Below, piece after piece: positions 1-64,000 of a stretch of DNA of 64,000 nt. Made by a program: the position numbers and the translations under genes. The stretch comes from Flavobacteriales bacterium (GTDB lineage Bacteria; Bacteroidota; Bacteroidia; Flavobacteriales_D; Sanyastnellaceae), in NCBI GenBank assembly GCA_027491075.1, contig JAIXWX010000034.1, positions 186,001-250,000 on the forward strand. The letters are read 5' to 3'. The notes under the pieces were generated by a model, which saw nothing but the letters and a program-made list of their open reading frames with translations, had not been told where the DNA came from and did not search any database. Every line of letters begins with the position of its first letter. Position 1 is the stretch's first letter.

Positions 1-3000
1 CCTCGAGTTTGTACACATATACGCCTTTCCCTATGCGGTCTCCGAAGTCATCTCTTCCATCCCAAGAAATGGAATCGGAACGAAAGCCATTCTGCTTTAC
101 TCTTTCATTAATGGTCTTCACTAATTTTCCTGAAACGGTGAACACTTGAATTCGTACATCCAAAAACTCGCAGGCCTGATTGTGTTCAAACATGAACTGC
201 GTTTGTGTGGTAAAAGGATTGGGGTAGTTCAGCACATGATCCAATGCGATGCCTGCATCATCGGCGACCAAAAACTCTAAACTGGATTCTGAAGAATTAT
301 TGTGGACATCCCACGCTTTAAAGGATATGCGGTGATTTCCCGGTTCTATTTCATTCAATTGATAGCGCACCTGACCGCTTTTATAGGTATCAAGATCTGA
401 TTCATAAAAATCATTGAGATTGATTGGGTTTTGGGTGTCGTTATCTATGATGGCTATCAAATCGTGACCAATTCCGCTTCCTGCTGTGTTGATTCCATTC
501 TCATCTCTCAGACGCGCTATAAAAACAGGCTCAGTACTAGTCACTCCGCCTGAAACAAAAGATGAATCATTCATAAACAAGTTTATTTCGGGTCCTACGG
601 TATTTAGTTCCGCACCTGAGAGTGCACCGCCAATCCGGAACCTTCTTTCTGCGCCATGGGCATCCACGTTGCCTGCTACGGCATAAAAACTAACTCTAGC
701 TGTATCTACCGTATAATTGATATCGTAGGGAATCACAAATTTGAAACTAAAGTCTCCTGTGTTTACACTAGCCTTTCCTCTAAAGAGATTATTGTTAAAA
801 ATAGGGTAGGACTGCACTACTCCTCCATCGTTGTTTTGTGTTTGAACCACGGTTTCTTTGTCAAAAACACTTGGATAAACGAAACCATTAAAATCATTTA
901 GTTTATTCCCAGCAAAATCTCCTACATAACCTGTGAAAGTGACTTCTTGTAATGCCTTCAGAGTGTCGGTGAATGCGCTGATTTCTGTTCCATTAATAGC
1001 AGTTACATAAACGTACTTTTTAGGGTATACCATCATCATTGCAGGATCACCCATCAGGCTAAAGTTGAGCTTACTTGTGTTTCCATTGGAAACCCCATTT
1101 TTTGTTAGCATATTGATTTTCCCAAGAGTGAGCTTTGAAATATTTTCTTTTTCGAAAGCGACACTGAAAAACTCATTGTTCATTTCTTGATTGGAACCAG
1201 AGGTTACAATTCGTGTGGTAGTAAGCATAGCAATTGCTCCACCATTCGGATTCATCAACAATATCTCACCAGCGCTATCGAAACCAGGGTCGTCATAACG
1301 TGCTAGTTCGCAAGTAGCAGTTAAGAATACGGGCATCCGATTGATGTTGGTGAATTCTTCAATGGTAGGAATGGTGAGAATGCGCTCATTCGCCCAACCT
1401 CTTTCTCCTCCGTGCCCTGTATAGGTGACGAGCAGAGAGCCGTTTTCAATGCGCTGACGAATAGCTTCCTCTGCTTGTGGGTAGCGCTCTCCTCCTGGTG
1501 TTGTGGTTTGGGTAAATGTATCCAAGTATAGCTTACTAATGTCGTATTGCGGATAGTTATTGGAAACAATATTTGCCAAGGCCTCGCTACCTGTCAAGTG
1601 AAATGTCTCGAAGGGTGCACCATTTCCATCTTGATCGTCTGATACGAACGTGAGCACATTTCTCCAAGGGCCAAAAGGAGAGCCTGTCGCATCTCCAACA
1701 CAAAATGCTCCACCGTCGGCTGCAGTATTATTGCTTTTGTATGCAACCAACTTGGCAAGATACGTCGTTCCCTCGTTGGCTGAACTAGCTGGAATGCGTC
1801 CCACACCGCAGTCTATTTTATCACTAGAAATACCAGACTCATTGTCATCCAAGAAAACGAAGTAGTCATCACTTACGTAACTTACCAGGGGAGAAACACT
1901 ATTATCACTCTCAAATACAAGCACATTGTTACTAATAGAGGCATTTATACCTTTATTATTTAAATAGGAACCGTCTCCGTATATCAGAAGATTATCTGGT
2001 GCGAGTTCTGGATCACCGGCCGCTCTGTCATATAACATCTTCATCAGCATCCTAAAAGCAATAACATCTGGATTGCCTCCGCTAAACTCATTGAAAACCT
2101 GAAAAGGGGTAACCACAGCAACCGTTAAACCTTCCTCACGGTGCATATCAGCAAGTTGATTGGCGCTCGATAGATGATTGGGCGCTGAAATAATCACGAG
2201 GTCAATATCAGATAGGGCGTGTAAGTTTTGATTTTCCAGTTTTCCAATAGGGGTTGGTGTTAAAAATCCACTGGTGGTAAAAGAAACAAACTCCCTTACC
2301 TCGGAAGTTGCAGCTTTGAAAGTAAGTGTTGAATTTCCTGTTGTGATTGGCATTCGAACAGGAGAAGTATAATCGGTGATATCCCAGATTTGAGATATGG
2401 TTGCAGCTTGGCTTATAAAGAATTCTGTGATATTTCCAGGTCCAACTGTTCTTGAGTCACGAAATCGCATCTGACTGCCAGACATCACCAATCCGCGAAT
2501 ACAGTTCACACGAATAAAATCCAACCACCCTTGAGCTTCTGCATTTCCTTTGTTAAAGACCACTCCTACATTGATTGGAGAACCCGAAGGAGTAAAATTG
2601 AGGTTGTTGTAATTCAGACTGGCTACATTACTTGTCGGACTATCCGTTACTACGCTATTGGTGCTGGTAACGCTAGAAGAACCAATATTGAAGGTGAAAT
2701 TACTAGCATTTTGAAGTGAGCGCACGGCTACTCCGTAGTCGAGTCGAGCTGCTTGCGGAAGTACATTCGGGAAATTGAATCCATAGCTGGCATTGGTGGT
2801 AACCTCGAACGCATCTCCAAAAAACTCCCGCCCACTTTTATTGATATTGATCAAATCGTTTTCTATGTATTGGTAGTCTTGAAAGGTGCTCCATTGTTGA
2901 GATGCGGGTTCCGTAATTTCTCCTGCCGTTTGGATGCGGAGTGGATCTGGATCATCTACTCGAATGAAGTAATAGGCACTGTCGCTGTAAAAATGTTTAC

Positions 3001-3820
3001 TATGAGCCCAAAACGGGTCCGCAGCCCCAGCATTTTGAAGAGTCCAAGTGTCGCTGCCTTTACCATAGAATAGAATGAAGTCGTTGTCATTAAATACACC
3101 ATCGCTTTCTCCCTGAACAACGATGGCATTTTTGACCAAGTCATCTTTCCGGGGAACACTGTTGGATGAAGGCAGCAATTCTCCTCCATTTCCATAGATG
3201 TTTATTTGTTGGGGATTTAAGGTCGCGGTATTGATGCCGAGACCAGTCAGGAAGGAGCGATCCATGCGATAGACACCATCTCTTGCTATTGCAATGCGAT
3301 ACCACTCTCCTTCACTAAGAACCGAGTTCTCCGCAAATGTGAGGGTGCGTGAAGAACTAGTAGGGGCCTCTGCAAAAGTCACTTCGATGGAAAAAGACGT
3401 CAAGACCTCAAATGACCCACCTGATTTTCGGATGGGTAGGACTTTAAGAATGAGATAGGAAAACTCACCACCCGATCTTACCATTACAGAAGTTTGAAAG
3501 TCTGCGGTGATAAAGGGTTTTTGTTCTTCTGATAAAAGATTTTCGCTCAAAGATGTAACCTCTTGGGCTGTAAATCGGTATCCAAGGACATTTGAAAATT
3601 GATTTAATTGCTTTTGATCAAAGAAAAATGGAAGAAGCGAGGCTTCGTCCGCAAAACTCTCCCCCTTGAAAAAGATGGTTCCATCGGACTCGTCTCCGGA
3701 AGAATTTATGCCTTTCCAAGGAAGAACACTGTTGAAAATCAATGTGTTCTGTGCGAAGTTAGCAACGACAAGACTAAAGAGGCAGATGCTTAAAAGCAGC
3801 GCCTTAAGGCATTTTTCCAT
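1..3820 (-). CDS. porU: Type IX secretion C-terminal signal peptidase PorU (3' end outside window)
   Basis: Open frame from an ATG at 3820 running off the left edge, about 1,270 codons, so the C-terminus is missing. PorU is the cell-surface gingipain-like (C25) protease of the T9SS; it removes the C-terminal sorting domain from cargo and passes it to the A-LPS attachment step. Seen: a signal peptide ending near ANFAQ (about residue 24), a long beta-rich N-terminal part, and a C25 domain with the catalytic His in GHGGERGW (near residue 803) and Cys in TATCELARYD (near residue 838), followed by Ig-like segments. It is divergent from a PorP/SprF gene and close to gldJ, which fits a T9SS locus. 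Identity is secure from the paired catalytic motifs, length and context. Confidence 0.93.
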   Translation of the reverse strand, partial: MEKCLKALLLSICLFSLVVANFAQNTLIFNSVLPWKGINSSGDESDGTIFFKGESFADEASLLPFFFDQKQLNQFSNVLGYRFTAQEVTSLSENLLSEEQKPFITADFQTSVMVRSGGEFSYLILKVLPIRKSGGSFEVLTSFSIEVTFAEAPTSSSRTLTFAENSVLSEGEWYRIAIARDGVYRMDRSFLTGLGINTATLNPQQINIYGNGGELLPSSNSVPRKDDLVKNAIVVQGESDGVFNDNDFILFYGKGSDTWTLQNAGAADPFWAHSKHFYSDSAYYFIRVDDPDPLRIQTAGEITEPASQQWSTFQDYQYIENDLININKSGREFFGDAFEVTTNASYGFNFPNVLPQAARLDYGVAVRSLQNASNFTFNIGSSSVTSTNSVVTDSPTSNVASLNYNNLNFTPSGSPINVGVVFNKGNAEAQGWLDFIRVNCIRGLVMSGSQMRFRDSRTVGPGNITEFFISQAATISQIWDITDYTSPVRMPITTGNSTLTFKAATSEVREFVSFTTSGFLTPTPIGKLENQNLHALSDIDLVIISAPNHLSSANQLADMHREEGLTVAVVTPFQVFNEFSGGNPDVIAFRMLMKMLYDRAAGDPELAPDNLLIYGDGSYLNNKGINASISNNVLVFESDNSVSPLVSYVSDDYFVFLDDNESGISSDKIDCGVGRIPASSANEGTTYLAKLVAYKSNNTAADGGAFCVGDATGSPFGPWRNVLTFVSDDQDGNGAPFETFHLTGSEALANIVSNNYPQYDISKLYLDTFTQTTTPGGERYPQAEEAIRQRIENGSLLVTYTGHGGERGWANERILTIPTIEEFTNINRMPVFLTATCELARYDDPGFDSAGEILLMNPNGGAIAMLTTTRIVTSGSNQEMNNEFFSVAFEKENISKLTLGKINMLTKNGVSNGNTSKLNFSLMGDPAMMMVYPKKYVYVTAINGTEISAFTDTLKALQEVTFTGYVGDFAGNKLNDFNGFVYPSVFDKETVVQTQNNDGGVVQSYPIFNNNLFRGKASVNTGDFSFKFVIPYDINYTVDTARVSFYAVAGNVDAHGAERRFRIGGALSGAELNTVGPEINLFMNDSSFVSGGVTSTEPVFIARLRDENGINTAGSGIGHDLIAIIDNDTQNPINLNDFYESDLDTYKSGQVRYQLNEIEPGNHRISFKAWDVHNNSSESSLEFLVADDAGIALDHVLNYPNPFTTQTQFMFEHNQACEFLDVRIQVFTVSGKLVKTINERVKQNGFRSDSISWDGRDDFGDRIGKGVYVYKLE

Positions 3821-3953
3821 AACTTTTCAAAGGGATAAAGCAACGGCTCAAACATAATGAGAGTCTAAATATTGTAGGCTAAGAAAATTTTTTGAGCCAA
3901 AAAATGTTTTAATATTGCTAATTCATTTTTTACCCCAAGTAAAAATCGTGAGA

Positions 3954-4931
3954 ATGAAAAAATTCTTGTTTTGTCTTTTTGTTGCCCTCACCGTCTCCAC
4001 CTCGGTATCGGCGCAGGATGCTGAGTTCACTCAGTTCTACGCCAATCCTCTTTATCTCAATCCCGCATTTGCAGGTACTGCGCGTTGCCCTAGAGTAGTG
4101 ATGAACTACCGGAATCAATGGCCGTCGCTCTCAGGTTCTTTTGTGACCATGAGTGCCAGCTATGATCAACATGTGGAAACGATCCAAGGAGGATTAGGTT
4201 TAATCGTTATGAATGACCGTGCTGCTCAAAGCACTCTGAACACTACCACTTTTAGTGGTATATATTCTTATCAGCAACCGATCACCCGCAAATTTTCAAT
4301 CAAGGCAGGTCTTCAAGCTACTTACTTCCAAAAATCTTTGGATTGGAGTAAGTTGACCTTTGGCGACATGATCGATCCTCGAAAGGGTTTTATCTACGAG
4401 ACGCAAGATGTCCCTCGTGGCGGTAGTATTAGTAATGTTGATTTCTCTGCAGGTATCCTTGGATTCAGTGATGTGTTGTATGGCGGTTTTGCCGTCCACC
4501 ATCTCAATGAACCAAACGAATCGCTTATCGTTGGCGTAAGCAGGCTTCCAATGAAGTTTACTGCTCACGCGGGGGCTCTCATTCCTATTCAAAAGAAAAG
4601 AAGAGATGCAGAAGCCAATGTTTCCCCAAACATCCTTTACCGTCGTCAAGGAGAATTCCAACAGTTGAATCTGGGGATGTATGTAAATAAAGGTCCTATC
4701 GTAGCTGGTGTATGGTTCCGTGGTTTACTTTTCGGTGAAACATACCGCGACGCTTTCATCGCAACTATAGGCGTGCAAACAGATGTGTTGAGAGTTGGAT
4801 ATTCGTATGATGTGACTATCTCTGAACTGACCCCAGCTACTGGAGGTTCTCACGAAGTTTCTTTGACGATCAATTTTGCTTGTCGTCAGAAAAAAACCAA
4901 GTTTAGAACAATAGCCTGTCCTTCTTTCTAG
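3954..4931 (+). CDS. PorP/SprF family type IX secretion outer-membrane protein
   Basis: 325-residue outer-membrane beta-barrel protein of the PorP/SprF family. Family members act with the T9SS, either in the PorK-N-P-E ring assembly or in the delivery of particular cargo (SprF with SprB). Seen: a signal peptide ending SVSAQ at residue 21, followed at once by the family hallmark QFYANPLYLNPAFAGT and then by alternating beta-strand sequence with a terminal strand region SHEVSLTINFAC. The open frame extends to a TTG at 3915, but the ATG at 3954 puts the signal peptide at the N-terminus and is preferred. It lies between porU (divergent) and gldJ (39 bp downstream). A second member of the family lies at the right edge of the window. 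Confidence 0.93.
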   Translation: MKKFLFCLFVALTVSTSVSAQDAEFTQFYANPLYLNPAFAGTARCPRVVMNYRNQWPSLSGSFVTMSASYDQHVETIQGGLGLIVMNDRAAQSTLNTTTFSGIYSYQQPITRKFSIKAGLQATYFQKSLDWSKLTFGDMIDPRKGFIYETQDVPRGGSISNVDFSAGILGFSDVLYGGFAVHHLNEPNESLIVGVSRLPMKFTAHAGALIPIQKKRRDAEANVSPNILYRRQGEFQQLNLGMYVNKGPIVAGVWFRGLLFGETYRDAFIATIGVQTDVLRVGYSYDVTISELTPATGGSHEVSLTINFACRQKKTKFRTIACPSF

Positions 4932-4970
4932 TTATAGCTATTATATTTACCCGCATAAATCAGGAAAATC

Positions 4971-6728
4971 ATGAAATCGTTAGCAAGTAAATTATCAGCT
5001 GTGGCCCTTCTCGGGGCTGTCGTTGTTTTCAGCTCTTGCGAAAAATCATCCTCGGGAGCTACGGGTTGGGATTACAATGATCCCAAAAACGGTGGTTATG
5101 AAAAACCCGAGTACATTGAGCAAGAAACCGGTCCTGGACTTGTCTTAATCGAGGGGGGAACATTTACCATGGGACGCGTGGAAGATGACGTGAACTTTAC
5201 TTGGGATAACATCCCTCGCAGAGTTACGGTTTCTTCTTTCTATATGGATGAAATTGAAGTAACCAATCAATACTGGAGAGATTACATGCACTGGCTTGAT
5301 ATGGTGTATGGTGATTCTTATCCTGAAATCAAGAACAAGGCCTTACCAGATACGCTCGTATGGCGCGAAAAAACAGAATTCAATGAGCCGCTAGTAGAAT
5401 ACTATTTGCGTCATCCCGCATACAGCGACTATCCAGTAGTTGGTGTGAACTGGCTGCAGTGCAATGACTTCTGCGCTTGGAGAACAGATAGAGTAAATGA
5501 ATTGATCTTGGTGCGTGAAGGTCTTTTGGTTCACAATCCTCAGGCTCAATCAGATGGTGACCATTTTACTACTGAAGCCTATCTCGCTGGTCAATATGAG
5601 GGAGAAAAGGCAGCAGACGGTGTCACTAACCTGAACCCAAAGGCGGGCTCTGAATTTAGAAACGTGCGCATAGAGGATGGAGTGCTTTTACCTCGCTACC
5701 GCCTGCCCACTGAAGCAGAATGGGAATATGCAGCATTAGGACTAATTGGAAACTCTTTCCAAGAATTGGTCACAGAACGAAGATCTTATCCGTGGAATGG
5801 TCACTACGTTCGTAATGACGATAATGGTGGAAGATTCTTCGGTACCATCCGTGCAAACTTTGTAAGAGGAGCAGGTGACTATATGGGTACCGCCGGTTAC
5901 TTGAACGATGCAGCTGAAGTTACGGCTGATGTGTACGCATACCCTCCAAATGATTATGGATTGTATAACATGGCTGGTAACGTATCTGAATGGGTAATGG
6001 ACGTTTATCGTCCACTTTCTCCGGAAGATAAATCCGATTTCCGTCCATTTAGAGGTAATGTCTACCAAACTAAAGTGCTCAACAGTGACGGCTCTATTGC
6101 TGATAAGTATGACTACAATGTCTACGATACCGAAGGAGTATCTTACTTCTTAACGCAGTATCAAACACAAGCTGGAGAAAAACTTACAGAAGCGGACTTG
6201 ACACTTTTGGATCAATCGATTCAGAAAATTGATCAAGCAAAAGAAAAAGAGAAAGAAAGAAAGACCGACGAAGCTCAAGCTCTAATGCAAGAGGTGATGG
6301 ACTTGATTACTAACTCCGAATCGCCCATCGCCCCTGACCTTAGAGACGGTATGGCTGATTACATCAAGAACACTCCTGGCGACATGCGAATGAGAGATGT
6401 AACGGTTGAAGAAAATATCGATCGCAGAAACTACCGCAAATCGGATAATATCGATTACAAGGACGGTGATTATGCTAGTAGCAATTTCTACAGTGATGCA
6501 GCATTTGAGACTGATCAAAATAGAATGTACGAGTGGGGACAAACAACCCTCATCAATAACAGAGCTCGCGTTTACAAGGGAGGTAATTGGAGAGATCGTG
6601 CCTACTTCACTATTCCTGGAACCCGCAGATTCCTCGACGAGCGCAGGTCAATGGCAACACTCGGTTTCCGCTGTGCTATGACTCGTGTAGGCAGCCCTAC
6701 AGGCTTGGGTGCAAGAAATGAGAGATAA
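4971..6728 (+). CDS. gldJ: Gliding motility lipoprotein GldJ
   Basis: 585-residue lipoprotein, close to the usual GldJ length (about 560). GldJ is an outer-membrane lipoprotein needed for gliding and for stable GldK, and so for T9SS function. Seen: a lipoprotein signal with lipobox VFSSC (Cys at residue 23), an FGE-sulfatase/C-type-lectin-like fold starting at GLVLIEGGTFTMG, the typical DEIEVTNQYWRDY segment, the LPTEAEWEYAALG motif, NMAGNVSEWVMDV, a Lys/Glu-rich helical insert near residues 400-470, and a terminal VYKGGNWRD...GFRCAM block. The neighbours porU and sprF-like, with murF downstream, match the T9SS/gliding context seen in Flavobacteriia. A strong terminator follows. Confidence 0.95.
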   Translation: MKSLASKLSAVALLGAVVVFSSCEKSSSGATGWDYNDPKNGGYEKPEYIEQETGPGLVLIEGGTFTMGRVEDDVNFTWDNIPRRVTVSSFYMDEIEVTNQYWRDYMHWLDMVYGDSYPEIKNKALPDTLVWREKTEFNEPLVEYYLRHPAYSDYPVVGVNWLQCNDFCAWRTDRVNELILVREGLLVHNPQAQSDGDHFTTEAYLAGQYEGEKAADGVTNLNPKAGSEFRNVRIEDGVLLPRYRLPTEAEWEYAALGLIGNSFQELVTERRSYPWNGHYVRNDDNGGRFFGTIRANFVRGAGDYMGTAGYLNDAAEVTADVYAYPPNDYGLYNMAGNVSEWVMDVYRPLSPEDKSDFRPFRGNVYQTKVLNSDGSIADKYDYNVYDTEGVSYFLTQYQTQAGEKLTEADLTLLDQSIQKIDQAKEKEKERKTDEAQALMQEVMDLITNSESPIAPDLRDGMADYIKNTPGDMRMRDVTVEENIDRRNYRKSDNIDYKDGDYASSNFYSDAAFETDQNRMYEWGQTTLINNRARVYKGGNWRDRAYFTIPGTRRFLDERRSMATLGFRCAMTRVGSPTGLGARNER

Positions 6729-6747
6729 TTAGTCTTTTATTGAATAT

Positions 6748-6782
6748 AAAACCCGCTTGGATCCCAAGCGGGTTTTTTTTTA
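6748..6782 (+). terminator. Rho-independent terminator after gldJ
   Basis: The arms CCCGCTTGG and CCAAGCGGG form a perfect 9-bp stem with a 3-base loop, flanked by A-run and T-run sequence (ten T follow the stem). It separates gldJ from the murF promoter 17 bp further on. Confidence 0.93.
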
Positions 6783-6798
6783 CAAATCCTATTCTATA

Positions 6799-6806
6799 TA
6801 TGTTTG
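6799..6806 (+). promoter_or_regulatory. Bacteroidota -7 element of murF
   Basis: TATGTTTG is a perfect match to the Bacteroidota sigma -7 consensus TAnnTTTG. It sits just 4 bp before the murF ATG, so the transcript should start at or within a few bases of the start codon. No clear -33 TTG at the usual spacing is visible because the terminator occupies that region. Confidence 0.6.
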
Positions 6807-6810
6807 CAAT

Positions 6811-8088
6811 ATGGTAGATGCTGTATTTGAACATTTCTTAAGAAATAAAAAGGTCACCACAGACTCCAGAAACGCGGAGAAGGGGGCCATTTACTTTGCT
6901 TTGAAAGGAGAACGATTCAATGGAAACCAGTTTGCATTGAGTGCGCTTGAGAAAGGCTGTGCATTTGCAATTGTAGATGAGGTTATTGAATCCAATCATC
7001 CTGGCTTAGTGCATGTTGAAGACGCTCTAGTCGCATTACAAAATTTGGCAAAAAAGTACCGTCAAACTTTTGACATTCCTTTCCTTGCAATAACTGGAAG
7101 CAATGGAAAGACTACTACGAAGGAGTTGATTACGGCTGTTCTCTCTAGAAAGTGTAAAACTCACGCCACGAAAGGCAATTTGAATAATCACATAGGTGTA
7201 CCATTAACGTTGCTATCAATTCCTGAAGACACGGAGTTTGCCGTCATTGAAATGGGAGCTAACCACCAGAGAGAAATCGCCTCCTATTGCGAAATTGCTT
7301 TGCCCAACTTCGGATTAATCACCAATATAGGAAAAGCACACCTGGAGGGTTTTGGGGGATTAGAGGGGGTAAAGAAGGGCAAAAAGGAATTGTACGATTA
7401 TGTGAGTGCACATGGAGGAAGTGTTTTTGTTAACTCTGAAATAGAATTGCTAAGGGAAGTTTCAGCCGGAATGAAGATCATTCCTTATGGCTTTAAGACT
7501 GAAGATTTCAACTTAAAGGTAGTAAATGAGAATCCCTTTTTACATTTTGAATATGCATCCGGTATAAATCAAGCGGTGGTTCACACAAGAATGACTGGTT
7601 CTTATAACCTGTTCAACTTTGCGTCGGCCATTGCCGTTGGAAGTTATTTTGGAGTCGCATTTGACGATCAAGTGGCTGCCATGGAAGGCTATGACCCTGA
7701 CAACAATCGATCTCAAGTTGTGCAAACGGAGAATAACATATTGATTATGGATGCCTACAATGCAAATCCTAGCAGTATGGAACACGCGTTGGAGAATTTG
7801 AAACAACAGGGAGAGCAGACGTATTTTGTAATGGGTGACATGCGCGAACTAGGGGATGAAGGTCCAAGGGAGCACCTTCTGATGTTAAAGAAGGCAGAAA
7901 GATTAGAGCTGAAGGGAATTACAGTAGGTCCAGTATTTCACTCGTTAAAAGATCAATCTCCATTTGTTTCGTTTGAAACCACACAAGAAGCGTATACATT
8001 CTTAAGGACGCAGCCAGTAAAGGGAAAAACAGTTTTGATTAAAGGGTCTCGAGGAATACGTCTTGAAGAACTCAAACCATTGTTTTAA
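6811..8088 (+). CDS. murF: UDP-N-acetylmuramoyl-tripeptide--D-alanyl-D-alanine ligase MurF
   Basis: 425-residue cytoplasmic Mur ligase that adds D-Ala-D-Ala to UDP-MurNAc-tripeptide, the last soluble step of peptidoglycan precursor synthesis. Seen: the N-terminal uridine-binding domain with TTDSR, the ATP-binding P-loop ITGSNGKTTTKE near residues 94-105, the EMGANH motif near 147, NIGKAHLEGFGG, and the C-terminal DAYNANPSSME motif typical of MurF. The frame is open further upstream to 6757, but that stretch runs through the gldJ terminator and the -7 element, so the ATG at 6811 is the start. Standing alone from the other mur genes and next to gldJ is common in Flavobacteriia. Confidence 0.96.
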   Translation: MVDAVFEHFLRNKKVTTDSRNAEKGAIYFALKGERFNGNQFALSALEKGCAFAIVDEVIESNHPGLVHVEDALVALQNLAKKYRQTFDIPFLAITGSNGKTTTKELITAVLSRKCKTHATKGNLNNHIGVPLTLLSIPEDTEFAVIEMGANHQREIASYCEIALPNFGLITNIGKAHLEGFGGLEGVKKGKKELYDYVSAHGGSVFVNSEIELLREVSAGMKIIPYGFKTEDFNLKVVNENPFLHFEYASGINQAVVHTRMTGSYNLFNFASAIAVGSYFGVAFDDQVAAMEGYDPDNNRSQVVQTENNILIMDAYNANPSSMEHALENLKQQGEQTYFVMGDMRELGDEGPREHLLMLKKAERLELKGITVGPVFHSLKDQSPFVSFETTQEAYTFLRTQPVKGKTVLIKGSRGIRLEELKPLF

Positions 8089-8094
8089 TAGGTG

Positions 8095-8102
8095 TATTTT
8101 TG
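8095..8102 (+). promoter_or_regulatory. Bacteroidota -7 element of tyrS
   Basis: TATTTTTG matches TAnnTTTG perfectly and lies 4 bp before the tyrS ATG, the same geometry as at murF. It lies in the 18-bp gap between murF and tyrS, so tyrS could be transcribed on its own as a near-leaderless mRNA. Confidence 0.55.
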
Positions 8103-8106
8103 TCGC

Positions 8107-9396
8107 ATGAAAAAGAATTTTATTGAAGAATTGAAGTGGAGGAGAATGCTACAGGACAGTATGCCTGGAACAGAAGAGCAGTTGGCAAAAGAGTTGACAA
8201 AAGGCTACATTGGATTCGATCCAACGGCGGACTCATTAGGGGTTGGCAATCTCGTACAAGTAATGACACTTCTTCATTTTCAGCAGGCTGGGCATGCGCC
8301 CATCGCCTTGATTGGAGGAGCAACGGGAATGATTGGTGACCCATCTGGCAAATCACAAGAAAGAAACTTATTGGACGAGGAGTTACTCCTTCACAACCAA
8401 GCTTGCCAAAAAAAGCAACTCGAACGTTTTTTAGACTTCAATTGCGGATCACAAAGTGCAACCATCGTGAACAACTATGATTGGTTTAAGAACTTTGGCT
8501 TTCTCGACTTCATCAGAGATGTAGGGAAAAGACTTACCGTCAATTATATGATGGCCAAGGATTCAGTGAAGAATAGAATCAGCGGAGACGATAGAGAAGG
8601 CATGAGTTTTACAGAGTTTACCTATCAATTGATACAAGGGTATGATTTTTATTTTCTTTGGAAAAATCATGGTGTCATGCTTCAAATGGGAGGAAGTGAT
8701 CAATGGGGAAACATAACCACTGGCACAGAATTGATCCGCAGAATGGATGGAGGTACTGCTTTTGCATTAACTACACCGCTAATAAAGAAAGCCGATGGAA
8801 CTAAGTTTGGCAAAACTGAAGGTGGGAATATTTGGTTAGATCCAAAGCGCACAAGCCCTTATAAATTTTATCAATTTTGGCTCAATGCAAGTGACTCGGA
8901 TGTCGAAAACTATATTCGAATCTTTACTCTTAAAAACCAAGAGGAAATTGATGCCTTGGAAGCAGAACACCGCCTAGATCCAGGTCGCCGTATTCTTCAA
9001 AAATCTCTTGCGGAAGATATTACAGTTCGTGTGCATTCCGCAGATGATTTGCGAGCAGCACAAGCAGCAAGTGAAATCTTATTCGGTAAATCCACTGAAG
9101 AGGATTTGAAGAATATAAGTGAGGTAGATTTCTTAGATATTTTTGAAGGAGTACCAAAAGGAGTACTCTCTAAGTCGGAGTTTGAGGCTGGTTTACCTAT
9201 TATTGAGGCCCTAGTGAAACCAGGATTTTTACCTTCCAATGGAGAAGCGAGAAGAGCACTTCAAGAAAACAGCATTAGTATTAATAAAGCAAAAGTTACT
9301 TTGGATACAACACTAAATGTTGAACACTTGCTCAAGGGAAAATATGTCTTGTTGCAACGTGGTAAGAAGAATTACTTTGTTGTCACGGTGGAATAA
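8107..9396 (+). CDS. tyrS: Tyrosyl-tRNA synthetase
   Basis: 429-residue class I synthetase that charges tRNA-Tyr. Seen: [13 protein letters not shown] in the ATP-binding region, [17 protein letters not shown], the Tyr-binding [14 protein letters not shown] segment, the KMSKS-type signature KFGKTEGGN, and a C-terminal S4 RNA-binding domain near residues 360-429 ([16 protein letters not shown]). Length is normal. The oddity is the first signature: the HIGH tetrapeptide reads GVGN (residues 45-48), so both histidines are replaced. The frame opens at 8092, but the ATG at 8107 lies right after a -7 element and gives the usual N-terminus [13 protein letters not shown] strong terminator follows. Confidence 0.95.
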
Positions 9397-9420
9397 AACG
9401 ACTGATAGGAATGTGATATA

Positions 9421-9460
9421 AATAACAGAGCCTCTCCATAGAGAGGCTCTGTTATTTGTT
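9421..9460 (+). terminator. Terminator after tyrS
   Basis: Perfect 16-bp inverted repeat around the loop CATA: aataacagagcctctc pairs with gagaggctctgttatt, followed by TTGTTT. It ends the murF/tyrS transcription. The 130 bp from here to the next stop codon hold no gene that I can see. Confidence 0.88.
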
Positions 9461-9591
9461 TAGGAAATCATGAAACTTTAACGCGGTACCTCAAACCGGA
9501 GAGGCAGACGGCACCACATCAAGTGTTTTTATAGTAGGTTGTGTTGGTGTTTCTAGTGAAAAGACGTCTTACCTCTATAAAGGTTGCTTAA

Positions 9592-10590
9592 CTAGAGCCT
9601 AAAACTCAATCCTAATCCTAGTACAAATTTGGATTGAAGACCTGGACCAGGGTTGGTTGGCGTTTGCGTAGCATCATCGAAATCACGGAAAACCGTAGTA
9701 TTATCATCATAAATCCAATGTGCGAAAATGGTTGTGGTCAACCAATCATTCGTTTTCATAGAAATGAGGTTTTGCCAGTTTAAATCCACATTTTGGGGGT
9801 CTTCCAAATAGTTTGAATACAATTCAAGACGAGAAGACCAAGTGACATTTTTCATAATGGTCTTGAGATACTGCACGCGCAGGTACGCACCAATTTCCGT
9901 TCTAAAATTCTGACCTTCTCTTAACACGACTAATTCACCAAAATCATTAACCCCTACCTCTCCTTTTTCAACTCCAAATGCGCCTTGAGCAGCAAGAATG
10001 TCGTCTCTAACAATTATTCCACGGTAGGTGATAGGAGATATGAAAACAGTCAGGTCTTTATTAGGGATGTAGTCCATACCTAGAGAGCCAAGTGCAAAAG
10101 CTGGCGCAAGGAAGTCGGAGATCTTGGGTAGGTCCCACAATGGTATCCCATTCGAACCTACCGCAAAACCAGGAGCCATTTGAGTTTTGAAGTTCAAAAG
10201 AGCTGCGTAATACCACTTACTGGATGCCTTTCGGCCGTATTTACTGGTTATATCTATTTTATCATCTGTTTTAATGGCACGCTCTCCAAGTCCCAAAAGC
10301 TGTAAACCATAGGCAAGGTCGAAAGTGTTTGCCCAGACGTTGTTGCCTTTTTTATAATTGATGTTGTAATTGACCAAAGAGGCTAGGTTTACCGCGTTAT
10401 TACCACCAGCAGCCCATTGATTGAGGTAGGTTGCAGCAGAATTAATGATAAGTGTTCCGCCTCTGGTCCAGCCAGAGTCTGCTACAGCAACGGTTTTCAT
10501 GGCTTTTTCTTCATCCGCAGTAGGGTTGATTTGTGTAAATGCCACGGAGGTGCTTAGGAAAGCACAACCCAGAATGAACAAGGTTTTCAT
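9592..10590 (-). CDS. DUF3078 exported outer-membrane-type protein
   Basis: 332 residues with a clear signal peptide ending AFTQ (residue 20). The body matches the DUF3078 family: GWTRGGTLIINSAATYLNQW early on, then NTFDLAYGLQLLG and alternating amphipathic strands ending in GLGLSFRL, as expected of a small outer-membrane beta barrel. The function of DUF3078 is not established. The gene stands alone, with a perfect TAAATTTG -7 element about 77 bp upstream of its ATG. The leader holds ACCAAAACC just before the start. Confidence 0.88.
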   Translation of the reverse strand: MKTLFILGCAFLSTSVAFTQINPTADEEKAMKTVAVADSGWTRGGTLIINSAATYLNQWAAGGNNAVNLASLVNYNINYKKGNNVWANTFDLAYGLQLLGLGERAIKTDDKIDITSKYGRKASSKWYYAALLNFKTQMAPGFAVGSNGIPLWDLPKISDFLAPAFALGSLGMDYIPNKDLTVFISPITYRGIIVRDDILAAQGAFGVEKGEVGVNDFGELVVLREGQNFRTEIGAYLRVQYLKTIMKNVTWSSRLELYSNYLEDPQNVDLNWQNLISMKTNDWLTTTIFAHWIYDDNTTVFRDFDDATQTPTNPGPGLQSKFVLGLGLSFRL

Positions 10591-10666
10591 AAGGTTGGTT
10601 TTGGTATGTGTTTAATAAAGCAAGTTCTTAAAATTCTTTTCTGAAGAAGAGTTTTAAAAACACGGG

Positions 10667-10674
10667 CAAATTTA
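10667..10674 (-). promoter_or_regulatory. -7 element of the DUF3078 gene
   Basis: On the minus strand this reads TAAATTTG, a perfect TAnnTTTG match. It predicts an A/T-rich 5' leader of about 70 nt before the ATG at 10590. Confidence 0.5.
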
Positions 10675-10735
10675 GGTTGCAGGTTTGAGAAATCTGCGAT
10701 TCCCCACACAAATCTTGGATGTACCGCAAATGGTG

Positions 10736-11110
10736 TTACAACTGTTTTTCAGGAACAGGTTCATTAAGAGAGCGGTGAGTAGAAAACTCAATGCTCAATC
10801 TATCTGAGAATTTTTTAAGTTGTATTTTGAGACTTAAGTCTGGGGAGTGATGAAGAACCTTTGGAAAACAGCCAGCGATTTCAAGAAGTATCCCTCCTAG
10901 ATATAAAGCGGTTTTAGATTGTATATGATCCTTGCTATGTTCTAATTCGAAGGTCATAAAGTGGTCCCATTCTTTGTGAATCTCTGAGAGTCGAAGAAGA
11001 AAATAGCTACAATTGATGCCAACCTCACTTGTACTTTGCTGCAGTATCTCTTGAATACCAGCAAGGAAGTATTCATTCGTAGAAAGAATTGACGAATCGA
11101 AAGCCCTCAA
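10736..11110 (-). CDS. Hypothetical protein, no recognised family
   Basis: 124-residue open frame from a TTG codon; there is no in-frame ATG near its 5' end, so the start is uncertain. The sequence is mostly helical with regular Leu/Ile spacing (EILQQSTSEVG, YFLLRLSEIHKEWDHFM), no signal peptide and no membrane segment, and has two Cys (near residues 34 and 81). I do not recognise the family. It stands alone between the DUF3078 gene and the divergent PAS-like gene. Coding potential is supported by amino-acid composition and by the absence of a better frame, but this could be a spurious ORF. Confidence 0.45.
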   Translation of the reverse strand: MRAFDSSILSTNEYFLAGIQEILQQSTSEVGINCSYFLLRLSEIHKEWDHFMTFELEHSKDHIQSKTALYLGGILLEIAGCFPKVLHHSPDLSLKIQLKKFSDRLSIEFSTHRSLNEPVPEKQL

Positions 11111-11320
11111 AAAACATTTATTTTTTATCCTGAAGCTAGTTATGGAAATTATCCATGACCTGAATTAACAGAATGCGAATGGAATTTTAACTTTTAGTGA
11201 ACTGCAACTCGAAAAATTCGAGAAGGTTTAAAAAAAAATAAAAATTGAGTAACGACTATGTGGTTTTCATTAGAAATTTGGTTCTCAAGAAATACAACTT
11301 GGACAAAATTCTTGACTCTC

Positions 11321-12427
11321 ATGACTGACAAACTCTATATTGCACGCGTTGGTGACCGTATCGTCTTTCCCACTTGGAGATCATTGTTTCATTCTCTTTA
11401 CCATTCGGAGGAGGGGCGTTTTCTAAATGTCCCCGATTGTAAATCCGTCATCAATAGTGTTCTGGAGAAAGTGGAGGCAGTGCGTTTGACGGAGACTACT
11501 TTTGTACCTGGACTGTCAATGCGTTTTGTATTGGAAGGCGCTGCAGAATATCAGCCAGGAGTTCCCATTCAACAAGTGAATAACTTTTTGAATGGTTTCA
11601 ATTTTGGCTCCAATGAATTTCACACGATATATGATATTCCAACCTCGACTTATAGCTTTATTTCTCCGAAACTGGAAGATATATTAGGAATTTCACAACG
11701 TGACTTCACCCTACCCAATTTATACGGAAACTTACCAGGAGGTATGCATCATCCTAGTGATGTGTTTCATGCGGTGAGATGGGGAAACCTAGCTTATGTA
11801 GTTTTCGGAATTCCAGGATTTAGGTTCCGTGCCAACGAGGATCATTACTTAATAAAGCACAGAATTCGAGTGTCAGATAGTTGCATTAAACCACTTGCTA
11901 ACTCTGAATATGTGATGATTGAGAAGCGTTGTTATTTGTGCAATGATATTATCAGCGGAGATAAATTAAGACCTTCTATGCACCTGGACCGTTGGACGGT
12001 TCTGGACAACGAGCGCAATCATTTTGTGCGACCTCAGTTTGTAACTACGCCCGATCAAAGTGCAGTGATGAATGCTGTATTGTATTTGTTGAATGCACTA
12101 CTATTAAATGTACCAACGAAGTTTATTCTTTTTATGAATGAACGCATGGATACTGATCGAAATAAAGCAGTGGCCGTGCGTGTAAGTGAAAAAATGGAGA
12201 GGTACGCAAGGGTCAAACCAGATATTGATGACCAAAAGGTAGCGGATTGTTTCGCGAAGACCATTCGAGCGAAAATGAGCGACCTGATTCATATCTGGGA
12301 ACCAACTGCAGAAGGTCACTCGGTGAAGACAGATGCTGAAGCGGTTCGAACTGCTCAAAAGCTAGGGCTACTTCCCATTCCTTTATTGGTAGAACGTCTG
12401 TTGTATCAAGGTATAAGCGAGCTCTGA
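11321..12427 (+). CDS. PAS-like sensor/regulator-type orphan protein
   Basis: About 368 residues from the ATG at 11321; the frame is also open from an ATG at 11258, which would add 21 residues. The centre (TYSFISPKLEDILGI ... GMHHPSDVFHAVRWG ... FRFRANEDHYLIKHRIRV) has the look of a PAS fold like those in Bacteroidota LuxR-type regulators, where a MHPDD-like segment follows the core. The C-terminal third shows no recognisable LuxR helix-turn-helix, kinase or GGDEF domain; it is helical and ends LPIPLLVERLLYQG. No signal peptide or membrane segments, so probably cytoplasmic. It converges on the RlpA-like gene with no space between the stop codons. Function unknown; the PAS call is inference from pattern. 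Confidence 0.6.
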   Translation: MTDKLYIARVGDRIVFPTWRSLFHSLYHSEEGRFLNVPDCKSVINSVLEKVEAVRLTETTFVPGLSMRFVLEGAAEYQPGVPIQQVNNFLNGFNFGSNEFHTIYDIPTSTYSFISPKLEDILGISQRDFTLPNLYGNLPGGMHHPSDVFHAVRWGNLAYVVFGIPGFRFRANEDHYLIKHRIRVSDSCIKPLANSEYVMIEKRCYLCNDIISGDKLRPSMHLDRWTVLDNERNHFVRPQFVTTPDQSAVMNAVLYLLNALLLNVPTKFILFMNERMDTDRNKAVAVRVSEKMERYARVKPDIDDQKVADCFAKTIRAKMSDLIHIWEPTAEGHSVKTDAEAVRTAQKLGLLPIPLLVERLLYQGISEL

Positions 12428-13195
12428 TTAAGGACAAAAACGCGATTTAAGATTTTCAATCTTTGTTTTTTCTTCTTCGGAAGCTAAGGCTAAGTATTCC
12501 GTGCTGATTATAGCAGCTGTTTCGCATTCTGATGCATGATAAAGACAAAAAACGTAGTTCCAAAGGTCTGCTGGAGTGGATAAACCGCTTTTATGGAACT
12601 TACTGTAATTTTCTATAGCAAACCTTAGTTGTTGCTTTGAATAAGTTGTATCGGTATTTTGAAAGACGCAATGACCGGCATAGTAATTCATAGCCAAGTC
12701 ACGAAAATAATACATAAGATTTTTGTCAATCTTTGCAGTATCTAGTTGTAGAAGTTTTTCTCTTTCTGAAAAGATCAGAGTGCTGTCTAAACGACAACTC
12801 AATTTAATTTCTTCCCTTCTCCAAAGCGTATAGTCAGATGCAATGCTATCATGGTGAATTTTTTCTATGGTCACTTTTGTCAGTCCTTTTCGAATGAAGT
12901 TGAGTTGTTCTGCAGCTCTTTCTGTAAGGTCAATCATTCTTTTTGAACTCCCCGGTAGTCTATCATTTATTTTTACAATTACTACGCTATCATTGCTCAA
13001 ATTGGTCACTCTTACCAATGTTCCAAAAGGCAAAGTCTTGTGGGCAGCAGTAAGGCCACGCTGACGAAAAATCTCTCCGCTACTGGTTTTTCTACCTTCA
13101 AATTTATCTGCATAATAGCTCGCTATTCCTGTTGAAGTTTGAGAGTTAACTAGGATAGCGATGCAACTCAACCAAATGAAAAGTAGCTCTTTCAT
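12428..13195 (-). CDS. RlpA-like double-psi beta-barrel protein
   Basis: 255 residues. Signal peptide ending VNSQ (residue 19), then a DPBB/RlpA domain: GIASYYADKFEGRKTSSGE, AAHKTLPFGTLVRVTNL and INDRLPGSSKRMIDLT are the diagnostic segments. RlpA proteins are septal or envelope lytic transglycosylases acting on denuded peptidoglycan in some bacteria; activity here is unproven. The C-terminal half (about residues 120-255) is helical and unlike the SPOR domain of classical RlpA. It starts 18 bp after the AsmA-like gene, so the two are probably co-transcribed. Confidence 0.85.
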   Translation of the reverse strand: MKELLFIWLSCIAILVNSQTSTGIASYYADKFEGRKTSSGEIFRQRGLTAAHKTLPFGTLVRVTNLSNDSVVIVKINDRLPGSSKRMIDLTERAAEQLNFIRKGLTKVTIEKIHHDSIASDYTLWRREEIKLSCRLDSTLIFSEREKLLQLDTAKIDKNLMYYFRDLAMNYYAGHCVFQNTDTTYSKQQLRFAIENYSKFHKSGLSTPADLWNYVFCLYHASECETAAIISTEYLALASEEEKTKIENLKSRFCP

Positions 13196-13213
13196 AGAGG
13201 GAAGTTACTGAAT

Positions 13214-16200
13214 TTATTTAAGATCCTTTCGCTTCACGAGAGAAACTTGGAAATCCTCAGGGGTGCCCTTTATTCTCAGATTGACAAAGCGCGTTCTCTT
13301 ACCTTGATCAGCGCGCTGAATGTTGTCTGTTTTTTCGGAATCTGCCTCTGATTCTGCTTCTTCCTTTCTTCTTCCAAAAAGTTTGGATGAGGCAACTTGC
13401 GTGACCATTTGCCAGGGAACACGCACAATGTAATCCATGTTCATGCTCATGTCTTGCTTACCACTGAGTTCCATAAATCCAATAGAGGAATTGATTTTCA
13501 TAATAGGAAACTCAAGCAATCCATTCGTTAAGGTAAGTTGGTTGCTCAACGTGTCGAAGGCGACTCTATTGAGATTCTTATCAGCGAAATATTCGCTCAT
13601 TGCTTGAAGCATCGCGTAATTGTCTAATCGTCCTTCCACAACTCGGATGTCCATATTTAACTTCGACTCTTCGATTATGGGAATTAGATCTCGATGCACT
13701 CGGATGTTGCCTCGAATGGTTCCAGAAATTTTACCATGAAGGTTTTCGGATAGAATCATGTCTTGTCCGAAATTATCAAACTTGAACATCAGTTTATCAA
13801 GGTCTACATTTTCTACTTTTAACTCTGGACTTAAGTAGATCTTGTTTGGATCGCTTCCATTGAAATATCCTGTCATGTCAAATGAACCATCTGCGGCATT
13901 GCACTTCATTTCATCAACATAGATATAATGTTCAGGGGTGGTTCTTAGTTTTGTTTTGAAATTTTTAATCAAATACTTGTGATAGTTCAAGCTTCCAATT
14001 TCGAGGTTGAAAGTCATGTCAGTAAATGGAACTTCATAAATATTGAATCCCGTTTCGTGCGCCGGTGCAGCATTGGAATTACTGGATGAGGCTGTTTGTG
14101 TTGGAGCATTTGGACTTTGGTAATTGAAGAGCTGGTCAAAATCTAGACGTTGTGATTTTAAGGAAAAGAAGTTGTTTCTCTTTTTTAATTCCGGGTTTTT
14201 ACCGAGATAATAATGCAGTGAGGTTTTGAAATCTGTATTCCCAAGTTGACCAGAAAAGTTTTCTACCATGAGATTTTCTTCTTCATAATGAACCCGACCC
14301 ATAAAATTTTCGAATTTCATAGGGTGAAATTTCATTCGTCCGTTGAAACCGTCTAAATAAAAATCTACGCTGTGTAACGAGTCTTTGAAGTGCATGTCTG
14401 CATGCCCTGTAATTTTTAAGTTTCGAAACTCTTCCCTGCGATAATCTTCGGGAATGTAGTTCTCGCCTCCATAACTAAAAACGTCGTATAAACTTAAGAA
14501 TCCAGAGGTAAGATCAAATTCCACTCTTGTATCACCCATAGCGGTTTCTGCAAACCATAGGTCATAGTTTTTGAGTCTTCCACTAAAGAAGAAATCACTT
14601 TTATCTATCATGCCTTTAAAGTCGATTACTCTAAAGTCTTCTTCTTCGATGAAGACATCCGCGTGAAAATCATGCAGGGTGTGTGGATACTTTTCCAAAT
14701 CTGCAAAAAGATTGTCTATAAAGAATTCTCCGATGGGCAAGTTTGGAGATTCAGTCATCTTCTTTGCCGAAGTATTGAAGTGCGCTTTGAAGCTTAGATT
14801 TTTTATTTTTTCTTCCGTTGCGCTGTCACTGAGTTGTTGCAGATTAAGGAAGTTCGATGCTACATCCATTTGAATCGTTACAGGAATATCTGTATGATGA
14901 ATGATTGCTGGTAGGTCAGATATGCTTCCCTTTATTTTTAAATCAGATTCTCCTACATCTACATTGAGGTACTCAATCTTTGCTTCGTGTCCAGTCATTT
15001 CGGCATATACATCAATATCCTCTATAGGAAGGCCATAGGCATTTGTAGCAAAACTTAAATTTTCAATTTTTAACTGAGTAAAGTAAGACTCATTGAATCG
15101 TTCTATACTTTTTTCGGGCTGATCGAGATCGATAATGTCTCGGAAATTCATCACTAGATTGATTTTGCCTTTTAAATCAGAGAGATTTTTTAGGTCAAAA
15201 AACTTTGCGAGAAATTCCAACTGAAAGTCGGATTGAAGTTGGAGATTGATGTCGGGGGTTTCGAAGTTTTTTACTATTAGATTACCAGAAAATGTTCCAG
15301 CTTCGGGTTTGGCAGAAAAATTTTGTAGACCAAATTCCATGGTCGATGGGTTTCTGAGTTCACCGTTGGTGAAGTAGCCAGTAAAGTTGAGATCGTCTAG
15401 TTTTTTGTTGGCTTCTGCATTATTGAAAAAACCATTTTCGCATCCAAATCGAGCGAATACAGCGGGAGTGTTTCCATTAATAGATTTTCCTTTTATACTG
15501 GTTTCAAAGAAGACTTTTCCACGATTTTCATACTTTTTCAAAGTAGGCTTCAACTCGTCAGGAGCCATGGCCATAAACAATTCAAAGTCTGGTTTGCTTC
15601 CTTGAAATAGAAGGTCAAGGGCTACATCATTTTTAAAATCCACGCTTCCATTGATGTTGAAGAAGGCCTCCTCCAAACGAGCAGTGGTGGGATTAATATA
15701 GAGTTTATCTTCGATTTTGTTGTAGTTTAGATCGGTATCAATTCCGAAGCTCTTATTTTTTACGAAAGTGGTGTCTCCTTCTAGAATGAGGGTTATATCA
15801 AACTCTGATTCCAAATCGATTTCGATGTTGTCTTTGGTAGATTTGAATCCTGTTTGTGTATTTTGAAGATACAAATCGGCTAACAGCATATTCGACTGAT
15901 TGAGCTTGCTGACATGTACATTTTGTACTACGATTTTCTTCAGATTCAAGGGGATTTCTTCGGAGCTCGTACTAGTGTCTGTTACAGATGAAATCGCTCT
16001 GATGATATTCATTTCTCCGAGCGTGTCTTGCACTATGTCGATGTAGCCATCTTTGAACTTTAAACTCTTAATTTCCATTTTCCCTGTGGTCATGGTCCAC
16101 AAATCAAAACCCACATAAGAATCAGCAAAGTGCAGAATGGGCGACTCATTGAGTGCTTTAGTCTCATAGATTTTTAAATTTTCCAGATCAATGCTTATAT

Positions 16201-16417
16201 AGGGAAAACTCTGGAAGAATGAAATATGAGAATCGCTGAGTTCAACTTTTCCGTTGAAGTCTGAATTTAGTTCTAATAACAATTCCTTGACAATGATATC
16301 CTGTCGATAGTGCAAGTATATAGCGGCAGTAGAGATTATTAATACTGGAAGGAGCAACACTGTTGCAGAGAAACCCCACCAGAATTTTTTTCTTTTATAA
16401 AAAGGTATTTTCATCAT
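13214..16417 (-). CDS. AsmA-like C-terminal-domain protein (bridge-like envelope protein)
   Basis: 1,067 residues. An N-terminal basic stretch (FYKRKKFWW) and one membrane helix (about residues 13-35) are followed by a very long beta-rich periplasmic domain. The opening matches AsmA family proteins (FNGKVELSDSHISFFQSFP, then SIDLENLKIYE), and the region near residues 900-1000 (GTIRGNIRVHRDLIP, LSGKQDMSMNMDYIVRVPWQ) matches the AsmA-like C-terminal domain. Family members such as AsmA, TamB and YhdP form hydrophobic-groove bridges for lipid transport between membranes or affect outer-membrane assembly. The start is the first of two adjacent ATGs. The RlpA-like gene follows at 18 bp, suggesting an envelope operon. 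Confidence 0.87.
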   Translation of the reverse strand: MMKIPFYKRKKFWWGFSATVLLLPVLIISTAAIYLHYRQDIIVKELLLELNSDFNGKVELSDSHISFFQSFPYISIDLENLKIYETKALNESPILHFADSYVGFDLWTMTTGKMEIKSLKFKDGYIDIVQDTLGEMNIIRAISSVTDTSTSSEEIPLNLKKIVVQNVHVSKLNQSNMLLADLYLQNTQTGFKSTKDNIEIDLESEFDITLILEGDTTFVKNKSFGIDTDLNYNKIEDKLYINPTTARLEEAFFNINGSVDFKNDVALDLLFQGSKPDFELFMAMAPDELKPTLKKYENRGKVFFETSIKGKSINGNTPAVFARFGCENGFFNNAEANKKLDDLNFTGYFTNGELRNPSTMEFGLQNFSAKPEAGTFSGNLIVKNFETPDINLQLQSDFQLEFLAKFFDLKNLSDLKGKINLVMNFRDIIDLDQPEKSIERFNESYFTQLKIENLSFATNAYGLPIEDIDVYAEMTGHEAKIEYLNVDVGESDLKIKGSISDLPAIIHHTDIPVTIQMDVASNFLNLQQLSDSATEEKIKNLSFKAHFNTSAKKMTESPNLPIGEFFIDNLFADLEKYPHTLHDFHADVFIEEEDFRVIDFKGMIDKSDFFFSGRLKNYDLWFAETAMGDTRVEFDLTSGFLSLYDVFSYGGENYIPEDYRREEFRNLKITGHADMHFKDSLHSVDFYLDGFNGRMKFHPMKFENFMGRVHYEEENLMVENFSGQLGNTDFKTSLHYYLGKNPELKKRNNFFSLKSQRLDFDQLFNYQSPNAPTQTASSSNSNAAPAHETGFNIYEVPFTDMTFNLEIGSLNYHKYLIKNFKTKLRTTPEHYIYVDEMKCNAADGSFDMTGYFNGSDPNKIYLSPELKVENVDLDKLMFKFDNFGQDMILSENLHGKISGTIRGNIRVHRDLIPIIEESKLNMDIRVVEGRLDNYAMLQAMSEYFADKNLNRVAFDTLSNQLTLTNGLLEFPIMKINSSIGFMELSGKQDMSMNMDYIVRVPWQMVTQVASSKLFGRRKEEAESEADSEKTDNIQRADQGKRTRFVNLRIKGTPEDFQVSLVKRKDLK

Positions 16418-16484
16418 TCGAATTTGTGTCTAACAGCACTTGTGCGAAATTAGCATAGTTTATTTTCTCTTGGTACGATTGCTT

Positions 16485-16492
16485 TATTTTTG
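16485..16492 (+). promoter_or_regulatory. -7 element of dtd
   Basis: TATTTTTG, a perfect TAnnTTTG match, lies 4 bp before the dtd ATG. It has the same spacing as at murF, tyrS and the SDR gene. Confidence 0.55.
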
Positions 16493-16496
16493 ATTT

Positions 16497-16943
16497 ATGA
16501 AAGCAGTACTACAACGTGTGAATTTTTGTGAATTGCATGTGGGCGGTGATAAAATTTCATCTATCGGTCCAGGTTTACTCATCTTGCTTGGTATTCACGA
16601 GAAAGATAACGAGACCAGTGTGGAGAATTTAGTCTCCAAAGTACTGAAGATGCGGATTTTTTCTGATGACAATGGTAAGATGAATAAGAGTGTATTAGAT
16701 ATAATGGGGGAGGTGATGGTGGTAAGTCAGTTTACGTTGTATGCCGATACCAAGAAAGGCAATCGTCCATCATTTATTGAGGCCGCTCGCCCGGAGAAAG
16801 CTATTCCACTGTATGAGTTGTTCAAAAAGGAGTGTTCCCAACAGTTGGGCAAAGAAGTGGCAAGTGGTATTTTCGGTGCAGACATGAAGATTACTTTTCT
16901 AAATGATGGTCCAGTAACGATAATTGTAGAAGATAAAGGCTAA
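16497..16943 (+). CDS. dtd: D-aminoacyl-tRNA deacylase
   Basis: 148-residue DTD, which hydrolyses D-amino acids from mischarged tRNA and edits Gly-tRNA-Ala. Both active-site signatures are present: SQFTLYADTKKGNRPSF (SQFTL motif, near residues 76-80) and the C-terminal NDGPVTI (NxGPxT motif, near residues 136-141). Length matches the family (about 145-150). It is divergent from the AsmA-like gene, with a near-leaderless promoter, and ends at a bidirectional terminator shared with ahcY. Confidence 0.96.
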   Translation: MKAVLQRVNFCELHVGGDKISSIGPGLLILLGIHEKDNETSVENLVSKVLKMRIFSDDNGKMNKSVLDIMGEVMVVSQFTLYADTKKGNRPSFIEAARPEKAIPLYELFKKECSQQLGKEVASGIFGADMKITFLNDGPVTIIVEDKG

Positions 16944-16985
16944 AAAAAAAGACCATCAAGCTTTAGGCGAGATGGTCTTTTTATT
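16943..16985. terminator. Bidirectional terminator between dtd and ahcY
   Basis: AAAAAGACCATC and GATGGTCTTTTT form a long stem around a 13-base loop. The A-run on one side and T-run on the other allow it to work for both converging genes. Confidence 0.92.
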
Positions 16986-17000
16986 TTTTGTTATTAAATC

Positions 17001-18320
17001 TTAGTATCTGTAGGCGTCACTCTTGAATGGGCCATCCACTGCTACGCCGATATAATCTGCTTGGGCAGGAGTAAGTACATCCAATTCAACTCCAATTTTT
17101 TCTAAATGAAGCATTGCCACTTTCTCATCCAAATGCTTTGGCAATACATACACTTTATTTTCGTAGTTGTCGTGATTTTGCCACAATTCCAACTGAGCAA
17201 GTGTTTGGTTGGTAAAGCTATTACTCATAACGAAAGAAGGGTGACCAGTAGCACATCCTAGATTCACTAAGCGACCTTCAGCCAAAACGATGATATCCTT
17301 ACCGTCGATGGTATACTTGTCAACTTGTGGCTTGATGGTGTCCATGGTATTTCCGTAATTGCTATTCAACCACGCCATATCAATTTCATTGTCAAAGTGA
17401 CCAATGTTACAAACTACAGCATTGTGCTTCATTGCGCGGAAGTGACGTTCTACGATAATGTTGAAATTACCAGTAGCTGTAACAACGATATCAGCTTCTT
17501 TAATTGCAGTGTCCATCTTCTTTACTTCATAACCTTCCATAGCAGCCTGGAGCGCACAGATGGGGTCGATTTCAGTAACAATAACACGAACACCTGCATT
17601 GCGCAATGAATCCGCACTACCTTTACCTACATCGCCGTATCCAGCAACTACAGCTACTTTACCTGCCATCATCAAATCTGTTGCGCGACGCAAAGCATCA
17701 ACCAACGACTCACGACAACCGTATTTGTTATCAAACTTTGATTTGGTTACGCTATCGTTGATGTTGATAGCTGGGAGAAGCAAAGTGCCTTTCTTCTCAC
17801 GCTCTATCAAACGCAAAACTCCTGTTGTTGTCTCTTCAGAAATACCTCTGATCGCAGAAACGAGCTCTGGATATTTGTCGAAGACCATGTTGGTAAGATC
17901 CCCTCCGTCATCGAGGATCATATTCAAAGGCTGACCATCGGGAAACGCGTGGAGCGTTTGTTCGATGCACCAGTCAAATTCTTCATTGTTCATTCCTTTC
18001 CATGCAAAGACAGGGATGCCAGCAGCAGCGATTGCAGCAGCAGCGTGGTCTTGTGTAGAAAAAATGTTGCAAGAACTCCATGACACATCGGCTCCCAACT
18101 CAACAAGAGTTTCAATTAATACAGCCGTTTGAATGGTCATGTGAAGACAGCCTGCGATTCGGGCTCCTTTAAGAGGTTTGGATGGACCATACTCTTTACG
18201 GAGAGACATAAGACCTGGCATTTCAGCTTCAGCAAGCTTGATTTCTTTGCGTCCCCATTCTGCGAGACTCATGTCTTTAACTTTGTAATTCATCACCTTT
18301 ACAGTGGTTGCAGTACTCAT
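17001..18320 (-). CDS. ahcY: Adenosylhomocysteinase
   Basis: 439-residue NAD-dependent enzyme that splits S-adenosylhomocysteine into adenosine and homocysteine. Seen: [30 protein letters not shown], the [11 protein letters not shown] segment, [17 protein letters not shown], the NAD-binding [14 protein letters not shown], and the C-terminal KSDAYRY (usual form KPDHYRY). The frame extends upstream to 18362, but the ATG at 18320 (MSTATTVK) gives the normal N-terminus and follows a TATCTTTG -7 element by about 40 bp. Confidence 0.96.
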
Positions 18321-18359
18321 TTGTTTAATTTGTTTTATTAATCGCTTGAAAACGAGGTG

Positions 18360-18367
18360 CAAAGATA
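18360..18367 (-). promoter_or_regulatory. -7 element of ahcY
   Basis: The minus strand reads TATCTTTG, a perfect TAnnTTTG match. It predicts an A-rich leader of about 35 nt before the ATG at 18320. Confidence 0.55.
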
Positions 18368-18432
18368 TAAAAAAATCTATTTTGTTCGTTTAGCACCTTT
18401 ATCATAACCTTTGTGCCTGAATAAAAGTTCGT

Positions 18433-19053
18433 ATGCCTCTATTAATATATCAAAGTAATTCGAGCAATACCGGCCGTCTGTTGGTATGGAAGGCGTACGA
18501 ATCAATTCCTGAATTGGAAGCAATGGTAAAGTTTAGCTCCGAACTGGATAAACAGTACAGATCGCTCCATTTGGAGAAAAGAAAGCGGGAGTGGCTAGTC
18601 ACTAGAATTCTCTTGCAACTTGTGGCGCCTGATATGCAATTGAAATTTGCCCCTTCTGGCAAGCCCTATCTAGAAGGAAATCTCCATATAAGCATTTCGC
18701 ATTGCGGCGAATTGGCAGGTTTGCTTATCGCAGAGCACAACGTAGGCCTTGACATCCAAGGCGTAGATGAGAAGTTAGAGAAAATTTCCAAAAAGTTTTG
18801 CAACGAAAAGGAACTGAAGGTAGTGGCTTCAGAAAGACAGCCTTTAGAACTCTTAACGGTTATTTGGAGTGCAAAAGAGGCAATATTCAAGTATTTTGGA
18901 GAGCAGGTACATTTTGCCAAGGACATTCGAGTACGCCCCTTTCATCTTGTACAAGGAATTATCAAGGCTGAGTATTCTGGCGTTCATGGTAAGCAAACAT
19001 TCGTGCTTGAGCATGTAAGCCTGCGAGGGTATCACATTGTGATGACTTTATAG
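18433..19053 (+). CDS. 4'-phosphopantetheinyl transferase superfamily protein
   Basis: 206 residues, the size of Sfp/AcpT-type enzymes, which move phosphopantetheine from CoA to a carrier-protein serine. Seen: KFAPSGKPYL, SISHCGELAG, the Mg-binding VGLDIQ (usual VGIDIE/Q) and WSAKEAIFKYFG, the signature of the superfamily. The carrier partner is not in the window, so it could serve fatty-acid ACP or a secondary pathway. It is followed 8 bp later by the ClC gene, possibly as one transcript. Confidence 0.9.
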   Translation: MPLLIYQSNSSNTGRLLVWKAYESIPELEAMVKFSSELDKQYRSLHLEKRKREWLVTRILLQLVAPDMQLKFAPSGKPYLEGNLHISISHCGELAGLLIAEHNVGLDIQGVDEKLEKISKKFCNEKELKVVASERQPLELLTVIWSAKEAIFKYFGEQVHFAKDIRVRPFHLVQGIIKAEYSGVHGKQTFVLEHVSLRGYHIVMTL

Positions 19054-19061
19054 CATTTCTC

Positions 19062-20216
19062 ATGAAATCTGGGATTTTTAGAAATCTATGTATAGCAATT
19101 GCATTGGGTGCTGTTTCAGGATCACTTTCTGCTTTTTTTCTATTTTGGTTGGACTGGGTTACAGAGACTCACTCTAGTCATTCTAATCTCTACTGGGGAC
19201 TGCTCCCTGCAGGACTGCTTATTGTCTTTCTTTACTGGTGGGATAAGGATCGCAGCTCTTCTGGTAATGCGTTGATTCACGCGGTTTATAGAGATCAAGA
19301 TCGTGCAATACCGATGACAAGTGTTCCTCTCATTTGGATTTCAACCTTGCTGACACATCTTACGGGCGGTAGTGCCGGTAGGGAAGGAACAGCAGTCCAA
19401 ATGAGTGTTGGATTACTTGGAGTATTTACCATTGATTCAGATGAGAGGAAAAGGTGGATAATATCGGCGGTAGCTGCTGGTTTCAGTGGAGTATTTGGTA
19501 CTCCTTTGGCAGGCATTCTCTTCGCATTCGAATATCTAGGTGAAAAAAATAAGGTTTTAGCATTTTTACCCACAGTGGTTATCGCATCCATCACCGCGCA
19601 CTTCGCTTGCTTAGGCTGGGGAGTTCATCACATGGAGGCTGTAATAAAGCTGAATACGGATGATCAAGGTTTCGTATTCTTTGTATTGCTCATGATGGGT
19701 ATTGTATTCTTTTTGGTGGCTCAGATGTATAAAGGAGCTTTGTTTCGGACTACAGATATAATTGCTGAATTACTACCTAATCCGTTCTTGAGAATAGCGA
19801 TTGGAGCGGTGCTGCTAATGATAATATACTTTGTCTTTAATCTTGAGGCTTATCGAGGGTTGAGTTTATCATTGATGACCGATTCATTTTCTGTTGGGGT
19901 AAATGCTTATTCCTTCGCATTGAAGGCGATCTTAACTATTTTAACTCTTTCGATTGGTTTCAAGGGAGGGGATGTTACACCCCTGTTTGTGATTGGAGCT
20001 GCATTGGGAAGTATGCTGGCGGAGTTGACGGGTATTCCCTTAAGCACAGGAGCTGGTGCGGGGCTGGTCACTGTGTTTTGTAGTGTTTACAATACACCGC
20101 TCACGGGAATTCTTCTTGCAGTTGAGTTATTTGGACTTTCACCGGGCCTAACGTGCAGTATAAGCCTCATTCCTTTTTTTATTTTTATTGGTTTCTCACG
20201 CGGGTTAAAGTTCTAG
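19062..20216 (+). CDS. ClC-family chloride channel or H+/Cl- antiporter
   Basis: 384-residue polytopic membrane protein. ClC filter motifs are clear: GGSAGREGTAVQMS near residue 105, with the gating glutamate in GREGT; GFSGVFGTPLAGILFAFEY; and the C-terminal GAGAGLVTVFCSVYNTPLTG. There is no CBS tail, so this is the short bacterial type. Its product moves chloride or fluoride, with or without proton exchange; the gating Glu is compatible with antiport. The stop codon overlaps the end of the converging dtxR-type gene by 4 bp. Confidence 0.9.
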   Translation: MKSGIFRNLCIAIALGAVSGSLSAFFLFWLDWVTETHSSHSNLYWGLLPAGLLIVFLYWWDKDRSSSGNALIHAVYRDQDRAIPMTSVPLIWISTLLTHLTGGSAGREGTAVQMSVGLLGVFTIDSDERKRWIISAVAAGFSGVFGTPLAGILFAFEYLGEKNKVLAFLPTVVIASITAHFACLGWGVHHMEAVIKLNTDDQGFVFFVLLMMGIVFFLVAQMYKGALFRTTDIIAELLPNPFLRIAIGAVLLMIIYFVFNLEAYRGLSLSLMTDSFSVGVNAYSFALKAILTILTLSIGFKGGDVTPLFVIGAALGSMLAELTGIPLSTGAGAGLVTVFCSVYNTPLTGILLAVELFGLSPGLTCSISLIPFFIFIGFSRGLKF

Positions 20217-20881
20217 GAGACTCTGCGCGGCCTTACATAAACTTGGCCAGCTACTTCGGAAGTGATCAAAGTTGATTTTCCTTCCATTTCTATTTCAATG
20301 GATCTATCAAATGATTGAATTCCCGCGACACGAAATGACTTGCCGATTCGACACCCCAATTTTTCCAGATATTTGAGAAATGAAGTTTCATCGTTCTTTA
20401 CCCCAGTGATCACATAGCTTTTCTTTTCTTCTACCGAAGACATGAGCTGCTTTGGTACTGACTTCAGTTCTCCTTTTGCATTGGGAATGATTTCGCCGTG
20501 CGGATCTACCATTGGAAAGCCCAAGAAACGGTCTAATTCATCAATGAGTTTCTTACTTTGAATATGTTCTAATTGCTCGGCTACTTCGTGTACTTCGTCC
20601 CAGTCAAAACCTAGTTTGTCAAACAAAAAAGTCTCCCAAAGACGGTGCTTTCTAATGATTTCAATCGCCATCTTTCTTCCTGCGGAAGTCAATGTTATTC
20701 TACCATATTTCTCATAGGTAACGTATTTTTTTTCCCTTAACTTCTTGAGCATAACATTCACAGTTGCTGGCTTCAGATGGAGTACCCCAGCCAATTCATT
20801 AGTGCCAGCATCTTTGATGCCTTTTTCGACGCTTAAGTGAACAAGCGCCTTGAGATAGTTTTCCTCGGTAGTAGAAAGCAT
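20213..20881 (-). CDS. DtxR/MntR-family metal-dependent transcriptional regulator
   Basis: 222 residues with the three-part layout of the family. An N-terminal winged helix (about 1-65) includes the recognition region LKPATVNVMLKKLREKKYV. The dimerisation/metal domain (about 66-140) contains HRLWETFLFDKLGFDWDEVHEVAEQLEH and DPHGEIIP. The C-terminal FeoA/SH3-like domain covers about 150-222. Such proteins repress metal uptake genes when bound to Fe2+ or Mn2+. It is divergent from a TonB-dependent receptor, with a palindrome between them. The gene itself has a TATATTTA element 4 bp before its ATG. Whether the effector is Mn or Fe cannot be told from the sequence. Confidence 0.93.
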   Translation of the reverse strand: MLSTTEENYLKALVHLSVEKGIKDAGTNELAGVLHLKPATVNVMLKKLREKKYVTYEKYGRITLTSAGRKMAIEIIRKHRLWETFLFDKLGFDWDEVHEVAEQLEHIQSKKLIDELDRFLGFPMVDPHGEIIPNAKGELKSVPKQLMSSVEEKKSYVITGVKNDETSFLKYLEKLGCRIGKSFRVAGIQSFDRSIEIEMEGKSTLITSEVAGQVYVRPRRVS

Positions 20882-20885
20882 GGGG

Positions 20886-20893
20886 TAAATATA
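20886..20893 (-). promoter_or_regulatory. Probable -7 element of the dtxR-type gene
   Basis: The minus strand reads TATATTTA, one mismatch from TAnnTTTG, placed 4 bp before the ATG at 20881. The spacing equals that of the perfect copies at murF, tyrS, dtd and the SDR gene, which is the main support. Confidence 0.4.
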
Positions 20894-20966
20894 GAGAATG
20901 CCGTCATTGGAGCTATTCCTAGTAGTGTTCGTTTTCTTAATTAATTATAATAACCTAAGATTATAA

Positions 20967-20982
20967 GTTAGATAAGTCTAAC
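20967..20982. promoter_or_regulatory. Palindromic operator, probable DtxR/MntR-type site
   Basis: GTTAGA-TAAG-TCTAAC is a perfect 6-bp inverted repeat. The arms resemble the TTAG/CTAA half-sites of DtxR/IdeR boxes. It lies just upstream of the -7 element of the TonB receptor, inside the expected promoter core, and is divergent from the regulator gene. A further CCTAA half-site lies about 10 bp upstream. Binding by the neighbouring regulator would block the receptor promoter. Confidence 0.72.
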
Positions 20983-20987
20983 ATTCA

Positions 20988-20995
20988 TACCTTTG
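20988..20995 (+). promoter_or_regulatory. -7 element of the metal-regulated TonB receptor
   Basis: TACCTTTG matches TAnnTTTG perfectly. It begins 6 bp after the palindrome ends. Transcription should start near 21000, giving a leader of about 10-15 nt before the GTG at 21013. Confidence 0.65.
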
Positions 20996-21012
20996 TAATC
21001 AAAATTGAACTT

Positions 21013-23283
21013 GTGTTGAGGAGATCTATATTCTTTCTTTTAATATGCTTAAGAGTAAATGCGTGGACGCAGGAGAAGATTATTATTCACGTCTTGCATG
21101 ATGGAATGCCTTTGGAGTTAGCCTCTGTTTTTCGAGAGCAGACAGGGGATTTGGTCTATACAGATAAATCTGGTTCGGCCATATTTGAAGTGGCCCATCG
21201 CGATGAGGAAAAGTTTGTAGTGTCCATGGTCGGTTTCAAGACAGATACCATCCTATTCGAAAGAGACAATCAAAAACTAGAGCGGTTTGTAGAATTGTTA
21301 GAGTTGCCTAACATTTTGAATGAGCTAGTCGTCACTGGTACGATGAAGGAAGTCAGTCAGGCGAATTGTATGGTTCCTATTGAGGTATATCGGTCATCGT
21401 ATTTTTCGAAGCTGCCCACGCCCAATCTTTTCGAGGCTCTCTCTCAAGTGAATGGTATTAGACCACAAATGAATTGCGGTGTTTGTAATACAGGAGATAT
21501 TCGTATGAATGGGTTGCCTGGTGGAAACACAATGATTTTGATTGATGGGATGCCTATAGTAAGTGCCCTTGGAACAGTCTATGGGTTGAATGGAATACCT
21601 ACTTCACTGATCGAGCGGCTTGAAATTGTGCGCGGTCCAGCTTCGGCTCTTTATGGAAGCGAAGCCATTGGAGGTATTATTAATGTGATCACGAAGAAGG
21701 CTGAGAATGCGCCACTATTTTTTATAGATATGCAGAGTTCATCTTGGTTGGAGCATCAAATAGATATTTCTACTAAAACTAAAGTAGGCAGGAAGTGGAG
21801 TGTTCTAATGGGAGCAAATGTTTTTCATTTCAATCAAGCTATTGATCGAAACAATGACGGATTTATGGATATGTCGCAAGTGAGCAGAGTCAGTGGGTTT
21901 AGTAAGTGGCAAATGCAGCGTAAGTCTGGCAAGATCTTACAGTTTGCAGGAAGATACGTTTATGAAGATCGATTAGGTGGACAATTGCTTTGGACTCCGC
22001 AAGATCGAGGTGGAAACCGAGTATATGGAGAGAGTATTTATACATCGCGGTTTGAAATACTTGGTCTGTATGAGTTACCAGTCAAAGAGAAAATGCTGCT
22101 CTCATTTTCTTGGAATCGACACGATCAGAATAGTTATTATGGTGAAAAATTTTATCTTGCCAATCAAGAGATCGGATTTTTGCAATGGACTTGGGAGAAG
22201 AAAATTAAGAGTCATGATCTTTTAATTGGCGCTGCCTGGCGACGAACTTTTTACGACGATAATTCAGTAGCTACGGCCGAATGGGTCGACGGTTCAGAGC
22301 GGAATCTTCCTTCAATAATTTCTCTACCTGGACTCTTTATTCAAGATGAGATCAGGGGGAATGAGAAGCATTCTTTTTTACTAGGAGTGCGATTAGATCA
22401 TAGTGCAATACATGGATACATACCCACCGGTAGAATTGGTCACAAGTGGAATATCAACCCATCTACGTTGCTTCGTACGAATGCGGGAACTGGCTTTAGA
22501 AATGTGAATGTTTTTGCTGAAGATCATGCCGCACTAACGGGTGCCCGTACCGTGGTTTTCTTGGAGGCATTAAGACCAGAGCAGAGCGCGAGCATACAAA
22601 GTCAGATTCTCCATAAGAAGCAAATAGGAAACAGTGTTTGGTCAATGGATGCATCGATTTTTTACTATTATTTCACCAATCAAATTATCGCCGACTACGA
22701 CCGAAATCCGGAACAGATTGTGTACGCCAATCTCAATGGTTTTTCCCACAACGGGGGAGTCTCTATGAATACGGATTATTCATTCGGTGATTGGTGGTTG
22801 AGGACGGGAGTCACATTTATGGATCGTCGAATTGTAGAAGAGGATGTATCCGTTGTGCCTATTCTGACGGAACATGTTAATGCAGTTTGGACGATTTCCA
22901 AACACTTCGATAAAGGCAATTGGTCTGTTGATTATACGGGAAATCTTTATAGTCCCATGCGTTTACCTTTATTAGGTGACCTAGACCCGCGCAAAGAATA
23001 CTCTCCGTGGTGGCAGATTCATAATATCCAAGTGAAGAAGCAGTGGAGGCAATGGGAGATTTATGCGGCGGTACGCAATGTCTTAGATATGGTACCCTGG
23101 AAGGATAATCCATTCATCATTGCGAATGCCAATGATCCATTTGATCAAAACGTGGTCTTTGATGAAACAGGAAATGTGCTTCCTACCGCTGAGAACCCCT
23201 ACGCATTGACCTTTGACCCCTCCTATATTTTCACGATGAATCAAGGAAGGAGATTGGTTTTTGGAGTGAGATTTACGCATTAA
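21013..23283 (+). CDS. TonB-dependent receptor, probably metal-regulated
   Basis: 756 residues starting at GTG (or TTG one codon later); no ATG is near. Signal peptide to about AWTQ (residue 20), then a short CarboxypepD-like regulatory domain (about 22-95), the plug domain (LILIDG-type GGNTMILIDGMPIV, LERIEIVRGP-type IERLEIVRGPASALYGSEAIGG) and a 22-strand barrel ending RRLVFGVRFTH. The plug carries a CGVC motif (Cys155, Cys158) that could bind a metal. The divergent DtxR-type regulator and the operator on its promoter suggest import of a Mn, Fe or metal-complex substrate; the exact substrate is unknown. A T9SS cargo gene follows. Confidence 0.9.
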   Translation: MLRRSIFFLLICLRVNAWTQEKIIIHVLHDGMPLELASVFREQTGDLVYTDKSGSAIFEVAHRDEEKFVVSMVGFKTDTILFERDNQKLERFVELLELPNILNELVVTGTMKEVSQANCMVPIEVYRSSYFSKLPTPNLFEALSQVNGIRPQMNCGVCNTGDIRMNGLPGGNTMILIDGMPIVSALGTVYGLNGIPTSLIERLEIVRGPASALYGSEAIGGIINVITKKAENAPLFFIDMQSSSWLEHQIDISTKTKVGRKWSVLMGANVFHFNQAIDRNNDGFMDMSQVSRVSGFSKWQMQRKSGKILQFAGRYVYEDRLGGQLLWTPQDRGGNRVYGESIYTSRFEILGLYELPVKEKMLLSFSWNRHDQNSYYGEKFYLANQEIGFLQWTWEKKIKSHDLLIGAAWRRTFYDDNSVATAEWVDGSERNLPSIISLPGLFIQDEIRGNEKHSFLLGVRLDHSAIHGYIPTGRIGHKWNINPSTLLRTNAGTGFRNVNVFAEDHAALTGARTVVFLEALRPEQSASIQSQILHKKQIGNSVWSMDASIFYYYFTNQIIADYDRNPEQIVYANLNGFSHNGGVSMNTDYSFGDWWLRTGVTFMDRRIVEEDVSVVPILTEHVNAVWTISKHFDKGNWSVDYTGNLYSPMRLPLLGDLDPRKEYSPWWQIHNIQVKKQWRQWEIYAAVRNVLDMVPWKDNPFIIANANDPFDQNVVFDETGNVLPTAENPYALTFDPSYIFTMNQGRRLVFGVRFTH

Positions 23284-23326
23284 TGCTGTATTTATTTCTT
23301 ACTTTAGCTAATCATCCTTTAGAATT

Positions 23327-25159
23327 ATGACAAATAGGTACTTTGCTTTACTTTTTATATGCTTGATTCATTTAAAGGTGTCCGCTCAAGAAACTATTCT
23401 CTTGGTGGAGACCTTTTCTAACGGCATACCGAACACATGGACATCCAGTGAGTCTGGAGGTTTAGCTAGTTGGGAGTTTCGTGGACCCTCGACATTTCCT
23501 GACAATACAATGGGCACGCGAGGTTCATGTTTGTCTGCAGGTCAAGAGTTTGGGGAACCGATTGAAAGTCCTACGAGAGGCGATGGGTTTGTAATATTTG
23601 ATAGCAACTATTGGGATAACGACGCCAATCCTTGTACACTACCAAATTTTGGCACAGGTCAGGCGCCTGGTCCTCACTTTGCGACACTTGAAACCCCCTC
23701 TTTTAGTACAATCGGATCGATGTATCCTGCGGTAGATTTCTTTCAATACTATAGAAGACTTCAAGGAAATATTCGGGTGGAAGTGGCCATTAATGGAGGA
23801 AGTTGGACCTCTATTTATGAGAGCATGGTGCCGGCAGGACAAGCTACACAGAAAGATGCAAGAGTACGCTTGTCGTTGGGCGCAAACGCTGCCAATCAGT
23901 CTAACGTAAAGGTGCGTTTTGTTTTTGATGGAAATTATTATTTCTGGATGTTGGATGATATTTCTATTCGGAACTTGCATGCCAATGATATGTCCGTTTT
24001 AACGGCCAGTTATGGCGATTTTGATTTTTTCGCTCCTGAGCACACCACAGGATGGGAAGAAATGGAATATACCCGCTATCCTGAGGAAATGCCGCCGCTA
24101 CTGAAGTTTAATCTGGTAGCCTTCAATACAGGATACTTAGCGCAAACCGGTGTAAAGTTGCGAGCAAGCGTTGAAAACGTGAATACAGGTGAAATACTCG
24201 TTCAACAAATCGGTGGTGAGGAATTCGTTTTTCAACAAGGCGTACAACAAGAAATAAGAGCTGGATCTTTTCAAATGCCCGGCATTGCAGGGGTATATAA
24301 AGTCATCTATGAAATTTTGCAATCCGAGGAGGATAGTGATTTGAATAATTCTAGGATAGAGTTATTTTTTGAAATCACTCCTGATGTGTACTCCCGCGAT
24401 AAAGGAAGTGTGTCCTCGATATTTTTTCCACCATCAGGGTTGGACTTTCGTCCATTTGAAGTAGGCCCCGTTTATTTTGTGCCTGCAAGTGATCAATATG
24501 TATATAGTATTTCTGCAGCTTTTGTGAATGGTACATCAACGCCTTCTTCTGCCTATGCGAAGATTTATAGATGCAGTTACAACGGTAATTTGAGTCTTGT
24601 GGCTTTTGGGGAAACTAATCCACAACTGCTGGAAGCTTCTGATTTCAATCCTTTCGGTGGTCAACAGTTTGTTACGTTTACTTTTGAAGAACCCGTTTTA
24701 CTTACGGGAAACAAGGCCTATTTTGCAGTTATTGGTAGTCCTGACGGTGCCGGTTTGGTCTATGTCGGGTTAAGTGGTACAGCAGAATTAAACGCCGCTT
24801 GGGTTCGCTTTTTACCTTCAGGAAATCAACCCGAACAGTTTTTTACGGTGCCTAGAATTCCTATGGTGCGAGTAAACTTTGGAACGAATGTATTGGTGGA
24901 TGAAGCGGATCAATCATCAGAGTTGGTTGTTTATCCTGTGCCATCGAGGGATCGATTGTTTTTGGAGGTGCTTCAAGGAGAATCTGAAGGATGGACTCCA
25001 CGATGTTTTGATTTAAGCGGACGGGAGGTTTCAGTTTTTTGGAACAAAGTAGGAAGCGCACAGTGGGCAGCTGATGTATCAGCGCTCTCGGACGGATTAT
25101 ACGTGGTGCAGCTTTGGAATGGTCAGAAGTTGATTTCTAAAGTTTGGTCAAAGCAGTAA
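23327..25159 (+). CDS. T9SS type A sorting-domain secreted protein
   Basis: 610 residues. Signal peptide MTNRYFALLFICLIHLKVSAQ, then a lectin/jelly-roll-like region (ETFSNGIPNTWTSS ... VRFVFDGNYYFWMLDDISI) of the kind found in choice-of-anchor and MAM-like domains, then CARDB-like Ig repeats. The last 75 residues form a type A C-terminal sorting domain (ELVVYPVPSRDRLFLEV ... GLYVVQLWNGQKLISKV). It should be exported by the T9SS and cleaved by PorU, whose gene lies at the left edge of this window. No catalytic domain is recognised. It lies 43 bp after the TonB receptor and could share its transcript. Confidence 0.9.
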   Translation: MTNRYFALLFICLIHLKVSAQETILLVETFSNGIPNTWTSSESGGLASWEFRGPSTFPDNTMGTRGSCLSAGQEFGEPIESPTRGDGFVIFDSNYWDNDANPCTLPNFGTGQAPGPHFATLETPSFSTIGSMYPAVDFFQYYRRLQGNIRVEVAINGGSWTSIYESMVPAGQATQKDARVRLSLGANAANQSNVKVRFVFDGNYYFWMLDDISIRNLHANDMSVLTASYGDFDFFAPEHTTGWEEMEYTRYPEEMPPLLKFNLVAFNTGYLAQTGVKLRASVENVNTGEILVQQIGGEEFVFQQGVQQEIRAGSFQMPGIAGVYKVIYEILQSEEDSDLNNSRIELFFEITPDVYSRDKGSVSSIFFPPSGLDFRPFEVGPVYFVPASDQYVYSISAAFVNGTSTPSSAYAKIYRCSYNGNLSLVAFGETNPQLLEASDFNPFGGQQFVTFTFEEPVLLTGNKAYFAVIGSPDGAGLVYVGLSGTAELNAAWVRFLPSGNQPEQFFTVPRIPMVRVNFGTNVLVDEADQSSELVVYPVPSRDRLFLEVLQGESEGWTPRCFDLSGREVSVFWNKVGSAQWAADVSALSDGLYVVQLWNGQKLISKVWSKQ

Positions 25160-25189
25160 TATCCGTTCCTTTGTGAAGGATCTAGAAGT

Positions 25190-26680
25190 ATGGGAATAAA
25201 ATCAGTTTTAAGCAAGCCCTTGGCTCAATGGTCGATGCGTGGCTTTTATGAAGCGTACAAGGACCCAGTGCTTTCTCAGAAAAAGTGTCTGAAGTATCTT
25301 ACGACTACTGCGTCGCGAACTCTTTTCGGAGAAGAACATCGATTGGGTGAAGTTGAGGATCCTTTGTCATACAGTGAGGCTGTTCCAGTCAGGGATTATG
25401 AGCAATTTTTTTCTTATATAGAGAAAGCAAAGCTTGGAGTGCCTGATGTATTATGGCCTGGTAAGCCACTCTATTTTTGTAAAACAAGCGGAACCACTAG
25501 TGGTACAAAGTATATACCCCTAACGAAGGAGAGTATGCCTAATCACATTGGGTCTGCCAGAAATGCTCTCTTTTCGTATATCGCAGAAACTGGAAAATCT
25601 AGGTTTGTTGATGGAAAGATGATTTTCTTACAAGGTAGCCCTAAGCTGGATAAACTAGATTGCGGGATACCCTACGGAAGATTATCCGGAATTGTCGCCA
25701 ATCATGTTCCTGCGTACTTACAGAAGAATCGAATGCCATCTTATGCTACAAATTGTATAGAAGATTGGGAGACGAAAGTCAATGCTATCGCAGAGGAAAC
25801 ATTGAAAGAAGATATGCGCTTAATAAGCGGAATTCCGAGCTGGGTGCAGATGTATTTTGAAGTTCTTCTCAAGAAAACGAACCGAACGAATATTCGGGAG
25901 TTGTTTCCGAATTTTGATTTGTTTGTGTTTGGAGGAGTGAATTTTGAACCTTATAAAGCGAAATTCAGAGACTTAATAGGATTTGACATTCCTAGCATTG
26001 AGCTGTATCCAGCAAGTGAAGGTTTTATTGCCTTTCAGAATTCACAGGAGGACGACGGATTGTTATTGAATGTAGATTCAGGAATTTATTTTGAGTTCAT
26101 AAAAGCTTCGGAGTACTTTGAGGAAAAACCGAGGCGTTATAATTTGGGAGAAGTAGAATTAGGTGTGAATTATGCCATTCTATTAACCACTAATGCGGGG
26201 CTGTGGAGCTATAGCATTGGCGATACCGTAAAGTTCACATCTCTTGATCCGCCGAAATTACGCGTTACAGGCCGAATAAAACATTACACGAGTGCTTTCG
26301 GAGAGCATGTCATTGCCGAAGAAGCGGAAGGAGTAATGAGTGCTGCTGTTGATCGTTTTGGACTTCGCATCAATGAGTTTCACCTCGCGCCAATGGTTAC
26401 ACCCAATGAAGGCCTTCCTTATCACGAGTGGTTTATTGAATGGGATGTGCGGCCTGAGAATATTTTAGAGATCGCCTCGTTCATGGATCAAGAAATGGCG
26501 CGCCGCAATATCTATTATCGGGATCTCATTGTTGGAAATGTATTGCGATCTCTCATCATCACAAATGTTCGATCTGGCGGTTTCAATGACTACATGCGTT
26601 CACAAGGCAAACTGGGTGGTCAGAATAAAATCCCGAGATTGTCCAACGATAGAAAGCTGGCAGACGCATTGAGTAAATGA
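25190..26680 (+). CDS. GH3 auxin-responsive-promoter family protein (acyl-adenylate superfamily)
   Basis: 496 residues with the GH3 fold of the ANL adenylating superfamily. Seen: the ATP-binding loop KTSGTTSGTKYIPLT (near residues 100-114), ELYPASEGFIAFQ, TTNAGLWSYSIGDTVKFT and the hinge region VTGRIKHYTSAFGEHV. Plant GH3 enzymes couple acyl hormones to amino acids; in bacteria the substrate is generally unknown. No signal peptide. Its stop overlaps the start of the VWA gene (ATGA), so the two are translationally linked. Confidence 0.88.
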   Translation: MGIKSVLSKPLAQWSMRGFYEAYKDPVLSQKKCLKYLTTTASRTLFGEEHRLGEVEDPLSYSEAVPVRDYEQFFSYIEKAKLGVPDVLWPGKPLYFCKTSGTTSGTKYIPLTKESMPNHIGSARNALFSYIAETGKSRFVDGKMIFLQGSPKLDKLDCGIPYGRLSGIVANHVPAYLQKNRMPSYATNCIEDWETKVNAIAEETLKEDMRLISGIPSWVQMYFEVLLKKTNRTNIRELFPNFDLFVFGGVNFEPYKAKFRDLIGFDIPSIELYPASEGFIAFQNSQEDDGLLLNVDSGIYFEFIKASEYFEEKPRRYNLGEVELGVNYAILLTTNAGLWSYSIGDTVKFTSLDPPKLRVTGRIKHYTSAFGEHVIAEEAEGVMSAAVDRFGLRINEFHLAPMVTPNEGLPYHEWFIEWDVRPENILEIASFMDQEMARRNIYYRDLIVGNVLRSLIITNVRSGGFNDYMRSQGKLGGQNKIPRLSNDRKLADALSK

Positions 26681-28041
26681 TATATTTTCAGAGTATGCCC
26701 ATGGTCTGTAATGCGAGATTCTTTATTGTACTTGGTCTGAGTTTTCTTTTTCCACTGCTTGCGATTGGACAGTTGGTTGTGAGTCCGCAGAAAATTTCAT
26801 TTGGGGAAGTGACCAAAGAGTCGCTGAAGATGGTAGATATCATCATTGAGAATCGATCAAGCAAGTCAGATATATTATTGAGTTCATCTTTCGGTGTTGA
26901 TTTTGAGGTGAAGTTTTTATCTAAAACTGTTGCCCCGAATGACCGTATGATTGTGCGCGTTCAGTTTAATCCACGCAGGAAAGGTAATTTTTCGGAAGTG
27001 GCGGAACTTTTTTTCGCGTCACAAAAAGAGCCCATTTTGATTCCAATTTCAGCAGATGTGAGGTATGTCAATGTAAATGGGTATTTGCCTTGTCCAGATT
27101 TTAATCAGAAACCTGCAGATTGTTGTAGTAGCAATTTATTCATGGTGGAGGTATATGACGAAAACACCAAGAAGCCTATACCCGGCGCAATCGTCCGTAT
27201 CGAAGAGCAAGGGTATATACAGCTTCGGCTGAGCACGAATAAAGAAGGTAAAGTGTCAAATGAGCTGAGGATAGGTTTTTATGATCTAGTGGTTAGCGCT
27301 ATTGATTATATTCCCGAAACACGGACGGGGTATATCAATCATTCTAATGCGCATTTTATTTTTTATTTAAAGAAAAGTAAGGCGGAGGATTCTATACCCG
27401 CAGCAGAAGTATTCGTTCAAGAAACAGGAGAAGTGGATTCCTTGAATGTCGAGCAAATTCTGGATGATGGAGTTTTGCCGCGTGATCAGTACGCTGCCAA
27501 CTTGATGGTATTTTTATTGGACGTAAGTGGAAGCATGGGCTCTGGAAACAAGCTCAGCCTTTTGCAAGATGGATTATTGGATCTGACGAATGTGATGAGA
27601 GACATTGATCAAATGGGATTAGTGAGTTATGCAGGAGAGGCGAAAGTGTTGCTCAGTGTTAGTGGCGGAAATGATAAAGAAGGCATTAAAAAAGTAGTCG
27701 CTGAATTAAAAACGGGTGGAAAGACAAGTGGAGCCAAGGGATTTAAGAAGAGCTATCAAATGTTGAGAAAGCACAGGCTAAAAGAAGGAAATAATCAACT
27801 TATTGTAATTACAGATGGCGCATTTTCGGTGGAAGATCAAAAGCAAGTTGAGAAAGAAGTAGTAAAAGCCCGAAAAAAGGGTTTTGTAACCTCTATATTG
27901 GCTATCAAACCAAATACCTTTGCGATTGAAAATTTATCAAAGGTTGCGGAGTTGGGTGGAGGCAGGGTATTGATAGTAGATGAGTATGTGGAGGCTAGTC
28001 AACTATTGATAGAAGAAATGCAAAATAGATCTAGAAAGTGA
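26677..28041 (+). CDS. VWA-domain exported protein with ASPM/DUF1573-like and CarboxypepD-like domains
   Basis: 454 residues from the ATG that overlaps the previous stop; ATGs at 26695 and 26701 are alternatives and leave the signal peptide intact. Order of parts: signal sequence to about AIGQ (residue 32); an Ig-like ASH/DUF1573 domain (about 33-130, VSPQKISFGEVTKESLK); a CarboxypepD-like domain (about 150-235, VYDENTKKPIPGAIVRI); and a VWA domain (about 275-450) with an intact MIDAS start DVSGSMGSG and later VITDGAFS. VWA domains bind proteins through a metal site. The combination suggests an envelope or surface scaffold. The stop overlaps the GTG start of udk. Confidence 0.82.
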   Translation: MIYFQSMPMVCNARFFIVLGLSFLFPLLAIGQLVVSPQKISFGEVTKESLKMVDIIIENRSSKSDILLSSSFGVDFEVKFLSKTVAPNDRMIVRVQFNPRRKGNFSEVAELFFASQKEPILIPISADVRYVNVNGYLPCPDFNQKPADCCSSNLFMVEVYDENTKKPIPGAIVRIEEQGYIQLRLSTNKEGKVSNELRIGFYDLVVSAIDYIPETRTGYINHSNAHFIFYLKKSKAEDSIPAAEVFVQETGEVDSLNVEQILDDGVLPRDQYAANLMVFLLDVSGSMGSGNKLSLLQDGLLDLTNVMRDIDQMGLVSYAGEAKVLLSVSGGNDKEGIKKVVAELKTGGKTSGAKGFKKSYQMLRKHRLKEGNNQLIVITDGAFSVEDQKQVEKEVVKARKKGFVTSILAIKPNTFAIENLSKVAELGGGRVLIVDEYVEASQLLIEEMQNRSRK

Positions 28042-28664
28042 ATACAAGACCTTTAGTTGTAGGAATTGCTGGAGGCAGCGGCTCTGGAAAAACTACTTTC
28101 TTGCGAGCATTATTAAATGAGTTTGATCCTACGCAAGTCGCATTGGTTAGTCAAGACAATTATTACTTACCCAAGACCCATCAAATTGCGGATGATAACG
28201 GTGTTATCAACTTTGATTTGCCGACCTCTATTGATCGCGCTCATTTTTACCGGGATATGATTGACCTCATTGAGGGAAAGCCTATAGAGATGATGGAGTA
28301 TAACTTCAATAATCCCGATTGGATACCGGAGAAGATATTTATTCAGCCGGCTCCTATTGTTATTATGGAAGGGCTTTTCGTTTTTCATTACGAGGAAATA
28401 AGGGAAAATTTAGATATCAAGGTATACCTTGATGCGCACCATGATCGTCGGCTAGAGCGCAGAATACAGCGCGACGGGGTAGAAAGGGGGTATCCTGAGC
28501 ATGAAGTGAGGTATCAATGGAATAATCATGTTCGACCTGCTGAACTGCACTTTCTTGAGCCTTATCAGGAGCTGTGTGACTTGGTGGTGGACAATAATCA
28601 CCACTTTGAAGAAGGTTTAAAACAACTTATGGATAAAATTCATGGAATTCAGGCATCACTCTAG
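28038..28664 (+). CDS. udk: Uridine kinase
   Basis: 208 residues. Phosphorylates uridine/cytidine in pyrimidine salvage. Seen: P-loop GIAGGSGSGKTTF (residues 9-21), the substrate segment SQDNYY, NFDLPTSIDRAHFY, the MEGLFVFH strand, and DHRRLERRIQRD-type lid sequence (HHDRRLERRIQRD). Starts at a GTG overlapping the stop codon of the VWA gene (GTGA), so coupled translation is likely. The length is normal for the family. Confidence 0.92.
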   Translation: MNTRPLVVGIAGGSGSGKTTFLRALLNEFDPTQVALVSQDNYYLPKTHQIADDNGVINFDLPTSIDRAHFYRDMIDLIEGKPIEMMEYNFNNPDWIPEKIFIQPAPIVIMEGLFVFHYEEIRENLDIKVYLDAHHDRRLERRIQRDGVERGYPEHEVRYQWNNHVRPAELHFLEPYQELCDLVVDNNHHFEEGLKQLMDKIHGIQASL

Positions 28665-28723
28665 GGTTGTGTGAAAACATTTTGAGATAGTGATTGTTAA
28701 GAGAGGTATTAAGAATGATTGCC

Positions 28724-29074
28724 ATGAAAAAGATTTACCTCCTTGCGAACTGTGGAACCTGCCAACAAATTCTGGATGAGTTTGGTGATAAGGCGCGTAG
28801 TTTTGAAAAACAAGACATCAAATCAGTTAAGCTCAGTGAAGAACAACTGGAGCAAATGAAGAAAATGGCGGGTTCTTATGAGGCTTTGTTTAGCCGCAGA
28901 GCGCTCAAGTACCGCGAATTGGGATTGAATAATCAAACATTGTCTGAAACGGATTATCGCCGTCTCATTTTAGAGGAATACACATTCTTGAAGCGTCCAG
29001 TTATTATCAATGATGACAAGATCTTCATTGGAAATGCTCCAAAAACGATCAACGCTGCCAAGAGTTCAATGTAA
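28724..29074 (+). CDS. ArsC/Spx-family thioredoxin-fold protein
   Basis: 116 residues from the ATG at 28724 (the frame is open from 28694). The opening KKIYLLANCGTCQQIL places a CxxC-like CGTC at the position of the ArsC/Spx active-site cysteine. The remainder (YRELGLNNQTLSETDYRRLIL, KRPVIINDDKIFIGNAPK) matches the ArsC/YffB family, including the conserved RPV. Function may be a redox or regulatory role rather than arsenate reduction; the Spx/YffB group is known for both. It lies 59 bp after udk. Confidence 0.83.
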   Translation: MKKIYLLANCGTCQQILDEFGDKARSFEKQDIKSVKLSEEQLEQMKKMAGSYEALFSRRALKYRELGLNNQTLSETDYRRLILEEYTFLKRPVIINDDKIFIGNAPKTINAAKSSM

Positions 29075-29106
29075 TCTCGGGTTATCTTCGCCGCACCTGA
29101 GTGGAG

Positions 29107-30030
29107 ATGACCAAGGAATCTAAAGCGCATATTGCATTGGCGACTGTAGGACTTATCTACGGTGCCAATTATGTCGTTGCCAAGTCGGTGATGCCTAATC
29201 CTATCGGTCCCAATAGCTTTATAGCATTGAGAGTGGTTGGTGCGGTTGTACTGTTTTGGTTATTAGCAGCACGCAGTTTTGTGTGGCCAAGAAAACAAGA
29301 TATATGGAGGTTCGCCGTTTGTGGATTAACAGGCGTTACCATTAATCAGCTCTTCTTCTTCAATGGATTGGCCTTGACTTCTCCTGTAAACTCTGCCATC
29401 ATAATGACTAGCAATCCCATCATGGTGATGGTGATTTCTTCTGTTGTATTGGGAACGGCAATTACCTTTCAGAAAGTTCTAGGAGTAATAATAGGGACCA
29501 TCGGCGCTGTGAGTCTTCTGGTGCTCAGTTCGTCTGAGGACTTGACAGGTCTCCATTTCCAAGGAGATATGTTTATTCTAATCAACTCCATGAGTTATGC
29601 CTTTTATCTAGTGCTTGTAAAACCATTGATGACACACTATAAGCCAACGGTAGTCATCGCTTGGGTTTTTACTTTTGGATTATTGGGGGTTCTGCCATTT
29701 GGAGGTTTGGGTCTTACAGAAATATCTTGGAGCATGCTGGACGGATGGCAATGGGCTGCTGTGGCCTTTGTAATATTTCTTGTTACGTTTTTGACTTATC
29801 TGCTCAACATTTATGCTATTCATATTTTAGGACCTTCAACTGCAAGTGCCTATGTTTATTTTCAGCCTTTGTTAGCTGGATTGTTTTCTTTTCTCTTTGC
29901 TCATTTTTCTGGAAAAGAAAATGCAGGCGAGATTACGTGGAGTAAGCTCGCCTGCACAGTCTTAATATTTCTCGGCGTTTTTCTAGTGAGTAGTTCTGAA
30001 CGACTACAACTCAAATTGAATCGACGCTAG
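29107..30030 (+). CDS. EamA/DMT-family membrane transporter
   Basis: About 307 residues with ten predicted membrane helices in two EamA repeats (first ALATVGLIYGANYVVAKSV; second INSMSYAFYLVLVKPLM). Members export amino acids or other metabolites; the substrate here cannot be read from sequence. The ATG at 29107 is chosen; a GTG two codons earlier is an alternative. The 3' end overlaps that of the converging thiamine-type TonB receptor gene by 27 bp. Confidence 0.88.
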   Translation: MTKESKAHIALATVGLIYGANYVVAKSVMPNPIGPNSFIALRVVGAVVLFWLLAARSFVWPRKQDIWRFAVCGLTGVTINQLFFFNGLALTSPVNSAIIMTSNPIMVMVISSVVLGTAITFQKVLGVIIGTIGAVSLLVLSSSEDLTGLHFQGDMFILINSMSYAFYLVLVKPLMTHYKPTVVIAWVFTFGLLGVLPFGGLGLTEISWSMLDGWQWAAVAFVIFLVTFLTYLLNIYAIHILGPSTASAYVYFQPLLAGLFSFLFAHFSGKENAGEITWSKLACTVLIFLGVFLVSSSERLQLKLNRR

Positions 30031-32223
30031 GAAAAAACGTTCAGCTTGTGGATAAAAGAACTTTTCAGTGATACGCTCGCCAAATATGTAGCTGAACGTG
30101 TATCCATTCGCACTATACAATTCATTGAGGGTGTTATTCACCATCAATTGCAGTGTAATGCGATTATTTTTTGAAGTTGTTTTGTTCCATCGGATTGCTG
30201 CGTCGTTTACGAAATATGCTGGAAGAGTGAGGTACTCGCTTTCAGTGTTGTCGAGATATTGTTTTCCTACATATCGGGGAAGGCAGGCGATACTAAGGTT
30301 TTTGTGTAAAAACCATTCTAGTCTACCGCCCGCGATCACCGAGGGAGAGAATGCGATATTTGTGTTTTCATGGCGAATTGTGACCACATCAAATCCGTTT
30401 GTATAGTCGTATAGTATTTCATCAAAGGCTTCAATTTTGTTTTGAGAAAATGCGGCGTTCGCTGTGAAGAGCCATTTTTCCGTTGGGCGCCATTGTGCTT
30501 CCAATTCTATTCCTCTTCTATAACTATTGTCCACATTTGTTCTCAAAGGCGCACCTACATCATTTAACTCGCCTGTAAGCACTAATTGATCTTGATATTG
30601 CATATAATAGAGGTTGGCTTTGACATTGACTTTTTCAGAAGAAAAACCATACCCAGCTTCTAAATTGACCATTGACTCTGGCTTGGGAGTTACTCCTTCT
30701 GGAGCATCTACGTAGTCATTTCTGTTGGGTTCTTTGTTGCCAACAGCAACTGATACGTATATTTTTTCTTTAGTGCTTTTTTGAAACGACCAACCGATTT
30801 TGGGGTTGAAAAACACGAGTTGATCGTCCACATCGTATGCACGGAGATCGTTATCATTTCCTTTTGTTTTGTATTGAACCATCCGGCCTTGAAGGTCAAG
30901 GTAGAAGGTGTTTTTTTCTCGTATGGTATAATGTGATTTGAAGAAAACATTACCATCATTTTTAGTGCTTTCTCCTCTATAATATTCAAAATCCTTTGGT
31001 GTATTTCCCGCAAATTGCATCCAAATAATTTCACCAAAATGATCTCCGATATATTGATTGGCCGCTCCGCCCAATGACATGTACCATCCTTTTCTCTCGT
31101 AATTCAAGGAAGCGACCGCGCCATAAAAATGATTATCGAGCCAACGTCTCCTCACTAGGTCTGTGGATTCAAGACTGTCGGAGGGAGAGGTCAATCCATA
31201 GTCCGCAAAATCGGCATTCCCTATGAACTCCTCGAAGTGTCCGCGACCTTTTGTATAGTGAAGGGCACTTGTAAATTGAAGACGTGAATTGAATCGGTGG
31301 GAGAGGTGCGCTTGATAATGCGTTTGCGCATAGTTGTCTACTTGATTATCGTAGGTATAAAAATTATATCTCCTACCGCTATTGAGGAGATTGGCAGTTT
31401 GTGCTTCTGTAAGTCCATTGCTGGCTGCGTGCACGAGCATAGAATCTCTGTTGCCCGCTAGCCGAGATGCGGGCGTACCATACCAAGCTTGATATGTTCT
31501 TTCTTGTCCTCCAAATGTGGTGAGTTTAACGGTGGTTTTTTGGGAGGCATATGTTCCACTTAAAAAGTAAGAAGACAACCGAGCGGACGCTCGGTCGATG
31601 TATCCATCTGAAGATATGCGTGAAAGGCGACCCTCGAATACAAATCCATTTTTCATGCCTGTTCCAAAAGCCACAGTATTGCGAAGGGTGTTGAATGAGC
31701 CTCCTCCCATATTCAATCGCAGATAGGGCTTTGATTGAACGGAAAGCGTGTTCATCCGAATGGTTCCTCCAAAGGAGGCAACCCCGTTGGTGCTTGTTCC
31801 TACTCCTCGCTGCACTTGGATATCATCTGTTGAGCTAACGAAATCAGGAAGATTCACCCAAAACACCTGTTGACTTTCGGGGTCGTTGAGTGGAATGTCG
31901 TTGATGGTGACATTGATGCGAGAGGGATCGCTTCCACGAATCCAGAGGCCAGTATAGCCTATGCCCGTACCCGCGTCAGAAGTCATCACCAATGAAGGGA
32001 TGTCTCGCAGTACAAAAGGAACGTCCTGTCCATAATTGAGCTTCTCAATGTTTTCCTGATTGAGATTGCTAAACGTCATGGGCGTGTTAGACGCGGCAAA
32101 TGGAAGTTTGATCTCGATGGTTTGCAGTTCTTTTCCCAGAGTATCCTGCACTACCGTTTGTTGAGCTTGGAGCGTATACGCTGCACCAATGCTCATTGCC
32201 GTGATGGCAATTTTCTTCAGCAT
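30004..32223 (-). CDS. TonB-dependent receptor under TPP riboswitch, probable thiamine importer
   Basis: 739-residue outer-membrane receptor. Signal peptide ending TLQAQ (residue 21), plug domain with VPFVLRDIPSL, RINVTINDIPLNDPE and IQVQRGVGTSTNGVASFGG, then a beta barrel ending RFFLASIQFEL. There is no N-terminal CarboxypepD domain. A TPP riboswitch lies between its promoter and the ATG, so expression should drop when thiamine pyrophosphate is plentiful; the same arrangement is known for thiamine receptors in Bacteroides. No thiamine synthesis gene or inner-membrane transporter is next to it; the gene reads convergently with the EamA transporter. Confidence 0.92.
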   Translation of the reverse strand: MLKKIAITAMSIGAAYTLQAQQTVVQDTLGKELQTIEIKLPFAASNTPMTFSNLNQENIEKLNYGQDVPFVLRDIPSLVMTSDAGTGIGYTGLWIRGSDPSRINVTINDIPLNDPESQQVFWVNLPDFVSSTDDIQVQRGVGTSTNGVASFGGTIRMNTLSVQSKPYLRLNMGGGSFNTLRNTVAFGTGMKNGFVFEGRLSRISSDGYIDRASARLSSYFLSGTYASQKTTVKLTTFGGQERTYQAWYGTPASRLAGNRDSMLVHAASNGLTEAQTANLLNSGRRYNFYTYDNQVDNYAQTHYQAHLSHRFNSRLQFTSALHYTKGRGHFEEFIGNADFADYGLTSPSDSLESTDLVRRRWLDNHFYGAVASLNYERKGWYMSLGGAANQYIGDHFGEIIWMQFAGNTPKDFEYYRGESTKNDGNVFFKSHYTIREKNTFYLDLQGRMVQYKTKGNDNDLRAYDVDDQLVFFNPKIGWSFQKSTKEKIYVSVAVGNKEPNRNDYVDAPEGVTPKPESMVNLEAGYGFSSEKVNVKANLYYMQYQDQLVLTGELNDVGAPLRTNVDNSYRRGIELEAQWRPTEKWLFTANAAFSQNKIEAFDEILYDYTNGFDVVTIRHENTNIAFSPSVIAGGRLEWFLHKNLSIACLPRYVGKQYLDNTESEYLTLPAYFVNDAAIRWNKTTSKNNRITLQLMVNNTLNELYSANGYTFSYIFGERITEKFFYPQAERFFLASIQFEL

Positions 32224-32257
32224 TTTTAAAAAATTAATTTGTTAATCAATTCCTTGC

Positions 32258-32295
32258 CCAAGGGTTAGGCAAAGCTTAACTAACGTTTCCCTTGG
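32258..32295 (-). promoter_or_regulatory. Hairpin competing with the TPP riboswitch (expression platform)
   Basis: Read on the minus strand, CCAAGG ... GTTAG pairs with CTAAC ... CCTTGG, giving a two-part stem around an 11-base loop. Its left arm uses the 3' conserved strand of the aptamer (CCAAGGG), so the hairpin and the ligand-bound fold exclude each other. The hairpin lies just upstream of the ATG and has no strong T-run. Control of translation or of RNA folding is more likely than classical termination. Confidence 0.5.
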
Positions 32296-32378
32296 CGGCA
32301 TAACCCGCCCAGGTTCCTCTCGAAATGATTCGAGAAAGGGTATAATCTCAGCCTCGCCTATAGCGAGACACCCCTGTG
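32282..32378 (-). ncRNA. TPP (THI-box) riboswitch
   Basis: On the minus strand the conserved THI-box blocks appear in order: CAGGGGTGTC, then GGCTGAGATTATACCC, then a variable stem, then GAACCTGGGCGGGTTATGCC and the closing GCCAAGGGAAAC. These are the P2-P3 pyrimidine sensor and P4-P5 pyrophosphate sensor sequences. It starts a few bases after the TATATTTG promoter element and ends about 60 bp before the receptor ATG. Confidence 0.95.
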
Positions 32379-32389
32379 AGAAAGCAGGG

Positions 32390-32397
32390 CAAATATA
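32390..32397 (-). promoter_or_regulatory. -7 element for the riboswitch transcript
   Basis: The minus strand reads TATATTTG, a perfect TAnnTTTG match, a few bases before the first paired region of the riboswitch. This is the expected place for the transcript start. Confidence 0.6.
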
Positions 32398-32423
32398 TTA
32401 AAGTTGGTAATTGATCATTTTTT

Positions 32424-32446
32424 TTTCATCGGTATTTGCGATGAAA
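32424..32446. repeat. Perfect inverted repeat upstream of the riboswitch promoter
   Basis: TTTCATCG and CGATGAAA are separated by the 7-base loop GTATTTG. The run of T lies on the wrong side for a terminator of the upstream gene on the minus strand. It sits just upstream of the -7 element, so it could be a protein site or part of the 3' end of the pseudouridine synthase mRNA. Confidence 0.4.
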
Positions 32447-32505
32447 TCCATTCTCGAGCGACTATGATTTTATGTTTCAATAGAAAAGTTTGGAAATGAT
32501 AGATT

Positions 32506-34218
32506 TTAAAAATCCATTTCTATTTCTATTGCTAATACCTTTTTGGTAATGGGATGTCTGAATTCTAAACGTTGCGCTTGCAGGTGTAGTCGAATGCCTT
32601 TTTTCCCGTAGATGTCGTCGCCGACAATAGGGCAACCCAAACCGTTTGAATGCGCGGCATGCACACGTAATTGATGGGTGCGGCCAGTGATAGGGAAAAA
32701 ATAAACGCGTGTTTTTCCGTTTTCACGATCAATTACTTGCCACTCGGTTTGTGCGGATTTTCCATAGTCATAACAAACCATTTGTCGAGGTCGGTCTTCC
32801 AGATCAACCCGTAAGGGCAGGTCAATTAACCCGTGTTCTTCGTTTACTATCCCGTCTAACAAAGCGACATATCTCTTTTTTACTTCGCGTTGGATGAATT
32901 GACGCTGGAGTATTTTGAATACCTCTAGATTTTTTGCAACTAACAAAAGTCCCGATGTGGACATATCTAAACGATGCACAATCAAAGGGCCGGTAGCGTT
33001 GGGATATCGTTGGATCATTCTCGCATAAACCGAGTCGTGAATGTTCTTACCAGGAACCGAAAGAAACTCCTCTGGCTTATTGATGACTGCAATGTGGTCA
33101 TCTTCCCAAATGATTTCAATGTCTTTTCCTTCAGCGGGATTGGTGAGCATAGGATTGGCTTCAACATTTAAGCCCTGTAACATGTGGCCGAGAATGGGCT
33201 CACATTTTCCACGACAAGCGGGGTAAAAATTACCATGAATCCTTACTTCTGTTTTTGGAGATTGCCCCCACCAGAACTCTGCGAGTGCAATAGGCTCATA
33301 TCCATTTAAGAATGCATATTGAAAAAGTTTTGGAGCGGCACACTCACCAGCGCCAGCCTTTGGACGTCCTTCAAGCGTTTCTTGGAAGATGGCACCTACA
33401 CTTTTCTTCTCAAGAAATCGATTTACAAAATAGTATTGATCGAATATTTCATTTTGTAAGTTGGCTGAGAAGTTCTTTCGCTCTTCCTTTAAGGCATTGA
33501 TTTTTTTCTTGAATGATTCTATCTCTTGTTCTTTCGTTGCAATTTTTTCTTTCCACTCTCGGCTGAGCTTTTTAAGTTGAGCACTCTCGGCATAACTCTG
33601 ATGGTTGAGCTCTTTGATTTTTTCTTCTAACTCGACTTCTCTGTAGTTAAGATGGTACTCTTTTCGTTTTTTATCGCGAATTCCTTTTTGGATTTTAATT
33701 TCTTCTTTTAAATATTGTATGGCATTTTCTGCTTCATTTTTTATGCGAAGAAGATCTTTTTCAACCTGAAGAAATTCGGGAGCTTCTTCCATTTGCATTA
33801 TGCGCTGAGTTATTTCCTCAATAACCGCTTCGCCTTTTCTGAAGAAGCCGTCTTCTATTAAAATATCGAATACTGGAGGAACAAACTTCTCATGTTGGTT
33901 ATGTCCAGCAAGTCTTCCAGAATAAGCACATAAGTAACCGAGTTGACCTTCTTTGTTTTTGACCACCAACACGCCGAACATTTTACCTACGTTCGTTTCA
34001 TTTTCTAGGATTCCAAAATTGTGCTGCCAATCGGTTTGAGTTAGAAGATATTCCTGTAACTCTTTCGCAGCCATCAAGGCTATTTCATGTGGGGTATAGT
34101 AAAACGGGTATGCTAGCAAAGAGGGTAATGAAACCTCATCAACATTGGATTGAAAAGAATGGAAATACGCTACCAAGGTTCTACGATCATTAAATGCAAT
34201 GAAGAAAATTGCGTTCAA
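32506..34218 (-). CDS. RluA-family RNA pseudouridine synthase with long coiled N-terminus
   Basis: About 550-570 residues, roughly twice a standard RluA. The N-terminal part (about 1-150, with PFYYTPHEIALMAAKELQ and KFVPPVFDIL) and a charged coiled coil (about 150-275) precede a C-terminal RluA domain with the catalytic Asp in HRLDMSTSGLLL, then GRTHQLRVHAAHSNGLG and DDIYG. This long form is known in Bacteroidota and some Gammaproteobacteria. Target RNA unknown. The 5' codon at 34218 is a TTG that coincides with a TATCTTTG -7 element, so the real start is probably further in, such as the TTG at 34176 (before VAYFHSF). Confidence 0.85.
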   Translation of the reverse strand: MNAIFFIAFNDRRTLVAYFHSFQSNVDEVSLPSLLAYPFYYTPHEIALMAAKELQEYLLTQTDWQHNFGILENETNVGKMFGVLVVKNKEGQLGYLCAYSGRLAGHNQHEKFVPPVFDILIEDGFFRKGEAVIEEITQRIMQMEEAPEFLQVEKDLLRIKNEAENAIQYLKEEIKIQKGIRDKKRKEYHLNYREVELEEKIKELNHQSYAESAQLKKLSREWKEKIATKEQEIESFKKKINALKEERKNFSANLQNEIFDQYYFVNRFLEKKSVGAIFQETLEGRPKAGAGECAAPKLFQYAFLNGYEPIALAEFWWGQSPKTEVRIHGNFYPACRGKCEPILGHMLQGLNVEANPMLTNPAEGKDIEIIWEDDHIAVINKPEEFLSVPGKNIHDSVYARMIQRYPNATGPLIVHRLDMSTSGLLLVAKNLEVFKILQRQFIQREVKKRYVALLDGIVNEEHGLIDLPLRVDLEDRPRQMVCYDYGKSAQTEWQVIDRENGKTRVYFFPITGRTHQLRVHAAHSNGLGCPIVGDDIYGKKGIRLHLQAQRLEFRHPITKKVLAIEIEMDF

Positions 34219-34223
34219 AGATA
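34216..34223 (-). promoter_or_regulatory. -7 element inside the apparent 5' end of the pseudouridine synthase
   Basis: The minus strand reads TATCTTTG, a perfect TAnnTTTG match, in the gap after recG. It argues against a start codon at 34218 and for separate transcription of this gene. Confidence 0.45.
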
Positions 34224-34246
34224 GCGCAGATTAATCGAGTAGTTTC

Positions 34247-36343
34247 TCAACTAATCCTACTCCAGTCGCTCTTGTGCTGACTGATAAGCTGTAGGTGATC
34301 ACTGAGGGGTTTATTTTCTGGATTAGAAAGCGTGGGGTCTTGGTCAATGATTTCCAATGCCATTTCTCGTGCGGCGGAAAGTATTTTTTGATCTCGGGCT
34401 AAATCAGCTATACGAAGATTCATTAAACCACTCTGTTGTGTTCCGGAAAGGTCACCGGGTCCACGCAGTTCTAAGTCTACCTCCGCGATTTTAAAACCAT
34501 CGTTGGTTTCAACCATGGTCTGGAGTCGAGTGCGAGCGTCACTACTCAGTTTATGTCCTGTCATGAGAATGCAATAACTTTGATCGGCGCCGCGTCCTAC
34601 CCGCCCGCGTAGTTGATGCAATTGAGATAGACCAAATCGCTCGGCGCTTTCTATGATCATCACTGACGCATTTGGTATGTTCACTCCCACTTCGATGACG
34701 GTTGTGGCTACCATGATTTGTGTCTTACCTTTTACAAATTGTTCCATTTCATAATCGCGGGACTCTTGTTTCATTTGACCGTGAACAATGCTGATACGGT
34801 AATCTGGCAAGGGAAATCTTCGAGAGATGCTCTCATATCCATCTTGTAGATCTTTGTAGTCCATAGCCTCACTTTCTTCAATAAGAGGATAGACGATGTA
34901 CACTTGTCTACCTTTTGCAATTTCTTTTTCAATAAATCCAAAGACCTCTATTCGATGCGCATCGGTTTTATGTAAGGTTTGAATGGGTTTTCTTCCAGGG
35001 GGTAGCTCGTCGATGATGCTGTTATCCAAATCTCCGTAAAGTGTCATTGCGAGTGTACGGGGAATTGGAGTAGCGGTCATTACAAGCACGTGCGGGGGGA
35101 GAGTTGCTTTTTTCCAAAGAGCAGCACGTTGTGCTACGCCAAATCGATGTTGCTCGTCAATGATAGCAAGTCCTAATTTTTGAAACTGTACAGTAGGCTC
35201 TATCAGTGCATGAGTGCCGATGATCAAATGAATACTCCCTTGAGCTAATGACTCTAGTATAATGCGTCTTTCTGATTTTGGAGTTGAACCCGTGAGCAAT
35301 ACTACTTTTAAACCGAGAGGAGCTACCAATGTGGAAATGCTTTGAAAGTGTTGAATAGCGAGAATTTCAGTGGGCGCCATCAAACAAGTTTGATATCCAT
35401 TATCAATTGCCAGTATTGCACTTAGCAATGCCACAATGGTTTTTCCACTTCCAACGTCCCCTTGAATCAAGCGATTCATGTGATACCCTCTTCCGACGTC
35501 CGCACGAATTTCTTTAATCACTCTTTTCTGGGCATTGGTCAATTCAAAGGGCAAATGCTTGGAGTAAAATTCATTGAAGATATCCCCTACTTTTTCAAAT
35601 ACAAATCCGCGCTCCATTTTTGTTTGAAGGAGCTTTTGTTTTACCAATTGAAGTTGGATGAAAAACAGTTCTTCAAATTTGAGGCGACGACGCGCTGCTT
35701 CAAGCGCTGTGGCATTAGAGGGCAGGTGAATTTGACGAATGGATTCTTGACGAGAAGGCAGTTTGAATCGATCTAAAACAACGGCACTTAAATTCTCAAG
35801 AATCGGTTCTTTTAATTCGTCCAAAGCAGTTCGAGTGAGCTTTGCAATACCGTTACTGGATAATCCTTTTGAAGAGAGTTTCTCAGTAGTGCGATATACT
35901 GGCTTTAACTCATTGCCAGATACCACACCTGCCGTTTCATATTGCTCCATTTCCGGGTGCGGGATGTTGTACTTGCCTTTGAATTCAGTTGGTTTCCCAT
36001 ATACCACGAAAGTTTTATTGAGCTGAATAGCGGCTTTGGCCCACTTGGCCCCTTTGAACCAAACCAGATCAATAGTTCCAGTGTCGTCCGAGAAGGAAGC
36101 CACTAGTCTTTTCGCCCTGGCTTCACCCACCTCACGCACCACATTGAACTGTCCTATGATTTGCACCGGTGTTTGGTCGGATTGAATATCCTTGATCTTG
36201 GTAATTTGTGATTTATCAATATAACGAAAGGGATAGTGCAAGAGCAATTGGCCAGGAGTAAAAATCGCTAGCTCTTTTTGCAATGCCTCAGCTCTCTGTG
36301 GACCTACTCCCTTTAAAAATGATATATCATCCGTTAACCTCAT
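34247..36343 (-). CDS. recG: ATP-dependent DNA helicase RecG
   Basis: 698 residues. RecG remodels stalled forks and branched DNA. Seen: the N-terminal wedge/OB part (about 1-160), Walker A GDVGSGKTIVALL (near residue 294), the DEQHRFG helicase motif II (DEQH box near 395), the motif III VMTATPIPRTLA, and RGRVGRGADQSYCILMT with the C-terminal conserved GPGDLSGTQQSGL. Length matches the family. The pseudouridine synthase follows 28 bp downstream on the same strand. Confidence 0.97.
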   Translation of the reverse strand: MRLTDDISFLKGVGPQRAEALQKELAIFTPGQLLLHYPFRYIDKSQITKIKDIQSDQTPVQIIGQFNVVREVGEARAKRLVASFSDDTGTIDLVWFKGAKWAKAAIQLNKTFVVYGKPTEFKGKYNIPHPEMEQYETAGVVSGNELKPVYRTTEKLSSKGLSSNGIAKLTRTALDELKEPILENLSAVVLDRFKLPSRQESIRQIHLPSNATALEAARRRLKFEELFFIQLQLVKQKLLQTKMERGFVFEKVGDIFNEFYSKHLPFELTNAQKRVIKEIRADVGRGYHMNRLIQGDVGSGKTIVALLSAILAIDNGYQTCLMAPTEILAIQHFQSISTLVAPLGLKVVLLTGSTPKSERRIILESLAQGSIHLIIGTHALIEPTVQFQKLGLAIIDEQHRFGVAQRAALWKKATLPPHVLVMTATPIPRTLAMTLYGDLDNSIIDELPPGRKPIQTLHKTDAHRIEVFGFIEKEIAKGRQVYIVYPLIEESEAMDYKDLQDGYESISRRFPLPDYRISIVHGQMKQESRDYEMEQFVKGKTQIMVATTVIEVGVNIPNASVMIIESAERFGLSQLHQLRGRVGRGADQSYCILMTGHKLSSDARTRLQTMVETNDGFKIAEVDLELRGPGDLSGTQQSGLMNLRIADLARDQKILSAAREMALEIIDQDPTLSNPENKPLSDHLQLISQHKSDWSRIS

Positions 36344-36600
36344 AACGGACGCAATTTAGAAATGATGCCTCTAATAAGGTGGATTTCTTTATTCAGATTT
36401 ATTCAGAATATGCAAGATGATTTGAAGATATGGTTCGTTTATTCTGCTTTTGTTGTTTTCATTTTACTGAACATGACTTTATCTTTCTAAATGCCATTGG
36501 AACCAAGAAATTGACCATTGGTCATTTATAACATACAGTTTATTGATTTTGTGTAACGCATTTCATTTATGCGCGTCACATTTGCAGCGAATTACTCACT
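36344..36600. other. Intergenic region between recG and a TonB receptor
   Basis: 257 bp without a gene, divergent between recG and the next receptor. A CACATTTG at about 36577-36584, one mismatch from TAnnTTTG, may be the receptor -7 element. A short near-palindrome ACGCAT...ATGCG lies just upstream. Nothing else is recognised. Confidence 0.4.
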
Positions 36601-38931
36601 ATGTATAAAGTTATCATTTCTACTGCCTGTCTAGTGTTGGTTGCCGTTGCTTCCTCCATAGCCCAAGAACGCTTTACGATAAGCGGAACCATTCGGGACT
36701 CACTCTCTACTGAAACCATCATCGGAGCTACCGTGACGGTGGCGGAGGAGCCCACTAAGGGGTCTGTGAGCAATGAATACGGTTTCTATTCTATCACTCT
36801 TCCTGCGGGTACGTATCGTTTTCAAGTACGTTTCTTCGGATATCAAACTCAGAGTTTTCAAGTGGATCTAACAAAAAATATTAGACGCGATATTACTTTA
36901 AAAGACGAGCAGCAAGAGCTAATGGCAGTCGAGATTACAGGGGAAAAAGAGAATGCCAACGTTACAGAAGCCAAAATGGGAACAGAGCGAGTAGATATCA
37001 AAGAGATCAATAAGTTGCCCGTTCTTTTCGGTGAACGTGACCTTCTTAAGTCTATTCAACTTCTACCTGGGGTTAAATCTGCGGGTGAAGGAAATAGCGG
37101 ATTCTTTGTTCGCGGTGGAACGGTAGATCAGAATCTAATTCTATTGGACGAAGCGCCTGTTTATAATGCGTCGCACTTATTGGGCTTCTTCTCAACGTTT
37201 AATAGCGATGCGATTAAAGATGCTACCATATATAAAGGTGCTGCTCCAGCCCAATTCGGAGGAAGAGCCTCATCGGTTCTAGACATCCGCATGAATGAAG
37301 GAAATAATAGAGATTACAAAGTTGGAGGGGGACTAGGTCTGATTTCTTCTCGATTGTTGATTGAAGGACCTATCGTCAAGAATAAAGGTTCGTTTATGGT
37401 CACCGGAAGACGGACTTACGCTGACGTGTTTCTGGGAGCAAGTCCTAATGAGACCATTCGAGATAGCAAACTTTATTTTTATGACTTAAACTTAAAGGCA
37501 AACTATCAATTGAATGAGAAGAACCGTGTATATCTATCAGCGTACACGGGTCGTGACGTCCTCGGAGTTGCAGACGCCTTTGGACTCGATTGGGGAAATA
37601 CCACGGTAACGGCTCGTTGGAATCACATTGTAAATGATAGGTGGTTCAGTAACACATCAGTCATATTTAGTGATTACAACTATACCATAGGAATCAATAG
37701 CAGCGCTCTTGACATTGAAATTCTTTCAAGAATTCAAGACTATAACATAAAACAAGAATGGCAGTTTTTTCCAGGCACGCGATCAAACTTCAGATTTGGA
37801 GTGAACGGAATATATCACCGCATGACTCCTGGGGAAATTACAGCGAGCGCATCTAGTGGAGTGAATGATGATACGGATCTTACTCAGCGATTTTCTTTTG
37901 AGTCTGCTGTTTACGCCAATGGAGAAACTAAAGTAAATAGCCGCTTAAGCTTGAATTATGGTTTGCGTTTGTCCACCTTCTCTCCGCTTGGAGGAGATCA
38001 CTATACCTTTGATGCAGAAGGCAACGCAACGGATACAACACAATATGACGATTTCGAAGTTGTGAATACTTACATCGTCCCCGAGCCAAGATTTACTGCT
38101 TCTTATTTACTCAATGAAACGTCATCTCTAAAAGGTGGCGTTTCTAGAAATGCGCAATACCTTCATCTCATTTCCAATTCTACAGCGGCAAGTCCAACAG
38201 ACCTTTGGATTCCGTCCAGCGAGAATGTAAAACCACAAATTTCAGATCAAATCAGTTTGGGTTATTTTAGAAACTTTCGAAACAACGCTTATGAACTAAG
38301 TGTGGAAGGTTACTATAAATACATGCAGAATCAAATTGATTATCGCAATGGCGCAAGCACACAAGGCAATGAACTCATTGAAGGAGAACTCCTCTATGGA
38401 GACGGAAGAGCATACGGTGTTGAATTGTTATTGAAGAAGAAGAAAGGAAAGTTTTCGGGATGGGTAGGTTATACCTTGAGCAGAACAGAAAGACAAATTG
38501 AAGGAATCAATAACGGAGATTGGTATGCGGCGCGGCAGGACAGGACGCATGAAATAAGTGTTGTTGGAGTGTATGATCCTAGTGATCGTTGGTCCTTTTC
38601 CGCAAGTTGGATTTATTACACTGGAAATGCAGTTACTTTTCCAAGCGGGAAGTATCAAGTGGATGGACAGACCTACTTGGTTTACTCAGAGCGAAATGGA
38701 TACCGTATGCCTGCGTATCATAGGCTGGATCTGTCAGCTACCCTGTATAACAAAAAGAGAGAGAAGTTTGAGTCGAACTGGAATTTCTCTTTGTACAATG
38801 CTTATGGAAGAGAAAATGCATTTAACATTACTTTCCGCGATAATGACAATGATCCTGGAAGAACAAGTGCATATCAAACTACCTTATTCCGTTGGGTTCC
38901 ATCAGTCACTTACAACTTCTTATTCAAGTAA
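36601..38931 (+). CDS. TonB-dependent receptor with CarboxypepD-like regulatory domain
   Basis: 776 residues. Signal peptide to about SSIAQ (residue 22), CarboxypepD_reg-like domain (about 24-105, ISGTIRDSLSTETIIGATV), plug domain (INKLPVLFGERDLLKSIQLLPG, NLILLDEAPVYNASHL, FGGRASSVLDIRMNEG) and a barrel ending RWVPSVTYNFLFK. This receptor type is repeatedly found with a DUF4249 lipoprotein immediately downstream, as here (3-bp gap), and the pair probably imports one substrate that is not known. No regulator is adjacent. Confidence 0.92.
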   Translation: MYKVIISTACLVLVAVASSIAQERFTISGTIRDSLSTETIIGATVTVAEEPTKGSVSNEYGFYSITLPAGTYRFQVRFFGYQTQSFQVDLTKNIRRDITLKDEQQELMAVEITGEKENANVTEAKMGTERVDIKEINKLPVLFGERDLLKSIQLLPGVKSAGEGNSGFFVRGGTVDQNLILLDEAPVYNASHLLGFFSTFNSDAIKDATIYKGAAPAQFGGRASSVLDIRMNEGNNRDYKVGGGLGLISSRLLIEGPIVKNKGSFMVTGRRTYADVFLGASPNETIRDSKLYFYDLNLKANYQLNEKNRVYLSAYTGRDVLGVADAFGLDWGNTTVTARWNHIVNDRWFSNTSVIFSDYNYTIGINSSALDIEILSRIQDYNIKQEWQFFPGTRSNFRFGVNGIYHRMTPGEITASASSGVNDDTDLTQRFSFESAVYANGETKVNSRLSLNYGLRLSTFSPLGGDHYTFDAEGNATDTTQYDDFEVVNTYIVPEPRFTASYLLNETSSLKGGVSRNAQYLHLISNSTAASPTDLWIPSSENVKPQISDQISLGYFRNFRNNAYELSVEGYYKYMQNQIDYRNGASTQGNELIEGELLYGDGRAYGVELLLKKKKGKFSGWVGYTLSRTERQIEGINNGDWYAARQDRTHEISVVGVYDPSDRWSFSASWIYYTGNAVTFPSGKYQVDGQTYLVYSERNGYRMPAYHRLDLSATLYNKKREKFESNWNFSLYNAYGRENAFNITFRDNDNDPGRTSAYQTTLFRWVPSVTYNFLFK

Positions 38932-38934
38932 ATC

Positions 38935-39717
38935 ATGAAGAACGCGATTCTAACATTAAGCATATTTTCTTTCCTTTTTATTTCTTGTGAGAAAGAAATT
39001 GATATAGATCTAAATGATGCAGATCAAAAGATCGTCATTGTCGGAACAGTCACAAATCTCGATGAACCCGCCCAAGTGCGAATGACGAAGTCTGTTCCAT
39101 TTGACCAATTGAATGTTTTCCCCGCTGTAACCAATGGGCAAGTAGAGATCACCCGGGTTAATGGAAGCGATGTTTCCATATTTAGTTTGGTTGAGGTTGA
39201 GCCAGGCGTGTATCGCTCCTCAGAGCCCATTGGTCAGCAGGGGGCCACTTTTAGATTACGTATAGTAGCCGAAGGAGAAGTGTACGAAGCTCAAAGCACT
39301 ATGCCTGGTGAAGTGGAGGTGGTGGATTTCTATTTTGAAGAATTTCTTCCAGGTTCATTGAATCCCGGTGTTGACTTTGTGGATGTGGCAGGTGTATCGA
39401 ATTTTTATAAAGCAAATCTTTTGATCAATGGCGAGGTGAGACCTGAAATATTCATAACCGATGATTTATTCACTGATGGACAAATCAACAATGCGTTGTT
39501 CGGTGGTCCAGATTTGGAGTTTAATGCTGGAGATTTGGTGGAGATTCAAATCGATCAGATAGACCAAGCGAATTACAACTATTGGTTTACAATGAGCCAG
39601 AATGTCAATGAATCGACTGCGGCTCCCGCCAATCCAGAATCAAATATTTCCAATGGAGCATTAGGATATTTTTCTGCTTTCAGCAGAACCACGGTAAGTG
39701 GTGTCGTTCCTGAATAA
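38935..39717 (+). CDS. DUF4249 lipoprotein, partner of the upstream TonB receptor
   Basis: 260 residues. Lipoprotein signal with lipobox LFISC (Cys at residue 18), followed by EKEIDIDLNDADQKIVIVG and the DUF4249 pattern of short beta modules (VRMTKSVPFDQLN, ITRVNGSDVSIF, YWFTMSQNVNESTAAPANPES). It is translated right after the receptor gene. By analogy with SusD-type lipoproteins it may form the outer-surface lid or substrate-binding subunit; that is inference. Confidence 0.9.
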   Translation: MKNAILTLSIFSFLFISCEKEIDIDLNDADQKIVIVGTVTNLDEPAQVRMTKSVPFDQLNVFPAVTNGQVEITRVNGSDVSIFSLVEVEPGVYRSSEPIGQQGATFRLRIVAEGEVYEAQSTMPGEVEVVDFYFEEFLPGSLNPGVDFVDVAGVSNFYKANLLINGEVRPEIFITDDLFTDGQINNALFGGPDLEFNAGDLVEIQIDQIDQANYNYWFTMSQNVNESTAAPANPESNISNGALGYFSAFSRTTVSGVVPE

Positions 39718-39741
39718 CCGAATATTCCACCCAGACTATCT

Positions 39742-39749
39742 TAACTTTG
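39742..39749 (+). promoter_or_regulatory. -7 element of the CNNM/CBS gene
   Basis: TAACTTTG, a perfect TAnnTTTG match in the 56-bp gap after the DUF4249 gene, predicting a leader of about 20 nt. Confidence 0.5.
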
Positions 39750-39773
39750 CTCTTTTATACCCAAAAGATATAA

Positions 39774-41048
39774 ATGGAGCTAGTGATTATTTTGATTCTC
39801 ATTTTATTAAACGGAATCTTCGCAATGTCTGAAATGTCTCTTGTTTCAGCAAGAAAATTTAGATTGGAAAATGAAAAGAACAGAGGAAGTTCAGGAGCAA
39901 AAAAAGCTCTTGAACTCTCAGAGAATCCTACCAAGTTTCTTTCCACGGTACAAATAGGCATCACGCTCATTGGCATCTTATTAGGGGTCTACAGCGGAGA
40001 AAACCTTACGGATAATGTTGAAGCGGTCATCCAAAGGGTTTCTTTCCTTGCACCTTATTCTCAGCAAATCTCGACCGGTATTGTCGTTGTAATGATTACA
40101 TATTTCTCTATCGTTCTCGGTGAGCTTTTGCCAAAAAGATTAGGAATGACTTTTCCCGAACAAATCATTAGCGTTCTCGCTAAGCCTATGCATTTTTTAT
40201 CCTTAATTACTGCACCGTTTGTTTGGTTATTGACGAGTACTAATAATTTTCTTCTGAAAATATTGGGAATAAAAGGTACTAAAGACTCAGTCGTTAGTGA
40301 AGAAGAGATTAAAAATCTAATCAAAGAAAGCGCTGATGGTGGCGATATTCAAGAAATAGAACAATCAATCGTTGAGCGTGTGTTCGAACTGGGCGATAGA
40401 AAAGTAAAATCCTTGCTTACTCATCGAACGGACATTGTTTATTTCGATGTGGCCGACTCTTGGACAGAAATCTATGGTAAGATCAATGGTGAGAAGCATT
40501 CGGCGTATCCTGTCGTGGAGAATGAAAATCTTGATGAAATCATTGGTATAGTATTATTGAAAGATCTGTTTTCGGTGGTGGATAGAGAAACAAGACAAGT
40601 AAAGGACTTCGTTAGAAAACCACTGTTTATTAATGAAAACAGTTATGCATATAAGGTTTTGGAGATGTTTAAAGCCGCGAAGGTGCATTATGCTTTTGTT
40701 TTGGATGAATATGGGAGTACCATTGGTATGATCACTATGGACGATATACTGGATGCTCTTGTGGGTGATTCTACGGACATTGACCAAGAGGAATATGCAA
40801 TCGTGCAAAGAGATGAGAATAGTTGGCTTATGGACGGACAATATTCGCTTCATGACTTCGGTAAGTATTTTCAATTGCATATAGAAGATGAACTGATTGA
40901 TAAATACTCGACAGTTGCGGGATTAATCCTTCATGAATTGGAAACGATACCAGGAGTAGGTGAAAAAATCGAGTATCAAGGTTTGACACTCGAAATAGTG
41001 GATAAGGACGGACAGCGAATTGATAAAATCTTGGTCGTCAAAGATTGA
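39774..41048 (+). CDS. CNNM/CBS-domain membrane protein (hemolysin C/CorC-related)
   Basis: 424 residues. Three to four N-terminal membrane helices of the DUF21/CNNM domain (LVIILILILLNGIFAMSEM, then TVQIGITLIGILLGVYSGE), a pair of CBS domains (about 200-325), and the C-terminal CorC/HlyC transporter-associated domain (about 340-424). The family handles divalent cation efflux, mainly Mg or Co; the name hemolysin in databases is misleading. Normal length. Confidence 0.92.
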   Translation: MELVIILILILLNGIFAMSEMSLVSARKFRLENEKNRGSSGAKKALELSENPTKFLSTVQIGITLIGILLGVYSGENLTDNVEAVIQRVSFLAPYSQQISTGIVVVMITYFSIVLGELLPKRLGMTFPEQIISVLAKPMHFLSLITAPFVWLLTSTNNFLLKILGIKGTKDSVVSEEEIKNLIKESADGGDIQEIEQSIVERVFELGDRKVKSLLTHRTDIVYFDVADSWTEIYGKINGEKHSAYPVVENENLDEIIGIVLLKDLFSVVDRETRQVKDFVRKPLFINENSYAYKVLEMFKAAKVHYAFVLDEYGSTIGMITMDDILDALVGDSTDIDQEEYAIVQRDENSWLMDGQYSLHDFGKYFQLHIEDELIDKYSTVAGLILHELETIPGVGEKIEYQGLTLEIVDKDGQRIDKILVVKD

Positions 41049-41055
41049 GATGATG

Positions 41056-41063
41056 TAAATTTG
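41056..41063 (+). promoter_or_regulatory. -7 element of the SDR gene
   Basis: TAAATTTG, a perfect TAnnTTTG match, 4 bp before the ATG of the SDR gene. Confidence 0.55.
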
Positions 41064-41067
41064 ATCT

Positions 41068-41853
41068 ATGAATCTTGATTTAAAAGATAGAATTGCGGTA
41101 GTGTGTGGTGCTTCCCAGGGAATAGGACTTGCTTCTGCTCGTGAGCTAGCTGCTTTAGGTGCTACCTGTGTATTGGTAGCAAGGAATGAAGAGAGATTGA
41201 AAATGGCTGTGGAACAATTGCCACGCCCTAACAATCAAACACACCTATTCTTGGTTGCTGATTTTGCACACTCCTCCGAGGTGGAATCTGTTATTACCGA
41301 GTTTGCAAAGAATCATGATGCACATATACTGATCAATAATACCGGTGGACCGCTTCCTGGAAAGGCCATTGATTCGGATATTGAAGCTTTCCGGGTCGCA
41401 TTCAACGCACATTTGATCAACAATCAAATTTTGGCAAAAGCGCTCGTTCCAAAAATGAAGGAAGCGGGATATGGACGAATTATCAATATCATCAGCACTA
41501 GTGTAAAACAACCACTTCCAAACTTAGGAGTGAGCAATACAGTAAGAGGTGCCGTTGCGAATTGGGCCAAAACCTTGGCCATGGAATTGGGTGGATTCAA
41601 CATAACGGTGAACAATGTATTGCCTGGTGCTACAGAAACCGGTCGTCTGGATCAAATTATTCAGAATAAAGCAGATAAATCGGGATCAGACCCCTTGCAT
41701 GTCAAGTCCGAAATGGAGAGTGAAGTGCCCATGAAACGACTGGCAAAGCCAGAAGAAATTGCGGCAGCAGTTGCCTTCCTTGCATCTCCAGCAGCTTCTT
41801 ACATCAATGGAATCAATCTGCCCGTGGACGGAGGTCGAACCCTTTCATTATAG
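41068..41853 (+). CDS. SDR-family oxidoreductase lacking the YxxxK motif
   Basis: 261 residues, a classical-size short-chain dehydrogenase. NAD(P)-binding CGASQGIG at residues 13-20, the NNTGG loop at 90-94, ISTS near 142-145 in the catalytic-serine strand, and the C-terminal GINLPVDGGRT. At the usual YxxxK site the sequence reads SNTVR (residues 156-160), so the catalytic Tyr and Lys are Ser and Arg. This fits a known SDR subgroup rather than decay, since the rest of the fold is intact. It is often labelled 3-oxoacyl-ACP reductase, but the changed active site makes that uncertain. rsgA follows 3 bp later. Confidence 0.85.
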   Translation: MNLDLKDRIAVVCGASQGIGLASARELAALGATCVLVARNEERLKMAVEQLPRPNNQTHLFLVADFAHSSEVESVITEFAKNHDAHILINNTGGPLPGKAIDSDIEAFRVAFNAHLINNQILAKALVPKMKEAGYGRIINIISTSVKQPLPNLGVSNTVRGAVANWAKTLAMELGGFNITVNNVLPGATETGRLDQIIQNKADKSGSDPLHVKSEMESEVPMKRLAKPEEIAAAVAFLASPAASYINGINLPVDGGRTLSL

Positions 41854-41856
41854 ATT

Positions 41857-42783
41857 ATGAAAGGATTGGTGCTAAAATCTACTGGAAAGAACTACGAAGT
41901 AAAGGGTGAGGATGGAGTCGTTTATCACTGTACTATTAGAGGAAAGCTGCGCCTGAAAGGGCTCGTCACCACCAATCCAATCGCTGCGGGAGATTGGGTT
42001 CAGCTTGAAGTAGAAGAAGAAAACCGAGCAAACATTCGGGATGTATTTGAAAGAAAAAATTATATCATCCGAAAAAGTGTCAATCTGTCAAAAGAAGCGC
42101 AGATTGTGGCTTCAAACATTGATAACGCATTCTTAGTAGTAACCACTACCAGGCCTCAAACCACGGCAGGTTTCATCGATCGCTTCTTGATTACTGCAGA
42201 AGCATATGGTATTCCGGTGACTCTTGTTTTTCATAAAATTGATCAGTATTCAGAAGAAGAGTTGTATGAGTTGGATGACTTAATCTCTGCCTATGATAGT
42301 GTTGGATATCCATTTTTAGTTACCTCTCTCGTCAATGGACAGAATTTAGATGTCATGGCCGAGCGCATGAAGGATAAGATAAACTTGCTCAGTGGTCACA
42401 GTGGTACTGGTAAGTCGTCTTTAGTGAATCATTTTATTCCTGGAAAAGATATCCGTATTGGGGATATTTCGGAATCCAGTAACAAAGGGCAACACACTAC
42501 TACGTTTGCTGAAATGCACGAACTCCCATTCGGGGGTTATATCGTAGATACTCCAGGAATTAAAGGTTTTGGATTGGTGGATATTCCCAAGGATGAAATA
42601 CCAAATTATTTTATTGAATTTTTTCGACGCCTGCCAGACTGCAAATTTGGAAACTGTAAACACGTTAATGAACCCGGCTGTGCCGTTCGGAATGCAGTGG
42701 CTATGGGAGAGATTCCCGAGTCAAGATATCGCTCATATATCAGTATGATTAACGATGAGGAGGAACGAAGTGTCTATCGATAA
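41857..42783 (+). CDS. rsgA: Ribosome small subunit-dependent GTPase A
   Basis: 308 residues. RsgA/YjeQ is a late 30S assembly factor. Seen: the N-terminal OB domain (about 1-80), the circularly permuted GTPase with VFHKIDQYS (NKxD-like) before the P-loop SGHSGTGKSSLVN (near residue 178) and DTPGIKGFGL, and the C-terminal zinc knuckle CKFGNCKHVNEPGC (C-x4-C-x-H-x5-C). Probably one transcript with the SDR gene. The last 10 bp overlap the end of a short gene on the other strand. Confidence 0.96.
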   Translation: MKGLVLKSTGKNYEVKGEDGVVYHCTIRGKLRLKGLVTTNPIAAGDWVQLEVEEENRANIRDVFERKNYIIRKSVNLSKEAQIVASNIDNAFLVVTTTRPQTTAGFIDRFLITAEAYGIPVTLVFHKIDQYSEEELYELDDLISAYDSVGYPFLVTSLVNGQNLDVMAERMKDKINLLSGHSGTGKSSLVNHFIPGKDIRIGDISESSNKGQHTTTFAEMHELPFGGYIVDTPGIKGFGLVDIPKDEIPNYFIEFFRRLPDCKFGNCKHVNEPGCAVRNAVAMGEIPESRYRSYISMINDEEERSVYR

Positions 42784-42929
42784 AGACACGACTCTGGATC
42801 TGATTTTAAAGTGAAGCCTTTTAAGCGTTGTCCCGTGGAGTGGTCTTTGGGAAATCCGTTAAATTGAATCGTTTGACTGTATGCAGCGCTTGCTGCGAGT
42901 AGAAAAGTAAGTATTAGTAAGCTTTTCAT
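42774..42929 (-). CDS. Small secreted protein of 51 residues
   Basis: Short open frame with an ATG at 42929 and a TAG at 42774. The N-terminus MKSLLILTFLLAASAAYSQ is a textbook signal peptide, leaving a mature peptide of about 32 residues (TIQFNGFPKDHSTGQRL ... CLYR) with one Cys. An AATATTTG element, one mismatch from the -7 consensus, lies exactly 4 bp before the ATG, the geometry seen at several genes here. The family is not recognised. It could be the surviving 5' part of a larger exported protein cut off by rsgA, or a genuine secreted peptide. It fills most of the rsgA to T9SS-cargo gap. Confidence 0.6.
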   Translation of the reverse strand: MKSLLILTFLLAASAAYSQTIQFNGFPKDHSTGQRLKGFTLKSDPESCLYR

Positions 42930-42933
42930 GAGT

Positions 42934-42941
42934 CAAATATT
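42934..42941 (-). promoter_or_regulatory. Probable -7 element of the 51-residue gene
   Basis: The minus strand reads AATATTTG, one mismatch from TAnnTTTG, 4 bp before the ATG at 42929. Confidence 0.35.
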
Positions 42942-43030
42942 TCAATCTAACATAAGAAGAATTTTACAAATCCAAACAACTTGGAGGGATATTTAAGCGT
43001 CCTTTGTATAACAAGCGAAATGCCAACCCT

Positions 43031-44968
43031 ATGAATTACTCGACTATCCCATTTCCTACTCGATTCATCTTGATTATCTTTTTTCTGTTGAGTGGATTTC
43101 CCTCGAGGATTTTAGCCCAGGAAGAAAGTAATAATTGGTATTTCGGACTCTTCGCCGCAATAAGCTTTTCTACAGATCCTCCAACGGTTCTGAGCACAAG
43201 TCAAATGGCCACCAGCGAAGGCTGTGCTTCAATCAGCGATGAAGATGGAGCCTTGTTATTCTACACGGATGGTTTGACCGTTTTCAATGCCAATCATCAA
43301 GAGATGTTGAATGGCGCAGGGCTACTGGGAGGGGGGTCTTCCTCTCAGTCTGCAATCATCGTTCAAGCTCCTGAAAACAGTAACTTGTACTATGTATTTA
43401 CAGTGATGGAAATGGGAATGGGTGGTTTGTCCTATTCTGTGGTTGACATGAATTTAGACGGAGGTTTAGGTGCCGTTGTCAGCGCATCAAAAAATACACC
43501 GCTCGTTTCTACTACTTCAGAAAAAGTGACCGCAGTTCGCCATGCGAATGGAATCGATATTTGGATCATTACTTCCAGTAACATGACCAATGAGTATTAT
43601 TCCTTTTTACTTACCCCTTCTGGTATGGACTTGAATACTGTAGAAAGTACAGCAGGTTCCACACCCGATGAATGGGGTATTGGTTATTTAAAAGGTTCAT
43701 TTGACGGTTCGCTTTTGGTATCTGCCCACTGTTTAGAGCCAGGAGATAATTTGGATATTCTCTCTTTCAACAATGCGACTGGAGCAGTGTCGGACCTATT
43801 GACATTTTCATTGGATCCTATGACACCCTATGGAATAGAATTTAGCCCAGATCAATCTAAACTATACATCAGTACCATTGATGAATTTCAGACTTTTGGA
43901 CAACTGGTACAATTCGACATTTCTAATTTAGACGCAACCGCTGTGCAAGCGTCGAAAGTCATCTTGGATGAAACAGAGGCGGGGTTAGGTTTCGTGGGAG
44001 CGATTCAATTGGCATCCGATGGGCGAATTTATGTTTCCACAGTGAATGGATTTTTGGGAGCAATTGAGAACCCAAATGAAGCAGGAGTTGCTTGCGGTTA
44101 CAACAATGAGTTTCTAAATATATCCCCAGGTACGAGTACTTTCGGATTGCCCAATTTTTTTCCCAACTTCTCTGTGCCTGTGGTATTGAATGCTACACAG
44201 TTTTGTTTCGGCGTTCCCACACAGTTCACCGTGACAGGGGCGCAAGAAGAGGCGATTGTGCAATGGAACTTTGGAGACATTAACTCTGCAAATAATGCGG
44301 CCGAAGGCCTTAACGTGCAACATCTTTATTCACAAGGAGGCACATTTACTGTTACAGCAACCGTAAGTGTTGGCGATGAAGTTGAAGTTTATGAAATAGT
44401 GGTAGTTATAGATAAACCCGAATTGGAAATAGATGTCCTTCCTGGACTTTCGGGTCTCGCTCCCTTTGAAGCTACTTTTGACTTCAATGCTTCTGGACTC
44501 AATCTTTCTGCAGATTTTCAAGCAGACGATGTGATGGATTATACAGATACGCCTGATTTTGAGAACACCACCTACATATACACGACTCCTGGAATTTACT
44601 TGGCCACGGCTATAGTGGAGCAAAATGGCTGTATAGTTCGAGACTCTATCTTCATAGAAGTGTACACAGAGCCATGGTTGTTTATTCCTAATGTGATTAC
44701 ACCAAATGGCGATGGGAAGAATAATTTGTTTTTTGTAAAGGCTTCTGGAATCAAAGACTTTGAATTGTCAATTTACAATCGTTATGGTATCTTACTCGCA
44801 CAGTTGGATGATGTTGACGATGTTTTCGAACCCATTGATCCATTTGATGGTTGGAGACCCGATGAACCTGGAACAAATGGTGTTTATTACTATCACTACA
44901 AGGGATTAGGATTTGAAGGTCAAGAGCTTGATGGTTCCGGTACGATCACCGTGCTTGGTGGGGAGTAG
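43031..44968 (+). CDS. T9SS type B (gliding-type) sorting-domain surface protein with PKD domain
   Basis: 645 residues from the ATG at 43031 (the frame is open from a TTG at 43004). Signal peptide to about RILAQ (residue 30), a beta-propeller-like region (about 35-380, ASISDEDGALLFYTDG, YGIEFSPDQSKLYIS), a PKD domain (QWNFGDINSANNAAEG), and a C-terminal gliding-motility-type sorting domain (PNVITPNGDGKNNLFFV ... LSIYNRYGILLAQLDD ... GVYYYHYKG). Type B cargo is exported by the T9SS and often needs a PorP/SprF partner, of which two are encoded here. Its 3' end overlaps that of the photolyase gene by 23 bp. Confidence 0.93.
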   Translation: MNYSTIPFPTRFILIIFFLLSGFPSRILAQEESNNWYFGLFAAISFSTDPPTVLSTSQMATSEGCASISDEDGALLFYTDGLTVFNANHQEMLNGAGLLGGGSSSQSAIIVQAPENSNLYYVFTVMEMGMGGLSYSVVDMNLDGGLGAVVSASKNTPLVSTTSEKVTAVRHANGIDIWIITSSNMTNEYYSFLLTPSGMDLNTVESTAGSTPDEWGIGYLKGSFDGSLLVSAHCLEPGDNLDILSFNNATGAVSDLLTFSLDPMTPYGIEFSPDQSKLYISTIDEFQTFGQLVQFDISNLDATAVQASKVILDETEAGLGFVGAIQLASDGRIYVSTVNGFLGAIENPNEAGVACGYNNEFLNISPGTSTFGLPNFFPNFSVPVVLNATQFCFGVPTQFTVTGAQEEAIVQWNFGDINSANNAAEGLNVQHLYSQGGTFTVTATVSVGDEVEVYEIVVVIDKPELEIDVLPGLSGLAPFEATFDFNASGLNLSADFQADDVMDYTDTPDFENTTYIYTTPGIYLATAIVEQNGCIVRDSIFIEVYTEPWLFIPNVITPNGDGKNNLFFVKASGIKDFELSIYNRYGILLAQLDDVDDVFEPIDPFDGWRPDEPGTNGVYYYHYKGLGFEGQELDGSGTITVLGGE

Positions 44969-46427
44969 CAAGACTTTCTAAGTAGGCTTCAGCATTTTGC
45001 CAAATGGCTTCTTTCTTTTCAATTGCCATTTTATCAAAGGTGCGCACCATCATACTGAGTCGTGGATTCTTTAAGAAGAAGGCTCGATGCTTATCAATGA
45101 ACCTCCAGAAAAGAGCATCCCATGTTTCGCACCAGGGACCTTTACTGTAATTGCTCATTTTGAGAATGTAATTGCTTCCACTGATGTATGGTTTGGTGCT
45201 CATAATACCTCCGTCTGCGAATTGAGACATGCCATAAACATTTGGCACCATGACCCAATCATAAGCATCAATGAATAATTCCATAAACCAGCGGTGCACC
45301 TCATCGGGATCGAATTCACACAATACCATAAAGTTTCCAATGACCATCAACCTTTCAATGTGATGGCTATAGGCAGTGTCATGAATTCTGTGGACGGCAT
45401 CATCAATTGGAAAAATACCTGTGGTACCATTCCAAAATGCATCAGGAATAGGACGCGCGTGTTGAAAGAAATTTTTCGTTCTTTCTTCAATCCCTTTATT
45501 AACATACACGGCTCTAATGTACTCTCGCCACCCCAAGACTTGTCGCACAAATCCTTCTAAACTATTGATCGGAATATTGTTTTTCAAGGAAAATTCAATT
45601 GCGCTATCTAGTATATCTTGTGGCGCAATGATTCCCACGTTTAACATGGGCGTGAGAATGGAATGAAATAGGGTACCTTCTCCAGAAACAATGGCGTCTT
45701 GATAGGTTCCGTATGAATGAAAACGATTTTTTAAGAAGTCATTTAGCCATGAAATCGATGAGTCACGATCTATTGGGTAGTGCCATTTATCCAAGTTTCC
45801 ATAATGATCTTTGAAGTGCTTTTCTGTATATTGAATAGCCTCTTCCATATAATGATTTAGATCAACTTTCGGGAGGGATGGAATTTTTACGCCCTTCGGC
45901 ATTTTATTTCTATTTTCTCCGTCAAAGGTCCATTTACTACCCAAAGGCTCACCCATGGAGTCAAGGAGTATGCTATGGCGTTTTCTTTCATCGATATAAA
46001 AGGAAGTAAAAAAGTATTTTTTCTTTTTAGAAAAATAATTTCTCACGTATTCATCGGTGCAAATAAATTGAAGGCTCTCGTTTTTTTGGGAGGTGATATT
46101 GTATTTCTTACAATAACGGACAATGCGTCGCTCTAGGAGGTAGTCGACCGTGTCATAGTAGCAAATTTCTTTTATTTTTTCTTTCTTGAGAAAGTCAAAT
46201 AACATTGAAGTTTTGTTTCGTGGATCGACGGCCTCTATGTATAGCTTATTGGAATGATTTATCCCGTCAAAATACGAGCGCATGGTTGCGCGGTGATAGG
46301 CAATTTTTTGTTTGTGAAATTTATATTGATTGAAAAACAACTCATCTTCAATCATTATCACAATATCAGCGTCGATGCTTTGAAGCGACTGAAACAGTTG
46401 ATGCGGATAAATGAGAAAGGCTTTCAT
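44946..46427 (-). CDS. PhrB-like photolyase/cryptochrome (FeS-BCP clade) with altered Fe-S ligand loop
   Basis: 493 residues of the FeS-BCP/CryB-type family, whose characterised member Agrobacterium PhrB repairs (6-4) photoproducts. Seen: N-terminal Rossmann antenna domain (AFLIYPHQLF), RQVLGWREYIRAVY, WNGTTGIFPIDDAVH, VLCEFDPDEVHRWFMELFIDAYDWV, and NVYGMSQFADGGIMSTKPYISGSNY in the FAD domain. Two of the four Fe-S cysteine positions appear kept (C370, C433), but the usual CxxC-bearing loop is shortened to MSNYSKGPWC. It lies immediately after TIGR03643 and Cry-DASH genes, so it is part of a light-repair operon. Confidence 0.9.
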   Translation of the reverse strand: MKAFLIYPHQLFQSLQSIDADIVIMIEDELFFNQYKFHKQKIAYHRATMRSYFDGINHSNKLYIEAVDPRNKTSMLFDFLKKEKIKEICYYDTVDYLLERRIVRYCKKYNITSQKNESLQFICTDEYVRNYFSKKKKYFFTSFYIDERKRHSILLDSMGEPLGSKWTFDGENRNKMPKGVKIPSLPKVDLNHYMEEAIQYTEKHFKDHYGNLDKWHYPIDRDSSISWLNDFLKNRFHSYGTYQDAIVSGEGTLFHSILTPMLNVGIIAPQDILDSAIEFSLKNNIPINSLEGFVRQVLGWREYIRAVYVNKGIEERTKNFFQHARPIPDAFWNGTTGIFPIDDAVHRIHDTAYSHHIERLMVIGNFMVLCEFDPDEVHRWFMELFIDAYDWVMVPNVYGMSQFADGGIMSTKPYISGSNYILKMSNYSKGPWCETWDALFWRFIDKHRAFFLKNPRLSMMVRTFDKMAIEKKEAIWQNAEAYLESLATPHQAR

Positions 46428-46706
46428 TTATCTTTTCGATATTTTGTTATTTGTAATAGCGCGTTGGCGATTGCATTTATGTCTTCCCACTTCTTCCGAA
46501 CGCAGAGCAGTATGTTTAGTGCTGCGCCCTGTCATGCGCTTTCTCCACATGCGAAAACTGGACGCTTTCATTTCCTTGCGCATCAATTCAATTACTTGCG
46601 ATTCATTGATCCCAAATTGCGCTTCGATGGCTTCAAACGGGGTGCGATCCTCCCAAGCCATTTCGATGATTCTGTCGATGTCTTCTGGACTTAGTTGATT
46701 TTTCAT
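46428..46706 (-). CDS. TIGR03643 family small protein of photolyase operon
   Basis: 92 residues. The opening LSPEDIDRIIEMAWEDRTPFEAIEAQFG and the core KEMKASSFRMWRKRMTGRSTKH match the TIGR03643 family of small basic proteins that recur beside photolyase genes; function unknown. The N-terminal half looks like a helix-turn-helix. It overlaps the Cry-DASH gene by 4 bp at its start, and its stop codon abuts the photolyase ATG, so all three are translated together. Confidence 0.88.
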   Translation of the reverse strand: MKNQLSPEDIDRIIEMAWEDRTPFEAIEAQFGINESQVIELMRKEMKASSFRMWRKRMTGRSTKHTALRSEEVGRHKCNRQRAITNNKISKR

Positions 46707-48013
46707 GTGGTTGTTTTATTGAGCCAGAGGTTTCTGAATGTTCTGTCTCGATCGTAGTCAGAGGCTTGTTTTTGCGTGTTGAATTTTCTATCAGGACGAG
46801 GATCATTGCCTACTCCAGCGATGTATGCCCAGTTTCCCCAGTTACTCGCGGGGTCATAATCAATGAGCATCTTTTCGAAATACGCTGCTCCCCATCTCCA
46901 ATCCATTCCCAGATCATGTACAAAATAGCTGGCAACATTTTGCCGTCCTCTATTGCTCATCCATCCGGTATGCTTGAGTTCGAGCATATTTGCATCCACG
47001 AAGTCATCTCCAGAATAACCGTCGCACCACGCTTCAAATGTGCGCATGTCTCTTCGCCATTTGCGGACTGCTTGTGCATTGAATCCGCTCAACTGAAAAA
47101 GTTTGGATCCCTGCTTAGCAGCAGTGAAGCGGAAGAAATCTCTCCATAGCAGTTCGAAGATCATCCAATAGGTGCTATCGTTTTTGATTTTTTCTTCTTC
47201 AAAATCCAAGATTTCATTGACAATGATTTTTGGACTTAAGGATCCGTTGGCGAGCCAAGGTGAGAATTTGCTGCTATAATTTTTTCCTACTAAACCATTG
47301 CGAGTTTCCTTGTAAGTAACAATGTGTTCTTCTTTCCACACATATTCATTTAAGCGATCAAGACCCGATTGTTCTCCCCCGTGAAAGCGCATTGCTGCGC
47401 GTGTGTCTGAACTTTCTTGCTTTTCAAAGGATGGAAATAAGTCTATTGATTCCACATTAGCGGCTTCTGGAGCATGTATTCTGTCTGGAGCTTTAAGCGG
47501 ACGCAAATAACTGCATTCTCTCTCTACCTTGTTTCTGAATTTAGTGAATACATCGGGCAATTGCTGAAGACTGAAAGGAAGGTCATTCTTTTCAATTAAC
47601 GTAGAGGTCCATTTTTCTTCCCAGTCCTTACCCATGCGATCAAGCTCTCTTTGAAGAAGTAATTCATCGTTGATTTCTTCCGTACATACTTCTTTGGAAT
47701 AGAAAACAGTCGAGATGTCTAACTTCAGCGCCAGCGCCGCGATTTCAAGGGGAGGTAATCCTTGGAGTAGGATCAGTTTTCCTCCCAATTGTGAGATGTT
47801 ATTCGAAAGGTTTTGGATTGATTCAAGTAGGAATTTCTTTCTGAAATCTCCCATCTTTGCAAGACCGCCGTAAGGCGTCGTTTCGTTCCACCTGTGGTCC
47901 CAGCAAAATGCAGTATATACTTCTTTATACTGCTCGCAAGCACTTAATAAGGCATCATTATCTGCAACCCTAAGATCATTGCGAAACCATACCAATGCGC
48001 GTCTGTTCTTCAT
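46703..48013 (-). CDS. DASH-family cryptochrome / photolyase
   Basis: 436 residues. Cry-DASH proteins repair cyclobutane dimers in single-stranded or looped DNA, using FAD and usually an MTHF antenna. Seen: ALVWFRNDLRVADNDAL at the N-terminus, SPWLANGSLSPK, ELLWRDFFRFTAAKQG, NMLELKHTGWMSNRGRQNVASY and the DASH-typical C-terminal GNWAYIAGVGNDPRPDRKFN. First gene of the overlapping trio with TIGR03643 and PhrB-like photolyase. It lies 69 bp after the MerR-type gene on the same strand. Confidence 0.94.
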   Translation of the reverse strand: MKNRRALVWFRNDLRVADNDALLSACEQYKEVYTAFCWDHRWNETTPYGGLAKMGDFRKKFLLESIQNLSNNISQLGGKLILLQGLPPLEIAALALKLDISTVFYSKEVCTEEINDELLLQRELDRMGKDWEEKWTSTLIEKNDLPFSLQQLPDVFTKFRNKVERECSYLRPLKAPDRIHAPEAANVESIDLFPSFEKQESSDTRAAMRFHGGEQSGLDRLNEYVWKEEHIVTYKETRNGLVGKNYSSKFSPWLANGSLSPKIIVNEILDFEEEKIKNDSTYWMIFELLWRDFFRFTAAKQGSKLFQLSGFNAQAVRKWRRDMRTFEAWCDGYSGDDFVDANMLELKHTGWMSNRGRQNVASYFVHDLGMDWRWGAAYFEKMLIDYDPASNWGNWAYIAGVGNDPRPDRKFNTQKQASDYDRDRTFRNLWLNKTTT

Positions 48014-48082
48014 ACTCCACGTTTCTCAGTGGTAATAACAGAAGCAATTAGAAGAAAGTTTTAAAATAAAAATATAAATAGA

Positions 48083-48418
48083 TCAAAGCGCACTGGCTAT
48101 TGAAGTCAATTCGTTGCGAATGTGAAGCAATTTGTTTTGAATAAGATTTTCTTCTTCAATAAGATTCGTCTTTTTACGAAGCATGTTTTTTGCTCCATCT
48201 AAAGTGAATCCCTTTTCTTTTACCAAGTGATGAATCTGTCGGAACAACTCGATATCTTTCTTGCTGTACACGCGATTTCCGCGATTGTTTTTCTTAGGTT
48301 GAAGCTGTGGAAATTCTTTTTCCCAAAACCGAATAAGTGAGGAATTGACTTCGAAAATATCTGCCACTTCTCCTATGGAGTAGTAGAGTTTTTCTATATG
48401 ATTTGTTTTCGTTAGCAT
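48083..48418 (-). CDS. MerR-family transcriptional regulator
   Basis: 111 residues from the ATG at 48418 (the frame is open from a TTG at 48433). Winged helix-turn-helix of the MerR type: YYSIGEVADIFEVNSSLIRFWEKEFPQLQPKKN, then RVYSKKDIELFRQIHHLVKEKGFTLDGAKNML. A short coiled tail and no effector domain; in particular no B12-binding domain as in light-sensing LitR/CarH. It stands between the M23 peptidase and the photolyase trio, all on one strand. M23 plus this MerR type is a common pair in Flavobacteriia, so a role in light response is unproven. Confidence 0.92.
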   Translation of the reverse strand: MLTKTNHIEKLYYSIGEVADIFEVNSSLIRFWEKEFPQLQPKKNNRGNRVYSKKDIELFRQIHHLVKEKGFTLDGAKNMLRKKTNLIEEENLIQNKLLHIRNELTSIASAL

Positions 48419-48433
48419 GGTTAAGCGGTACAA

Positions 48434-49405
48434 TTAGTCAAAGCTTTGGTTGGCGTTGGCTGCGCGTTGCAATAGGTCTTCGTATTGCTCTGGCGTAATA
48501 TCGGAATAAAAATAGAAAGCGGGGTCTACTTTTTCGCCATTTCGAATGACTTCATAGTGTAAATGGGGCCCCGTAGAGGCTCCTGTGTTTCCCACATATC
48601 CTATTATTTGTCCGCGAGTCACTTTTTCACCTGGGCGCACTGTTACGCGGCTCATGTGAGCATAGAGCGTTTGAAAGCCATATCCATGCTTGATGATCAC
48701 ATGGTGGCCGTATCCACTTAATTTACTATCAACAGCCTCTATCACTCCGTCGCCTGTCGCGTAGATTTCAGTTCCCACGTCGGCAGTAAAGTCCAAACCG
48801 GTGTGCATTTTGGTAATTTTGTAGATGGGGTGAATTCTCATCCCAAAACCACTGGCGATGCGTCGAAGGTCCTTATTGGCCACTGGCTGAATAGCTGGAA
48901 TGCTTTGTAGCATCTCTTTTTGAGCTTTGGCCAATTCATATACTTCTTGGTAACTTTTACTTTGCTCCACAAACATTCGCTGCAGGCGGGCTATACGCTT
49001 CTTCGTTTCAATGATTTCTTGAGAACTTTCATAGCCTTTCAAAGTCTTGTAGCGATCGCTTCCGCCAATTCCTCCATGACGCTGATGCTCAGGATAAGGA
49101 GCTGCACCAAAAATGCTTCTATAAACCTTATCATCTTTGTCCTGAAGATCTACTGCAAAGGTTTCTAGCGTATCTATCTCATTGTTAAGATCCTCAATTT
49201 GACTACGCAGGTAGCTTATTTCTCTTTCCAAACGGGCGGTGTCTGGATCTTTAAAAAACGAGGTGTAGAGCACAACCCCAATGATGCCTATGACTAGCCC
49301 TGCAAATAAATACCTCATGCCCTGCACGACATAATCGCGCACCGTGAAGCTGATTTTTTCGAAATTCAGCGTCGTGGGATTGAATTTATACTTAAGCCTC
49401 GCCAT
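48434..49405 (-). CDS. M23-family metallopeptidase (LytM domain), membrane anchored
   Basis: About 323 residues from the ATG at 49405. One membrane helix (LFAGLVIGIIGVVLYTSFF), a coiled coil (about 65-160), then a LytM/M23 domain with the zinc motifs HTGLDF and HLHYE and the intermediate LYAHMSRVTV. M23 enzymes cleave peptidoglycan cross-links or, in EnvC-like cases, activate amidases. All zinc ligands appear intact, so an active hydrolase is likely. A longer start at 49429 would intrude on the alaS promoter. Divergent from alaS. Confidence 0.92.
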   Translation of the reverse strand: MARLKYKFNPTTLNFEKISFTVRDYVVQGMRYLFAGLVIGIIGVVLYTSFFKDPDTARLEREISYLRSQIEDLNNEIDTLETFAVDLQDKDDKVYRSIFGAAPYPEHQRHGGIGGSDRYKTLKGYESSQEIIETKKRIARLQRMFVEQSKSYQEVYELAKAQKEMLQSIPAIQPVANKDLRRIASGFGMRIHPIYKITKMHTGLDFTADVGTEIYATGDGVIEAVDSKLSGYGHHVIIKHGYGFQTLYAHMSRVTVRPGEKVTRGQIIGYVGNTGASTGPHLHYEVIRNGEKVDPAFYFYSDITPEQYEDLLQRAANANQSFD

Positions 49406-49436
49406 AAGTTGGGTGCTAAAATAATCCATTAGCCCT

Positions 49437-49444
49437 TACTTTTG
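49437..49444 (+). promoter_or_regulatory. -7 element of alaS
   Basis: TACTTTTG matches TAnnTTTG and lies 7 bp before the alaS ATG, so the leader is 0-4 nt. Confidence 0.5.
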
Positions 49445-49451
49445 CACCGTT

Positions 49452-52061
49452 ATGACATCTAAAGAAATAAGACAACAGTTCCTGGATTTTTTCGCCTCCA
49501 AGGGACACCATATCGTTCCTTCTGCTCCTATGGTGGTAAAAGGAGACCCTACATTGATGTTTACCAATGCAGGAATGAATCAATTCAAGGATCTTTTCCT
49601 AGGGAATAGTGAGATAAAGTTCCCTCGAATAGCCAACACTCAAAAGTGTCTCCGTGTAAGCGGAAAACACAATGACTTAGAGGAAGTAGGGGTAGACACT
49701 TACCACCACACCATGTTTGAAATGCTAGGCAACTGGTCATTTGGAGATTATTTTAAAGAAGAGGCCATCGGCTGGGCGTGGGAATTACTGACAGAAGTTT
49801 ATAAGATTCCAAAGGACAGGCTATACGTTACTGTATTTGAGGGAGATGCCTCTGAAAATTTGGATTTTGATCAAGAGGCCTATGATATATGGGCAGCTCG
49901 TATCGATAGAGATCGCATTCTCCGTGGAAACAAAAAAGATAACTTCTGGGAAATGGGCGATACAGGTCCTTGTGGCCCTTGTTCTGAAATTCATGTGGAT
50001 ATACGCCCAGATGCGGAGAGAGCCAAAGTCGATGGTAAGGCCTTGGTCAATGAGAGTCATCCTCAAGTGATTGAAATATGGAACAACGTGTTCATGCAAT
50101 TCAATCGCAAAGCGGATGGTAGTTTGGAGTCGTTGCCTGCAAAGCATGTAGACACAGGAATGGGTTTTGAGCGACTCTGTATGGTGTTGCAAAGCAAGCT
50201 TTCCAACTACGATACTGATGTTTTTACACCTAGCATCAATGCCTTGGAGCGATTGAGTGGTTTGAAATACGAACAAAGTGACACGAAACAAGATGTGGCT
50301 ATGCGTGTTATTTCCGACCACGTCCGAGCGGTTTCGTTTGCTATCGCGGACGGTCAACTCCCATCGAGTGGAGGAGCTGGATATGTAATTCGTCGCATCT
50401 TAAGAAGGGCTATTCGCTATGGCTATAGCTTTTTGGGCTTAAAAGAACCTTTCATCTACACACTTGTGGATGTCTTGTCTTCTGAAATGGGTGGATTTTT
50501 CCCAGAGTTGCGGGCCAATAAAGATCTTGTGAGTAAAGTGATTCGTGAGGAAGAAGAGAGTTTCCTTCGCACTTTGGATAAAGGTATTAACTTACTGGAT
50601 GAGATATTACGAAATACCAAAGGAGATACCGTCGACGGAAAGACCGTTTTTGAACTATATGATACGTTCGGTTTTCCTGTTGACCTAACGGCGCTCATTG
50701 CTGCTGAAGGAAAAAAGACTATCGATACAGCAGGGTTTGAAGAAGAATTACAAAAACAAAAGGAACGCAGCAGAGCGGCTACTAAACTGGAAACAGATGA
50801 TTGGGTAGAACTCACCTCTGGCGAAACAAAATTTGTAGGGTATGATCAATTAGAGACCCAAGCCAAGATCTTAAAATTCAGACGTATTAAAGCAAAAGGA
50901 AAAGAACAGTATCAGTTGGTGTTAGACATTACTCCCTTTTATGCCGAGAGTGGCGGACAGGTTGGAGATCAAGGTTTTTTGACATCGGCAAATGAGAAGA
51001 TTGAAATAGTTGATTGTAAGAAAGAGAATAACTTGACGGTTCATTTCACAGATACATTACCAGAAAATCCATCTGCAGTTTTTATTGCGAAGGTAGATCC
51101 ACGCAAACGTGAGGACAGTATGTCGAATCATACTGCGACACACTTGCTTCATCAAGCTTTGAGAGAAGTATTGGGAACACATGTAGAACAAAAAGGATCC
51201 TTAGTAAACCCGGATTATTTGCGTTTTGACTTTTCGCATTTCTCGAAAATGAGTGACGAAGAAGTGGAGAAGGTAGAACGATTGGTGAACGAACGCATTC
51301 TTCAAAATTTACCATTAGAAGAGAATCGCGATATGGCCATTGATGATGCAAGAAAGAGCGGTGCGATGATGCTTTTTGGAGAAAAGTATGGGGATCGAGT
51401 GCGCGTGATCAAGTTTGGTGAAAGCATTGAACTATGCGGAGGAACGCACGTAGTCAATACAGGAAAGATACGATTGTTCCGCATAATAAGTGAAGGAGCA
51501 GTAGCGGCAGGTGTACGACGTATTGAGGCCATCAGCGGGAATGGTGCGTTTTCATTCATTCAAGACGAGCTACGCCAATTGGAAGAAGTGCGTCAATTGC
51601 TTAAGTCAAAAGAGGTCGTTAAAAACATCGCCGATTTACAGTTGAAGAATGCGGAGCTTACCAAACAATTGGAAAAGCTCAATAAAGATCGTGCTCAACA
51701 GGTGAAAAAAGAGCTTTCATCCAAGTTTGAAAATGTGGGAGAATTGAAACTTTTAGTTGAGCTTGTAGATCTTGGCCCAGCCGAAATAAAGGACATTGCT
51801 TTTCAGTGGAAGAGCGAGATAGAGAATGCGGTAATTGTCTTGGGCAGCGAGAGTGGAGGAAAGCCGATGCTTACTGTGGCGCTTTCGGGCAGTTTAGTGG
51901 ATACAGGCAAATTGAACGCTTCTGCTATCGTTCGCGATCTTGCTAAGGACATCAATGGCGGCGGCGGCGGTCAGCCGTTTTTCGCTACAGCGGGCGGCAG
52001 CAAACCTGAGGGGTTGAAGATTGCCCTGCAACGTGCAAAGCAAGTGGTTACAGGAGTTTGA
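49452..52061 (+). CDS. alaS: Alanyl-tRNA synthetase
   Basis: 869 residues, standard length. Charges tRNA-Ala and edits mischarged product. Seen: the N-terminal catalytic core ([61 protein letters not shown]), the editing domain zinc site [15 protein letters not shown] and later LCGGTHV, and the C-terminal DHHA1 region with [14 protein letters not shown]. It is divergent from the M23 peptidase gene. A strong terminator follows. Confidence 0.97.
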
Positions 52062-52098
52062 ATGCCCTTGAATCATTTTAGGTGAAATTCTGATAAAT

Positions 52099-52130
52099 AA
52101 AAAAGCCCCATCCGATGACGGGGCTTTTTT
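52099..52130. terminator. Terminator after alaS
   Basis: GCCCC pairs with GGGGC around ATCCGATGAC, flanked by a six-A run upstream and a six-T run downstream. The symmetric A/T flanks suit both alaS and the converging DUF5684 gene. Confidence 0.9.
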
Positions 52131-52154
52131 CCTTCAGATTATGAAACCAAAAAT

Positions 52155-52574
52155 CTAAACAAGCACAGGCTTGCGGGCCTGCACGTCTTTCAAACTCACA
52201 CCGTACACAGGACCGAAGTATTCCTCGTTGTACGCTAATCCTAAATTCAGAACGTAAAACACATTGAAAAAGCAAACGAGAATGGCGTCTGCCATGGAGG
52301 TTTTGCCGAAGCTTTGAGCTATTTCAATGAGTAATTTGAAGCCAAAGTAAATATTAAAACCGGGAATAAGCAAATAAACCGCGTGAATCGCTGGTCTTCC
52401 CACCATTTTTAATACTACGAATAGATCCCAAACAGGTACAAGCGCTGCGATCCAAGGCTGATTGGCCTTTGCGAAAAGTTTTGCTTTTCCTACGGCGCCG
52501 ATGAAGATGATGAAGATCAGGAGAATGAAAATCCCTGGGTTTTCCTCCATGATTTTTTGAAGAATACTTGTCAT
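52155..52574 (-). CDS. DUF5684 membrane protein
   Basis: 139 residues with three to four membrane helices: IFILLIFIIFIGAVGKAKL, then NQPWIAALVPVWDLFVVLKMVG, then HAVYLLIPGFNIYFGFKLL, then DAILVCFFNVFYVLNLGL. The pattern AALVPVWD...PAIHAVYLLIPG...FGKT belongs to DUF5684, found alone or fused to signal peptidase-like proteins in Bacteroidota. Function unknown. Confidence 0.85.
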   Translation of the reverse strand: MTSILQKIMEENPGIFILLIFIIFIGAVGKAKLFAKANQPWIAALVPVWDLFVVLKMVGRPAIHAVYLLIPGFNIYFGFKLLIEIAQSFGKTSMADAILVCFFNVFYVLNLGLAYNEEYFGPVYGVSLKDVQARKPVLV

Positions 52575-52701
52575 GGCATTAGTTGTTTAATGTTAGAAAT
52601 CTTTTATTAAAGCGAAGCAGTTACCCAAAAGACGTTCTCAACATAAAACGGTTGCCTGTGAAAAGGTGAAAATCAAAATGTAAAGTGAAAAAAGGCTTTA
52701 A

Positions 52702-53217
52702 CTAAGGTTTTAGAAACTCAGAGGTAAAAATCTCATTGCTTTCCTTGATGCTTCGGTCTACAATTTTGATTCGGAAGCGACAGGTGTCAAAGGCCGAGGG
52801 TAAAAAATAGGTGGACATTCGCAATTGAATCGTGCCTTGTTGAGAGGGATCTTGGCCTGTTGGTTTGGCCCAAGGCACACGATAAAAGAAGGGTGCGGCA
52901 TTGTCATTGACACATGGATCGAGAATACCAGGGGGGGCATCTCCGTTGTCTTTCCAAATTCCGTTTTGTTTTTCTTGATATATACAGTACAAATTGTACT
53001 GGCGCAGGCAATCGTCAAATACGCCCGTGGTGTCACCTTGATCCAGACCGAAATCGCCGTCTCCGTCTTTGAAGTCGACCCATATTTCTATAGAATCCGA
53101 GAAATTTTTAATTTGATTAAAAGAGAGGCTGGGGGTGGGGGGGATTTCATTGTCTTTTAAACAACCGATGCCCGCGAGCAGAAGAGTGCTAATAAATAAA
53201 AGTTCAATCTTTTTCAT
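52702..53217 (-). CDS. Predicted lipoprotein, unknown family
   Basis: 171 residues with lipobox LAGIGC (Cys at residue 19) followed by LKDNEIPPTPSLSF. The mature part is beta-rich and ends KESNEIFTSEFLKP; the DFKDGDGDFGLDQGDT stretch is an acidic loop that could bind calcium. I do not recognise the family; similar short lipoproteins with a DGDGD(F)GL motif are common in Bacteroidota. A perfect TAGATTTG -7 element lies 5 bp before the ATG and is back-to-back with the promoter of the LuxE-like gene. Confidence 0.75.
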   Translation of the reverse strand: MKKIELLFISTLLLAGIGCLKDNEIPPTPSLSFNQIKNFSDSIEIWVDFKDGDGDFGLDQGDTTGVFDDCLRQYNLYCIYQEKQNGIWKDNGDAPPGILDPCVNDNAAPFFYRVPWAKPTGQDPSQQGTIQLRMSTYFLPSAFDTCRFRIKIVDRSIKESNEIFTSEFLKP

Positions 53218-53222
53218 CCGTT

Positions 53223-53230
53223 CAAATCTA
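53223..53230 (-). promoter_or_regulatory. -7 element of the lipoprotein gene
   Basis: The minus strand reads TAGATTTG, a perfect TAnnTTTG match, 5 bp before the ATG at 53217. Confidence 0.5.
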
Positions 53231-53235
53231 TCGAA

Positions 53236-53243
53236 TTTATTTG
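53236..53243 (+). promoter_or_regulatory. Probable -7 element of the LuxE-like gene
   Basis: TTTATTTG, one mismatch from TAnnTTTG, 4 bp before the ATG at 53248. It is 5 bp from the -7 element of the divergent lipoprotein gene. Confidence 0.4.
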
Positions 53244-53247
53244 CACT

Positions 53248-54231
53248 ATGAATTGGCCTACCGAATTAGTTCGCAATGTACAACCAGAAAACTTCGATCA
53301 AGTTGCATTGGAGGTATTTCGGTTCCAGGCACAATACAATCCCGTTTACAAAGACTATCTGGGATTCTTAAAGGTGGCTCCTGAAAGCGTTAATGAAGTT
53401 GAAAAAATTCCTTTTCTTCCTATAGAGGTGTTTAAGAAACACAGCGTAATGTGCAGTGTGTGGGAGCCTGAGGCATTGTTTACTTCCAGTGGCACTACCG
53501 GCCAAGAACCCTCTAAACATTATGTAAACTCTCTTTCGTGGTATGAGGAAACGTTTCAGCGTTGTCTTCGAGAGCACTTTCCAGATCCCGAAGAGCTCAC
53601 GATTTTAGCGCTACTGCCTTCTTATCTCGAGCGCAGCGGCTCCTCTTTGATTTATATGGCCCAAAGGCTTATCGAACAAAGCAAATCGCCCATCAGTGGA
53701 TTTTTTCTCAATGAGCATAAGCAGTTAATGGAGGTGCTGACTTCTTGTAAGAATAGCAAAAAGCCCTGTTTGCTTCTCGGCGTTACCTTTGGTTTGTTGG
53801 ATTTTTCAGATGAATACTCCATTGATTTTCCTGAATTGAAGGTTATGGAAACAGGAGGCATGAAAGGTCGAAGAGAAGAGTGGACGCGGGGCGCAGTGCA
53901 CGATACTTTGAAGCGTGCTTTTGGAGTTACATCTATTTGGAGCGAGTATGGGATGACGGAGATGATGAGTCAGGCGTATGCTCCAGAAGGTGGTGTATTT
54001 TATCCATCTCCTACCGTTCGCGTTTTGCTACGTGAGGTTGCAGATCCACTTCTCGTGAGCCGAGCCGAGGGCGCAACAGGAGGAATCAACTTAATTGATT
54101 TAGGAAATCTTCATACGTGTAGTTTTTTAGCCACCGGTGATCTAGGTCGGATGCATTCTCACGGCCGCTTCGAGGTTCTAGGCCGTTACGACCACGCCGA
54201 GGTGCGCGGTTGTAACTTGATGGTGGTGTAA
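53248..54231 (+). CDS. LuxE-like acyl-activating protein (ANL superfamily)
   Basis: 327 residues. The LuxE/acyl-protein-synthetase family carries the AMP-forming fold without the usual large C-terminal domain. Seen: IPFLPIEVFKKH, the phosphate loop FTSSGTTGQEPSKHYV (near residues 78-93), LPSYLERSGSSLIYM, METGGMKGRREE, SEYGMTEMMSQAY and TGDLGRM with a terminal GRYDHAEVRGCNL. LuxE proper activates fatty acids in bioluminescence; no other lux gene is nearby, so a different acyl substrate is likely. A terminator follows. Confidence 0.87.
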   Translation: MNWPTELVRNVQPENFDQVALEVFRFQAQYNPVYKDYLGFLKVAPESVNEVEKIPFLPIEVFKKHSVMCSVWEPEALFTSSGTTGQEPSKHYVNSLSWYEETFQRCLREHFPDPEELTILALLPSYLERSGSSLIYMAQRLIEQSKSPISGFFLNEHKQLMEVLTSCKNSKKPCLLLGVTFGLLDFSDEYSIDFPELKVMETGGMKGRREEWTRGAVHDTLKRAFGVTSIWSEYGMTEMMSQAYAPEGGVFYPSPTVRVLLREVADPLLVSRAEGATGGINLIDLGNLHTCSFLATGDLGRMHSHGRFEVLGRYDHAEVRGCNLMVV

Positions 54232-54243
54232 TAATAAAAAGTA

Positions 54244-54271
54244 AAAAGGGACTCTATATAGAGTCCCTTTT
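54244..54271. terminator. Terminator after the LuxE-like gene
   Basis: AAAAGGGACTCT and AGAGTCCCTTTT form a perfect stem around ATAT. It can serve the LuxE-like gene and the converging response-regulator gene. Confidence 0.9.
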
Positions 54272-54305
54272 AAGTTTAGTTGTAGTTATGTAAAAGGATG
54301 TCCGA

Positions 54306-54806
54306 TTAGGACAATAATCGCTGTCTTAGAATAAATTCGAACTGTTGGTTTTGTCTGGTAAGCTGCAGGATTTGCTTTTCCTTCTCTGCAAATTCTTTGC
54401 ATTGTTCCCACGCCTCGTTTACCATTCGTGCAATCTCATCCATGTTGAAGGGCTTGGTGAGTATTCTGAATACTTTACCCTTGTTTACCGCTTCAACAAC
54501 GGGCACTAGATCAGTAAATCCAGTCAATAGTATGCGCTGCACAAAAGGATAATCTCTGGATACGCTTTCTAAAAACTCGACACCGCTCATGCTGGGCATG
54601 TTGTGATCGGTAATAACAATGTTGATGCGCTCTGCCTCGATTAAGTTATAGGCTTCTACCGGATTGGTAGCAATAAACACTTCAAATTGCTGGCGAAAGT
54701 TCGCCATGAACGAATTTAGATTCGCTTGATCGTCGTCTAAGTACAACACTCTAGGCAATTCGTCAATCTGTTGACCATTGTTGCCGGGGGAGTAGTGTAA
54801 TGTCAT
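54306..54806 (-). CDS. Response regulator with short coiled tail
   Basis: 166 residues. Receiver domain (about 17-140): acidic pair in YLDDDQ, phospho-acceptor Asp67 in ITDHNMP, switch Thr in ILLTGF and Lys in ILTKPF. It ends in a helical tail (KEKQILQLTRQNQQFEFILRQ) with no DNA-binding or enzymatic output domain. In Bacteroidota such proteins usually sit with hybrid kinases; no kinase is in the window. It is 77 bp downstream of the XRE-type gene on the same strand. Confidence 0.88.
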   Translation of the reverse strand: MTLHYSPGNNGQQIDELPRVLYLDDDQANLNSFMANFRQQFEVFIATNPVEAYNLIEAERINIVITDHNMPSMSGVEFLESVSRDYPFVQRILLTGFTDLVPVVEAVNKGKVFRILTKPFNMDEIARMVNEAWEQCKEFAEKEKQILQLTRQNQQFEFILRQRLLS

Positions 54807-54883
54807 AATTCTCGTTTTATATGGCTTTGTATGTTAGTTTTCATAAAAAGGTTTCAGTTTTTACCATTTAGTCCTTGTTTTTT

Positions 54884-55276
54884 TTACGCCAACTTTTCGT
54901 TTTTGGTATTGCTGTCCAAAAAGGCCATCAATCGTTCAATGATGCGCTCGGTCTTGTTTTGATTGTCCAGCACGGTTTTTAGAAGTTCGCCGTTGTTGGC
55001 TATTAAGCGGTCTACAATTTCTTTGGGTACTGCTTCGCTCCTGCGATAGGGTCTGCCCGCACTGCTGTGATGATCAAGACTAAGCTCAGATTGCATAATC
55101 TGATCAGGACGCACTCCATATAACTGCGCCAATTGCTGTATTTCTTGTGCTCTGGCGTTTCGAGTACCTGTTTCCAGACGGCTGTACTCAGGTTGCGACA
55201 TTCCCAAATAACTGGCCACGTACTCTTGTTTGTAATCACGAATGATTCGCAGATTTTTAATTTGCGGATAATACAT
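54884..55276 (-). CDS. XRE-family helix-turn-helix regulator
   Basis: 130 residues. HTH_3 domain at about residues 7-60 (NLRIIRDYKQEYVASYLGMSQPEYSRLETG ... QIQQLAQLYGVRPDQIM), then a helical tail with KTERIIERLMAFLD that may oligomerise. Such proteins are phage-like or housekeeping transcription factors. A perfect inverted repeat (TCGATTT...AAATCGA) about 77-95 bp upstream of the ATG could be its own operator. A CATATTTG element at 55306-55313, one mismatch from the consensus, may be its promoter. Confidence 0.88.
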   Translation of the reverse strand: MYYPQIKNLRIIRDYKQEYVASYLGMSQPEYSRLETGTRNARAQEIQQLAQLYGVRPDQIMQSELSLDHHSSAGRPYRRSEAVPKEIVDRLIANNGELLKTVLDNQNKTERIIERLMAFLDSNTKNEKLA

Positions 55277-55352
55277 ATAGAAACGGTTTTGGTTAATTAG
55301 TAGAGCAAATATGCCCTACCTGTAATCGCGAGAAGTGCGCTTTTCGAGTATT

Positions 55353-55371
55353 TCGATTTCGAAAAAATCGA
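55353..55371. repeat. Inverted repeat upstream of the XRE gene (possible operator)
   Basis: TCGATTT and AAATCGA flank CGAAA, a perfect 7-bp palindrome with a 5-base centre. It lies about 40 bp upstream of the possible XRE -7 element, in a region rich in TCGA and TTCGA copies. Binding by the XRE protein is inference. Confidence 0.45.
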
Positions 55372-55381
55372 GTGAAAACAG

Positions 55382-55403
55382 AAGGCCGCCCGTTGGCGGC
55401 CTT
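55382..55403. terminator. GC-rich hairpin, possible terminator of a small RNA
   Basis: AAGGCCGCC and GGCGGCCTT pair perfectly around CGTT. There is a modest T-rich tail on the minus strand (CTTCTGTTTTC) and none on the plus strand. No gene ends here, so it may end a short RNA made from the promoter at 55511-55518. Confidence 0.5.
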
Positions 55404-55505
55404 ATGTCACTAAACCTTTAACCAAAACCTACCCCCCTACTAGAACGGGGAAGGAATCTTAATACCACTATGAAAAACCGTTGTCTTTTTACTTTGTTCT
55501 AAAGA
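55385..55505 (-). ncRNA. Candidate small RNA or long leader upstream of the XRE gene
   Basis: Between the TAAATTTG -7 element and the GC-rich hairpin lie about 120 bp with no open frame longer than a few codons but with internal pairing (CCCCGTTC...GGGG-type stem). This is the pattern of an intergenic small RNA. Alternatives: a long 5' leader of the XRE gene, or plus-strand sequence holding a 10-codon ORF (MKNRCLFTLF) and an ACCAAAACC leader. No known RNA family is recognised. Confidence 0.3.
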
Positions 55506-55510
55506 CGTTT

Positions 55511-55518
55511 CAAATTTA
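55511..55518 (-). promoter_or_regulatory. -7 element upstream of the XRE gene
   Basis: The minus strand reads TAAATTTG, a perfect TAnnTTTG match, about 235 bp upstream of the XRE start. Together with the hairpin at 55382-55403 it frames the small-RNA candidate. Confidence 0.45.
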
Positions 55519-55625
55519 CAATGCATGCACAGGATTTTTTTCTAATGGACTGTTAATCGCTTGCCAATGAATGTTAATGGCTGACCGCTCATCACAATTG
55601 AAGCAGCGCCCTGCTAAACAGTAAA

Positions 55626-55633
55626 TAGTTTTG
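55626..55633 (+). promoter_or_regulatory. -7 element of the beta-barrel gene
   Basis: TAGTTTTG, a perfect TAnnTTTG match, 18 bp before the ATG of the outer-membrane beta-barrel gene. Confidence 0.5.
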
Positions 55634-55651
55634 TCTCGATAATACTGTTGT

Positions 55652-58060
55652 ATGAAACCAAATGCGATCATCCTGTTTATAGGACTATTCCCATCTTTTC
55701 TCTGGGGTCAATCTGTTGTCTATGGGACAGTAATGGACGAGAAGGGAGCCCCGGTTGAGTTTGCCAATACCATTTTACTATTAGCTAAAGATAGCTCCAT
55801 GGTCAAAACTTCCCTTTCTGACGCTGATGGGAAGTACTCTTTTGACTATATCAATGAGGATGCTTATTTCGTGGAGATACGCCAAGTGGGTTATTCTTCT
55901 GTTCGAACAAAGGTATTTGAGGTAAAAGGGGGTATTTCCATTGCTGTTCCAGAGGTAAGACTCTCAGCAGGAGTGGACGAACTGCAGGCATTGGAGGTAG
56001 TATATGTGAAGCCTTTGGTAGAGGTGAAGGCCGACAAAACCATCTTCAATGTGGAAGGAACTACAAATGCAATGGGTCTAAATGCCCTTGAATTATTGAG
56101 GAAAGCTCCAGGTGTAGTGGTAGATAACAATGAGAATATTATGGTAAAAGGTCGGGGAGGCATAGTGGTATACATCGATGGCAAGCTCTCTCCATTGGAC
56201 GGTGATGGTTTAAAAGATTATTTGAAGAACTTACAAAGTGCCAATATCGAGTCGATAGAAATTATAACTAACCCTTCTTCCAAATATGATGCAGCGGGCA
56301 ATGCGGGAATCATTAATATAAAGTTGAAGAAGAATAAAAACTTTGGAACCAACGGAAATGTATCTGCCGGATGGGCCACTCAACGCTATTCGAAATACAA
56401 TACCAATCTTAGTTTGAATCACCGCAATGCGAAGATCAATGCCTATATGAACTACGGAAATAACTGGGGGTACAACTGGAATTATATGGATTTCTTTCGA
56501 GTGCAAAATGGGATTTCCTTTGATCAGTTTACAAACAACAGAAGCGCAGGGTTAAACCACAACTATAAGGCAGGAGTAGATTTTTTTGTTCATCCAAAAC
56601 ACACTTTAGGGGTGATGGTCACAGGAAACAACGGAGCAAATGAATGGATGAGTACTGCACGCTCAGTCATTACAGATGTGGATCCCTCTCTCGACAGAAT
56701 ATTAGTAGCGCGTGGAGAAAATATTGGACGACGTGATAATATAAATGCGAATCTCAACTATCATTATTCCGATACTCTTGGACATGATCTCAATGTAGAT
56801 TTGGACTACGGTTATTTTGATATCTACAACGATAGTTATCAGCCTAATCGTTATTACAATAGCGCTGAGAATTTCATTCTTTATGAGAATAACTTCAGAA
56901 ATAACACGGGTACCGGAATAAATCTCTACACCGTTAAAGCGGATTATGAGCAGAATCTTGGCAAGGGCAGGTTGGGCGCAGGATTTAAAAGTTCTATTGT
57001 GGAAACGAACAACAGATTGGATTTCTTTAATGTTGTAGATGGAAAAGATTTTGTGGATTCCTTGCGTACGAATAAGTTCGGTTACTTTGAAAACATCAAT
57101 GCTCTATATGTAAACTATAAAAGAGAATTCGGCAGTTGGTCGATCCAAGCCGGTGTGCGCGCCGAACATACACGAAGCATTGGAGATTTGGATGCGCTCA
57201 CTGATCAGTCATACGATCAAATTGATAGAAACTACATCAACTTTTTTCCTAGTGGAGGGTTGACTTACGCTGTGAACCAGAAGAACTCTTTGAGTCTTAC
57301 CTACAGCCGTCGAATTGATCGTCCAAGTTATCAAGACTTGAATCCCTTTGAGTATCGCATCGACGAGCTTAGCTACCGAAAAGGAAATGTAAATCTGCGT
57401 CCACAGATGACCCATAGTATTGAGTTTGGTCACACGTGGATGTACATGGTTAATACCTCACTGAGCTATGGACGCACGGAAGACTTTTTCACCGAGATAA
57501 CAGATACAACAGAAGTTCTTCGCTCATTTATTATTCCGAGAAACTTAGGTTTTCAAGAATATTTTGCAATGAACGTGGGCAGCCCTCTTCCCATAAAGAA
57601 GTGGTGGAACGGCTATTTAAACTTGTCGTTTACCCACTTGTATAATCGAGCTGACTTCGGCGCTAATAAGACCATTGATTTGAGGGCCAATAACTACAAC
57701 ATTTATATGATGCACACCTTTACCTTGAACAAGACCACTTCTGCAGAGATTAGCGGTTGGTATAGTGGTCCGGGTATTTGGGGAGGCACATTTGTGAATG
57801 AGCCTATGTGGAGCATGGATTTGGGCGCTAAGAAATCCTTCCTCAATGATAAGTTCATTGTGCGTGTGGCGTACGCCGATATATTCTGGACTTCTCGTTG
57901 GCGCGGAGTTTCCGACTTTGCCGGATTATATATGGATGCTCGAGGAGGCTGGGAGTCCAGACAATTCAGGGTCAATCTCAGCTATTCTTTCGGCAATCAG
58001 GACCTGAAAACGAGAGAGCGTAAGGCGGGGAGTGAAGATCTGAATCGTCGTGTAAAGTAA
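55652..58060 (+). CDS. Outer-membrane beta-barrel family protein with CarboxypepD-like domain
   Basis: 802 residues. Signal peptide ending FLWGQ (residue 20), CarboxypepD_reg-like domain (about 22-105, VYGTVMDEKGAPVEFANTI), a TonB-plug-like domain (ALELLRKAPGVVVDN, VVYIDGKLSPLDGD, IESIEIITNPSSKYDAAGN), then a barrel of the OMP_b-brl_3 type ending FRVNLSYSFGNQ. Such proteins resemble TonB receptors but lack a clear TonB box; some take up peptides or other large molecules. Substrate unknown. It is followed by ftsQ and has no evident partner. Confidence 0.9.
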   Translation: MKPNAIILFIGLFPSFLWGQSVVYGTVMDEKGAPVEFANTILLLAKDSSMVKTSLSDADGKYSFDYINEDAYFVEIRQVGYSSVRTKVFEVKGGISIAVPEVRLSAGVDELQALEVVYVKPLVEVKADKTIFNVEGTTNAMGLNALELLRKAPGVVVDNNENIMVKGRGGIVVYIDGKLSPLDGDGLKDYLKNLQSANIESIEIITNPSSKYDAAGNAGIINIKLKKNKNFGTNGNVSAGWATQRYSKYNTNLSLNHRNAKINAYMNYGNNWGYNWNYMDFFRVQNGISFDQFTNNRSAGLNHNYKAGVDFFVHPKHTLGVMVTGNNGANEWMSTARSVITDVDPSLDRILVARGENIGRRDNINANLNYHYSDTLGHDLNVDLDYGYFDIYNDSYQPNRYYNSAENFILYENNFRNNTGTGINLYTVKADYEQNLGKGRLGAGFKSSIVETNNRLDFFNVVDGKDFVDSLRTNKFGYFENINALYVNYKREFGSWSIQAGVRAEHTRSIGDLDALTDQSYDQIDRNYINFFPSGGLTYAVNQKNSLSLTYSRRIDRPSYQDLNPFEYRIDELSYRKGNVNLRPQMTHSIEFGHTWMYMVNTSLSYGRTEDFFTEITDTTEVLRSFIIPRNLGFQEYFAMNVGSPLPIKKWWNGYLNLSFTHLYNRADFGANKTIDLRANNYNIYMMHTFTLNKTTSAEISGWYSGPGIWGGTFVNEPMWSMDLGAKKSFLNDKFIVRVAYADIFWTSRWRGVSDFAGLYMDARGGWESRQFRVNLSYSFGNQDLKTRERKAGSEDLNRRVK

Positions 58061-58156
58061 TTAACAAGGTTCTTCACAATTCAGTTTGAATAAGTTCCTC
58101 AATTTATAGGATAGATAGCATAAAAAATAGCGGTTCTTAGTGTGTTAGAATCCACC

Positions 58157-59035
58157 ATGAACCGTTTTCGCGAAAATATTGACGAGTTTGCTGATAATCA
58201 GGTTGTTGTTGAATCGCCTGTTGCTCTTCCGCGCAAGAAAAAGCGTTGGAAAAAGTGGTTCTTGCGGGTAAGCATTGTTACATTATTGCTGGGAGTTCTT
58301 TCTCTCTTTGTTTTCGCCGGACATCAGCAAAAAGCATCCAAGGTTTGGAAAGTAGATATAGAAGTGAGGGAGATGGATGGTTTATTCTTCATCACTTCTC
58401 AAGAAATTTCTTCCCTTCTCCAATCCAAAGGAGATAGCTTGATTGGCAAGTCTATACAAGATTTAAATATGGACGCTTTGCATGCCAAGTTATCTGGACA
58501 CCCATGCGTAAAAATGGCACAGGTGTATACCACGGTAGACGGGCGGTGTGTAGTTAAAGTGGATCAGCGTAGACCCGTGGCCAGGGTCTTCAACGAAGAC
58601 GGCACGAGTTTTTTTATTGACGAGGATGGATGGATGATGCCTTATACAGGAGCAGCCACCATGAATCTCCCTTTGTTTGTAGGTAATATCAAAGAGAAGC
58701 TCGAGCAGACATCTATCTTAGAACTTCGAAAGAATCATCAATGGGCTTACCGAAGTTTAGCCGACGATATTTATTTTCTAGCGCTTCACATTCGCAATGA
58801 TGAGTTCTTATCTGCGCAAATAGATCACATATTTATAGATGCTTCGCGCAATGTGCAACTTATTCCGCGCGTTGGGGATCATCGAATTTACCTTGGGAAT
58901 GTCGAGGGGCTGGATGTAAAATTCAAAAAATTATTGGCATTTTATGCCAGCGCCATGAAAACACACGATCTCAATCAATACAAGTCTATTCACTTAGAAT
59001 ATGAGGGACAAGTAGTGTGTGAGAGGAAAATTTGA
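58157..59035 (+). CDS. ftsQ: Cell-division protein FtsQ
   Basis: 292 residues from the ATG at 58157. A basic cytoplasmic stretch (ALPRKKKRWKKWF), one membrane helix (LRVSIVTLLLGVLSLFVFAG, about 40-60), then a POTRA-like domain (about 70-140) with GKSIQDLNMDALHAKLSGHP, and the FtsQ/DivIB region VDQRRPVARVFNEDG. The protein binds the FtsB-FtsL complex at the divisome. Its pairing with ftsA 29 bp downstream supports the call despite modest FtsQ similarity. murC, its usual upstream neighbour, is absent. Confidence 0.85.
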   Translation: MNRFRENIDEFADNQVVVESPVALPRKKKRWKKWFLRVSIVTLLLGVLSLFVFAGHQQKASKVWKVDIEVREMDGLFFITSQEISSLLQSKGDSLIGKSIQDLNMDALHAKLSGHPCVKMAQVYTTVDGRCVVKVDQRRPVARVFNEDGTSFFIDEDGWMMPYTGAATMNLPLFVGNIKEKLEQTSILELRKNHQWAYRSLADDIYFLALHIRNDEFLSAQIDHIFIDASRNVQLIPRVGDHRIYLGNVEGLDVKFKKLLAFYASAMKTHDLNQYKSIHLEYEGQVVCERKI

Positions 59036-59064
59036 AACCGAATTAGAACACGCATAAACAAGAC

Positions 59065-60387
59065 ATGATGAATGCAGAAATTATTGTAGGTCTGGATATT
59101 GGAACCACCAAGATTGCTTGTCTGGTAGGGCGCAGACTGGAAAGTGGGAAAATTGAAATTCTTGGCTACGGAAAAAGCGAAAGCCTTGGAGTTAGTCGAG
59201 GGGTAGTAGCGAATATAGAGAAAACCGTTACCAGTATAAAGTCTGCTGTGGAACAAGCCTCGAAGGCAAGTGGTGTGGAAATTAAAGTGGTGAATGTTGG
59301 TATCGCTGGCCAACATATCAAGTCCTATCAGCACAGTCACATGCGCACACGTAAGAACTTTGAGGATGAAATCACTCAAGGAGATATCGATATCATGACA
59401 GACGATGTGTATAACATGGTGATGTTGCCAGGAGAAGAAATCATCCATGCGTTGACGCAAGAGTTTACGGTGGATTCTGAAAACGGAATCAAAGAACCAG
59501 TAGGTATGTGTGGATCGGTTATTTCCGCTAATTATCATATCATCACTGGTCAGGTAACTGCAATTCGCAATATCTATAAGTGCGTGAGAAAGGCTGGGTT
59601 GGAAGTCGCGGATCTTACCTTAGAACCTTTGGCAAGTTCGGCGGCTACTTTAAGTCCAGAGGAAAAAGAAGCCGGTGTGGCATTGGTAGATATTGGAGGG
59701 GGTACAACAGACGTGGCGATTTTCCAAGACGGTATCATACGTCACACAGCAGTAATTCCTTTTGGCGGAAATATTATAACCGAGGACATCAAACAAGGTT
59801 GTACTATCATGCGCAAAGAAGCGGAGCAATTGAAAGTGAAGTTCGGTAGTGCTTTGGCGATGGAGAACAAAGAATTAGATATTGTGGTGATCCCTGGATT
59901 AAAAGGCCGTGAAGCAAAGGAAATCAGTATTCGCAATTTGGCTCATATCATTGAGGCAAGAATGACAGAGATTCTTGAGCACGTGCATTATGAAATCCGA
60001 AACAGTGGCTTTGAGAAGCAATTGATCGCAGGAATAGTAATTACAGGTGGTGGTGCTCAATTGAAACACATGCGTCAATTGGTAGAATTCGTAACTGGCT
60101 TGAATTGCAGACTGGGTTATCCCAATGAACATGTTGCAAAAGCACCTACTGAAGATATGCTTGTTCCTTCCTTCTCTACTGGTGTTGGTTTGGTGATAGA
60201 AGGCTTAGATAAGCACGGAAAATCTCGAGAATTTAAGAACTTACTTCATTCGGATATACTGACTAAACAGGAGCAAAAGGAGGAACCTAAAGAGGAACCA
60301 ACAGTGGAGGAGAAACCAAAACCGCCTCGTAGACCGGGATTTTTACAGCGATTCAAAGAATTCTTTGAAACCGAAGAAGAAGATTGA
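59065..60387 (+). CDS. ftsA: Cell-division protein FtsA
   Basis: 440 residues, an actin-like ATPase that tethers FtsZ to the membrane. Seen: phosphate-1 region IIVGLDIGTTKIACLVGRR, HALTQEFTVD in the SHS2 insert, phosphate-2 ALVDIGGGTTDVAIFQDG, the adenosine motif VITGGGAQLKHM, and a Pro/Glu-rich linker before the C-terminal amphipathic helix PGFLQRFKEFFETE that serves as membrane anchor. Two adjacent ATGs open the gene. It is not followed by ftsZ; a terminator and a convergent operon lie downstream. Confidence 0.95.
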   Translation: MMNAEIIVGLDIGTTKIACLVGRRLESGKIEILGYGKSESLGVSRGVVANIEKTVTSIKSAVEQASKASGVEIKVVNVGIAGQHIKSYQHSHMRTRKNFEDEITQGDIDIMTDDVYNMVMLPGEEIIHALTQEFTVDSENGIKEPVGMCGSVISANYHIITGQVTAIRNIYKCVRKAGLEVADLTLEPLASSAATLSPEEKEAGVALVDIGGGTTDVAIFQDGIIRHTAVIPFGGNIITEDIKQGCTIMRKEAEQLKVKFGSALAMENKELDIVVIPGLKGREAKEISIRNLAHIIEARMTEILEHVHYEIRNSGFEKQLIAGIVITGGGAQLKHMRQLVEFVTGLNCRLGYPNEHVAKAPTEDMLVPSFSTGVGLVIEGLDKHGKSREFKNLLHSDILTKQEQKEEPKEEPTVEEKPKPPRRPGFLQRFKEFFETEEED

Positions 60388-60410
60388 TTTCATTTTTTTT
60401 AGGGTTAATT

Positions 60411-60460
60411 AAACAACGCTCTCGCCTTTAGGTCTGGCCTCTAGGCGAGATTGTTGTTTT
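60411..60460. terminator. Bidirectional terminator between ftsA and the SprF/OmpA operon
   Basis: TCTCGCCT and AGGCGAGA form an 8-bp stem, extended by AACAA with TTGTTG, around a 15-base loop; a TTTT run follows. It ends ftsA and probably the convergent operon too. Confidence 0.82.
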
Positions 60461-60466
60461 ATACCG

Positions 60467-61423
60467 TCAATGCTTTTTTACTACTGGACGTGCTTTGAAT
60501 TTGGGTATTCCTCCGATAGGAACCGAATAAAATGGCAGTAATTCCCCATATTGATTGCGAATGGACATCACAATGTTGTTGCGCTGGATGCCTTTGGGAC
60601 TTTTTACAAACTGAATATCCAAGGAAGAATTATGCTCTGCCGGAGTGATCTTGTGTTCACTGTTGGCCCATTCGTTTTCACCACTCAAAGTAACATTAAT
60701 CCCAGGCTTATCTTTTGAAACTATTCGGATAGAACCATCCATGTCTCCGTCGAAATTATTTTGCTTAACAGAGGTTACCTTGCTATCTACGTAAGGATAG
60801 ATATGAGATACTTGTTTTGGAGAATCGTGTAAACGAAATGTATACTCATATGTAAATGCATTACCCCCTTCAACGGCAGAATTCTTATCGGTGAAAGTGC
60901 TCATGAAGTATTTGTATAGATTGCCGTCGTCTCCACCAATGCCATCCGCAATCACTTTGAAAATGTATCCTCCGAAATTCTTGTCTAGTTCTCCTTGATT
61001 GGGAAAGAAGGGCCCAAAGGTGTACCAATCGTTATCGTATTTTTCATCTTTAAATACTTTGGTGCTTAATAACGTTCCGCTTTTGTAGTTTCCAACGGGA
61101 TCGATTCCTTTTGCATCCGGGTTGGAAAATGAACCAGCCCCACCGTACACTGAAAACCGTGTCGTGGTGTTGAAGGCCGTTTTCATTTCATCGTGTTGAC
61201 CACTGATGTCAGGATCAAATACCCTGATATAAATGGAAGATTTACAATTTTCGGGAACTAAGAAAAAAAACGTTTGCGAGAAGTCATCATCTCCCCATGA
61301 GACATTGCTTTGATTTCCGAAGGTCACCAAGAAAGGGATGTTCTCCTCTGCGGCGGGCACTTGTTGTGACCGTAACATTGTTGGAAGAGATATCAGGATA
61401 GTAAAGAGTAGTTTTTTAGTCAT
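60467..61423 (-). CDS. Exported protein of unknown family, third gene of a SprF/OmpA operon
   Basis: 318 residues with a signal peptide ending MLRSQ (residue 19). The body is beta-rich: FLVTFGNQSNVSWGDDDFSQTFFFLVP, then KSSIYIRVFDPDISGQHDE, FSVYGGAGSFSNPDA and a long Ig-like C-terminal half. I do not recognise the family. It overlaps the OmpA-type gene by 8 bp and is probably made with the SprF-like and OmpA proteins, so it could be a secreted or periplasmic part of that complex. By position it could be compared with SprC. Confidence 0.7.
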   Translation of the reverse strand: MTKKLLFTILISLPTMLRSQQVPAAEENIPFLVTFGNQSNVSWGDDDFSQTFFFLVPENCKSSIYIRVFDPDISGQHDEMKTAFNTTTRFSVYGGAGSFSNPDAKGIDPVGNYKSGTLLSTKVFKDEKYDNDWYTFGPFFPNQGELDKNFGGYIFKVIADGIGGDDGNLYKYFMSTFTDKNSAVEGGNAFTYEYTFRLHDSPKQVSHIYPYVDSKVTSVKQNNFDGDMDGSIRIVSKDKPGINVTLSGENEWANSEHKITPAEHNSSLDIQFVKSPKGIQRNNIVMSIRNQYGELLPFYSVPIGGIPKFKARPVVKKH

Positions 61424-63545
61424 TTATCGATGTTTCAAATTCAACCCGTCTATTTAACTTTTTTCCATTCTCATTAGTATTGCTGGCGATGGGTTTTTGT
61501 TCCCCATAACCTTTATAGCTCAAACGGGAGGAGTCTATGCCTTTAGAAAGTAAATATTCTTTTACTGACTGCGCTCTTTTTTCTGAAAGCTTCATGTTGA
61601 ACTCATCACCTCCACTATCGTCAGTATGGGCACCGATATGAACCTCCAGTACTGGATATTGTTTCATCAGTCTTACTACTTTGTCGATAATAGTCATCGA
61701 TGAACTATCAATAGCGAAACTATTTCTCTCAAATAAAATGGAACCGGTTCGAAGTACTGCTTGCTTCAAGTCTTCTACGGATATATTTTCAAGGCTATCT
61801 AAGTTGATGACATTTTTTGGAAGAAATGCCTTTACTTCCGCCTCACTGTATTTCCGTTGTTTTAAGTCTCGGTAGATCGGGTACGATTCTTCTAAGTTTT
61901 CAACTTGGCCGGCCGCATATGAAAAAGAACTGTCCTGAGAAATAAAGGTTTCATAAATGGGGTAGACTCCTCTTACGTCGTCAAAAAAACTACTGAGCTG
62001 AGAAATTTTTTTATCGGACTTTAGAATTTCAACACGGAAAACGGCTTCTTCAGGAATGATCGTGGATACATCTACGCTATCTTGTTGGAGGTATTCGTAA
62101 ATATTATCTCCAGCGGCTCTATTTGAATTCATACCGATGGAAGCCAATAGCTCTTGAGCATTATAGCCTTTCTTGGCGAATACTTCTTTATAAACTGCTT
62201 TTTGTTTTACTAAACCAAGACTATCCGGAATGCTTCGCACTCCTAACACCACGCGGTGTGGGCCTTCTTGAAATGAATGTGTGACTTCAGGACCTACAAA
62301 GTACTGATCATTGATCCACCAATGATAAGTCTGTATGTTGAATCTAGGTAAATACGTTTCTTTCGCATGCAGTACTACTACACTTTCCGAAGGTACGGTG
62401 TCTGGGCAGCTTATGTACGGCTGTTCGATATCTAGAATTTCTAAATCATAGGATGCTTGACTAAAGAAAAGATCTTGAATCAATGTATCAATTATATTTA
62501 GTTCAATGTGATAAAGGCCTGGTCCTGGAAAACAATATGAAATTTCTTTTCCTGGAATTTTGACGTTTTCTTCGACCGTCCATACATATTTTAAGGGGAG
62601 GGTATCTATAGAAAATTCATTTTCGTCATATAAAGTATAGCAGTACGAGTTGACTTGTTGAATGGGAACTGGATCGAAAAAAGGTTGAGTGAGCAATACT
62701 TGGAACATATCGTCGGAACCATTTCTATTGGTAGAAATTAGTCCACTATCGCGAGCTGCATTCAATGAGAACCCAAAATCGTCGCCGTCGCTGTTGATGG
62801 GCGAGGGCAGAAGAACCGCTTTTTTTAATCCTGTTGAATCAATGGTGCTTTCGTAGATGTTTAGTCCTGCGAATTTTGACTTTCTTGAAGATGAAAAGAA
62901 GATAGAGCCATCGGCGTGTATTGAAGGAAACAACTCACTTTCTGATCCATTGATTTCTTCACTAAGCAATACAGGTTTGCTCCAACCTCCTTGCGTTTTT
63001 TCACAAACATATATATCTGCCTTGCCAAAACCCCCTGGATAGTTTGCGCAGAAATATAATTTCTGTTCGTCTTTGCTCAGGGCTGGATGACCAACAGAGC
63101 AATCGGGACGATTGTATTTAAAGGGCATGGGCTCTGTCCAAACGCCTTCATTTAGGCATGAATAAAAGATGCCAAGGACGGGACCAGTATCACCAATATA
63201 GCTTCTCGTGAAGTATAGTTCATTGTTTTTAGAAATATCGAAAGGCCCTTCATCTACATGAATTTGGTCTAGATCCATCAATATTGGAGTTGATAGCGTT
63301 CCGTTTTCTTTTTTCTCAGAAAAATATATTTGTGTAAGTGGTTCTAAAGTTTCTGAGTTGATATAACTGATGAGCATATTGCTTCTTCGATTGGAACAAA
63401 ACAAATAACCGTTACTAAAAGGTTTTATTGAATATTCGCTGTGCGAAGAGTTTATTTTGGATAAAGGAAGAAGATCATACTTTGCCTGGCTCCATGATGA
63501 AATGGTGCTGATCAACAGGAATAATATGAACCATAGTTTTCTCAA
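61416..63545 (-). CDS. PD40 beta-propeller / OmpA-family protein of T9SS-associated operon
   Basis: 709 residues. Signal peptide to about SSWSQ (residue 20). Residues about 60-290 carry PD40/WD40-like repeats (GHPALSKDEQKLYFCANYPGG, SELFPSIHADGSIFFSSSR). A PKD-like region follows, and the C-terminus is an OmpA peptidoglycan-binding domain with HIGAHTDDSGG and SEKRAQSVKEYLLSKGI and NRRVEF. Proteins of this layout (SprD/PorE-like) pair with PorP/SprF proteins in T9SS cargo-handling systems. It overlaps its upstream SprF-like gene by 4 bp and the downstream gene by 8 bp. Confidence 0.88.
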   Translation of the reverse strand: MRKLWFILFLLISTISSWSQAKYDLLPLSKINSSHSEYSIKPFSNGYLFCSNRRSNMLISYINSETLEPLTQIYFSEKKENGTLSTPILMDLDQIHVDEGPFDISKNNELYFTRSYIGDTGPVLGIFYSCLNEGVWTEPMPFKYNRPDCSVGHPALSKDEQKLYFCANYPGGFGKADIYVCEKTQGGWSKPVLLSEEINGSESELFPSIHADGSIFFSSSRKSKFAGLNIYESTIDSTGLKKAVLLPSPINSDGDDFGFSLNAARDSGLISTNRNGSDDMFQVLLTQPFFDPVPIQQVNSYCYTLYDENEFSIDTLPLKYVWTVEENVKIPGKEISYCFPGPGLYHIELNIIDTLIQDLFFSQASYDLEILDIEQPYISCPDTVPSESVVVLHAKETYLPRFNIQTYHWWINDQYFVGPEVTHSFQEGPHRVVLGVRSIPDSLGLVKQKAVYKEVFAKKGYNAQELLASIGMNSNRAAGDNIYEYLQQDSVDVSTIIPEEAVFRVEILKSDKKISQLSSFFDDVRGVYPIYETFISQDSSFSYAAGQVENLEESYPIYRDLKQRKYSEAEVKAFLPKNVINLDSLENISVEDLKQAVLRTGSILFERNSFAIDSSSMTIIDKVVRLMKQYPVLEVHIGAHTDDSGGDEFNMKLSEKRAQSVKEYLLSKGIDSSRLSYKGYGEQKPIASNTNENGKKLNRRVEFETSIND

Positions 63546-64000
63546 AATGGCATTCTAGAGTTAGCAGATTTTACTTTGAATCCAAGGGCATATTGCAGAG
63601 ATATTTCATGTGAACCATTGTTGAAGCTCCTTAGAGCATTAAATCCATAATCGAAGGCATACCCTAATCGTAGCTGCTCATTTACTTTGAATTCAAACAT
63701 AGCAACGACCGTTTGCTGATGGCGATACGAAAGACCGACTAAAAATATTTGATTAACTACTAGCTGGTTGTTAAAGTCAATAACAGAGCTCAATCCAGGA
63801 ATTGTTTTAGCTAAGAACGAAGGACGCCATTCTAATCGATCATTGATTTTTACCAAGTAGCCTGCTTGAAAAACAAGGTTCATTTGTTCGGGTTGAAAAG
63901 CAACTTTAATGTCTTCATCCAAAGGAATGAATCTGCGTTCTACCATGGTAGGAACAGAAATTCCAGCGAACCACTTTTTGTCCTGATAATAAACACCAGC
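63542..64000 (-). CDS. PorP/SprF-family protein (5' end outside window)
   Basis: The C-terminal 152 residues are in the window and the frame stays open to the right edge. Seen: YYQDKKWFAGISVPTMVE (the usual YYSDKFFVGLSVP block), IFLVGLSYRHQQTVVAMFEFKV, and the terminal LRLGYAFDYGFNALRSFNNGSHEISLQYALGF, which match the PorP/SprF barrel end. It opens an operon with the OmpA-type and unknown exported genes, overlapping the next by ATGA-type spacing. Its cargo may be encoded beyond the right edge. Confidence 0.9.
   Translation of the reverse strand, partial: AGVYYQDKKWFAGISVPTMVERRFIPLDEDIKVAFQPEQMNLVFQAGYLVKINDRLEWRPSFLAKTIPGLSSVIDFNNQLVVNQIFLVGLSYRHQQTVVAMFEFKVNEQLRLGYAFDYGFNALRSFNNGSHEISLQYALGFKVKSANSRMPF

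Follow-up and report, generated by a model that had tools for sequence, protein, structure and literature searches.

A predicted cluster-free photolyase of the PhrB family and its relatives in Bacteroidota

The photolyase gene and its neighbours

The window, i.e. the whole stretch of 64,000 nucleotides analysed here, carries on its minus strand a gene (44946..46427) for a 493-aa protein, P0001, which its open reading frame, PF04244 domain, PDB match and predicted fold mark as a photolyase of the PhrB/DPRP type, apparently of the kind without a [4Fe-4S] cluster. A sequence-only reading had already called it PhrB-like, and this was confirmed by the DPRP N-terminal domain (PF04244; E 6.4e-49, 167.2 bits against a cut-off of 22.1); the frame, strand, length and sequence text (MSNYSKGPWCETWDALFW) given in that reading also held on re-reading. 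The FAD pocket, which the same reading took to be intact, stands only in part, as the predicted structure has the PhrB fold but Pfam FAD_binding_7 scored 26.5 bits in one run and 27.6 in another, borderline against the cut-off of 27. A structural model made with AlphaFold2 (mean pLDDT 87.1, pTM 0.88) closely resembles PhrB (TM(query) 0.91 to 5kcm/4dja). The first 11 PDB structure matches were PhrB, RsCryB, and the Caulobacter, Vibrio and Synechococcus proteins, with TM(query) of 0.86-0.91, and the next one fell to 0.56. The gene is intact and under purifying selection, with pN 0.148 versus pS 0.879 against L002 from a genome of the same genus (G395).

Two further genes belong to the same minus-strand run. 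The photolyase ATG directly abuts the stop codon (junction TAA-ATG) of a gene for a 92-aa DUF2805/TIGR03643 protein (46428..46706; PF10985, E 6.4e-38; TIGR03643, E 1.3e-36), which in turn is overlapped by ATGA with an upstream gene for a DASH-type cryptochrome/photolyase (46703..48013; TIGR02765 crypto_DASH, 519.9 bits, cut-off 317.05). Another gene of this genome, which matches 1owl at E 1.1e-88, has its closest relatives among the class I CPD photolyases, albeit it scores below every NCBIfam cut-off, so that CPD repair has another likely enzyme.

Ligand positions of the iron-sulphur cluster

In Agrobacterium PhrB, the cluster is held by C350, C438, C441 and C454. The alignment placed P340 (45408..45410, minus strand), S428, a gap and E434, respectively, at these positions, and none of the five cysteines in the window protein (89, 106, 123, 370 and 433) fell on a ligand column. 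Thus, the protein has none of the four Cys ligands by which the FeS-BCP subtype is defined. The sequence-only reading regarded C370 (45318..45320, minus strand) as the probable first ligand and C433 (45129..45131, minus strand) as the last one. Nevertheless, C370 stands opposite an Ala of PhrB, and C433 lies one residue off the C454 column, which is occupied by E434 because C454 of PhrB is 7 residues before W461 and C433 is 8 before W441. The suggestion of a two-Cys branch is unsupported, as both cysteines lie outside the ligand positions and zero ligands, not two, are left; that reading had also named four cysteine equivalents elsewhere in the protein as the finding that would speak against it, and we found none. 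Its observation of a shortened region without the CxxC was correct, and the segment between the CxxC and the last ligand proved to be gone as well. The remnant, M424-W441 (MSNYSKGPWCETWDALFW; 45105..45158, minus strand), comprises 18 residues versus 28 in proteins of the Fe-S form. Judged from the alignments, the window photolyase appears to have lost every attachment point of the cluster that its best-studied relatives need for folding.

The same pattern recurs among relatives of this protein. The aligned row set drew on the best 80 of at least 567 relatives and on 7 of the 87 plasmid records that gave a match; owing to this sampling, how often each form appears in the row set is meaningless, and only genome counts are informative. 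Left out before ligands were counted were L001 (the window itself), L162, L232 and L233 (duplicates of L145, L002 and L003, respectively), L229 (a 97-aa fragment) and L238 (an unrelated stretch of 100 bases). Two pairs of exact duplicates stayed in, namely L023 and L083 (cluster-free) and L140 and L228 (Fe-S form, both from genome G390, which is contaminated). Among the resulting 237 rows, four ligands were counted in 111 and zero in 126, and never one to three. The C350 column holds Cys in all 111 Fe-S rows, and in the 126 zero-ligand rows it holds Pro in 122 and Leu in three (L119 and two class I proteins), the remaining row being a fragment. We selected as cluster-free the 121 rows with Pro in this column, leaving out truncated L120, the class I proteins L230 and L231 and fragment L236; L119, lacking the Pro, also falls outside. 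In every complete row read from the cluster-free branch, the zero-ligand state is fixed, which is more than chance would give.

The loop equivalent to M424-W441 is 18 residues long in 121/121 of the complete Pro-at-C350 rows (window included) and 28 in 109 of the 111 Fe-S rows, and the two tryptophans W432 and W436 are kept throughout the cluster-free rows (121/121). C370 is characteristic of the cluster-free branch, where 113/121 rows have Cys in this column, and Thr (49) and Ala (42) predominate there among the 111 Fe-S rows; the C433 column holds Cys in 19 of the 121 and Gln in 81. On the alignment and these column counts, C370 and C433 were rejected as cluster ligands.

Relationships and distribution of the cluster-free form

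When a tree was computed from 82 selected rows with the trait columns removed, the cluster-free and Fe-S forms occupied the two sides of one branch (SH-aLRT 100, quick method). The tree, the alignments and the column counts together support the cluster-free branch that the earlier reading had suggested. When class I and DASH proteins were added as outgroups, the cluster-free rows were nested inside the Fe-S rows, which would mean loss of the cluster, albeit the root is unreliable because of the long outgroup branches (~5 changes per column). L119, from a genome of the same order (G041), displays a third state, with Leu in the C350 column and an 18-residue loop lacking the WQxxWD pattern; this one sequence adjoins the cluster-free rows on the tree.

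Our survey of 395 Bacteroidota genomes detected the cluster-free form in 39 and the Fe-S form in 92, and both together in none. The cluster-free form is thus common in Bacteroidota, and the Fe-S form occurs in seven genera within the family of the window. A check for carriage by phages gave no match among 50,697 phage records, and a search of viral contigs, which reaches close relatives only, returned three stretches fitting a pattern, none of them confirmed.

Cluster-free PhrB-type photolyases are a kind already in print, and what we add is one member and a census. Cysteine-less homologues are put at 7% of 464 in PMC4619345, appear also in PMC9426592 and PMC12082625, and are named subgroup M of the prokaryotic 6-4 photolyases in PMC9178010, the main text of which does not contain the word 'Bacteroidetes'. 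As defined there, subgroup M, including PromaPL of Prochlorococcus, lacks the four cysteines, as does the window protein; the likeness lies in the family and in these missing cysteines. The top PDB sequence match of the window protein is the Caulobacter (6-4) photolyase 9hnk (E 1.9e-83), which shares its fold, as does SePhrB (8ijy); unlike the window protein, both retain all four cysteines. Agrobacterium PhrB (4dja, 5kcm), a (6-4) photolyase with [4Fe-4S] and DMRL, shares with it the fold (29% identity to 5kcm), the DPRP N-terminal domain, the catalytic His, the lesion Tyr, the Mg2+ Asp pair, W390 and W342, and differs in the cluster ligands, the 10 additional loop residues, 10 antenna contacts and E403.

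Predicted function and alternative readings

With residue roles taken from PMC4619345 and PMC12082625, we compared the catalytic sites. PhrB H366, which is required for repair (PMC4619345), is matched by His in 121/121 cluster-free and 110/110 Fe-S rows; in the window protein, H365-H366 correspond to H355-H356 (45360..45365, minus strand). The H365 column holds His in 111 of the 121 cluster-free rows and Asn in the rest. H366, L370, M410, Y424, Y430, D179, D254 and W390 (PhrB numbering) are kept in all 121, and the window equivalents of catalytic His366, lesion Tyr424 and Mg2+-binding Asp179/Asp254, i.e. H356, Y414, D169 and D244, are all present. The W342 column is Trp in 51 rows, including the window protein, and Tyr in 70, and E403, near the flavin N5 in PhrB, is replaced by Met in 121/121. 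As for the antenna pocket, E33, K47 and M55 are kept among 13 contact sites compared, a subset of the 21 counted in PMC9178010, and 10 are changed (L8, G9, D10, E37, Y40, V41, G42, H43, I51 and R108, PhrB numbering), several of which vary among Fe-S rows too; sites 8-10 were placed via the Agrobacterium homologue L152, as the PhrB fragment used begins at residue 26. Given these 10 differences, the window protein probably binds its antenna in another way than PhrB binds DMRL, uses a different molecule, or lacks an antenna.

We regard it as likely that the window protein, a member of the prokaryotic PhrB/DPRP family, works as a (6-4) photolyase and does so without a [4Fe-4S] cluster, a prediction based on family, fold model, ligand loss, tree, kept catalytic columns and purifying selection. 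Replacement of the first ligand by P340, together with the joint loss of the other three and the shortening of the loop that housed them, with its branch-fixed W432 and W436, may allow the roof subdomain at the C-terminus to fold in the absence of metal. The protein would bind FAD, photoreduced via W332/W380, hold the lesion by Y414 and Mg2+ by D169/D244, and repair the (6-4) photoproduct, with excited FADH- donating the electron and H356 transferring the proton. A shifted function is possible, because the E403 site is uniformly Met and the antenna pocket is remodelled. Tyr in most rows of the W342 column, the FAD_binding_7 score at the cut-off and the CPD role suggested for Phr2 in PMC9426592 count against the functional (6-4) reading.

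That CPD role, proposed for the cluster-free Phr2 of picocyanobacteria, together with the remodelled pocket and the Met at the E403 site, would also fit a photolyase that acts on CPD or single-stranded DNA instead of the (6-4) lesion. We consider this rather unlikely, as (i) all 121 cluster-free rows keep H366, Y424, Y430 and both Mg2+-binding Asp residues, (ii) the genome has the separate gene whose closest relatives are CPD photolyases of class I, and (iii) PMC9178010 places cluster-free PromaPL among the 6-4 photolyases. The fixed lesion-site residues likewise make it quite improbable that the protein no longer repairs DNA, senses light in the manner of a cryptochrome and forms a light-response unit with the DASH gene and the small protein of unknown function, despite the tight DASH-DUF2805-photolyase run and the regulatory roles of its relative RsCryB (PMC9178010).

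A [2Fe-2S] cluster or other metal held by C370 and C433 with other residues could draw on the prevalence of Cys in the C370 column, but is very improbable given the scarcity of Cys at C433, the position of both outside the ligand columns and the absence of rows with one to three ligands. Decay of the gene, with cluster and function both lost, has next to no probability: nothing pointing to it was found in the window gene, although in one relative (L120, genome G353) a stop truncates the frame ahead of the loop. The open frame, the equal loop length and the pN and pS values above speak against decay, which was rejected.

The branch bears on the purpose of the [4Fe-4S] cluster in prokaryotic (6-4) photolyases, which is still open (PMC12082625); cluster removal from PhrB failed because the Cys mutants were insoluble or unexpressed (PMC4619345). 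A natural cluster-free branch with its replacement spelled out, i.e. Pro at the first ligand and an 18-residue loop with two Trp, allows the two forms to be compared directly and provides a template for a PhrB free of the cluster.

Less expected than the cluster loss is a link to DUF2256, a small Cys4 protein encoded just upstream of many PhrB-type photolyases, with or without the cluster. It was found in 113 of the 133 genomes with such a photolyase versus 10 of the 262 without, and the control genome of Caulobacter vibrioides likewise contains the two families. We tentatively speculate that the two forms might be interchangeable replacements of one repair enzyme, both with DUF2256 (Cys4, TRASH-clan) as a dedicated small partner, and often DUF2805 too, aiding cofactor loading, folding or lesion access. 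On this reading, DUF2256 would have a task beyond Fe-S assembly, since it also accompanies photolyases without the cluster.

Absence of the iron-sulfur ligands

The ORF at 44946-46427 (-) is an open frame of 493 codons, and its product matches the Pfam DPRP family at 167.2 bits. A PDB search (E up to 0.001) returned eight distinct solved relatives, namely (6-4) photolyases and cryptochrome B from Caulobacter, Rhodobacter, Synechococcus, Agrobacterium and Vibrio. We took the numbering of the Agrobacterium (6-4) photolyase PhrB from chain 5kcm_A, in which the four cysteines stand at 350, 438, 441 and 454. In both of our alignments (168 and 237 rows), these columns are occupied in the window protein by P340, S428, a gap and E434, respectively. 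The shortened loop segment MSNYSKGPWCETWDALFW is present, as the sequence-only reading had correctly seen. That reading had also proposed C370 and C433 as the remaining ligands, and neither residue fits: C370 lies opposite an Ala of PhrB while the C350 column holds P340, and C433 lies opposite another PhrB Ala, one column ahead of C454, whose column holds E434. The protein thus belongs to a cluster-free branch and not to a two-Cys one.

The first row set (n = 168) comprised the window protein, four PDB chains and 163 loci. Both this set and a larger one (n = 237) were scored at the four ligand columns; the larger set is uneven, including the best 80 of at least 567 relatives. Four ligand cysteines were found in 111 of the 237 aligned rows and none in the other 126; no row had one, two or three. 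The ligand-free rows consist of 122 with Pro at the C350 column, one with Leu (locus L119), two class I-like sequences and one fragment. We counted 121 of the Pro rows, the window protein included, leaving out L120, which is shortened by a stop. The loop from Met to the Trp of LFW is exactly 18 residues long in all 121, versus 28 in 109/111 Fe-S rows, the other two having 32 and 33. Trp occupies the W432 and W436 columns in 121/121 cluster-free rows, and Cys is found at the C370 column in 113 and at the C433 column in 19.

Photolyases of the cluster-free kind are already known, since cysteine-less homologues, subgroup M and Phr2 are in print, and the window protein adds a member. According to the accessible text of PMC4619345, the ligand cysteines are missing in 7% of 464 homologues, and Cys-to-Ser substitutions in PhrB gave insoluble or unexpressed protein. 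PMC9178010, as available in part, defines subgroup M as the cysteine-less members, with PromaPL of Prochlorococcus, and the available part of PMC9426592 describes picocyanobacterial Phr2 as cluster-free and suggests CPD activity for it. We found no account of this branch in Bacteroidota, nor of its invariant loop or its mutual exclusion with the Fe-S form, a weak negative, as supplements and most subscription papers lay outside the search. Tyr occupies the 437 column in 101/121 cluster-free rows, contrary to PMC4619345, the accessible text of which reports no Tyr at this position in homologues lacking the cysteines; the disagreement perhaps arises from a different alignment or sequence set.

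Repair residues, fold and antenna pocket

The PhrB columns of importance to (6-4) repair, namely H366, L370, M410, Y424, Y430, D179, D254 and W390, are conserved in 121/121 cluster-free rows, 179 and 254 being the PhrB numbers that we take for the Mg2+ Asp pair. At the H365 column, 111 of these rows have His and 10 have Asn. The roles of PhrB H366, Y424, Y430, W342 and W390 are taken from the accessible text of PMC4619345. For the Caulobacter enzyme, the Mg2+ Asp pair is D178/D253 (PMC12082625, in the part available); the assignment of the pair also draws on the title of the PromaPL paper (Ma 2019), which PMC9178010 cites.

The predicted model of the protein, made from 38 rows, has a mean pLDDT of 87.1 and a pTM of 0.88, and reaches TM values of up to 0.91 against PhrB structures. 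Residues 421-430 score 74 and residues 431-440 score 87 in block pLDDT, and a helix begins at residue 431, directly after the shortened turn. On the simplest reading, the window protein is a (6-4) photolyase in which a short turn and presumed aromatic packing, instead of the metal, would close the roof subdomain.

We compared 13 of the 21 PhrB antenna contact sites counted in the available text of PMC9178010. E33, K47 and M55 of PhrB are kept, L8, G9, D10, E37 and Y40 correspond to Y7, P8, H9, F31 and Q34, and V41, G42, H43, I51 and R108 correspond to Y35, K36, F37, H45 and L97. P8 and F37 are common to the cluster-free branch, H9 is found in 110/121 rows, and several other antenna sites differ among Fe-S rows too. 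Because these contact sites are changed, the antenna of the window protein may be different or missing.

The two forms across Bacteroidota

The photolyase search matched 137 of the 395 Bacteroidota genomes sampled. By their ligand columns, 92 carry the Fe-S form and 39 the cluster-free form, including the window's own genome and G353, in which a stop ends the gene before the loop. G041 carries a third type and G338 a fragment; the remaining matches are class I-like (G301, G376) or weak and outside the form counts (G085, G219). Among the matches listed for the 395 genomes, none had both forms, as compared with 9.1 predicted by independence with kinship ignored; a second copy matching at normal strength should show among these matches, and a short fragment might be missed. 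In the window's family, the cluster-free form occurs in the same-genus G395 and G396 (identical to loci L002 and L003 over the compared stretches) and in G402, and the Fe-S form in seven genomes (G045, G398-G400, G403-G405); G401 has a fragment only and G397 no match. The forms thus replace each other between genera.

In a tree of 82 chosen rows, built by a quick method with the ligand and loop columns removed, a single branch (length 1.16, SH-aLRT 100) parts 45 Fe-S rows from 36 cluster-free rows and L119, which adjoins the main cluster-free branch. An outgroup tree suggests that the cluster was lost, albeit with an outgroup too distant for trust. L119 (G041:C19:22400-24150) belongs to a third and more distant type without the cluster, in which the C350 column holds Leu and the loop reads KKQGFKTDADGAALFDALFW. 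L120 (G353:C19:54450-56250), from a genome of the same phylum, is a cluster-free photolyase gene with a stop near residue 425.

The window gene is, judging from its substitutions, in use: its nonsynonymous and synonymous proportions are 0.148 and 0.879 (saturated) against L002, and 0.201 and 0.826 against L003.

Small proteins accompanying the photolyases

The least expected observation here is that DUF2256 and DUF2805 are linked to DPRP photolyases independently of the cluster. In the window, a DASH gene is followed by the DUF2805/TIGR03643 small protein gene (46428-46706, (-)) with an ATGA overlap, and then by the photolyase gene, whose ATG comes straight after the TAA. Across the 395 genomes, DUF2805 occurs in 92/133 with a DPRP photolyase versus 21/262 without, and DUF2256 in 113/133 versus 10/262, kinship not being corrected in either count and weak DUF2256 matches (G011, G082) being left out. 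By form, DUF2805 accompanies 29/39 cluster-free and 62/92 Fe-S genomes, and DUF2256 30/39 and 81/92.

DUF2256, a four-cysteine protein of roughly 50 residues, is assigned to TRASH, a superfamily of metal-binding domains, in the available text of PMC4047054. Of 124 loci tested, 117 have at least 300 bases upstream; with distances taken from BLAST ends, 57/109 cluster-free and 6/8 Fe-S loci carry a same-strand DUF2256 no more than about 200 bases upstream of the photolyase. Anywhere in the locus, it is found in 68/109 and 7/8, respectively, always on the photolyase's strand. Among 14 control genomes, DUF2256 was found in Caulobacter vibrioides and Synechococcus elongatus and DPRP in these two and Haloferax, so DUF2256 is not required everywhere; no DUF2805 match was found in these genomes. 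Since DUF2256 precedes DASH in some loci (DUF2256, DASH, photolyase in L064, L076, L096, L102 and L107), it might be a partner of the DASH protein or of photolyases in general. We found neither DUF2256 together with a photolyase nor TIGR03643 in the literature searched, and no mention of photolyases in the accessible parts of the two papers there that contain DUF2256.

DUF2256 is absent from the DASH-DUF2805-photolyase run in the window's genus; the copy of the window's genome lies on contig C6, about 3 kb from the fourth of four superfamily members detected by an FAD_binding_7 search and on the opposite strand. This fourth member (G000:C6, L240:712-2202; 497 aa) falls below every NCBIfam cut-off, at best 153 bits vs 506. 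The others are the photolyase itself, the DASH gene that precedes it in the run, and a gene on contig C32, closest in the PDB to class I CPD photolyases and likewise below every NCBIfam cut-off. On the other side of the photolyase gene, a convergent gene at 43004-44968 (+), overlapping its 3' end by 23 bases, has a weak match to the T9SS type B sorting domain (28.9 bits vs a cut-off of 35).
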